From Acidobacteriaceae bacterium (lineage in GTDB: Bacteria; Acidobacteriota; Terriglobia; Terriglobales; Acidobacteriaceae): 32,375 nucleotides of DNA. Below, in pieces: positions 1 through 32,375 of the stretch. Below the pieces are notes generated by a model. The model saw only the letters and a list, made by a program, of their open reading frames with translations. It ran no database searches and was not told where the DNA came from. Position numbers and translations under genes: made by a program. The stretch spans positions 1 to 32,375 of the forward strand of contig JANXZM010000116.1 of NCBI GenBank assembly GCA_025355505.1. Reading direction: 5' to 3'. Position 1 is the first letter of the stretch. Each line of letters opens with the position of its first letter.

Positions 1-159
1 GGGATCGCACGGCGAGACGACGGGCACGGTACCCGGCGGCGGCCGGTACGCGAGTGCTTCGTCTTGCACCGCGGAGTCCGTCCCATCGGCGCCCGCACAC
101 GCCGTCGACGAGGCCAGGAGGAAAAGTGCCGACAGGTACAGAAGTGTGCGCGTACTCAT
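1..159 (-). CDS. Partial exported protein, probable lipoprotein (5' end only)
   Basis: An ATG at 159 opens a frame that runs off the left edge after 53 codons. It begins with a short basic head (MSTR), then a hydrophobic stretch (LLYLSALFLLAS) and a Cys at residue 21 preceded by S-T-A. That resembles a lipoprotein signal, although the -3 position is Ser rather than the usual Leu. After it comes a short acidic linker and a proline-rich segment (YRPPPGTVP). There is no purine-rich ribosome binding site upstream. I cannot name a family from 53 residues; export is likely, lipidation only possible. Confidence 0.5.
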   Translation of the reverse strand, partial: MSTRTLLYLSALFLLASSTACAGADGTDSAVQDEALAYRPPPGTVPVVSPCDP

Positions 160-265
160 TGTAGGGGGGTGTAGCGCAAGTTCGAGGCCAGTCGAGTCAC
201 CCGAAAAGGCTTCATGATTTTCCGCAGGATTGCGCAAACTGAGTGCGCAATCGGGCCCGCTGGGG

Positions 266-380
266 GGTCCTTCGCTTCGCTCAGGATGACAATTTCGTAT
301 TCGGAAGCTTCCGCGGTCAAAGCGGACAGGAGTGTCCGCGCTACACTACAGCAGGTCCTTCGCTTCGCTCAGGATGACAA
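266..380. repeat. Two direct copies of a 27-bp dispersed repeat
   Basis: Identical 27-bp stretches at 266-292 and 354-380 share the core CTTCGCTTCGCTCAGGATGA. A diverged third copy lies at 13890-13916, immediately upstream of pyrH. The core is partly self-complementary. It is not part of any coding frame I can support. Confidence 0.75.
322..339. repeat. Palindromic repeat GCGGACA-GGAG-TGTCCGC, copy 1
   Basis: A perfect 7-bp stem with a GGAG loop, followed by a CTACAC flank. A second copy with the same flanks is at 23878-23895, and a two-mismatch copy is at 12315-12332. Confidence 0.75.
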
Positions 381-418
381 GTTTGTATTTAGAAAGCTTC
401 TGGGGAAAAGACTGCTGC

Positions 419-1330
419 TTACGAGCCGGCGGCGAAGCCGCCAATGTGGGCCACGGTGAGGCGCAGATATTTATAGGGATTGACCGGGGCGTCGTTGATG
501 CGAACTTCGTAGTGAAGGTGCGGGCCGGTGGAGCGACCGCTTAGGCCGACGAAGCCGATGGTGTCGCCGCGGTGGATGTATTGTCCGGCGGTGACGGCAA
601 AGCTGGACAGGTGGCCGTAGCGGGTGGTGATGCCGTGTCCGTGGTCAACCATGACGGCGCGTCCGTAGCCGCCCAGGAAGTCGGCGAAGGTAATGATGCC
701 ATCGGCGGGAGCGATCACAGGCGAGCCTACATTCGCGGAAATATCGACACCGGAATGGAAGGCGCCTTCTCCGTTAAACGGATCGATGCGCTCGCCGAAG
801 GAGCCAGTGACCTGGCCTTCGACCGGCCAGAGGTTCGGAGCCGAGTTGGCGCGGACCCAGTCGGCGGTGGTGGAGTTCTTGGTGAGACCGAGTGAGATAC
901 CGACGCTGGCAGCGCCGCTGAGTGCCGTGTGCTTCAGTGCGTAGAGCTGGTCGAGCGAGGAATTCACCTGCGCGGTCTGAATTTGCTCGGTCGAGCCAGA
1001 AACCATCGCGGGATCGAACTTGAGGCCGTAAAGCGCGGAAACCTCGCTAGCCAGCGAACCTAGAGAGGCTACCTGAATATCACGTTCCTTGGCGACCTGC
1101 TCCAGACGCGAATAGCGGTCCTTGAGCTGGGCTTGTTCGGTACGGAGCTGGTTATAGTGAGCGACTTTTTGCAACATGCGGGTATAAGAGCTGGCGATTC
1201 CCGTGAGGCAGAGCGCTCCGATCGCTGCCCCGGCCAGAAGGACGTAGAGGTACTGGACGGGAATGGAGATCTTGCGAAGCTGTCCAGCTTCGTCGCGAGC
1301 TACGAAAAATATGTAAAAGCGTTTACGCAA
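419..1330 (-). CDS. M23 family metallopeptidase (LytM/NlpD-type murein hydrolase)
   Basis: A 303-residue membrane-anchored peptidoglycan peptidase, or a regulator built on that fold. One transmembrane segment lies at about residues 26-47, after a basic head. A predicted coiled coil follows (about 55-105), then a linker, and a C-terminal M23 domain from about 170. The zinc and catalytic motifs are intact: H192-x3-D196 (HSGVDIS), YGH at 238-240, and HLH at 271-273 in GPHLHYEV. The domain therefore looks active rather than degenerate. The family cuts peptide cross-links in murein and acts in the periplasm during division or wall growth. The start is a TTG at 1330 with GGAAGTAGG seven bases upstream; no better ATG is available in frame. 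It is transcribed away from thiL. Confidence 0.9.
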   Translation of the reverse strand: MRKRFYIFFVARDEAGQLRKISIPVQYLYVLLAGAAIGALCLTGIASSYTRMLQKVAHYNQLRTEQAQLKDRYSRLEQVAKERDIQVASLGSLASEVSALYGLKFDPAMVSGSTEQIQTAQVNSSLDQLYALKHTALSGAASVGISLGLTKNSTTADWVRANSAPNLWPVEGQVTGSFGERIDPFNGEGAFHSGVDISANVGSPVIAPADGIITFADFLGGYGRAVMVDHGHGITTRYGHLSSFAVTAGQYIHRGDTIGFVGLSGRSTGPHLHYEVRINDAPVNPYKYLRLTVAHIGGFAAGS

Positions 1331-1707
1331 TATCCTACTTCCGGGGTACAGATTTTGCTTTGGAAAGCCTGCCAGAGCGGAAGTGTCATGCTCGGGCTCG
1401 GAATCCTGATTCCGCCAGCCGGGTCAGGAGCAGGCTGGCTCTTCCCTAGAACCAGGCAAGCCGAAATCCAATTTCGCTGCAACTGATTCACATCGCAGTA
1501 CTTGGTTCGGCAAAGTATTATGTGAACGGCGAACTAAACGTTAACAAACCTGATTCCCCCTGTCAACCTGACTCCACCCTTCTGAGCGGTTACCAAGGCA
1601 GGGTAACTGGCAATGTCCATCCGGCCAGATTACTACGGTAAGGGGAACAGCTACCAGCTTCCCCAGCGGCAGAGGGGCGCCCCAAAGGGTATGGAAGGCG
1701 GGGTATA
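1331..1707. other. Divergent intergenic region with two abutting hairpins
   Basis: This is the 5' region between the M23 peptidase (minus) and thiL (plus). It contains a perfect palindrome CGGAATCCTGATTCCG (1399-1414), sharing one base with a 7-bp stem GCCAGCC/GGCTGGC (1414-1439). A GGGGAA/TTCCCC inverted repeat (1642-1664) lies nearer thiL. I checked for a TPP riboswitch because thiL follows, but the conserved CTGAGA and ACCTGAT blocks are not present in the right order. Confidence 0.5.
1399..1439. repeat. Tandem inverted repeats in the M23 peptidase leader
   Basis: Two adjacent perfect stems (7 bp with a 2-nt loop, then 7 bp with a 12-nt loop) lie about 70-110 bases upstream of the peptidase start on the minus strand. 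There is no T-run, so a terminator is unlikely. They could be a leader structure or a dispersed repeat. Confidence 0.5.
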
Positions 1708-1709
1708 GT
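1704..1709 (+). promoter_or_regulatory. -10-like hexamer directly before thiL
   Basis: TATAGT is followed by seven bases and then ATG at 1717. If used, transcription would begin at or next to the start codon, giving a leaderless mRNA. No Shine-Dalgarno is visible and no clear -35 was found. Confidence 0.35.
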
Positions 1710-1716
1710 GATCGGC

Positions 1717-2667
1717 ATGCCAGTGGGCGAAAAGAAACTGATTCAGCAGATCCGGCGCTTGGCCCGCGGAGGGAAGTCGGTGGTGACGGGCATCGGGGAC
1801 GACTGCGCCGTGCTCAGCGTTCCTCCGGGACACGAGTTGCTGGTGACGACCGACTTCACCATCGAAAAGGTACATTTCCGGCGAGATTGGCACCGTCCGG
1901 AGTTGGTGGGGAGGCGCTGCTTGACGCGTGGGCTGAGCGACATCGCGGCGATGGGTGGCGAGCCGCGGGCGGTATTCTTATCGCTGGCCGTCGCCAGCGA
2001 CGTGCCGCAAAAGTGGGTGGACCGCTTCCTGAAGGGAGTGCTGGAGCTGGCGGAAGAATTCAAGGTTCCGCTGGCCGGTGGGGACACGGCGCAATCGGCA
2101 GGGGGGATCCAGGCCGACATCGTAGTGGTGGGCTCTGTGCCGAAGGGAAAGGCAGTGCTGCGGTCGGGAGCGAAGGCGGGCGAGCAGATTTATGTAACGG
2201 GAGAGCTTGGCGGTGCAGCAGCGGCGCTGGCGCGGCTGGCGGAATCGAAGTCGGTGGGAGCAGAGTATTTCCGGCACTTTCATCCCCTGGCGCGGGTTGC
2301 CGTCGGGCAGCGGCTACGCCAGGGTGGAGTGGCTTCCGCCATGATTGATCTGAGTGACGGGCTTTCCACCGACCTCGAACATATCTGCCAGGAAAGCCAC
2401 GTGGGCGCGGAGATCGAGGCGGAGGCGATTCCCCGGGCGCAGGTAGGGCTGGGGAAAAAGCGGGTCGCGCTCGATTTCGCGTTGCACGGCGGCGACGACT
2501 ACGAACTCCTGTTTACGTCCGCGGCAGCGGTCCCCTCGAAAGTGGGGGGAGTTCGAGTGACGCGCATCGGGCGGACCACGCAATCCGCGGGGATGCGACT
2601 GATCGGGGCGGATGGAAAACCGCGGGCGCTCACGGCCGGGGGATGGGAGCACTTTTGGGGGAGTTGA
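1717..2667 (+). CDS. thiL: Thiamine-monophosphate kinase ThiL
   Basis: ThiL phosphorylates thiamine monophosphate to thiamine diphosphate with ATP, the last step of cofactor synthesis, in the cytoplasm. The order of family motifs is complete: GIGDDCAVL near the N-terminus, TTDFTIEKVHF, the GGDTAQS metal-binding loop, the glycine/alanine-rich GELGGAAAAL, DLSDGLSTDL, and HGGDDYELLF near the C-terminus. These are the Mg/ATP-binding aspartates of the PurM/ThiL fold. Length (about 316 residues) is normal. An in-frame GTG at 1708 would add three residues, but it overlaps the -10-like TATAGT, so I prefer the ATG at 1717. No other thiamine gene is nearby. Confidence 0.95.
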   Translation: MPVGEKKLIQQIRRLARGGKSVVTGIGDDCAVLSVPPGHELLVTTDFTIEKVHFRRDWHRPELVGRRCLTRGLSDIAAMGGEPRAVFLSLAVASDVPQKWVDRFLKGVLELAEEFKVPLAGGDTAQSAGGIQADIVVVGSVPKGKAVLRSGAKAGEQIYVTGELGGAAAALARLAESKSVGAEYFRHFHPLARVAVGQRLRQGGVASAMIDLSDGLSTDLEHICQESHVGAEIEAEAIPRAQVGLGKKRVALDFALHGGDDYELLFTSAAAVPSKVGGVRVTRIGRTTQSAGMRLIGADGKPRALTAGGWEHFWGS

Positions 2668-2712
2668 TAATTTGCTTCTTCTACTTTGCTGGGTTAGGAC
2701 CTTGAAAATCTT

Positions 2713-2792
2713 TACCCCAGAGGACACGGAGGAACACAGAAAAAGCAATCTTCCTGGTGTTTCTTCTGTGGACCCTTGCGACCTGTGTGGTT
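2713..2792. repeat. Dispersed element of the 'CAGAGGACACGGAGG' family
   Basis: The left part contains CCCAGAGGACACGGAGGAAC and the right part TTTCTTCTGTGG with CCTGTGTGGTT, its rough inverse complement, so the ends can pair over a short centre. Similar elements or half-elements lie at about 10533-10560, 12990-13157 and 17051-17120. Confidence 0.55.
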
Positions 2793-2814
2793 CAAGCTTT
2801 TTGCAGTCCCTCAA

Positions 2815-2848
2815 CCGCGGGCAGGTGACTTTGGTTACCTGCCCGCGG
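2815..2848. repeat. Strong inverted repeat between thiL and the secreted protein
   Basis: CCGCGGGCAGGT and its exact complement form a 12-bp stem, extended inward by three more positions with one G-T, closing a TTTG loop. No T-run follows on either strand within ten bases, so it is not a typical intrinsic terminator. It ends 27 bases before the next start codon. Confidence 0.7.
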
Positions 2849-2875
2849 TGACATCGGGGGGGCTAGAGTAGACCT

Positions 2876-3448
2876 ATGCGAAAAGCATCTTTACTCCTGG
2901 CGTTCAGTGTCGCGATCTTGATTCCAGCTTTCGGGCAGGGAGCGCCGGCGGCGCGCAAGGTGGATAACGAGTTCGTGCAACAGCAGTTTGGTAAGGAGTT
3001 TACGGTGCTGCCCGAGGTTGCGGCCGTGGTCGGCGACCTGGACGGCGACGGCGTGGAAGACGTGGTAATAGCGGCCCGCTGCAAGAATCCGATGCTGGAT
3101 CAAGCGGAGCACGATTACACGGTGATGGATCCCTACTACGATTTTTTTGGCTATGGCGACCCCAAGGTGACGACCACGTTCACCGAACCCGATCCGGTGC
3201 TGCGGGGTCTGGTGGTGCTGATCATTCATGGCGCGGGGCCGGACGGCTGGCGCTCAGCAACTCCGAAAGCGAAGTACGTGATTGTGCATTTACCATATCG
3301 AACCATCACGGTTAGAAAAATGAAGCTGGGAAAGAAAACGATCGAAGCGGTATACGTTGAAGAAGCGGGCAACCATGGAGAAAGCTCTGCCGTGTTCTTC
3401 GACGGGAAGAAGTTCCGGTACGTGCCCATGGGCGGGAGTATGCAGTAG
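2876..3448 (+). CDS. Secreted hypothetical protein with one FG-GAP/VCBS-like motif
   Basis: A 190-residue protein with a signal peptide: MRK, a hydrophobic core (LLLAFSVAILIPAF) and a likely cut after FGQG-A. Residues of about 55-66 (GDLDGDGVEDVVI) match the calcium-binding loop of FG-GAP/VCBS repeats, but only one copy is present instead of a propeller set. The rest alternates short beta-type strands, including KYVIVHLPYR and IEAVYVEEAG, and ends with FFDGKKFRYVP. It is likely periplasmic. No catalytic signature is visible and I do not recognise a named family beyond the loop. A TAGAGT hexamer lies six bases before the ATG, and there is no clear Shine-Dalgarno. Confidence 0.7.
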   Translation: MRKASLLLAFSVAILIPAFGQGAPAARKVDNEFVQQQFGKEFTVLPEVAAVVGDLDGDGVEDVVIAARCKNPMLDQAEHDYTVMDPYYDFFGYGDPKVTTTFTEPDPVLRGLVVLIIHGAGPDGWRSATPKAKYVIVHLPYRTITVRKMKLGKKTIEAVYVEEAGNHGESSAVFFDGKKFRYVPMGGSMQ

Positions 3449-3472
3449 ACGTCAGAGTCTGGCTGTTCACGA

Positions 3473-3551
3473 GTGGAGCGACGGGCGTATCGAGTATCCA
3501 GGGTGCGCCCGCAGCAGCATCGCGGCCGGGCGGGGACGCCCGGCTCTCCAC
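3473..3551. repeat. REP-like element, copy A
   Basis: The element begins GTGGAGCGACGGGCG and ends in the hairpin GCCGGGCGGGGACGCCCGGC (3525-3544; 8-bp stem, GGGA loop) plus CTCCAC. The terminal GTGGAG and CTCCAC are inverse complements. Relatives are at 5194, 21283 (inside recG), 22622, 29001 and 32271. Confidence 0.8.
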
Positions 3552-3612
3552 CAGCAACCTCACACCCCTTAGTCGCGAGTAACAGCCTGATGTAGTAACC
3601 TTTCTTTCCTGA

Positions 3613-4011
3613 TTGCCTCACAATTTGAAATACCGCGTTCTTGGGGAGCGGCTGGCGGTGTGCCGGCTTGCCTGCGATGCTTGCGTGCCTGCGTGGGCGC
3701 TGGAGGGCGAATTTTTCTGCGTGGTTCGGTCGCGTGACGAGCTTTCCATCGTCTGCGAAGAGAACCGAGCGCCGGACGGCATTCGGGTCGAAAAAAACTG
3801 GGTCGCACTGAAGCTGGAGGGGCCATTCCCTTTTTCGATAACGGGCGTGCTGGCGTCGTTCTTGCAGCCACTGGCTGAAGCGCAGATCCCGATCTTCGCG
3901 ATCTCGACGTTTGATACGGATTATGTGCTGATCAAGCGCGAATACCTGGAGCGGGCGGGTGAGGCGCTGGGCGATGTGGGCCACGAAAAGGCTGGCGAGG
4001 AAGCGGTCTGA
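3613..4011 (+). CDS. ACT-domain protein
   Basis: A 132-residue cytoplasmic protein. The C-terminal part fits an ACT domain of the CASTOR/ACT_7 type: NWVALKLEGPFPFSITGVLA, then FLQPLAEAQIPIFAISTFDTDY and VLIKREYLERA, the usual strand-helix-strand-strand-helix run. The N-terminal half is another alpha/beta unit (YRVLGERLAVCRL, FFCVVRSRDELSIVC), so the whole is probably two ACT-like units. Such proteins usually bind amino acids as sensors; the ligand here cannot be told. The start is an unsupported TTG at 3613 and the true start may be a few codons later. The radical SAM gene lies 112 bases downstream on the same strand. Confidence 0.75.
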   Translation: MPHNLKYRVLGERLAVCRLACDACVPAWALEGEFFCVVRSRDELSIVCEENRAPDGIRVEKNWVALKLEGPFPFSITGVLASFLQPLAEAQIPIFAISTFDTDYVLIKREYLERAGEALGDVGHEKAGEEAV

Positions 4012-4090
4012 GTGTGGGCGGGCGGGTCTGAATTGCCGTTCGACCCCGGTTTTTCCCAGAATACTGCGGTAAATTAGGCACTTGGCTAGC

Positions 4091-4127
4091 GGAGGTGATG
4101 AAATGGAAACTGGTTAATTCCCGATGA
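4091..4127 (+). promoter_or_regulatory. Strong Shine-Dalgarno feeding a mini-ORF before the radical SAM gene
   Basis: GGAGG (4091-4095) is the best ribosome binding site in the region, but it sits seven bases before an ATG at 4103 that reads only M-E-T-G-stop. A second ATG at 4098 in another frame reads nine codons (MKWKLVNSR) and its TGA (4125-4127) overlaps the radical SAM start as ATGA. Both arrangements would deliver ribosomes to the 4124 start by reinitiation. Confidence 0.45.
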
Positions 4128-5143
4128 CAACCAGGTCAGTGGCACTGCGCCGTAAATTTAAGGCGGCGGAACGGAACGCACATGGATTGTGGCAAATCCT
4201 GAAGACCGTGGTGTCGACGGACCATCCTCTGCTGGCGCATCTGATTCCGATCAGGCGCTGCAATCTGGCTTGCACTTACTGTAACGAGTTCGATAATTTT
4301 TCCAAGCCCGTAGCGATCGAGCAGATGTTGAGACGGGTCGATCAACTGGGCGATCTCGGCACTTCGGTGATCACGATCAGCGGCGGCGAACCGATGCTGC
4401 ATCCGCAACTGGACGAGATCATTCACCACATGCGGCAGCGCAGGATCGTGTCCGGGCTGATCACCAACGGTTATCTGCTGACTGCGGAGCGCATCCAGCG
4501 GCTGAACCGCTCGGGCCTGGAGTGGCTGCAGATTTCGATCGATAACGTAGATCCGGACGAAGTTTCGAAGAAAAGTCTGAAGGTGCTCGACCGGAAACTG
4601 CAATTGCTGGCCGAGCACGCGGATTTCCACGTGAATATCAATTCGGTGGTGGGGGGCGGCGTGAGCCAACCGCAGGACGCGCTCACCATCGGCAAGCGGG
4701 CGCTGGAGCTGGGGTTCAGCTCGACCGTCGGAATCATTCACGACGGCTCGGGGCAGGTGCAGCCTTTGAACGACGAAGAACGGCGCGTGTACCACGAAAT
4801 GAAGGGACTGGAGAAACGCAGCTTCACGCGCGTGAATGCGTTTCAGGACAACATCGCGCTGGGGCGCCCGAATCAGTGGCGTTGTCGCGCCGGGGCACGC
4901 TACCTCTATATTTGCGAGGACGGGCTGGTACATTACTGCTCGCAGCAGCGCGGGTATCCGGGCATTCCACTGGAAAAATACACGATTGCCGATATACGTC
5001 GCGAGTTCAATACGGAGAAGCCGTGCGCGCCGCACTGCACGGTCTCGTGCGTGCATCAGGTATCGGTGCTGGATGCGTGGCGCGCGCCGCAACGGCCGGC
5101 AGCAGCGTCCGAGCCTGCGAGCGGACTCGTGCACATCGAGTAG
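4124..5143 (+). CDS. Radical SAM protein with SPASM-like C-terminal cysteines
   Basis: A 339-residue radical SAM enzyme. The CX3CX2C cluster motif is in [16 protein letters not shown] (about residues 46-53) and binds the SAM-cleaving [4Fe-4S] cluster. The glycine-rich SAM contact [10 protein letters not shown] follows, with later strands GLITNGYLL and WLQISIDN. Near the C-terminus, a set of cysteines (CRAG, ICEDG, YCSQ, then [12 protein letters not shown]) resembles a SPASM/twitch auxiliary cluster domain, typical of enzymes acting on peptides or other large substrates. The substrate is unknown: no precursor peptide or maturase partner is adjacent. The ATG at 4124 has no direct Shine-Dalgarno and appears coupled to an upstream mini-ORF. 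Confidence 0.85.
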
Positions 5144-5193
5144 CTGGCAGATTTCAGTAAGAACTTTCCAAAAAAACCTGCGCATGGTCGCAA

Positions 5194-5248
5194 GTGGAGG
5201 GACAGGCATCGCCACGGTCCCGCCGGGCGGGGACGCCCGGCTCTCCAC
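5194..5248. repeat. REP-like element, copy B
   Basis: Starts GTGGAGGGAC, carries the same 20-base hairpin as copy A (5222-5241, GGGA loop), and ends in CTCCAC. It lies between the converging radical SAM and bamA genes. Confidence 0.8.
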
Positions 5249-5303
5249 CGGCAACCTAACTAGTAACAATCACAAACTGAGAACTGACGGCTGAGAGCTT
5301 CTT

Positions 5304-8252
5304 TTAGAATGTTGTGGCTACGGAGAAGCGGATGGTCTTTCGTGGTTCTCGGAGAGTGTAGTTGGAGCCCAGGGTCGCGCGCGTGAGGGCATAGGTGTAG
5401 TCGCCAGCGCCTTTGTTGACGCACTTTGTATCCCCCGTTACAGGACAGGGGAACATGTCGCGGGTGATCTGCAAGTTCGGCGTTGCGCTACTGTCAAGGC
5501 GCAGAGCGTTGTAGGCGTAGTAAATGCGGAAGGGCGCATTGACGACCGGAAGCATGGTCTGCAATTCGATTCCGGTGGACATACGCACCACCCAGTTGGT
5601 ACCAGGAACCGGACTGAGATTCCGCGGGATGCCGGTAATTTTTTGCCCACCTTGACAAGCGAAAGCCGTATCCAGTGTCGGACAGCCGAACAGAGTGTTC
5701 ACCAGAGTGTTGTACTGGGTGAAGTTGGTCTGCAACTGCGAGGTTCGAATGATGGGATCGGTGCCGATATCGACAAAGGGCGCGATGGCGACTGGCCCGG
5801 CGATGGTGATGCGGTATTCAAAGTTGCCGTGGAGGCTGAAGTCGCCGCCAGGAGTTACCAGTTGCTGGTACGGAACCGGAATGTTATAGCAATTACTCGC
5901 GCATGCTCCCGAGGAGGTTGTCAGCACGGGAAACCGTGGGTTGGCGGGAACGAACGATCCATCACCGTTCCGGAGGGGGACGGCCTGGGCGCTGGGCAGA
6001 TAGGCGATGGGAGAAACGGTGCGAATGTCGAAACCGCGCAGATCGTTTTCGCCACCGAGGTAGGCTCGTTCAAATGGGGGAGCAACGATCCCGCCAAACC
6101 CGGTGATAAACGAACCCTGAATGTTGTAACCGATGGCATTGCGGCGTTTTTGAACAGGGAAAAACTGTTTGTACTGGACGATGGGCCGGATGGTGTGAAC
6201 CGTGCCGCCGAGGCCAGCGAACTCCCCGCCGATGAACAGGCTCTTGCCATGGTGGGGCGCATAGGCCGCATCGAGAGTGTTCATGGTGAAGCTGGGGGTG
6301 ATCTTGCTGGTGATGATGCCGCTGAGGGCGTTGGGACCGGTGATGCCACGGAAGTTGAGATTCTCGAACAACAGCTTGGAAGCGCTGCTGACGGCGACCA
6401 GCGAAGAGCGGTCGAAGGAATAGCTGATGCCCAGGCGCTTGAAGGAACGCCGCAGCGGATAGCTTAAGCTCAGGCTCAAGCCGGTACTGGACTGCGAGTA
6501 GTTCTGCAGGTTCTGCAGGTAGGCCGAAGGCAGCTGCAGATTCTGTCCGGTGGCAATGGCATACTGCCGAGCCTGGTCAAAGCTGGTCTTGCGGGTGTAA
6601 ACGTTGAAACCGGCCTGGATGGGCCGGTCAAATAAGTAAGGCTCGGTAAATCCGAACACCAGGTCGCGCTGGCGGCTGCCCAGGCTGGCCTGTACGGAGA
6701 GCGTCTCGCCCAATCCAAGAAAGTTGTTGGTGCTGTAATTGAGGCCAACAAAAGCGCCGGCCAAGCCGCTGACGCCGCCTTGCAGTCCGATGCTGTTCTT
6801 CCCTTTTTCCTTGACCTTCAGGGTGAGATCGACGGTGCCAGCCTTTTCGTCGAGGTGGCGCTCGGTAGTGTTGGGATCGTCGGGTTTGAGCTGCTCAAAA
6901 TAGCCGAGCTGGTTCAGGCGAAGCAGGCTCAGCTCCCAGTAACGGGAGTTGTAGATCTGGCCTTCTTCCAGTGCAACTTCGCGGCGGATGACTTTGTCGC
7001 GGGTGGTGGTGTTGCCCGTGAACTCGATGCGGCGCACGTAGAACTGCTTGCCTTCGTCCACGTCGATTTCCATATTCACGGTCTTCTTCTCGTCGTCGAA
7101 CTTGGTGTCGGGGACGGAAGTGAAGTTAATGTAGCCGGCTTCGCCGTAGGCTTTGCGCAGGTTCTCCAGACCCTTGCCGACTTTTTCGCGGCTAAAAATG
7201 TCGCCGTCCTTCATGGGAAAAAGGCTGCGCAGCGCGGCCGCGTTCGGGATCGCCTTGTTGTTCTTGAAGGTGATGGCGCCCAGGTGGTAGCGCTCGCCTT
7301 CCTCGATGGGCATGGTGATATCGACGGATTTCCCCAGCCCGGGCTGGAGCCCCGGGACGTGGAACCCGGTGTGTCCGGTATCGTGGATCTCGGTTTTGGG
7401 TTCGTCGACCAGCACCTTGAAGTAGCCGCGGTTCTGGAACTCCGCGCGCACGCGTTCGGTATCTTCTTCCAGTTTGGTGGCGTCGTAGGTTTTGGAAAAG
7501 ATGTTTTCCAGGAAGATGGAGCGCGGAATGCCAATGGGCTTCAGGTTCTTCATGGCAGCCCGCAGCGTGCGGTCATTGATGTGTTTGTTGCCCCGGAAGC
7601 GGATACGCCCAACCTTAACCTTGGGCCCCTCGCGGACAACGAAAGTGATGCCGACAGCGGCGGGCGGGATGGGCCGCACTTCGGTGCGGATGGTGGCGAA
7701 CTGCCGCCCGTGCTCGGCCAGCAATAGTTTTAGGGTAACTTCCGCCTTCTTGATCTTCGTGGGATCGTACTGGTTCTCGACCGCGAGTCCGACCTTGCGT
7801 TCCTTGAACTTGTCGAGCACGTCGCTGGTGGAAACCGCGTTTAGGCCGGTGTAGTTGATCTCGCGGATGGTGGGCCGCTCTTTGAGGTAGATGTGGAGGA
7901 TCCAACCTTTGGCGCTCTGCTCGCGCTCAAAGCGGATGTCCTCAAAATAGCCAGCGTTCCAGAGGGCGTTAAAGTCGCGTTCGATGGCGGCGGTGTCGTA
8001 GACGTCGCCGACCTTGGTGAAAATGCGGGCCTTGACCGTGTCCGCTGGGATGCGGCGGTTGCCGTGGACGGTGATGCCCACGATGAGATCCTGCTGGCCG
8101 ACGACGGGGGCAGCGAGCAGCAGAAGCAGCAGCAACCCGAGCAGCCGATTCCAGACAGAGGCATGGCTCCAACCTCTTGTAGAGAAAGAAGATGGAGACC
8201 AGGAAGCCTCGCTCTGCGGGCCCTTGTCGTGGCCGAGTCGCGGGGCACACAC
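5304..8252 (-). CDS. bamA: Outer membrane protein assembly factor BamA
   Basis: BamA folds and inserts beta-barrel proteins into the outer membrane. The 982-residue product has a leader containing a run of leucines (LLGLLLLLLLAAPVVGQ), five POTRA-like units between about residues 50 and 480 (for example IVGITVHGNRRIPADTV, REINYTGLNAVSTSDV, VRRIEFTGNTTTRDKV), and a C-terminal Omp85 barrel with LSLSYPLRR and FERAYLGGENDLRGFDIRTV; the latter holds the conserved G-ENDLRGF loop motif. The last residue is Phe, the usual barrel-insertion signal. It is longer than the about 810 residues of E. coli BamA because of extended barrel loops, one with paired cysteines. The start is a GTG at 8252 with AGG nine bases upstream; the segment before the leucine run is unusually long. 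Confidence 0.95.
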   Translation of the reverse strand: MCAPRLGHDKGPQSEASWSPSSFSTRGWSHASVWNRLLGLLLLLLLAAPVVGQQDLIVGITVHGNRRIPADTVKARIFTKVGDVYDTAAIERDFNALWNAGYFEDIRFEREQSAKGWILHIYLKERPTIREINYTGLNAVSTSDVLDKFKERKVGLAVENQYDPTKIKKAEVTLKLLLAEHGRQFATIRTEVRPIPPAAVGITFVVREGPKVKVGRIRFRGNKHINDRTLRAAMKNLKPIGIPRSIFLENIFSKTYDATKLEEDTERVRAEFQNRGYFKVLVDEPKTEIHDTGHTGFHVPGLQPGLGKSVDITMPIEEGERYHLGAITFKNNKAIPNAAALRSLFPMKDGDIFSREKVGKGLENLRKAYGEAGYINFTSVPDTKFDDEKKTVNMEIDVDEGKQFYVRRIEFTGNTTTRDKVIRREVALEEGQIYNSRYWELSLLRLNQLGYFEQLKPDDPNTTERHLDEKAGTVDLTLKVKEKGKNSIGLQGGVSGLAGAFVGLNYSTNNFLGLGETLSVQASLGSRQRDLVFGFTEPYLFDRPIQAGFNVYTRKTSFDQARQYAIATGQNLQLPSAYLQNLQNYSQSSTGLSLSLSYPLRRSFKRLGISYSFDRSSLVAVSSASKLLFENLNFRGITGPNALSGIITSKITPSFTMNTLDAAYAPHHGKSLFIGGEFAGLGGTVHTIRPIVQYKQFFPVQKRRNAIGYNIQGSFITGFGGIVAPPFERAYLGGENDLRGFDIRTVSPIAYLPSAQAVPLRNGDGSFVPANPRFPVLTTSSGACASNCYNIPVPYQQLVTPGGDFSLHGNFEYRITIAGPVAIAPFVDIGTDPIIRTSQLQTNFTQYNTLVNTLFGCPTLDTAFACQGGQKITGIPRNLSPVPGTNWVVRMSTGIELQTMLPVVNAPFRIYYAYNALRLDSSATPNLQITRDMFPCPVTGDTKCVNKGAGDYTYALTRATLGSNYTLREPRKTIRFSVATTF

Positions 8253-8318
8253 AGGAATAGCCTGATGACGGCGATGAATCGCAACTACCTCGAAAAACTA
8301 GAGTCTAGGAAAACGCCA

Positions 8319-8348
8319 ATTATACGGTAGAGAGTGAGAACCGTCCAA
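8319..8348 (-). promoter_or_regulatory. Candidate bamA promoter
   Basis: On the minus strand TTGGAC (8348-8343) and a perfect TATAAT (8324-8319) are separated by 18 bases. They lie about 67 bases upstream of the bamA start, in the spacer after the molybdopterin oxidoreductase, so bamA may be transcribed on its own. Confidence 0.5.
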
Positions 8349-8374
8349 GTCAGAGACGAAATTCACTGCAAGAG

Positions 8375-10504
8375 TCACGCCCGAAAAAGTTCTACCTCAA
8401 TACAGACGGAATAGAACGTCGCCGCGTTGCCCATGTCAGTAAGTTTTTCTGAGGTTAGCACATTGATATTGGTGCCGCCGGGACTAAATCGAGCCCAATC
8501 GAGCCGGGCGGCCACTACTCCCGGAGGCACCGAACCGTCGATTCGAGAGCTATCGACTCGGGCCTGGAGAACGATCTGACCGCGGGAGTTGAAGGCGCGA
8601 ACGCGGTCGCCATCGCGGACGCCGCGAGCCTCAGCATCGGTGGGATGCATCTCAAGATCCCCGATCCCTGGTTCCATCTGGCGGACGGACGGAAGGTTGG
8701 CGAATGACGAGTTAAGATGGTTGTCCGGCTTGCGGGCAAGAAGTTCGAGCGGGAAGCCGGCGGCTTTCGATCCGTGGCGGGATTCTTCTGGGGGAGTGAA
8801 GGCAACGACTGGATCGAGCCCCTGACGCTTCAGAGTTTCGCTGTAAAACTCCGCTTTACCGCTAGGCGTGGGAAAGTTGCCCTGGGCGAAGGGGAGGAAG
8901 GGTGCTGTATCCGCGGCCGCGTTTCCATCCTTCTCGATATTCTGGTTATTGAAATTCAGCCGGATGCGGTGCTCGCGTTCCAACCGATCGCGGGTAATTC
9001 CTTTGAGCCACGGATTGGGCGACTGCAAGGCGCGGTCGATCATGGAATCGACCGTTTCGCGGAAACAGTCGTCTTCAAACCCCATACGCTCCGCGAGCGC
9101 CCGGAACATCTCCACGTTAGACCGGCATTCGCCGACCGCATCCATGGCCTGATTGGAGACCTGGAGGTAGTAGTGGCCGTAAGCGGCCTGCAAATCTTTG
9201 TGCTCGAAAAAAGTTGTAGCGGGCAGCACGATGTCGGCGTAATCGGTAGTGTCGGTGAAGAACTGCTCGTGGACGACGGTGAAAAGGTCAGGGCGCTTTA
9301 ATCCGCGGACGACTTCGTTGTGGTCGGGGCAGACCGCAGCGGGATTCGAGTTGTAGACGAACAGCGCCTGGATGGCGGGCGCGGTCAGTGAGTTCAGCGC
9401 GCTGCCAAGTCGCACCATGTTGACGATGCGGGCGGGGCGTCCCAGGGCTTTCTGCATCAACTCGGGCATTTCGAGCGCTGCGCGATTCAAACCGAAAGAA
9501 CCGCTGACTGAGAGCTGGAGCCCACCGCCACATTCTTTCCATGATCCGATCAAGCAGGGTAGCATGGTGACCGCACGCATCGACATGCCGCCGCGATCGG
9601 AGCGCTGGATGCCGTAATTGACGCGGATCACGGACGGCCGCTGGGTGGCGTACTCGCGCGCCAGCTTGCGAATGTCGTCGGCGGATATGCCGGTCCAGTG
9701 CGCGACTTTTTCCGGCGGATACTGTTGCGCGCGAGCCTTCAGATCTTCAAACCCCACGGTATAGCGCGAGACGTAATCGGCGTCGAAAAGATTTTCGTCG
9801 ATGATGACGTGCATCAGTCCGAGCGCGAGAGCGGCATCGGTGCCAGGATTGATCGGCAGGTGCCAGTCGGCCAACTTCGCCGTGCGGGTGCGATACGGAT
9901 CGATGACCACCAGCTTCGCGCCTTTGTGGCGAGCTTCTTCGATGAAGGGCCAGAGATGAACGTTGTTGCCATGAATATTCGAGCCCCAGGCGATGATGTA
10001 GCGGGAATGCGCAAACTGTTCCGGCTCGGTGCCAAGCTTGATGCCAATCACCGATTTCAGGCCTTCTTCGCCAGCGCTGGAGCAGATGGTGCGCTCGAGT
10101 TGCGAAGCGCCGAGGCGGTGGAAGAAACGGCGGTCCATGGAAGCGCCGTTGAGCGCACCGAGCGTGCCTCCATAGGAGTAGGGCAGGATGGATTCGGGGC
10201 CGTATTCGGCAACGATCCGGCGGAAGCGATGGGTAATTTCGTCGAGAGCCTCGTCCCAGGAAATGCGTTCAAACGAGGCTTCACTCGGCCCTTTCGCCTT
10301 TACCCGTCGCATGGGATACAACACGCGATCCGGCGAGTACACGCGGTCCAGATACTTGGCGACTTTTGCGCAAAGGAATCCGTCGGTAACGGGGTGCTCG
10401 GGATCGCCCTGAATTTTGGTGGCGCGGCCATCTTCGATGGTGATCAGGACGCCGCAGGCATCAGGGCAGTCGTGCGGGCAGGCAGCGTGGACAACGCGCT
10501 TCAT
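8375..10504 (-). CDS. Molybdopterin-dependent oxidoreductase with N-terminal [4Fe-4S] site
   Basis: A 709-residue member of the DMSO reductase/formate dehydrogenase superfamily. An N-terminal cluster motif C9-x3-C13-x3-C17-x27-C45 (CPHDCPDAC...LCAK) binds [4Fe-4S]. Further superfamily blocks are FERISWDEALDEI, WGSNIHGNNVH, VVIDPYRTRTAKLADWHLPI, PGTDAALALGLMHVI and, near the end, MHPTDAEARGVRDGDRVRAFNSRGQ of the molydopterin-binding C-terminal domain. The metal-ligand region reads RTICSSAGEEG (about residue 140), so whether Cys or Ser binds Mo cannot be told. There is no twin-arginine signal, suggesting a cytoplasmic enzyme. No electron-transfer or maturation subunit is adjacent, so substrate and partner stay unknown. 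Confidence 0.88.
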   Translation of the reverse strand: MKRVVHAACPHDCPDACGVLITIEDGRATKIQGDPEHPVTDGFLCAKVAKYLDRVYSPDRVLYPMRRVKAKGPSEASFERISWDEALDEITHRFRRIVAEYGPESILPYSYGGTLGALNGASMDRRFFHRLGASQLERTICSSAGEEGLKSVIGIKLGTEPEQFAHSRYIIAWGSNIHGNNVHLWPFIEEARHKGAKLVVIDPYRTRTAKLADWHLPINPGTDAALALGLMHVIIDENLFDADYVSRYTVGFEDLKARAQQYPPEKVAHWTGISADDIRKLAREYATQRPSVIRVNYGIQRSDRGGMSMRAVTMLPCLIGSWKECGGGLQLSVSGSFGLNRAALEMPELMQKALGRPARIVNMVRLGSALNSLTAPAIQALFVYNSNPAAVCPDHNEVVRGLKRPDLFTVVHEQFFTDTTDYADIVLPATTFFEHKDLQAAYGHYYLQVSNQAMDAVGECRSNVEMFRALAERMGFEDDCFRETVDSMIDRALQSPNPWLKGITRDRLEREHRIRLNFNNQNIEKDGNAAADTAPFLPFAQGNFPTPSGKAEFYSETLKRQGLDPVVAFTPPEESRHGSKAAGFPLELLARKPDNHLNSSFANLPSVRQMEPGIGDLEMHPTDAEARGVRDGDRVRAFNSRGQIVLQARVDSSRIDGSVPPGVVAARLDWARFSPGGTNINVLTSEKLTDMGNAATFYSVCIEVELFRA

Positions 10505-10510
10505 GCACGA

Positions 10511-10516
10511 ATTATA
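10511..10516 (-). promoter_or_regulatory. Perfect -10 hexamer six bases before the oxidoreductase ATG
   Basis: On the minus strand the order is TATAAT-TCGTGC-ATG. Transcription from this -10 would begin at the start codon itself. There is no Shine-Dalgarno and no good -35, which points to a leaderless transcript. Confidence 0.45.
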
Positions 10517-10532
10517 GGGATAATTTCACCAG

Positions 10533-10560
10533 CGGGCCACAGAGACACAGAGAAAAATTC
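10533..10560. repeat. Half-copy of the 'CAGAGACACAGAG' dispersed element
   Basis: GGCCACAGAGACACAGAGAA followed by AAATTCAC resembles one arm of the elements at 2713 and 12990. No matching second arm is present before the terminator at 10575. Confidence 0.45.
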
Positions 10561-10574
10561 ACAACCCTTCGCGC

Positions 10575-10604
10575 AAAATAAAGAGGCGGCCAGTTTCGGC
10601 CGCC
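10575..10604 (-). terminator. Intrinsic terminator of the DUF4382-type lipoprotein gene
   Basis: On the minus strand GGCGGCC (10604-10598), a GAAACT loop and GGCCGCC (10591-10585) are followed by TCTTTATTTT. It lies 30 bases past the lipoprotein stop codon. Confidence 0.8.
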
Positions 10605-10634
10605 CCGTGTCAGGCGTAACTTCAAAGCTGCAGG

Positions 10635-12038
10635 CTATTGTCCAGTCGGCAGTACCCGCACCCGGCCCGCCACCACAACCGGCTTGCCGTTGGCGGGATT
10701 CTTGAAGACCAGCCCTCGCGAAATCAGGTTCGGCGTGCCGGCTTGCTGCAATCCGGCTAGACCGTTGATGTTCACGAAGAAAGTCTTGTCGCCCGTCAGC
10801 ACCGTGAAGGGCCCGCCCGCCGCGTAGCTCATGAGGGCATCGTTTTGCATCTGGAAATAGCCCTGATTGCTGCCGGTACCTCCGGTAATGTTGACGCTGT
10901 TCTGAACCAGCGCACCGACGACGCCCTGGCGCCGCAACGAAACCATCTGCGGAGTGAATACGCCACCGGCAGTGGATCCCCCGATGAAGATGCGCTGCCC
11001 GACCACCAATGACGAATCGTTGAACACCTGCTGCGTCAGCAGATTGTCGAAGAAGCAGACGTCATAGGTGGAGACGGCGCTCAAGTCGATGGTCTGTACC
11101 GTATCCACCGGAATGATTCCCGACGTTCCAAGTTCTTCACCGACCCACATGGTCACGGTCTGCACCGGGCCCGAGGCCGGATTCACGGCAAGAACGCGGC
11201 CCGAGATGAAGGCTTGGCTCGTGCCGATCAATTCCACGCCTCTGGCCAGAATGCTGCCGTCCGCCTGCATCCTCCCGATCACCGAAACGATGCCGTTCAC
11301 GACCAGAGTGCTTAGACTGTTGCTGCCGTTGTAGAGCGTGCTGGAGTTTACGTCGATGGTTTTCTGGAAGGCGTAGGGACCCTGCATCACGAATGAGTTT
11401 GCACTGGTGTTTACAGAAACGATGTTGCCGGTGAATTCGGTGATCTCGCCCAGGTCCTCCGAAGCGGAGACAGCCTGCACCGTAACCACGGGGTTGATGG
11501 CGCCCGTCATCTGACCGCTGTTATCGACGGCCAGCGAATCCCGCAAGTTGAAATCAATGTGCAAACCGGCGAGGCCGTTGCTTCCCACTACGAGTGATTT
11601 GCCCGGCGGAAACGGAATCGTCACAGTGGCCTGGCTCAAAGTGCCCGTCAACGTGTTCACCGAGGGCGGATTGGTGCTGAGGTCGATGTAATCAATCACG
11701 GGCGCTGGACTGGCGTTTTCAAACGTGAACGTCACGCTGTTGTAGGTGCCCGCCGGCGTCGCGTTAAACCCCAGCAGGGAACGTAGTCCCACGAGCCGGC
11801 CGAAGTCGACCGCGGTAGGCGTGGAGAGTAGCGGCACGCTAGTCGAACTATTGTTGAGGGTGATGCTGTTGATGGTGATATTGAATGCCACCACCGACGA
11901 TACGGGAGCGTCTTCACCAGTGACAAATACGGCGCCCGGCTGATTGCCGGTCTGAGTGCCACTGGTCCCGCTTCCACCGCACGCCATCAGCAAGAACAGC
12001 GGGGCAAGTAACATCAGAAGTGTCGCAAAGCGTTTCAT
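10635..12038 (-). CDS. Surface/periplasmic lipoprotein, DUF4382 plus DUF5666-like
   Basis: A 467-residue lipoprotein. The signal peptide MKRFATLLMLLAPLFLLMAC ends in a lipobox with Cys20, followed by a flexible Gly/Ser/Thr linker. The N-terminal part (about 35-190; FVTGEDAPVSSVVAFNITIN, GTYNSVTFTFENASP) fits DUF4382, a beta-rich domain common in secreted bacterial proteins. The middle and C-terminal parts repeat a short beta unit (GNIVSVNTSANSFVMQGP, GIVSVIGRMQADGSILARGVEL) as in DUF5666, which is related to OB-type folds. The function is unknown. GGAG nine bases before the ATG supports the start. The gene stands alone, with its own terminator. Confidence 0.8.
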   Translation of the reverse strand: MKRFATLLMLLAPLFLLMACGGSGTSGTQTGNQPGAVFVTGEDAPVSSVVAFNITINSITLNNSSTSVPLLSTPTAVDFGRLVGLRSLLGFNATPAGTYNSVTFTFENASPAPVIDYIDLSTNPPSVNTLTGTLSQATVTIPFPPGKSLVVGSNGLAGLHIDFNLRDSLAVDNSGQMTGAINPVVTVQAVSASEDLGEITEFTGNIVSVNTSANSFVMQGPYAFQKTIDVNSSTLYNGSNSLSTLVVNGIVSVIGRMQADGSILARGVELIGTSQAFISGRVLAVNPASGPVQTVTMWVGEELGTSGIIPVDTVQTIDLSAVSTYDVCFFDNLLTQQVFNDSSLVVGQRIFIGGSTAGGVFTPQMVSLRRQGVVGALVQNSVNITGGTGSNQGYFQMQNDALMSYAAGGPFTVLTGDKTFFVNINGLAGLQQAGTPNLISRGLVFKNPANGKPVVVAGRVRVLPTGQ

Positions 12039-12136
12039 GACAAAGACTCCGGGGTACCGGCGATTGTTGGAAAAACCAGATTTCTGCTCAGTACAAAAGC
12101 AAGAACCCGGAACTCCGCGCAGAGTTGCAGGATTCT

Positions 12137-12153
12137 TTGGTAACCATTACCAA
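12137..12153. promoter_or_regulatory. Operator-like palindrome TTGGTAA-CCA-TTACCAA
   Basis: A perfect 7-bp dyad with a 3-base centre, the usual geometry of a dimeric repressor site. It is unique in the part of the window I compared. The regulator is unknown. Confidence 0.35.
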
Positions 12154-12314
12154 TGGGAATCCGGCTCTGGACGCTGGTTTTGGAGGAATCGTCCTTTATC
12201 TAAGGTCAAATCGCGGGGAATGCGGGGTGGCGGTACGTGCCGGAGAAAAAGTAGCGCATCTCAGCAGGGAGGCACAGTTCCCGGAAGGCCAGCACAACAC
12301 CTCAAGTCCGGCAA

Positions 12315-12332
12315 GCGGAGAGGAGTGCCCGC
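12315..12332. repeat. Palindromic repeat GCGGAGAGGAGTGCCCGC, diverged copy 2
   Basis: Differs from GCGGACAGGAGTGTCCGC at two positions, keeps the GGAGTG centre, and lies just downstream of the frr stop codon. Confidence 0.5.
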
Positions 12333-12344
12333 TCCGCACGAACA

Positions 12345-12917
12345 CTACTTAAACTCCAACACGTCCTTTTCCTTGGCCTTGCTCATCTCTTCCATCTTCT
12401 TAATCTCGTCGTCGGTAAGCTTCTGGATTTCGTCGAGCGCGCGCTTCTCGTCGTCCTCGGCAATATTCTTGTCTTTCAACGTCTTCTTGATGGCGTCGTT
12501 GCCGTCGCGACGGATGTTGCGGACCGCGGTGCGATGCTCTTCGAGAATCCGATGGAGGTGCTTCACCATCTCTTTGCGGCGCTCTTCGGTGAGGGCGGGC
12601 ACGGGCACGCGCACAAGTTTGCCGTCATTCATCGGGTTGAGGCCAAGGTCGGCGCCGCGAATGGCTTTCTCGATCACGGCAAGCTGTGACGCATCGAATG
12701 GCTGAACCGTGATCATTTGGGGCTCGGGCGCGTGGATCTGCGCGATCTGGTTGAGCGGCATCTGCGACCCGTAGTAGTCGACCGAAACCGTGTCGAGCAT
12801 GTGAACGTTCGCTCGCCCGGTGCGCGTGGCGGCCATTTCGCGGCGAAAGTCTTCCACCGCTTTCTCCATGCGCATTTTCAGTGTTGCGTAAACTTCCTTC
12901 AGAGCAGGATGGGCCAT
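12345..12917 (-). CDS. frr: Ribosome recycling factor
   Basis: RRF splits post-termination ribosomes together with EF-G, freeing mRNA and subunits in the cytoplasm. The 190-residue product has the normal length and the conserved core: FRREMAATRTGRANVHMLD, VDYYGSQMPLNQIA, ITVQPFDASQLAVIEKAI, LNPMNDGKLVRVPVPALTEE and RRKEMVK. The C-terminal helix is highly charged (EMSKAKEKDVLEF). GGGAG eight bases before the ATG supports the start. It is the last gene of the rplM-rpsI-rpsB-tsf-pyrH-frr order, with a repeat-filled 246-base spacer behind pyrH. Confidence 0.97.
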   Translation of the reverse strand: MAHPALKEVYATLKMRMEKAVEDFRREMAATRTGRANVHMLDTVSVDYYGSQMPLNQIAQIHAPEPQMITVQPFDASQLAVIEKAIRGADLGLNPMNDGKLVRVPVPALTEERRKEMVKHLHRILEEHRTAVRNIRRDGNDAIKKTLKDKNIAEDDEKRALDEIQKLTDDEIKKMEEMSKAKEKDVLEFK

Positions 12918-12955
12918 CTGCCGCAGCTCCCAAACATAGCGATATAGAACCGTGA

Positions 12956-12961
12956 ATTATA
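12956..12961 (-). promoter_or_regulatory. Candidate -10 for frr
   Basis: A perfect TATAAT on the minus strand 38 bases upstream of the frr ATG. No convincing -35 at 16-18 bases. It would let frr be transcribed separately from pyrH. Confidence 0.3.
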
Positions 12962-12989
12962 AACCGCCGCGCCCCTGTGCGTTGAAAAT

Positions 12990-13157
12990 CCACCCCGGAG
13001 ACACGGAGAAAATCTCTTTTTGGAGTTCTGTCCCGCCGGATTCTTCGGGCCCTCCAGTGGAGCAAACTTGGCTTGGACTTGCAATCGGTGTTCATACCCC
13101 TGAAGCACTCGCAAGAAGTTGCTTTTCTCCGCGCCGCTGTGTCTGTGTGGCAGGGCT
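12990..13157. repeat. Dispersed element with inverted ends between pyrH and frr
   Basis: The left end ACCCCGGAGACACGGAGAAA and the right end, containing TTTTCTCCGCG and GTGTCTGTGTGG, are rough inverse complements about 110 bases apart. The centre shows no coding frame I can support. It belongs to the same family as 2713-2792. Confidence 0.5.
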
Positions 13158-13163
13158 CAGGTG

Positions 13164-13880
13164 TCAGGCGCTGACCAGCGAGCCGATTTTTTCGCCGAGC
13201 ACCACGCGGCGGATATTGCCATGCTGGTTCAGACTGAAAACGATAATGGGCAGATTGTTGTCCTTGCACAGCGAGATGGCGGTCGAATCCATCACCTTGA
13301 GGCCCAACTTCAGAACGTCCATGTAGGTAAGCTGCGTAAATTTCTTGGCATCCTTCACCTTCATCGGGTCGGCGTCGTAGATGCCGTCGACTTTGGTGGC
13401 TTTGAGGATAACGTCGGCTTTGATTTCCATGGCGCGCAGTGAAGCGGCGGTGTCGGTCGAAAAATACGGGTTGCCGGTGCCGCCGGCGAAGATGACGACG
13501 CGTCCCTTTTCCAGATGCCGGATGGCACGGCGCCGGATGAAGGGCTCGGCGACCTGGTTCATCTCAATCGCTGTCTGAACGCGGGTGAAGACGTTCTGTT
13601 TCTCGAGAGCGTCCTGCAAGGCGAGCGCGTTGATAACGGTGGCCAGCATTCCCATGTGATCGGCGGAGACGCGATCCATGTCCCTGGCTTGGTCGGCAAC
13701 ACCGCGAAAGAAATTCCCCCCGCCTACGACGATTGCCATCTGGATGCCGAGACTGTGTACATTGGCAAGTTCAGCCGCGACTTCATGAATGCGTTTGGTA
13801 TCAACGCCGAAGCCTTGTGTAGCGGCAAGAGCTTCGCCGGAGATTTTCAGTAAGATGCGCTTGAATACAGGTGCAGACAT
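13164..13880 (-). CDS. pyrH: UMP kinase PyrH
   Basis: PyrH phosphorylates UMP to UDP, feeding RNA, CTP and sugar-nucleotide synthesis. The 238 residues show the amino-acid-kinase fold signature: [11 protein letters not shown] at the phosphate loop, [11 protein letters not shown], the UMP-binding segment [20 protein letters not shown], the [16 protein letters not shown] loop and [17 protein letters not shown]. It ends normally. The bacterial enzyme is hexameric and regulated by GTP and UTP. There is no Shine-Dalgarno before the ATG; instead a diverged copy of the dispersed 27-bp repeat begins ten bases upstream. A terminator behind tsf separates it from rpsB-tsf. Confidence 0.97.
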
Positions 13881-13889
13881 GGCAGGGCG

Positions 13890-13916
13890 GGTCCTTCACT
13901 TCGCACAGAATGACGA
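13890..13916. repeat. Diverged copy of the 27-bp repeat just before pyrH
   Basis: Matches the copies at 266-292 and 354-380 over the whole 27 bases with a few changes (CTTCACTTCGCACAGAATGA). On the minus strand it occupies the place where a pyrH ribosome binding site would start. Confidence 0.6.
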
Positions 13917-13959
13917 GCTACGACGACTAGCACGAGTGACTAGCCACGCGGGGAGAAGC

Positions 13960-13986
13960 ATAAACCAAACGGGCGCCGCAGCGCCC
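13960..13986 (-). terminator. Terminator after tsf
   Basis: On the minus strand GGGCGC-TGCG-GCGCCC is followed by GTTTGGTTTAT, beginning 17 bases past the tsf stop codon. The stem is perfect; the tail is T-rich but not a pure T-run. Confidence 0.6.
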
Positions 13987-14002
13987 TTGAATTATTCGAC
14001 TG

Positions 14003-14695
14003 CTATTTGGCAACCGGCGCTGAGGCCTCGCCGCCCTCGTCCGGCTGGCTGTCCGGATTGGTGCTGACGAAGGCCACGGTAGCGGTGACGTCGCCGACTT
14101 TGAAGCGGGCGAAGCGGCGAACCGCGATGTTCTCGCCGAGCTTGCCCACCTTGGCGGCGATAAGCTGCGAGATGCTGATCGTCTGGTCCTTGATAAAGGG
14201 CTGTTCGAGCAGGCAGACCTCTTCGTAGAATTTTTCCATCTTGCCGGCCACAATTTTTTCGACCACGGGAGCGGGCTTGCCAGTAGCTGCGGCCTGCGCC
14301 CGGTAAATATCTTTCTCGCGCTCGAAGGCGTCCGCCGAGACGTCTTGTTTGCGGACGAACTTCGGATCGCTCGCCGCAATGTGCATGGCGATGTCGTGGA
14401 CCAGTTCTTTGAAGTCTTCGGTGCGCGCCACGAAATCGCTTTCGCAATTGATCTCGACCAGCACGCCAATCTTGCCCCCGGCGTGAATGTAGTGAGCCAC
14501 TGAGCCTTCGCTGGTCACGCGTGCCGCCTTCTTGGCAGCCACGGACACTCCCTTTTTGCGCAACAGCACGATCGCTTGTTCCAGATCGCCTTTCGCTTCG
14601 GTCAGGGCGTGCTTGCAGTCCATCATGGGCGCGCCGGTTTTATCGCGGAGATCTTTAACCTGGGCAGCAGAAATGTTTGGCATAGTGGTGCTCAT
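14003..14695 (-). CDS. tsf: Elongation factor Ts
   Basis: EF-Ts exchanges GDP for GTP on EF-Tu. The 230-residue protein has the N-terminal UBA-like domain (AAQVKDLRDKTGAPMMDCKH, ALTEAKGDLEQAIVLLRKKG) and the core motif CESDFVART, the EF-Tu contact. The dimerisation-type segment is shorter than in E. coli (about 283 residues), as in many other phyla. The C-terminus is an unstructured Glu/Ser/Ala tail (DSQPDEGGEASAPVAK). The ATG at 14695 has AGG six bases upstream; an internal ATG four codons on is the alternative. It follows rpsB after a 119-base spacer containing a strong hairpin. Confidence 0.97.
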   Translation of the reverse strand: MSTTMPNISAAQVKDLRDKTGAPMMDCKHALTEAKGDLEQAIVLLRKKGVSVAAKKAARVTSEGSVAHYIHAGGKIGVLVEINCESDFVARTEDFKELVHDIAMHIAASDPKFVRKQDVSADAFEREKDIYRAQAAATGKPAPVVEKIVAGKMEKFYEEVCLLEQPFIKDQTISISQLIAAKVGKLGENIAVRRFARFKVGDVTATVAFVSTNPDSQPDEGGEASAPVAK

Positions 14696-14704
14696 GAGTA
14701 CCTC

Positions 14705-14740
14705 GGTTTCAAAGTTTCAAGGTTTCAGAGTTTCAAGGAA
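14705..14740. repeat. Short tandem GTTTCAA-type repeats in the rpsB-tsf spacer
   Basis: Four near-copies of TTTCAAAG/TTTCAAGG-type units follow each other directly upstream of the tsf ribosome binding site. They look like expansion of a 7-9 bp unit. Confidence 0.5.
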
Positions 14741-14766
14741 AGTCGGAGGGCCAATCAGAGGACCAA

Positions 14767-14800
14767 TCAAGGTTGCAACCCTAAAGCTTTGCAACCTTGA
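14767..14800 (-). promoter_or_regulatory. 12-bp perfect hairpin in the rpsB-tsf spacer
   Basis: TCAAGGTTGCAA and its exact complement enclose a 10-base loop, 15 bases after the rpsB stop on the minus strand. Without a T-run it is not a classic terminator. It could attenuate read-through into tsf, as partial terminators do in other rpsB-tsf operons, or protect the rpsB 3' end. Confidence 0.45.
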
Positions 14801-14814
14801 AACCTGCGTTTTGG

Positions 14815-15750
14815 CTAGAACCGGCGCGTCTCGGCCTGGAGCTCGTCGACGTCTTCGGTGGCGGCTGAGGGACGCTTGCGCGTGCCCTTGCCCAACACGT
14901 CTTCCATGCGAATCTCTTCGCCTTCCGGTGCAGGTGCGGCAACAACAGCCTCGCCTTCGACCGGGACCGCGACCGCGACTTCGGCAACCACGATTTCAGG
15001 GTCCGGCACTGCAACCACTGGTTCGGGCTCTGCCACCGCCTGAATGTCCGCCATCTGCTTGTCGTCCCTGGCGTGAACGCCTTCGGCAATCGACTCCGAG
15101 ATCTTCGAAGTGAACAGCCGGATCGCTCGAAGGGCGTCGTCGTTGCCCGGTATGACGTAATCCACTTCGCTCGGGTCGCAGTTCGTGTCTACCACGGCGA
15201 CCACGGGGATGCCCAGCTTGCGCGACTCGCGCACCGCGATCTGCTCTTTATTCGAATCGATGACAAAGATCGCATCCGGCAACCGCGTCATGTTCTTGAT
15301 GCCAGCGAGATTGGCCTGCAAGTGCTTGCGCTCGCGCTCGAGCTTGATTACTTCCTTCTTCGGAAGCAGGTCGTAACGGCCATCCGTGGCCATTTCGTCG
15401 AGTTCCTTTAGCCGCTTCACGGATTTTTGCACGGTGATCCAATTGGTCAGCAGGCCACCCAGCCAGCGCTGGTTGACGTAGTACATGGAGCAGCGCTGCG
15501 CCTCTTCGGCAATTGCGTCCTGTGCCTGACGCTTGGTGCCCACGAAGAGGATGATTCTGCCGTCAGCGGCCAGGTCCTGCACGAATTTCGACGCTTCCTT
15601 GAACATCTTCAGCGTCTTCTGCAGATCGATTATGTAGATACCATTGCGCTCACCAAAGATATATTCCTTCATCTTTGGGTTCCACCGCTTGGTCTGGTGC
15701 CCGAAGTGGACGCCCGCTTCGAGCAACTCCTTCATCGTAATATTTGCCAA
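14815..15750 (-). CDS. rpsB: 30S ribosomal protein S2 with acidic C-terminal extension
   Basis: S2 sits on the 30S body and is needed for S1 binding. Residues 1 to about 225 match the family: [101 protein letters not shown]. The final 80 or so residues are an extension rich in Ala, Val, Glu and Pro, ending basic ([21 protein letters not shown] in pieces), so 311 rather than about 240 residues. The start is a TTG at 15750, strongly supported by GAGGAGG four bases upstream and by the [13 protein letters not shown] beginning. Confidence 0.97.
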
Positions 15751-15809
15751 TTAACCTCCTCATTCGGTCTGCATCCGGACACGAACAGGCTCCGGATTGC
15801 CATTCCCGT

Positions 15810-15831
15810 CCACCCCGCCTCGGGGAGGTGG
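15810..15831. repeat. GC-rich imperfect hairpin between rpsI and rpsB
   Basis: CCACCCCG and CGGGGAGGTGG pair with a small bulge. No T-run follows on the minus strand, so rpsI-rpsB read-through is expected. Confidence 0.35.
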
Positions 15832-15869
15832 GGGGATGAATTTAACACCTAAAACCAGTCGTTTGCCGA

Positions 15870-16265
15870 CTATCTCTTGGAGAACTGGAAGCGCTTGCGC
15901 GCACCCTTCTGTCCATACTTCTTGCGCTCTTTGGCGCGGGGGTCACGAGTCACCAACCCCTCGGCCTTGAGCTTCTTGCGAAATTCCGCATTGAACACCA
16001 TGAGGGCACGCGTAATGCCCAGGCGTACCGCATCGGCCTGTCCGGCAACTCCGCCGCCGCACACGTTCGCCAGCACGTTGAAACTGGCTGCTGTGTCGGT
16101 CGAGACCAGCGGCAGCTTCGCGCTGATGCGCTGTGAGGGCGTCACAAAGTATTCATCGAACGCTTTGCCGTTAACCTTGAACTCGCCGCTGCCAGGACGA
16201 AGAAAAACACGCGCGATCGCCGTCTTGCGGCGTCCGGTTCCGTAGTATTGCACCAGTTCTGTCAT
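15870..16265 (-). CDS. rpsI: 30S ribosomal protein S9
   Basis: S9 binds the 30S head and its C-terminal tail reaches the P-site tRNA. With the ATG at 16265 the protein is 131 residues, the family norm, starting [20 protein letters not shown]. Conserved blocks are [53 protein letters not shown] and the basic end [12 protein letters not shown], whose terminal Lys-Arg contacts tRNA. An upstream in-frame extension to 16352 is open but reads a non-conserved tail formed by a local repeat, so I reject it. There is no clear Shine-Dalgarno; two AGCTTCGA direct repeats (16270-16277, 16284-16291) fill that space. rplM lies 122 bases upstream. Confidence 0.96.
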
Positions 16266-16387
16266 GGTTAGCTTCGAGCCGCGAGCTTCGAACTTCGGCA
16301 CCCATGTGCTCGAAGAATGAAACGTCTGGCTTAATCGACCTTTCTGAAACAATCTAAAATCCGTGTTACTCGCAATCGGCGGCTACT

Positions 16388-16819
16388 TTACGCAAACACC
16401 TTCGCCACCGGCTTCTGTGCCTCATGCGGGTGCTTGTCGCCGCGGTACACCTTCAGCTTCGTAAACATCTGCTTGCCCAGTTTGTTCTTGGGAAGCATGC
16501 GCGACACGGCATCTTCAATGATCAGCTCCGGCTTGCGCACCAGGCGCTTCTTCATTTCCTCGGAGCGAATTCCACCGGGATATCCCGTGTAATGGTGATA
16601 CATTTTCTGATCCGTCTTCATGCCGGTGATCTTGATCTTCTCGGCATTGATGACGACCACGTGGTCGCCAGTGTCGATAAACGGCGTGTACTGCGGATTT
16701 TCTTTGCCGATCAGAATACGAGCTACGCGCGAGGCAAGGCGGCCAAGCACTAATCCGCTCGCATCCACCACAAACCACTTGCGCACAATATCCCCTTCTT
16801 TGGGGAAATAAGTTGACAT
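16388..16819 (-). CDS. rplM: 50S ribosomal protein L13
   Basis: L13 is an early assembly protein of the 50S subunit. The 143 residues match the family: [80 protein letters not shown], and [17 protein letters not shown] at the end. GGGAG eight bases before the ATG supports the start. It is the first gene of the cluster, paired with rpsI as in most bacteria. Confidence 0.97.
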
Positions 16820-16961
16820 CGGAAATCTCCCGGAAAACTAAAGAACGCTGTAACGACGAAGACCGCTGAGTGCCCTGATTTAATGATCTATCCACGCAGA
16901 ACGCGCGCTAGGTGTTCAGGCGGGCAGCCGCAGGACTTCCACTTCACTTCCAAAGATATCT

Positions 16962-16991
16962 AGAATATCCCAGCATCAACTAGCTTGTCAA
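16962..16991 (-). promoter_or_regulatory. Candidate promoter of the rplM-rpsI operon
   Basis: On the minus strand a perfect TTGACA (16991-16986) and TATTCT (16967-16962; four of six consensus bases) are 18 bases apart. The expected start point is near 16955, giving a leader of about 135 bases before rplM. Confidence 0.6.
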
Positions 16992-17050
16992 CGAACAGGT
17001 TCAAAGCGAACTGGGTACCGGAAGCGCCGCGCACCCAGCGACGGAACGCG

Positions 17051-17120
17051 ATCAACACAGGGAGCACGGAGAGCCACTGCGAAGCCGGTTTCCCCTGTGG
17101 TCCTGTGTGCTCCCTGTGGT
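17051..17120. repeat. Dispersed element with inverted ends
   Basis: ACACAGGGAGCACGGAGAGC at the left and CCTGTGTGCTCCCTGTGG at the right are largely inverse complements around a short centre. It lies just past the stop of the small protein at 17133 and upstream of the rplM promoter. Confidence 0.6.
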
Positions 17121-17132
17121 GAAGAACTTGAC

Positions 17133-17345
17133 TTACTTCCCGCCGACCGACTGCAAACACCGCCCGTAGAGTTCCAGCAGATGGCCGGCATATTCCTCCG
17201 GCTTGGCGGCAGCACCAGTACCCTGGAAGCCGACTCCAACCCCAGTGGTCTTGCCGTAGCCAGTGGTCATGGCGATAAATTTCATCAGGTCAAGCGCAAT
17301 GTCTTCGTTGCGGCGGGAACCCATGGGAAGAGCGGGCATTTCCAT
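17133..17345 (-). CDS. Small conserved-looking protein, 70 residues
   Basis: With the ATG at 17345 the product is MEMPALPMGSRRNEDIALDL followed by MKFIAMTTGYGKTTGVGVGF and an Ala/Glu-rich helix ending LLELYGRCLQSVGGK. The start is well supported by GAGGAG eight bases upstream; a longer frame to 17372 lacks a signal. The product is soluble, with a likely N-terminal helix (NEDIALDLMKFIA), a glycine-rich TGYGKTTGVGVGFQGTG segment and a C-terminal helix. The glycine segment is not a proper Walker A motif. I do not recognise the family. A TATGAT at 17405-17400 and a GCCGGG/CCCGGC hairpin (17376-17390) precede it. Confidence 0.7.
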   Translation of the reverse strand: MEMPALPMGSRRNEDIALDLMKFIAMTTGYGKTTGVGVGFQGTGAAAKPEEYAGHLLELYGRCLQSVGGK

Positions 17346-17499
17346 GATGAAAACTCCTCTTGAAGGGTGCAATCCGCCGGGTTTCCCGGCCCTGCCGCGA
17401 TCATAGCAGAACCCTCACGAATAGAACCGGTTGGGCAAGATCGCTCCGACGTGGCCTGGATTTAAATCGCGACGGCAAGAGTTCGATATATAAGGTTAC

Positions 17500-17532
17500 A
17501 AAAAAAAAGCATCCTGAGAAGACTCGGGATGC
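17500..17532 (-). terminator. Strong intrinsic terminator of the FecR/DUF6600-like gene
   Basis: On the minus strand a 10-bp stem with one mismatch (GCATCCCGAG/CTCAGGATGC, loop TCTT) is followed by nine T residues. It starts about 40 bases past the stop codon. Confidence 0.9.
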
Positions 17533-17573
17533 CCGGTTGCTATTCGCATCCAACCTTTTGCAAAGCTGCGCCT

Positions 17574-19940
17574 CTACTCACCTGGAGGCTTCTGCTGTTC
17601 CCGTTTCTGCCGTTCCTCTTCCTGCTTTTTTTGCTCGGGCGTCTGCGGTTTCGGCTGCTGGCGCTGAGGTGGGGGTGTCGGCCTAGTCTCCGCCGGAGGC
17701 GTGCGCTGCTGCGGGCGCTCACTCGGTGAAGGGGGCGCTGTCCGTGGAGCGGGCTGGTTCCGGTTCGGCTCGGGACGAGTGGGTTCGGGTCGATTGTTAG
17801 GCTGTGCCGCAGGCGGGCGGTCATTGCGCGCCGGTGGTTCAGTTGGACGATTCGTCTGGGGACGAGCCGGCTCAGGCTGGTTGTTTGGCTGATTTGTGTC
17901 GGGACGACTGTTCGGCTGCGCTGACGGCGAACGATCTGACGGCGAGCGATCGTTCTTTACCGGTGGCTGGGCTGGAGGGTTCGCCTCAGGGCGATTGTTC
18001 GGCTGATTCGGCCGGTTATTCGTTGGCGCTGTCGGCGGACGATTCATCTCCGGGCGGTTGTTTGGCTGATTTGTGTCGGGACGACCGTTCGGCTGCGCTG
18101 ACGGCGAACGATCTGACGGCGAGCGATCGTTCTTTGCCGGTGGCTGGGCTGGAGGGTTCGCCTCAGGGCGATTGTTCGGCTGTGACGGCGTCGGCTGATT
18201 CGGCTGTGACGGATTCACAGCGCGCGGGCCCTGGTTTGGAGCCTGCTGATTAGCCGGACGGTTCGACGGCTGGTTGGTGGGCGGCACGGAGGCGGGCTGT
18301 CCCGGTCGGCCAGTATTCGGCTGGTTGCCAGGCTGGCCTACATTCGCTGTCGCCGGTTTGCCGGGAGGCGCCTGCTTGACCATCGGGTGCGCGGCCTCGT
18401 TGGCCGCTGGACGCAAGTTTCGCACTTCGCTTCTTGCCAACGGTTGACCGGGATGCGCTTCCAGGGCCTGCTGCTGTTTTGCGAACGGCACCGGCGGAGG
18501 AGGTGGCGTCCGCTTGGCGATCACCTGCCGGTTCATCACAGCGGGCGGCGGCGCGCTCACACGATTCGCAGTCGCAAACTTCGCTCCCAGAACGCTTTCC
18601 CGTGTGGGAGCCACCGCAACCCTCGCGCTCACCGACGCACCGGCAATCTGCTGCGCGTTCATGGCAACCGCCGCCCGGCCCACGGGCTGCGCACCCGCGA
18701 AGGCGCGTTGCGGAACCGCAGTCACCGCACCCCGCACATTCCGGTTCACGTAAGTCACATTCGTGATGTTCGTGGTTTTGTTGATGATGGTGGTGTTGTA
18801 CACATTCGTGATCGTGGTGTTATTGACCGTCGTATTGCTGATGTTCACCCGATTCACGTACTCCCGGCTGACGTGGTACGACGGCACATAAACTTCTCGC
18901 GGACCCAGCGGAAACCATCCCACATTGCCGCCGAAGCCAACTCCGCCGCCAATAAAGACCACCAGCGCCGGCGCATACACTGCCCGCACTGCGACCGGCC
19001 CGGCCACCCAACCCCAGCGCCCGCCGACCGTCACCCAGCGTCCGTAGTGAAACGGCGCGTATCCCCATGCGGAATCATCGACCCACGTATATCCCCACGG
19101 AGGAATCCAGTCCCAGTGGCCCTCGTTATAAGGCGCCCAGCCTACAGCAACACGGTTCGGGAACCACACGTGTCCGTAGTTCGAATCGTCGCGCCAGTCG
19201 CCGTTGTCATCCAAGTCCTCGTACCCGACGACATCGTGGGATAGATATTGCGCCGAGCGCGAGTTATCGTGGCGGTGATCGCGACTATAAGCCCAGTTAT
19301 CAAATTGGTCGGGTCCGCCGATGTCAATTACCTCGGCGTTGAGCGAGTCCGTCCCGCTGAAAGTGCCTCTTTGTCCGGCGTGCAGCGTATAGGTCTGGCC
19401 GTTGCCGGTCGCCTCGCCTCCGCCCTCGCGTATGCTGACGACCGAGTAGGTGCCATCTTCACTGGCTTCTACCCGATAGCTTCCCGGCTGGGAAACCGAA
19501 AACGCGAGGTTCGGCGTATCGATCTCGAAGACATCGTCCCGTTCCAGCCGGCGCACGCGAACGTTGACCGAACCCGACGTAAGTTGGATCTGAACTGTAT
19601 TGTCATCCAGATTCAGGAAAGAGAAGCCGGTAGTGGCATTCAAGCGAATCACGGCTGATCCCAGTTGCAGTTCGGCCCGCGAGTCATTGTCCGCCCAGAG
19701 CTTGTCGCCCGTCGTCATAGGCCGATTCGAGACGGCTTGCACCCAATCCGTTTCGCCAGCCGGCTGGAATGACACCGAGCCCTCCATATAGCCGATTCGC
19801 GCCACTCGGCTGGGTGGATCGTCCCGTTGATCCTGCTGATTTTGATCTTGAGCGGTCACTCGTGTTGGTAGAACCACAGTCGAGAGCGCCAATCCAAGCA
19901 CAGCGCTCCACCAGCCAAGCTTCTTAACTATTTTTGTCAT
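17574..19940 (-). CDS. Secreted FecR-domain, tryptophan-rich (DUF6600-like) protein with low-complexity tail
   Basis: With the ATG at 19940 the protein has 788 residues. A signal peptide (MTKIVKKLGWWSAVLGLALS, cut near VTAQ) is followed by a FecR-type beta domain (GSVSFQPAGETDW, MTTGDKLWADNDSRAELQLG). A Trp/Tyr-rich region (VGWAPYNEGHWDWIPPWGYT, FHYGRWVTVGGRWGWVAGP) resembles DUF6600. Then come an Asn/Thr-rich stretch (NTTVNNTTITNVYNTTIINK) and a long Pro/Asn/Gln/Arg-rich tail, likely disordered. The tail contains a 177-bp-periodic internal duplication. The role is unknown, probably periplasmic or surface. The longer frame to 20078 adds a non-hydrophobic head and is rejected. A GGAG lies 12 bases before the ATG. 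Confidence 0.8.
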   Translation of the reverse strand: MTKIVKKLGWWSAVLGLALSTVVLPTRVTAQDQNQQDQRDDPPSRVARIGYMEGSVSFQPAGETDWVQAVSNRPMTTGDKLWADNDSRAELQLGSAVIRLNATTGFSFLNLDDNTVQIQLTSGSVNVRVRRLERDDVFEIDTPNLAFSVSQPGSYRVEASEDGTYSVVSIREGGGEATGNGQTYTLHAGQRGTFSGTDSLNAEVIDIGGPDQFDNWAYSRDHRHDNSRSAQYLSHDVVGYEDLDDNGDWRDDSNYGHVWFPNRVAVGWAPYNEGHWDWIPPWGYTWVDDSAWGYAPFHYGRWVTVGGRWGWVAGPVAVRAVYAPALVVFIGGGVGFGGNVGWFPLGPREVYVPSYHVSREYVNRVNISNTTVNNTTITNVYNTTIINKTTNITNVTYVNRNVRGAVTAVPQRAFAGAQPVGRAAVAMNAQQIAGASVSARVAVAPTRESVLGAKFATANRVSAPPPAVMNRQVIAKRTPPPPPVPFAKQQQALEAHPGQPLARSEVRNLRPAANEAAHPMVKQAPPGKPATANVGQPGNQPNTGRPGQPASVPPTNQPSNRPANQQAPNQGPRAVNPSQPNQPTPSQPNNRPEANPPAQPPAKNDRSPSDRSPSAQPNGRPDTNQPNNRPEMNRPPTAPTNNRPNQPNNRPEANPPAQPPVKNDRSPSDRSPSAQPNSRPDTNQPNNQPEPARPQTNRPTEPPARNDRPPAAQPNNRPEPTRPEPNRNQPAPRTAPPSPSERPQQRTPPAETRPTPPPQRQQPKPQTPEQKKQEEERQKREQQKPPGE
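17879..18181. repeat. 177-bp-period direct repeat inside the FecR/DUF6600-like gene
   Basis: About 126 bases at 17879-18004 recur at 18056-18181 with only a few changes. The period of 177 bp equals 59 codons, so the frame is kept. It encodes the NQPNN/NDRSPSDRSPSAQPN tail segment twice. Confidence 0.85.
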
Positions 19941-20368
19941 ATAAATATTTGTCTCCAAATTTTCTGTCGCGAACCCGAAAGTTCGCGGGATTCCGTCACT
20001 CTTCGATGCTGAAAATGGCAGCCGTAACCAGTGTTTCTCGAAGCGTTCCTGACGGGGACCTACGAGTCCGCGGTGCAAGTACGGTTCGTATCAGGGCATC
20101 GCTTCAGCGATGCCGAAAATGCTGCGCTGAAGACGCCTTCAGGCGCTGCGGCCAGAGATTGGAGTTTCACTGCGGGCTCCTTAAGGACGAAGAAGCGACA
20201 TGCCCGGTAAATTATATACGAATGTCCAAGGATAACAGGTCGATCCAGGGAAAAGTTGAGCAAAATCGCTCAGATGCGGTGAGCGCGGAAGGGGTTGATT
20301 TCACCCGTTGATTTCTGCCTGCGAAAAACAGCAACTACGCTCAAACAGGCTTCCGTATGCGATCAGTT
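19941..20368. other. Spacer between recG and the FecR/DUF6600-like gene
   Basis: No gene. It holds palindromes GGCATCGC-TTCA-GCGATGCC (20095-20114) and GCGCTGAAG/CTTCAGGCGC (about 20125-20148), and a TATAAT on the minus strand at 20216-20211 without a good -35, which could serve the FecR-like gene with a leader of about 265 bases. Confidence 0.5.
20095..20148. repeat. Two neighbouring palindromic repeats
   Basis: A perfect 8-bp stem with TTCA loop, then a 9-bp stem with one bulged G. Both contain the TGAAG/CTTCA motif, suggesting a common origin. Confidence 0.5.
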
Positions 20369-22600
20369 TTACCCCACCTCCACCAGCCCATAACTGAGCG
20401 CCCAGCGCGAACGCATTTCTTTGAGGGCTCGATCCATCTCTGCTTTTGATATTTCGGGATTCGGCCCGGAGATCACAAACGCGGCCTCGCGTTTGGCGGC
20501 TTCCAGCAGTTGGCGATCGCGGATGATGTTGGCCACGCGGAAGCTCGGGATGCCCGCCTGCTTGGTCCCGAAAAATTCACCGGGGCCGCGCAGTTCGAGA
20601 TCAAGTTCCGCGATCTGGAAACCATCGTTGGAGCGCACCATCGCGTCGAGACGGCGTTCACCCTCTTCGGAAACTTTCCCACCGCGCATGAGCACACAGT
20701 AGGATTTCGCCGCGCCGCGGCCGATGCGACCGCGGAGCTGGTGGAGCTGCGCTAATCCGAAGCGGTCGGCGTGCTCGATCACCATGACGGTCGCGTTGGG
20801 AACGTCGACGCCGACTTCGATGACCGTCGTAGCGACAAGAATTTCGATCTTGCCCTGCTGAAATTCGCGCATGACATGCTCTTTTTCGCCGGCATCAAGA
20901 CGGCCATGCAGCAAGCCGACATGAAGGTTGGGGAAAATCTTTTCCCGCAACTGCCGGTGCATCTGCTCGGCGGCCTTCAGTTCGCGCTCTTCGTTTTCCT
21001 CGATCACCGGATAAACGACGTAGGCTTGATGTCCGGCGCCAATCTGCTTGCGGACGAAGTCCCAGACTTCGGGCGCGCGCTCGTCGGGCAGGGAGCGGGT
21101 GACAACCGGCGTGCGTCCCGGCGGAAGTTCGTCGAGCACCGAGAGGTCGAGATCGCCGTAGAGTGTGAGGGCAAGGGTGCGCGGGATGGGGGTGGCGGTC
21201 ATGACTAGAACGTCGGGCTCTGGAACTTTGCTTTCGGGGTGGCGTTGGGCGTCCGCGCGCGTCTGGACGCTGCGTTCCTCGGGCCGGGCGGGGACGCCCG
21301 GCGCTCCACGATCCTCCGTTTTTTTCATGAGCTTGAGGCGTTGCATGACTCCGAAGCGATGTTGCTCATCCACTACGACGAGGCCGAGATTTTCGAATTC
21401 GACGCCATCCTGAATCAGCGCGTGCGTCCCGATGACAAGTTGCGCGCTGCCTTGCTTGATGTGGCGGCGCACGTTGCGTTTGCGATCCTGTTCGAGTGAG
21501 CCGGTGAGGAGCACGATGCGGTATCCGGCTCGTTCGAGAATCTGGCGGGCGGAAAAATAATGTTGCTGCGCCAGAATTTCAGTCGGCGCCATCAACGCGA
21601 CCTGGTAGCCGTTTTCAATGGCAATGATCGCGGCCTGGAAGGCCACAATGGTTTTGCCCGATCCCACGTCGCCCTGCAGCAGCCGACGCATGGGGCAAGG
21701 CGTCTGCATGTCGGTGGCAATTTCTTTCAGCACTCGCTTCTGCGCAGCCGTTGGATGAAACGGGAGTATCTTCTTAATCGTCTCGCGAACGCCCTTGTTC
21801 AGCTGGAACGCGATTCCGGGTTGCGCCTTCTGCTCTTGGCGCTTCAGTTCCAGCCCCAGTTGGATGAAAAACAGTTCGTCGAAGATCATTCTTATGTGTG
21901 CCGGCGTGCGCGACGATTGCAGATCGGTAAAGCTTTCACCGGCATCCGGCCAGTGAACTTTCGATAACGCCTCGGGCAGAGACACGAGGCTGAGATGGGC
22001 GCGCACCGCAGCCGGAATTGGATCGGGAAGCTCGGGATTCAAATTGTCGAGCGTCCATCGGATAATGCGCCGGAACCAGCGCGGCGTGAGCTTGCCCTGG
22101 CCAGTCGATTCATAGATTGGAACAATCCTTCCAATCTCCAGCGAGGCCGCTGCTTTTTTTTCGGCCTCGTCGGCGCCGCCCTCTTCGTTGATGTCGCCGA
22201 GAATCTCGAATTGCGGCTGCATGATCTGCAGGTGGCCGTCGCGATCCTCTTCGACCTTGCCATAGAGGGCGACCATCTGTCCGGCCTGGAAACGGTCCTG
22301 AAGATACGCAGCGTTGAACCACAGGCACTTCAACTTTGTGCGCCCCTGTCCGACTGTGAGTTGAAAGATGGGCATGCGGCTTGTGCGAAACACTTCCGAG
22401 TTGCGGACTTCAGCTATCACCGTCGCCATTTCTCCGGCGCGCAGTTCGGCCACTGAACGCGGGTTCAGACGGTCTTCATAGCGGAAGGGCAGGTAGTGCA
22501 GCAGGTCGTCGACGGTCGCAAGGCCCTTGGCGCCAAGCACCTCGGCGAGGCGCGGGCCAATGCCTTTCACAAACTGCACTGGAGTGGAAGGTTCCAGCAT
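20369..22600 (-). CDS. recG: ATP-dependent DNA helicase RecG with an extra insert
   Basis: RecG remodels stalled forks and branched recombination intermediates. With the ATG at 22600 (MLEPSTPVQFVKGIGPRLAE) the product has 743 residues. An N-terminal HhH/wedge-OB region is followed by Walker A GDVGSGKTIVAF, LMAPTEILAQQHY, GTHALIQDGVEF, DEQHRFGVMQRLKLM, motif III TATPIPRTLAL, LLHGRLDAGEKEHVM, VATTVIEVGVDVPNATVM and QLRGRIGRG, all intact. Between DEQHRFGVMQRLKLMKK and PDVLVMTATPIPR about 34 residues are added (TEDRGAPGVPARPEERSVQT and following), where family members usually have a few. This insert is encoded by a REP-like element. The open frame to 22669 also derives from such an element, so I reject that start. 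Confidence 0.95.
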   Translation of the reverse strand: MLEPSTPVQFVKGIGPRLAEVLGAKGLATVDDLLHYLPFRYEDRLNPRSVAELRAGEMATVIAEVRNSEVFRTSRMPIFQLTVGQGRTKLKCLWFNAAYLQDRFQAGQMVALYGKVEEDRDGHLQIMQPQFEILGDINEEGGADEAEKKAAASLEIGRIVPIYESTGQGKLTPRWFRRIIRWTLDNLNPELPDPIPAAVRAHLSLVSLPEALSKVHWPDAGESFTDLQSSRTPAHIRMIFDELFFIQLGLELKRQEQKAQPGIAFQLNKGVRETIKKILPFHPTAAQKRVLKEIATDMQTPCPMRRLLQGDVGSGKTIVAFQAAIIAIENGYQVALMAPTEILAQQHYFSARQILERAGYRIVLLTGSLEQDRKRNVRRHIKQGSAQLVIGTHALIQDGVEFENLGLVVVDEQHRFGVMQRLKLMKKTEDRGAPGVPARPEERSVQTRADAQRHPESKVPEPDVLVMTATPIPRTLALTLYGDLDLSVLDELPPGRTPVVTRSLPDERAPEVWDFVRKQIGAGHQAYVVYPVIEENEERELKAAEQMHRQLREKIFPNLHVGLLHGRLDAGEKEHVMREFQQGKIEILVATTVIEVGVDVPNATVMVIEHADRFGLAQLHQLRGRIGRGAAKSYCVLMRGGKVSEEGERRLDAMVRSNDGFQIAELDLELRGPGEFFGTKQAGIPSFRVANIIRDRQLLEAAKREAAFVISGPNPEISKAEMDRALKEMRSRWALSYGLVEVG
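21218..21319 (-). repeat. REP-like element inside the recG reading frame, copy C
   Basis: Plus-strand 21283-21302 is the same 20-base hairpin (GCCGGGCGGGGACGCCCGGC) found in the spacers at 3525 and 5222, followed by GCTCCAC as at 29072. On the coding strand it begins GTGGAGCGCCGGGCGTCC and is read as RGAPGVPARP. The neighbouring GCGTCC/GGACGC pair (about 21250-21270) may be part of it. Confidence 0.85.
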
Positions 22601-22621
22601 GGTAAGCGATGTTAGCAGGCG

Positions 22622-22654
22622 CGCTGGAACGACGGGCGTCCTCGCCCGTCCACC
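22622..22654. repeat. REP-like element, copy D
   Basis: GACGGGCG-TCCT-CGCCCGTC (22631-22650), flanked by CTGGAAC and CAC, lies directly upstream of the recG start. It has the same 8-bp-stem, four-base-loop design as the other copies. Confidence 0.7.
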
Positions 22655-22734
22655 GCGCGCCTTGCCCACTGCCGCTTACCTATCAATTAAACTCATTTCG
22701 TCATGTTTAAACGTATTTTGCCTGCGCCCCTCCC

Positions 22735-23805
22735 ATGCTGAAGCCGCGCGAAACGATTGCCGGACTCCGCCCTTACCACTCGCCGATCGTGAGCCGCGCC
22801 GGACTGAGTCTCGATCTCAATGAGAGCATGGCTGGATGTTCGCCACGCGTGCTGGCAAGGCTGCGCTCGCTTTCGGCAGACGAACTGTCGCTGTACCCCG
22901 AGCGCGAGGTGGGCGAGCGGCTAGTCGCGAGTTTTTTGCACCTGGGGCCCGAACAAGTGTTGCTGACCAACGGAATGGATGAGGCGTTGTCGCTGCTTTT
23001 CAACGCTTACCTCGGACCCGGCGACGAACTGCTGTTTGCCGACCCGACTTTCGTGATGTATCCCATGCTGGGCGCAGCGCAGGGTGCGCAAGTGGTTCGC
23101 GTGCAGTCATGCGAAGACTTGACGCTTCCTGTCGCCGATTTGCTGGCACGAATTTCGCCGCGCACCCGCCTGATCGCCATCGCGAACCCCAACAATCCCA
23201 CTGGCCTTGCAGCTTCGCGCGTCAACTTACTCAAGATCGTGGAAGCAGCGCCCGACGTGGCAGTGCTGGTGGACGAAGCTTACTTCGAGTTTTGCGGCGC
23301 GGCACTGACCTGCAGGACAATGATCTTGGACCTGGCGCGCCACCCGAACCTCTTCGTCGGGCGCACGTTTTCGAAAGCCTACGGACTTGCCGGCCTGCGC
23401 CTCGGAGTGCTGGCCGGCGCCGCCGAGCAGATCGACTACCTGCGGCGGCTCAGCTTGCCATTCAACGTGAATTCCGTGGCGCTGGCGTGTCTCGAAGAAG
23501 CGCTGGCTGACCGATCATTCGTAAGTGAGCACATCGCGCAGGTGAAGCGGGAACGCAAACGTCTGGAGCGACTATGCAACGAACTGGGCCTGCGCTTCTG
23601 GCCAAGTCAGACGAATTTCGTTTTGGTGCGAGTCGGGGCGCAAGCAAAGACATTTGTGGAGGCGATGCAGCAGCGCGGCATTCTGGTACGCGATGCGTCG
23701 GCCAACCCAGGGTGCAACGGATGCGTTCGGATTACCGTCGGGACGCCGAGACAAATGGATGGAGTACTGCAGGCAATTCGCGAGGCGGTCGCGGAAACTT
23801 CGTAA
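22735..23805 (+). CDS. hisC: Histidinol-phosphate aminotransferase (class I/II)
   Basis: A PLP enzyme of 356 residues that converts imidazole acetol phosphate and glutamate to histidinol phosphate. Motifs: SLDLNES at the N-terminus, LSLYPERE, LTNGMDEALSLLF, FADPTFVMYPMLG, ANPNNPTG (substrate/PLP contact), VLVDEAYFEF (PLP-binding Asp and Tyr), and RTFSKAYGLAGLRLGVL with the Schiff-base lysine. The C-terminal LRFWPSQTNFVLVRVG and VRITVGTPRQMDGVL also match HisC. The related threonine-phosphate decarboxylase CobD cannot be fully excluded, but the SKAYGLAGLRLG signature favours HisC. No other his gene is adjacent. There is no clear ribosome binding site before the ATG. Confidence 0.88.
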   Translation: MLKPRETIAGLRPYHSPIVSRAGLSLDLNESMAGCSPRVLARLRSLSADELSLYPEREVGERLVASFLHLGPEQVLLTNGMDEALSLLFNAYLGPGDELLFADPTFVMYPMLGAAQGAQVVRVQSCEDLTLPVADLLARISPRTRLIAIANPNNPTGLAASRVNLLKIVEAAPDVAVLVDEAYFEFCGAALTCRTMILDLARHPNLFVGRTFSKAYGLAGLRLGVLAGAAEQIDYLRRLSLPFNVNSVALACLEEALADRSFVSEHIAQVKRERKRLERLCNELGLRFWPSQTNFVLVRVGAQAKTFVEAMQQRGILVRDASANPGCNGCVRITVGTPRQMDGVLQAIREAVAETS

Positions 23806-23877
23806 GATTTCGATCAGGCCCTCGCTTGAGGGGCAACAGTTCGAGACAACGGTTCGAAGAGATCAAGGTCAAAAGCA

Positions 23878-23895
23878 GCGGACAGGAGTGTCCGC
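23878..23895. repeat. Palindromic repeat GCGGACA-GGAG-TGTCCGC, copy 3
   Basis: Identical to 322-339, with the similar flanks GGTCAAA before and CTACAC after. It lies in the hisC-DUF486 spacer. Confidence 0.75.
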
Positions 23896-23956
23896 TCTAC
23901 ACAACGGAAAGAAACGAGGGGTACAGCCGCAGTCCCGAATCAGGCAATATATCCGC

Positions 23957-24286
23957 ATGACCACGATCCTGCTCCTGACCCTGTCCAACATCTTCATGAC
24001 CTTCGCCTGGTATGGCCATCTGAAGTACCGGCACGTGCCGCTGTTCAAGGTGATCGTCATCAGTTGGCTGATCGCCTTCGCGGAATACTGTTTTCAGGTA
24101 CCCGCGAACCGCATCGGCTCCTACGAGTTCACGACAGCGCAGTTGAAGACCATCCAGGAGGTCATCACTTTGACGGTGTTTTCGATCTTCTCGGTCTGGT
24201 ATCTCAAAGAACCGCTGAAGTGGAACTACTTTGTGGGCTTTGCCATGATGATCGGCGCCGTCGCGGTCATTTTCAAGAAGTGGTGA
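23957..24286 (+). CDS. DUF486 family small membrane protein
   Basis: A 109-residue integral membrane protein with four hydrophobic segments, at about residues 3-20, 28-46, 68-82 and 90-106. Features of the DUF486/drug-metabolite-transporter-like family are NIFMTFAWYGHLKY, SWLIAFAEYCFQVPANRIGS, and FTTAQLKTIQEVITLTVFS with WYLKEPLKWNYF. The function is unknown. The frame is open 100 codons further upstream, but that part reads through hisC's end and a repeat, so I place the start at the ATG at 23957, which matches the family N-terminus. No Shine-Dalgarno is visible. Confidence 0.88.
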   Translation: MTTILLLTLSNIFMTFAWYGHLKYRHVPLFKVIVISWLIAFAEYCFQVPANRIGSYEFTTAQLKTIQEVITLTVFSIFSVWYLKEPLKWNYFVGFAMMIGAVAVIFKKW

Positions 24287-24332
24287 GGCCAGGCAAACTG
24301 GCGGGGGCAGTGGGTCAATTTACGAAACCGTT

Positions 24333-24400
24333 AACCACGAAGGAAACGCCCGAGACCAAAAGCCTTCGTGATACTTCGTGTCCTGGTGGTTCAGGGTTTT
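24333..24400. repeat. Dispersed element 'TTAACCACGAAGG...CTTCGTG...GGTGGTT'
   Basis: Left end AACCACGAAGG and right end CTTCGTGTCCTGGTGGTT are inverse complements with small gaps, around a centre with AGCCTTCGTG. It lies between the DUF486 and ETF-QO genes. Confidence 0.6.
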
Positions 24401-24454
24401 GTGGGTTGCATCATGAAAGTGACCAATTACCCAGCGAGAGGGTGATGCACTGCC

Positions 24455-24472
24455 GATACGGTTTCCCGTATC
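24455..24472. repeat. Hairpin upstream of the ETF-QO gene
   Basis: GATACGG-TTTC-CCGTATC, a perfect 7-bp stem with a four-base loop, 72 bases before the start codon. A leader element or weak terminator is possible. Confidence 0.4.
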
Positions 24473-24543
24473 ATAAGGGAGTTTTCTGAAATGCGCGCGG
24501 CGTACGTTACAAGCTAAGAGCTAAAAGCCAAAGGCCGACCTTC

Positions 24544-26271
24544 ATGCTGATCTTCCGCAAGCCACTGCCCAACGTGGAGCATCCCGAAATGCCAGCCGAT
24601 GTCGTCATCGTCGGCGGCGGACCCGCGGGCATGGCCTGCGCGCTGCGGCTTTCGCAGTTGATCGACGAGCACAACGCGCGCCATCCCGAATCTCCGCTCA
24701 GCAAAGAAAATATCTATGTGCTCGAAAAGGCGCGGGAGGCCGGACAGCATTGTCTTTCCGGCGCGCTCCTCGATCCGCGCTCCATGAAAGAACTTTTGCC
24801 GGGATTTGAAAGCGAAGCCCCGCTCGACGCCGTGGTTCACAAAGAAGCCGTCCACTTTCTCACGCGCACGGGGCATTACAAGCTTCCCATCACACCTCCG
24901 CCGCTGCAGGATCACGGCAACTACGTCATCTCGATCAACCGCTTCGTGAAGTGGATGGCGGGCAAAGTGGAAGCAGCAGGCATCACAATTTTCACAGGCT
25001 TCGCCGGATCGGAACTGCTCTACGACGGCGATCGAGTTACGGGCGTGCGCACCGACGACAAGGGCGTCGACAAACAGAACCGGCAGAAATCGAATTTCGA
25101 GCCGGGCTACGACGTGAAGGCGAAAGTAGTTGTGCTCGCCGAAGGCACCCGCGGATCGCTCACCAAGCAGCTCATCCAGAAGTTCGACCTGATGAAAGAC
25201 CGCAACCCGCAGACCTACGGCGTGGGCGTGAAAGAGTTATGGGAAGTGCCGTCTGGCCGCATCCAGGCGGGCGAAGTCATCTACACGATGGGTTATCCGC
25301 TGACCACGAAAGAATACGGCGGCGCGTTCATCTATGGTTCGGAAGACAAGGACTCGAAAGCAAACATCGTATCGCTCGGCTTCGTTACGGGACTCGACTA
25401 CCACGACCCGCGCCTGGACCCGCAGCATGTGCTGCAGGCGTTGAAGCAGCATCCTTTTATTGCGGACCTGCTCACCGGCGGCAAGATGATGCGCTACGGC
25501 GCCAAATCGCTTCCCTATGGCGGATGGTGGTCGCTGCCGCCGCTCGGCGGAAACGGATGGATGATCATCGGCGACTCGGCCGGCTTCCTGAATTCCGCGC
25601 GCCTGAAAGGAATTCATCTTGCGATCAAGAGCGGAATGCTGGCGGCGGAAACAGCGTTCGAAGCGCTGGTGAAATCCGACTCGTCCGCGGCAACGCTCGG
25701 CAAGTTTCATCGCCGCGTCGAAACCAGTTGGATTCACGATGAGCTGTGGCCGGTGCGCAACTTCCACCAGGGATTCAAGAAGGGCATGGTCGCCGGCATG
25801 TTCAACGCCGTGCTGCAGGAACTTTTCGACGGCGGCCTTAGCAACCGCGTGCCCTCACATGCCGGGCACGAAAACTTACGGCCGGTTACCAGTCTGCCCG
25901 CCGATGGAGGCCCGGAAGCGCACATGCTTGGCCCCGCCAAGGGCGATGGCAAGCTCACCTTCGACAAACTCACCGACCTCTATCATTCCGGGACCAAGCA
26001 CGAAGAAGATCAGCCGGCGCACTTACTGATTCAAGATACGAACATCTGCAATGAGCGATGCGTGAAAGAGTTTGGCAACCCGTGCCAGAACTTCTGCCCG
26101 GCGAACGTCTACGAGATGGTGGACGACCCCGGCGCGCCCCATGGCAAGCGCATCAGCCTGAATCCCGCGAACTGCGTGCACTGCAAGACCTGCGACATTC
26201 AGGATCCCTACCAGATCATTACCTGGGTTCCACCCGAGGGTGGCGGCGGTCCGAATTACGATGGGATGTAA
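24544..26271 (+). CDS. Electron transfer flavoprotein-ubiquinone oxidoreductase (ETF-QO)
   Basis: ETF-QO passes electrons from reduced ETF, fed by fatty- and amino-acid oxidation, to the quinone pool at the inner membrane. The 575 residues have the N-terminal FAD site VVIVGGGPAGMACALRL, EKAREAGQHCLSGALLDPRS, AEGTRGSLTKQLI, and IIGDSAGFLNSARLKGIHLA (second FAD contact). The C-terminal [4Fe-4S] domain has the cysteines CNERC...CQNFCPANVYE and NCVHCKTCDIQDPYQIITWV, ending PPEGGGGPNYDGM as in the family. Length is normal. No etfA or etfB is present in the window. The ATG at 24544 matches the usual N-terminus; no strong Shine-Dalgarno is visible. Confidence 0.96.
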   Translation: MLIFRKPLPNVEHPEMPADVVIVGGGPAGMACALRLSQLIDEHNARHPESPLSKENIYVLEKAREAGQHCLSGALLDPRSMKELLPGFESEAPLDAVVHKEAVHFLTRTGHYKLPITPPPLQDHGNYVISINRFVKWMAGKVEAAGITIFTGFAGSELLYDGDRVTGVRTDDKGVDKQNRQKSNFEPGYDVKAKVVVLAEGTRGSLTKQLIQKFDLMKDRNPQTYGVGVKELWEVPSGRIQAGEVIYTMGYPLTTKEYGGAFIYGSEDKDSKANIVSLGFVTGLDYHDPRLDPQHVLQALKQHPFIADLLTGGKMMRYGAKSLPYGGWWSLPPLGGNGWMIIGDSAGFLNSARLKGIHLAIKSGMLAAETAFEALVKSDSSAATLGKFHRRVETSWIHDELWPVRNFHQGFKKGMVAGMFNAVLQELFDGGLSNRVPSHAGHENLRPVTSLPADGGPEAHMLGPAKGDGKLTFDKLTDLYHSGTKHEEDQPAHLLIQDTNICNERCVKEFGNPCQNFCPANVYEMVDDPGAPHGKRISLNPANCVHCKTCDIQDPYQIITWVPPEGGGGPNYDGM

Positions 26272-26509
26272 GGAGAGCGGCGAAAAGCTGGAGGCTGCCA
26301 GCTATAGACTGGTTCCCCTCCTCGTCCGGGTATATACTGCTCCCGTACTTTTGCGGTAACCCGACTATGGCCGGGCACGGGGCACATTCATAATTTTCTA
26401 AGCTCCGTGAATAGAACGCTGGCACAGGATAATTAATGTCATTCGTCCTGGACGGCCGGCGGGGGCGGGAACCGCTGGAGCGGCACCTTCCCCGAGAGAG
26501 GTCTTACTC

Positions 26510-27616
26510 GTGGACGTCCTACTTATTCGTTCTCTGTTTGTCCTCATCGTCGGTATCATCTGCTATCTCATTCATCCGTTTAACCTGCCCTCAAGCCTTA
26601 ATGGCGCCGTCGGTCTGTTGATCGGCAGCGCCATCATCGTGTTTGAGTGGAGGTTGCGCGCGATCAGCCTGAAGCGCCTGATTGGAGCTGCCATCGGCAG
26701 CGTGCTCGGCATCATTGGCGCTTATTTTTTCGCGCTCGTCATTCGCAACAGCCTCTCTCCGAGCCCTATGCAAAGTTTTCTGCAGATCATGGTCATGTTG
26801 GTCATGGCCTACGTGGGATTGGCGGTCGGCGCCAACAAAGGCGACATGCTCAATCTGGCGGCGCTCGGCGGGATCTTCGGCGGCGAAAAATCGGGCAGGA
26901 AGAGTTTTAAGATACTGGACACCAGCGTCATTATCGACGGCCGCATCGCCGATATTGCCGAAACCGGGTTCCTCGACGGACTGATTGTGATTCCGCAGTT
27001 CGTGCTCCGCGAATTGCAACTGGTGGCCGATTCCGCCGACTCGCTCAAACGCAATCGCGGACGCCGCGGCCTCGACATCCTGCAGCGCCTCCAGAAAACG
27101 GCTTCCGTCCAGATCCAGATCGTGGAGGACGACTTTCCCAGCGTCCGCGAAGTCGATATGAAGCTCATCGAACTGGCCAAGCTGTATGAAGGCAAGATCA
27201 TCACCAACGACTTCAACCTCAACAAAATCGCGCAGTTGCAGGGCGTGGCGGTGCTCAACATCAACGAGCTGGCTAACTCGCTCAAACCCATCGTTCTACC
27301 CGGCGAAGTGATGCGGGTATTCATCCTGAAGGAAGGAAAAGAGTACAACCAGGGCGTCGCCTATCTCGATGACGGCACCATGGTGGTGGTCGATAACGCG
27401 CGGAAAATGATTGGCAAGACGATCGACATCTCGGTGACCTCGGTCCTGCAAACCACTGCGGGCAAGATGATCTTTGGCAAGTGGGATGAGCGCGGGGCGG
27501 GCCACCGCGAGTCCAAGTCGCCACCACCGGTAGCCGTGCCTACGGCGGCGGCGGCCAGTGAAGCGCCCTCCGACCCAGGAAAAAAGCCGGCGGTTGCCGA
27601 CCGGGCAGCTGACTAG
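26510..27616 (+). CDS. PIN/TRAM-domain membrane protein, YacL family
   Basis: A 368-residue protein with four transmembrane segments (about residues 5-22, 30-46, 57-79, 88-108). A PIN-type nuclease domain follows (KILDTSVIIDGRIADIAETG, IIPQFVLRELQ in part, KIITNDFNLNKIAQLQGVAV) with the metal-binding aspartates in LDTSVIIDGR and TNDFN. A TRAM domain comes next (VFILKEGKEYNQGVAYLDDG, TMVVVDNARKMIGK) and a Pro/Ala-rich tail. This is the YacL architecture; PIN domains cut RNA and TRAM binds it, but the substrate is unknown. The start is a GTG at 26510 with GAGAGG nine bases upstream. ispD follows 144 bases later, matching the yacL-ispD-ispF order of Bacillus. Confidence 0.9.
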   Translation: MDVLLIRSLFVLIVGIICYLIHPFNLPSSLNGAVGLLIGSAIIVFEWRLRAISLKRLIGAAIGSVLGIIGAYFFALVIRNSLSPSPMQSFLQIMVMLVMAYVGLAVGANKGDMLNLAALGGIFGGEKSGRKSFKILDTSVIIDGRIADIAETGFLDGLIVIPQFVLRELQLVADSADSLKRNRGRRGLDILQRLQKTASVQIQIVEDDFPSVREVDMKLIELAKLYEGKIITNDFNLNKIAQLQGVAVLNINELANSLKPIVLPGEVMRVFILKEGKEYNQGVAYLDDGTMVVVDNARKMIGKTIDISVTSVLQTTAGKMIFGKWDERGAGHRESKSPPPVAVPTAAAASEAPSDPGKKPAVADRAAD

Positions 27617-27648
27617 AACTGGGCTTAACCGCTGTGGTGTAGAGACTG

Positions 27649-27690
27649 GGCTTGCCGCGTTTCACTCTGCGGCATGAGGCGCGGCAAGCC
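27649..27690. repeat. Palindromic element between the yacL-like gene and ispD
   Basis: GGCTTGCCGCG and its exact complement (11 bp) enclose 20 bases. A flanking TGTAGAGAC/GTCGCTAC suggests further pairing. No T-run follows, so it looks like another dispersed palindrome. Confidence 0.65.
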
Positions 27691-27744
27691 GCGTCGCTAC
27701 GGGAAAATCTAAGGCCGTTACATCTCAAAGCCTGGCGCCTGTAC

Positions 27745-27750
27745 TATACT
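27745..27750 (+). promoter_or_regulatory. -10-like hexamer before ispD
   Basis: TATACT ends ten bases before the ispD ATG, allowing a leader of only about three or four bases. No clear -35 was found and no Shine-Dalgarno is present. Confidence 0.35.
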
Positions 27751-27760
27751 GATCGCCCCT

Positions 27761-28507
27761 ATGAAGGTATTTGTGATTGTTCCGGCGGCGGGACTGGGCA
27801 CGCGCATGGCGTCGCCGTCGGCGGCGCAGTCCAGGAAAAAAGCGTCCAGCAAACAGTTCAAAGAACTGGGCGGGGTGCCCATTCTTGTCCACACGCTGCG
27901 TAAGTTCGCCGCCGCGCCGGCGGTTTACGAAATCATCGTCGCTCTGCGCAAAGACGAAATTGCCGGCTTTCGCACTCAGGTCGAAAAGCAGTACCCGGAA
28001 ATTCTGAGCAAGCGCCTGCAGATGGTCGAAGGCGGCGAGCATCGTCAGGACTCGGTGGCAAACGCACTGGCCCGAACAGCGGCCGATCCGGAAGATATCG
28101 TGCTGGTGCACGATGCCGTTCGCCCGTTTGTTACGCCCGAAATCATTGGCAACGTGATCGAGGCGGCGCACAAACATGGAGCCGCCATCGCGGGCTGGCC
28201 GGCGGTGGACACCGTGAAACAGGTGGAACGAACCGCGGAAGGCGCACTGATCAAAGCCACCATCCCGCGCGCGAGCATCGTGATGGCGCAAACGCCGCAG
28301 GGCTTTCGCTACGACATCCTGAAGAAAGCTTTTGATGACGCCGTCACCGACGGCTTCCTCGGTACCGACGAGGCTTCGCTGATCGAGCGCGCCAGCCTGC
28401 CGGTGGTAGTCGTAATGGGATCGCCGCGCAATATAAAAATCACGACGCCAGCCGACATGGAACTGGCGGAGTTCTATCTGCATCACGAAGACGGGAACAG
28501 ACATTGA
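27761..28507 (+). CDS. ispD: 2-C-methyl-D-erythritol 4-phosphate cytidylyltransferase IspD
   Basis: IspD couples MEP with CTP, the third step of the MEP isoprenoid pathway. The 248-residue protein has the nucleotide-binding start VFVIVPAAGLGTRM, KKASSKQFKELGGVPIL, the EGGEHRQDSVANAL loop, VLVHDAVRPFVTPEII, GWPAVDTVKQV, and PQGFRYDILKKAF, with TDEASLIERASLPVVVVMGS near the end. A short insert (ASPSAAQSRKKASS) sits in the loop between GTRM and KQF, longer than in E. coli, but the key basic residues remain. Its stop codon overlaps a possible ispF start, implying co-transcription. Confidence 0.96.
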   Translation: MKVFVIVPAAGLGTRMASPSAAQSRKKASSKQFKELGGVPILVHTLRKFAAAPAVYEIIVALRKDEIAGFRTQVEKQYPEILSKRLQMVEGGEHRQDSVANALARTAADPEDIVLVHDAVRPFVTPEIIGNVIEAAHKHGAAIAGWPAVDTVKQVERTAEGALIKATIPRASIVMAQTPQGFRYDILKKAFDDAVTDGFLGTDEASLIERASLPVVVVMGSPRNIKITTPADMELAEFYLHHEDGNRH

Positions 28508-28515
28508 AAGGTGAA

Positions 28516-29001
28516 ATGCGGAAGCCTGAAATGCGCATCGGCTACGGTTGGGATTCGCACGAATTCAAGCCCGGCATTCCGCTCAAAATCGGCGGCGTGA
28601 CTCTGCCGCACAACCAAGGTCTCGGCGGGCATTCCGACGGCGACGTCCTGCTGCACGCGATTACCGACGCGCTGCTCGGCGCCATCGCCGGCCCCGACAT
28701 TGGATCGCTGTTTCCGCCTTCCGACCCGCAGTGGAAAAACGCCGACTCCGCCGTGTTTCTACGCGAGGCGTTAAAGCGCGTCAAGACCGCGGGCTACGAT
28801 CTTGTGAACCTGGATTCCACGCTGATTCTGTCCACTCCAAAAATTGGCCCGCATGCCGACGCGATTCGAAAACACGTCGCCGAGTTGTGCGGAATTCCCG
28901 CGGATTGTGTCGGTATCAAGGCAAAAACGCCGGAGGGCATGGGCACCGACAACGCCGCGATTGCAAATGTTGTGGTGTTGCTAAACACCGCTAAGAGTTA
29001 G
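28516..29001 (+). CDS. ispF: 2-C-methyl-D-erythritol 2,4-cyclodiphosphate synthase IspF
   Basis: IspF cyclises CDP-ME 2-phosphate to MEcPP, two steps after IspD. Motifs are RIGYGWDSHEF (metal ligands Asp and His), LGGHSDGDVLLHAITDALLG, DIGSLFPPSDPQWK, NLDSTLILSTPKIGPHADAI and IKAKTPEGMGTD, all expected. Three starts compete. The TTG at 28504 shares bases with the ispD stop. The ATG at 28516 has AAAGG four bases upstream. The ATG at 28531 begins at the conserved MRIG and has GGAAG upstream. I chose 28516 as a compromise; the family alignment favours 28531. ispD and ispF are certainly one operon. Confidence 0.95.
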   Translation: MRKPEMRIGYGWDSHEFKPGIPLKIGGVTLPHNQGLGGHSDGDVLLHAITDALLGAIAGPDIGSLFPPSDPQWKNADSAVFLREALKRVKTAGYDLVNLDSTLILSTPKIGPHADAIRKHVAELCGIPADCVGIKAKTPEGMGTDNAAIANVVVLLNTAKS

Positions 29002-29079
29002 TGGAGTGACGAGCGTCCTCGCCCGTCCTTCGCAAGGATCAGCGGCGTCGTGGCCGGGCGAGGACGCCCGGCGCTCCAC
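29001..29079. repeat. REP-like element, copy E
   Basis: Begins GTGGAGTGACGAGCGTCCTC and ends GCCGGGCGAGGACGCCCGGC plus GCTCCAC, a complete element with inverted ends and two inner palindromes. It fills the gap between the converging ispF and amidotransferase genes and includes the last base of ispF and the last base of the next gene's stop. Confidence 0.85.
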
Positions 29080-29855
29080 TAGTTACTGGCGGACCCCAAC
29101 TGTTTCGCCAACTCCGCGTGCCTGGCCCTCGCCGCCTCGATAAACGCGCGGAAAATGGCGTGCGCCGACCCCGCCAACTCCGGCCCATCGTTCACACTCC
29201 GCTCCGGATGCCACTGCACCGCCAGCACAAAATGTCGGGGAGCGGTTCCTTCCAGAGCTTCGACGATTCCGTCTTCGGTGGAACGCGCCACCACCCGCAA
29301 ACCATCTCCCACTGCGTTGGCGGACTGGTGATGCGAAGAATTCACGGCAACCGTCTTGCTGGAACCTACTATCTTCGCCAGCCGCGATCCGGGCTCGATC
29401 TCCACCGTGTGCGCTTTCGCCACCGCCCGTCCCGCGCTGTGGTTGATCGCCGACTCGATATGCTGCACCAGCGATCCCGCTCGGTACACATTCAACGACT
29501 GCAGTCCGTAGCAGATGCCCAGCACGGGCTTAAGCGCTTTGTAGGCATCCTGCAGCAGCAACTCGTCCACTATATTTCGTTGGGCATCGGCGGGCGCCGT
29601 CTTCGCGTGGCGAGCTGCGCCGTATATTTCCGGATCGAGGTCGGCCTTGCTGCCGGGCAGCAGGACGGCATCGCAGCGCTCGATCTGCTTCATCAACTGA
29701 ACCGGTGTCCGATCCAATTCGATGCGCACTGGCTCTCCACCCGCATCGCGCACCGCTTCTTCATACTGCGGCAGCGCGCGCTCGGCGTACTCGCGATCCT
29801 TGGAATGCGGCACAGGGATGGCAATACGCGGCGTCGTGGTTTTCGACTCGTTCAT
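29079..29855 (-). CDS. Class I glutamine amidotransferase-like hydrolase (peptidase C26 / PuuD-like)
   Basis: A 258-residue protein of the gamma-glutamyl-GABA hydrolase type. LLPGSKADLDPEIYG matches the family's PGG-D--P--YG block with Ser for the second Gly. The nucleophile elbow GICYGLQSLNVYRAGSLVQH carries Cys where GICRG-Q is usual. Catalytic His and Glu are in LAVQWHPERS, and VNSSHHQSANAVGDGL is the conserved substrate loop. It should remove gamma-glutamyl groups from a small amine; the substrate is not known. The ATG at 29855 is preferred; an in-frame TTG at 29876 overlaps the stop of the upstream membrane gene, but that part comes from a 15-bp duplication. It is translationally coupled to the gene above. 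Confidence 0.85.
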   Translation of the reverse strand: MNESKTTTPRIAIPVPHSKDREYAERALPQYEEAVRDAGGEPVRIELDRTPVQLMKQIERCDAVLLPGSKADLDPEIYGAARHAKTAPADAQRNIVDELLLQDAYKALKPVLGICYGLQSLNVYRAGSLVQHIESAINHSAGRAVAKAHTVEIEPGSRLAKIVGSSKTVAVNSSHHQSANAVGDGLRVVARSTEDGIVEALEGTAPRHFVLAVQWHPERSVNDGPELAGSAHAIFRAFIEAARARHAELAKQLGSASN

Positions 29856-29881
29856 GTTCAACTCACTCAGGTTCAACTCAC
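29852..29881 (-). repeat. 15-bp tandem duplication at a stop/start junction
   Basis: On the minus strand GTGAGTTGAACCTGA (29881-29867) is followed directly by GTGAGTTGAACATGA (29866-29852), one difference. The first copy carries the upstream gene's TGA stop, the second carries the ATG of the hydrolase. Confidence 0.9.
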
Positions 29882-30169
29882 GCGCTCGATCCCATCCAGC
29901 GTTTTCCGCTGCCGGTAGTTGCGAATTTCCATCAGCAGCGACAGCACCAGCACGATCGCACCCACGGTGATCGCGAACGGAAACGCGATGTGCCGGTACG
30001 CAAAAGGCAGGTTGGGCGCGACGTGCTTCACCTGCGAGTAGACCACGGTCCCCATGATGCCAAGCAGAAGCGCGACCGCGAACGACAGCAGGGTCAACAG
30101 AAACGTCATCGCGAATACGCGGAGCGGAATTCCGATCCAGCGCGGCCCGTCCGACCTCGTTTTCGCCAT
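29873..30169 (-). CDS. Small two-helix membrane protein
   Basis: A 98-residue protein with a basic head (MAKTRSDGPRW), two transmembrane segments at about residues 18-42 and 62-80, a short loop (SQVKHVAPNLPFAYRHIAF) and a charged tail (MEIRNYRQRKTLDGIERVS). No family is recognised. A TAGCCT hexamer lies six bases before the ATG and there is no Shine-Dalgarno. The stop lies within a 15-bp tandem duplication that also contains the next gene's start, so the two genes are transcribed and probably translated together. Confidence 0.7.
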   Translation of the reverse strand: MAKTRSDGPRWIGIPLRVFAMTFLLTLLSFAVALLLGIMGTVVYSQVKHVAPNLPFAYRHIAFPFAITVGAIVLVLSLLMEIRNYRQRKTLDGIERVS

Positions 30170-30240
30170 GCTTCTAGGCTACACCATCGCGAGGAACGAT
30201 CGCGCTTGACGATCGCGACAGCCGCCTTGACTTGAGCATG

Positions 30241-30494
30241 TCATACGGCGGTCTCGCCAGTCGCCCGGGCGCGGTGGCCATGTGCGATTGCCAGAACGAC
30301 AGTGTGGGAAGCGAGAGTCGCATACACAACGATGAATGGGAATTGGTGGAGTGTGTATTTCCGCAGTCAGCGAGATAGAGCGGCCAGCGGTGGAAAGCCT
30401 CTCAGATTGTTCTTATCGCGCGATCAAACGCACTTTCGAAGCTGATCGCCGCAGTCGAGCTTCGTTTCTGGTACCACGCTAAGGATTTTCCGAT
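30241..30494 (-). pseudogene. Decayed RelE/ParE-family toxin gene
   Basis: Two minus-strand frames together read like a RelE/ParE toxin. The upstream part gives SLAWYQKRSSTAAISFESAF, then DRAIRTI, an in-frame TGA, and EAFHRWPLYLADCG. The downstream part, in another frame, gives KYTLHQFPFIVVYATLASHT followed by VVLAIAHGHRARATG and a TGA at 30243-30241. The family pattern is AWY-xRS----A, RWP-Y--G-RKY-L--FPF-VVY and VLAIAHG-R. One nonsense change (probably CGA or AGA to TGA) and one frameshift near 30360 disable it. No start codon or antitoxin partner survives; a palindromic repeat lies where an antitoxin gene would be expected. Confidence 0.7.
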
Positions 30495-30573
30495 TCAGTC
30501 AGGTTGGCAAGACTGGATGCTCGGAAGGGGCGACCCTCGACGGCTAAAGCCGCTTGTGTGGCGGGTTCTAACG

Positions 30574-30599
30574 GCATGGCTAAAGCTAGAGCCATGCCC
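30574..30599. repeat. Palindrome GGCATGGCT...AGCCATGCC
   Basis: A perfect 9-bp stem with an 8-base loop, next to GGCTAAAGCC (30542-30551), which shares the GGCTAAAGC core. It looks like a dispersed intergenic repeat. Confidence 0.6.
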
Positions 30600-30730
30600 C
30601 TTCAAAACTGTCCGGGAACCAACTTGATTAGAGTTTCCCCTAGATTATATCCTTGGCCGCAAGCCCGTCCCCAGCGTCTCTAAGCGGGATCAAAGCGGGC
30701 GGAACAGCCGTCCCGCCAAGCCCATACGCT

Positions 30731-30736
30731 ACAATA
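30731..30736 (+). promoter_or_regulatory. -10-like hexamer before the 245-residue protein
   Basis: TACAAT, then ACCGTC, then the ATG at 30742 wait-free of any Shine-Dalgarno. The hexamer lies about six bases before the start codon, as for the molybdopterin oxidoreductase. Confidence 0.4.
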
Positions 30737-30741
30737 CCGTC

Positions 30742-31479
30742 ATGTCGCAAACCGCCTCCGCGATCACCCGCAGCCCCGCGGAGATCGTGCAAAGCAGCCC
30801 GGTTTCACAGGCGCCAAATGGCATCTGCTACGCCCGGTCGGGCGAGATTACCATTGCCGACAACGATCTCGACCGCATGATTGCCGTGGTGCCCGTGGCT
30901 GTGGCCGCTGCGCTCAGCCGCAAGGCGTATTACTTCGTGCCGCTCACCGTGACCCAGGGCGATGAGACCTTGATTGCCGACCGCTACGACGTTGCGCTCA
31001 GTGACAACGCAGTTTGCCATCGCAACCTGGATCTCGGCGATGCACAGTGCGTCTTCATCTCAACCCGCTTGATGGAAGACAAATTCTCGGTGGCATTTGA
31101 GTTCTACATCAACGTCGGACATGCGCTGGTCGAACGCGCCGGCATGTCCCAGAATTTTGCCGACCTCGCCTGGCAGCAAGTGGAGTCTGGCGTGCGCGGT
31201 GAAACTTCACTGGACGCATGGGAGTCGCGCAAGCTCGCCACCGCCCACGGTCCTGACGCGGAGAAATTCAAGAACGAGTATCTGGCGGCCAGCTTCGCGG
31301 ATGCGATTTCCATCTACCTGCTGTCGCTTTACCTCGACGTCGATTACTACGATCTTCGCGAACGCGACTATCCGCTGCTGGCCCCAGCTCCGATGGCCGA
31401 ACGGCTGCGCAAGATCGCCGAAATTTTTCCGCCGAATCCAGGATTCGAATTCAACATTTACTACCGGCGGCGCGCGTAA
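30742..31479 (+). CDS. Hypothetical protein, 245 residues, no recognised family
   Basis: A soluble protein without signal peptide or membrane segments. The N-terminal 25 residues are low in complexity (Ser, Ala, Gln). The body contains strands such as AYYFVPLTVTQGDETLIADR and CVFISTRLMEDKFSVAFEFY, then helices (INVGHALVERAGMSQNFADL, KFKNEYLAASFADAISIYLL) and a basic end (FEFNIYYRRRA). The codon pattern and frame look coding throughout and no competing frame is better. It could be an Acidobacteriota-specific family, but I cannot show that here. It stands alone, probably leaderless, downstream of a toxin remnant. Confidence 0.7.
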   Translation: MSQTASAITRSPAEIVQSSPVSQAPNGICYARSGEITIADNDLDRMIAVVPVAVAAALSRKAYYFVPLTVTQGDETLIADRYDVALSDNAVCHRNLDLGDAQCVFISTRLMEDKFSVAFEFYINVGHALVERAGMSQNFADLAWQQVESGVRGETSLDAWESRKLATAHGPDAEKFKNEYLAASFADAISIYLLSLYLDVDYYDLRERDYPLLAPAPMAERLRKIAEIFPPNPGFEFNIYYRRRA

Positions 31480-31870
31480 CAAAAGAAGACAACGTAGTGG
31501 CCGGGTGTGGGTCCGACCCCTGTTCTCCTAGCTCAACTCGTCATTTCGGCGCCGTTAGCCCGGTATAATCGCCCACGACTTTGGCGTCGTATGGCGCGTT
31601 GAGATCGTTGAAATCGATCCTTTCGACACCAATTTACTTTTGCTGAAAACGGTGCCGCCGCAAGAGAATTCAGACGGCGTCTCCCCATTGAGTTGTCAAA
31701 GAACTGCCGCTTTCTTGTCAAATGAACGTGGGAGGACCGTCGCAGCGCGAGGACAAACACGAACTTCCGCCACAGCCCGGTACATGCTTTCGCACCTTGG
31801 TGCCGTTGGCGGCCAGAGAGGTTACAGCTTATGCTGAAAGTAGACCGAAAGGCTCAGGTTCCGTTTGACA
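31480..31870. other. Spacer with a -10 and small hairpins, no gene
   Basis: Holds TATAAT (31564-31569), then ACGAC/GTCGT (31575-31590) and GATCG/CGATC (31603-31619) stems, and a T-rich stretch near 31631-31639. This could be a small RNA or the long leader of the next gene. A short frame from ATG 31831 overlaps that gene and is not supported. Confidence 0.4.
31564..31640 (+). ncRNA. Possible small RNA or leader transcript
   Basis: A perfect TATAAT (31564-31569) is followed by two 5-bp hairpins and a T-rich stretch (31631-31639). The -35 is poor. The second hairpin resembles a tRNA T-arm in size, but the loop TTGAAAT lacks the invariant C and no acceptor stem pairs. Weak evidence only. Confidence 0.2.
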
Positions 31871-32260
31871 ATGATTTCGCTTCGTCTCTACACGCTTGCG
31901 CTGGGCGCGATTGGCCTGGCCCTGGCCAGCTATGCCCTGCTGCGCCGCAAACCTAAGAACGCGGACGACGTCGAGCGCGAGCGCCGCATCTGGCTGAATA
32001 CCGTCGGGCGTATCACCGATGGCACGGTCATCGATGTCCATGAAATCACGACTGCCGTGAACCGGCCCGCCACCATGCTGATTTACCAGTATGACGTGGC
32101 CGGCGTTTCCTATGAGGCCTCACAGGACGTCACCTATCTTCGGCAGTGGATCAATCTACATTCCTGCCGGCTGGGGCTGCCGACTTCGGTGAAGTACGAT
32201 TCACGCAACCCCGGAAATTCCATGGTGATTGCCGAAGGCTGGATGGGCTTGAGACAATAA
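31871..32260 (+). CDS. DUF3592-like membrane-anchored protein
   Basis: A 129-residue protein with one N-terminal transmembrane helix (ISLRLYTLALGAIGLALASY), a charged cytoplasmic linker (RRKPKNADDVERERRIWLNT) and a small beta domain. GRITDGTVIDVHEITTAVNR, MLIYQYDVAGVSYEASQD and SVKYDSRNPGNSMV follow the DUF3592 pattern of a GTV-D start, a Y-Y-V-G--Y strand pair and a Y-P-NP turn. The role of the family is unknown. The start is the ATG at 31871; a TTG two codons earlier is possible. A copy of the REP-like element follows the stop. Confidence 0.75.
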   Translation: MISLRLYTLALGAIGLALASYALLRRKPKNADDVERERRIWLNTVGRITDGTVIDVHEITTAVNRPATMLIYQYDVAGVSYEASQDVTYLRQWINLHSCRLGLPTSVKYDSRNPGNSMVIAEGWMGLRQ

Positions 32261-32270
32261 ACGATTGCTG

Positions 32271-32298
32271 GTGGAGCGCCGGGCGTCCTCGCCCGCGC
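32271..32298. repeat. REP-like element, copy F
   Basis: GTGGAGCGCCGGGCGTCCTC followed by GCCCGCGC matches the start of the recG-internal copy on its coding strand. Only the first half-element is present before the sequence diverges. Confidence 0.7.
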
Positions 32299-32375
32299 TA
32301 AGGAGACTCTGATTAAGTTCTCCATTTTCCACTGATGTTCAGGATAGATTGAGGGGAGAGCATCGGAGGGGTGGC

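Follow-up and report, generated by a model that had tools for sequence, protein, structure and literature searches.

How does a palindromic repeat come to lie, in frame, inside the conserved helicase gene recG? Mobile palindromes that are translated as part of proteins have been described in Rickettsia and, in scattered cases, in other bacteria. The window analyzed here, a stretch of 32,375 nucleotides, is contig C91 of a 4.16-Mb genome in 119 contigs (G000), and its recG gene contains a hairpin that also occurs elsewhere in the window. The first-pass annotation had presented recG as if it were a unique case. We found six further in-frame cases in this genome, and we compared the recG site with its counterparts in related genomes.

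A palindromic repeat inside recG

The longest open reading frame of recG runs from 20369 to 22669 on the minus strand and begins with GTG at 22669. This start may be too far upstream, since translation from it, instead of from the ATG at 22600, would include the REP variant at 22631 to 22650 (Table 1). DEQH and TAT, which we take to be motifs II and III of the RecG helicase, were read intact, in agreement with the first-pass annotation. The product scored 749.5 bits against TIGR00643, the RecG equivalog, above the cutoff of 659.4. The parts of recG that flank the insert have dN/dS values of 0.052 to 0.086 against 12 relatives. They are under purifying selection, and the gene is intact. The closest named relatives by RecG are MAGs labeled Acidobacteriaceae or Terriglobia (all 23 named loci are MAG records); Candidatus Sulfotelmatobacter sp. 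RYN_10 is a 75% match.

Table 1. Coordinates of recG, its insert, and related repeats in the window
Feature	Position	Strand	Basis or remark
recG CDS, likely ATG start (MLEPSTPVQ...)	20369..22600	-	Start choice inferred; consensus of 18 RecG rows contains MLExSTPVQ
Helicase motif II (DEQH), intact	21359..21370	-	From P0001 residues 434-437
Helicase motif III (TAT), intact	21191..21199	-	From P0001 residues 491-493
REPIN-like element in recG, translated from the minus strand	21238..21309	+	Compared with same-genus empty alleles
Intact REP arm, made up of hairpin GCCGGGCGGGGACGCCCGGC and tag GCTCCAC (21303-21309)	21283..21309	+	
Spacer between the two REP arms, 19 nt	21264..21282	+	
Degenerate inverted REP arm, weakly supported alone	21238..21263	+	
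REP variant GACGGGCGAGGACGCCCGTC	22631..22650	-	Just upstream of the likely recG ATG; three mismatches to GCCGGGCGGGGACGCCCGGC
REP core, copy outside recG	3525..3544	+	Exact match
REP core, copy outside recG	5222..5241	+	Exact match
REP core, one mismatch, same GCTCCAC tag	29053..29072	+	

The segment from DEQH to MTATP is 168 nt long here, compared with 93 nt in three genomes of the same genus (G005, G006, and G009). The net gain is therefore 75 nt, or 25 residues, which is fewer than the 34 or so residues first proposed. The peptide RGAPGVPARP is translated between DEQHRFGVMQRLKLMKK and PDVLVMTATPIPR, as had been read. The element is larger than the single hairpin first noted: it comprises the intact hairpin, GCTCCAC, a 19-nt spacer, and a degenerate inverted arm (Table 1). 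When the second, degenerate arm was considered alone, its score was equaled in 98 of 5,000 mononucleotide shuffles and in 42 of 2,467 other 65-nt stretches of the window. We also considered RNA structure as a special feature of the recG insert and dropped it: the 102-nt stretch showed no unusual RNA stability (z = -0.76; 42 of 200 shuffles were as good), and its fold is ordinary for its composition.

The repeat is present in many copies. Within the window, GCCGGGCGGGGACGCCCGGC occurs exactly at 3525, 5222, and 21283, as had been claimed, with one mismatch at 29053 and with three at 22631 and 32278. The GCTCCAC flank is indeed common to the recG copy and the copy ending at 29072. When the window was shuffled 100 times, the mean number of matches was 0.02, and no shuffle reached 6. 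In the whole genome, the pattern GCCGGGCGRGGACGCCCGGC with up to two mismatches gave 128 matches (61 forward and 67 reverse), compared with one (0 + 1) for the reversed-pattern control in the same genome. We fetched 94 distinct cores of the 128, with about 100 places listed. Among the 93 cores with enough flank, a GTGGAG/CTCCAC-like tag lies beside the hairpin in 88, and an inverted partner arm lies within 90 nt in 52, versus 3 of 184 control segments. A frequent arrangement is GTGGAG-GACGGGCGTCTCGCCCGTC, a spacer, and GCCGGGCGGGGACGCCCGGC-GCTCCAC, which is a REPIN-like pair. All six frames of the 27-nt unit are free of stop codons.

High copy number in one genome and inverted pairs with a short spacer, by which REPs and REPINs are recognized, were thus both found. 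As is also typical of REPs, the cores lie mostly outside coding sequences: conserved proteins contain 7 of the 94 fetched cores in G000 and 1 of 41 fetched cores in G008, which carries 50 copies of the window family and in which RecG is the only clear coding case. These counts rest on a filter that could miss cores near locus or gene ends and on our judgment by eye that other core-spanning reading frames are spurious. The rejected frames (in L001, L018, L019, L026, L163, and others) were judged by eye to be antisense or spurious. Cores also occur in tandem in G000, with three in 100-bp steps at C93:17600-17819 (L130) and two, 162 bp apart and with similar flanks, at C15:22535-22716 (L005 and L006).

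The RecG loop in related genomes

RecG gave a clear match in 60 of 61 genomes, the exception being G025 with only a weak helicase match (E value, 5e-34), and in all 24 genomes of the genus. Reading the loops by eye, we found a REP-type insert in 15 of the 24 (G000, G001, G003, G004, G008, and G010 to G019) and no insert in 5 (G005, G006, G009, G020, and G021). The loop is long with no recognized repeat in G002 and G022, an N gap followed by DARRST occupies it in G007, and the sequence of G023 stops before it. The pattern searches list matches at the recG site for at least G000, G008, G004, G015, G017, G003, G014, and G016. The contig of G004 ends inside the loop, and N's are found there in G007, G012, and G017; such breaks are expected from a multicopy repeat.

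Outside the genus, the loop was read in 23 genomes. It measures 75 to 117 nt in 18 of them and 144 to 162 nt in G027, G028, G029, and G032, and G026 has a 100-N gap in it. The earlier statement that RecG normally has only a short linker is thus an oversimplification. By eye, only G032 among these four looks REP-like; G027, G028, and G029, together with the named relatives L079 to L081, have a loop of 141 to 162 nt with no recognized repeat. The RecG loop is intrinsically variable and tolerant, also beyond the genus. In a structure model of RecG, residues 450 to 485 are coil between a helix (443 to 449) and the motif III strand (486 to 491), and block means of pLDDT are 28 to 42 over residues 441 to 480. 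The model is poor (mean pLDDT, 63.2; pTM, 0.35; 18 sequences); it fits, and does not prove, that the insert region is a disordered loop.

These data bear on whether the insert is simply an old, freely varying loop with a chance palindrome or an artifact of assembly. The long loops without a recognized repeat, inside and outside the genus, and the assembly breaks in four genomes could be read in this way. However, the pattern had 128 matches against a single control match, the loop is 75 nt shorter in same-genus genomes, and repeats recur at the loop in many separately assembled genomes, including the public MAGs palsa_296 and SRVP_18. The genome counts and the same-genus empty alleles rule out a chance palindrome, and we consider this explanation as a whole extremely improbable. 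The first-pass annotation had itself raised an assembly error and a phylum-wide conserved loop. The former is unlikely given the recurrence of REP inserts, and with regard to the latter, REP-type long loops with families that are multicopy in the genus (15 of 24 genomes) and short loops (5 of 24) indicate that the palindrome did not arise by convergence within a conserved loop. In an exact-stem test, 5 of 14 long RecG linkers exceeded every control window of their own gene, G000 was equaled by 13 of 139 control windows, and G013, G022, G002, and G018 were unremarkable. The hairpins of G013 and G018 are eroded, with best stems of 4 and 6.

Different repeat families occupy this one site. The window family is found with a GACGGGC-type arm first in G008 and G018, and G011 has one such hairpin; G000 has the GCCGGGC arm first, which is probably the opposite order. 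The first arm is a GTGTGG- or ATGTGG-tagged hairpin of the ACGGGGC type in G015, G010, G004, and G012 and a GTGTGG-tagged GGGCGACTCGCCC hairpin in G001 and G019. In G019 a further repeat, CTTCGACTTCGCTCAGGGCAGG, is nested between the arms. The first hairpin is GTAG tagged in G003, G013, and G017 (CGTAG in G017), and G014 and G016 have a GACNGGTC hairpin followed by GCCGAGCGAAGCTCGGC.

We also counted these families in the genomes that carry them, with the recG copy included. The insert of G004 is an exact member of the ACGGGGCTNCGCCCCGTC family, which has 21 copies in that genome, and the inserts of G017 and G003 are exact members of the GTAG-REP family, with 10 and 8 copies, respectively. The recG composite of G014 and G016 is scarce in its own genomes (2 and 3 matches). 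Among the 24 genus genomes, the window-family pattern was matched in 20, the ACGGGGCTNCGCCCCGTC pattern in 21, the GTAG-REP pattern in 18, and the composite pattern in 8, with few copies.

Base pairing is kept while the letters change. In 11 hand-picked first-arm hairpins (G003, G013, G017, and the gapped G012 were excluded), standard pairs make up 97.7% of pair cells, and changes on both sides occur at 4 of 8 pairs. Of 500 shuffles, none reached the paired fraction, the covariation score, or the count of cells with two-sided changes; 7 reached the count of pairs with two-sided changes, and 78 reached that of further pair types. The peptide RVGTGLRPVQAERSS is shared by G014 and G016, whose codons for it show paired synonymous differences (ACG/CCC versus ACA/CCT), and the two other G016 matches share the ACAGGTC/GACCTGTC form of G016 recG (ACAGG...CCTGT). 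This pattern is consistent with an insert that was replaced by, or converted with, repeats of its own genome.

We placed these states on a tree of recG, priA, mutY, and dusB with the linkers removed. Presence or absence of the RecG insert requires 4 changes (15 with the insert and 5 without, the others left out), the first-arm family requires 9 in our four-state coding, and MutY occupancy requires 4 (G009 coded as having the insert and G006 as having none). With good support for only 7 of the 21 inner branches, these counts are rough.

If a single ancient insertion in the ancestor of the genus had been inherited vertically and altered only through point mutation and deletion, the present variety would be divergence and not turnover. 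The insert position is about equal in the genomes read, and presence or absence needs only the 4 changes. Furthermore, the distal arm is close to GCCGGGCGGGGACGCCCGGCGCTCCAC in G008, G018, G015, G010, and G001, and partially in G019, with differing proximal arms. This history is nevertheless hard to reconcile with the filling of the site by GTAG-type repeats in G003, G013, and G017, with arms that differ as paired units, and with the third repeat nested in G019. Moreover, G005, G006, and G009 have 93-nt loops that resemble one another and do not look like varied deletion scars, and the GCCGGGC arm is proximal in G000 and distal in G008 (the degenerate arm of G000 being weakly supported). We consider a single ancient insertion unlikely.

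Instead, we find it likely that recG carries a nonautonomous, high-copy REP/REPIN-type repeat that is tolerated in a flexible RecG loop, which then takes up other repeats. According to this model, a repeat of this type (GTGGAG plus hairpin) would have landed in frame between motifs II and III. Its tolerance would be explained by the flexibility and variability of the loop, by a unit that is open in six frames, and by a net length divisible by three. A loop that already holds a palindrome would admit further repeats, which enter or replace it, so that related species would come to carry different families, half elements, and nested elements at one site. Re-insertion, ectopic gene conversion, and allele exchange are all candidate routes for the switching, and the insert is presumably neutral for RecG activity.

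In-frame repeats in other proteins

The first-pass annotation had proposed a search for the repeat in other coding sequences. We found that 7 of the 94 cores in G000 are in frame in conserved proteins, namely, RecG, PriA, MutY, DusB, ParB, and two ABC transporters, and it was these seven that we put through the family search. MutY scored 282.3 bits, just under the cutoff of 286.5; the partial PriA scored 308.7 against a cutoff of 230.35; and both ABC proteins scored below the cutoffs of the named equivalogs among the matches listed.

The linkers of PriA, DusB, MutY, and ParB are occupied in a similar way across the genus. By eye, PriA has hairpin or REP-arm inserts in 15 of 21 genomes (G000, G001, G003, G004, G007, G008, G010, G011, G013 to G016, and G018 to G020), a short linker in G005 and G006, and an ambiguous one in G002, G012, G021, and G022. 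DusB linkers from 18 genomes include 13 with inserts and 5 short ones, one of which belongs to a 62% homologue in G005. The DusB inserts of G006, G009, G010, and G023 contain a further palindromic family around GGGCACGACTTTAGTCGTGCC, several copies of which are chained in G006. This second family (GGGCACGACTTTAGTCGTGCC, with GGCTTTAGCCGCTGAGG) gives REGHDFSRAE- and ALAAEG-like peptides with the frame kept (L254, L252, L253, and L257), and in G006 and G009 it is accompanied by REP-like stretches. ParB has a GRAGTPVAPP-like insert in G000, G010, G018, and G019 and a variant of it in G011; in G008, G014, and G016 it has REP-like stretches of other kinds (all by eye). Several ParB linkers (L306, L312, L313, and L324) hold a GTTCTCAGTTC-type simple repeat (SSQFPVLSSQ or close), which is another source of in-frame linker growth in ParB. 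A CTTCGACTTCGCTCAGGGCAGG-like repeat (peptides LRLRSGQA and LRQAQS) lies within REP pairs or linkers at L045 (G019 recG), L192 (G001 priA), L017 (G000), and L281 (G008); at two of these four loci it is inside conserved coding sequence. In the exact-stem test, 13 of 21 PriA linkers and 11 of the 14 DusB linkers tested beat every control. The corresponding number for MutY was 2 of 23, and the MutY insert of G000 lacks a long perfect stem. Taken over all four proteins, the test gave mixed support.

The window family occurs in the MutY of G000, G001, G004, G010, G011, and G019. The MutY linker is short (45 to 51 nt) in 13 genomes and longer and ambiguous in G002, G006, G009, and G013. All six inserts share the flank AATAAC(A/G)ATGG although these genomes do not form one clade, which suggests shared ancestry or allele exchange at this locus. 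Loop segments of recG, priA, and mutY alleles might, by extension, have been swapped between species by homologous recombination, with families that differ by allele lineage. Allele exchange alone, however, leaves unexplained both the inserts that match frequent repeats of their own genome and the nested insertions, and we consider it a rather unlikely explanation for the whole pattern.

Four of the seven proteins with in-frame REPs in G000 (RecG, PriA, MutY, and ParB) act in repair, replication restart, or segregation, which agrees with a published bias. An insert under selection, whose hairpin or peptide alters RecG activity or expression (for example, in mutators), would be consistent with such a tally. 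On the other hand, the inserted peptides vary between species, five members of the genus have no insert, the RNA fold is ordinary, the loop is predicted to be low-confidence coil, and the tally is small and post hoc. We therefore consider selection for the insert quite unlikely. We do not claim an enrichment in repair genes from this tally, which comes from one genome; the coding match in G008 is RecG alone.

The reading of a tolerated REP/REPIN-type repeat can be extended from RecG to these proteins. The flexible linkers of housekeeping proteins, especially those of DNA metabolism, might be genus-wide docking sites where palindromic mobile repeats are exchanged as cassettes. The translated element would be overwritten in each genome by the repeat family current there, so that protein loops would evolve in concert with noncoding mobile DNA. 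We offer this extension tentatively, as a fair possibility that falls somewhat short of even chances.

Y1 transposases (PF01797) are present in 22 of the 24 genus genomes, with 8 matches in G000. We found no convincing REP of these families beside Y1 genes at 18 loci (8 in this genome and 10 in relatives, some cut by contig ends, out of many more). Four loose matches to the GTAG pattern beside Y1 genes in L113 and L115 were unlike the family on reading. We thus do not tie the REPs to a particular transposase. By analogy with RAYT systems, a transposase of the Y1/RAYT type may mobilize them in trans.

Relation to known translated repeats

REPINs, associated with RAYT transposases (PMC3116915 and PMC8049555), are two REPs in inverted orientation at high copy number. 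Inverted high-copy pairs and Y1 genes are present here as well, and no physical link between a REP and a Y1 gene was seen among the loci examined.

The first-pass annotation had likened the insert to the protein-coding palindromes of Rickettsia, and the comparison is apt as an analogy. Several families of Rickettsia palindromic elements lie in frame in housekeeping proteins, with lengths of 105 to 146 bp or about 150 bp, according to the reviews PMC10969869 and PMC2229807. In-frame presence in conserved proteins is also found here (seven proteins). In contrast, our units are 20 to 30 bp, with pairs of about 60 to 100 bp, in genomes of 2.9 to 6.1 Mb, and the GC-rich unit is open in six frames. 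The likeness would be one of action and not of membership.

The closest precedent is PMC3733652 (BMC Genomics, 2013). In the passages considered here, GTAG- and CGTC-tagged REPs, often paired, are described inside open reading frames of several species and as translated. Many of the host genes function in replication or repair (UvrABC, UvrD, RecBCD, PolI, and DnaE2 are named), flexible linkers are proposed as tolerated sites, different REPs are reported near one recB site in two Xanthomonas species, and it is speculated that REP-tagged repair genes may produce mutators. In-frame REPs in repair genes were thus already known from that study and from Rickettsia. Among the open-license papers listed by our searches, none reports REPs in RecG or translated REPs in Acidobacteriota, and the supplementary list of PMC3733652 may include RecG cases.

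Our repeats share with those of PMC3733652, as those passages present them, that they are short, often paired palindromes translated in conserved proteins, many of them proteins of DNA replication and repair. The window family differs in its tag, which is GTGGAG-like and not GTAG or CGTC; GTAG does occur as the tag of a further family found in these loops. RecG, PriA, MutY, DusB, and ParB are not among the proteins named in those passages. About two dozen related genomes, and several proteins in them, offer the same loop with an insert, without one, with half an element, with nested elements, or with another family. With such a range of states, the route by which repeats enter genes, their neutrality, and any preference for repair genes become testable. 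It also calls for caution, because fast-evolving loops of bacterial proteins can be mobile DNA and assemblies can break there. Relative to the scattered cases in those passages, the present ones come from one genus in which different families occupy the same loops of several proteins, together with nested elements and empty alleles. The host group and the proteins are new; the chief novelty is a record, across a whole genus, of fixed loops occupied by different repeats.
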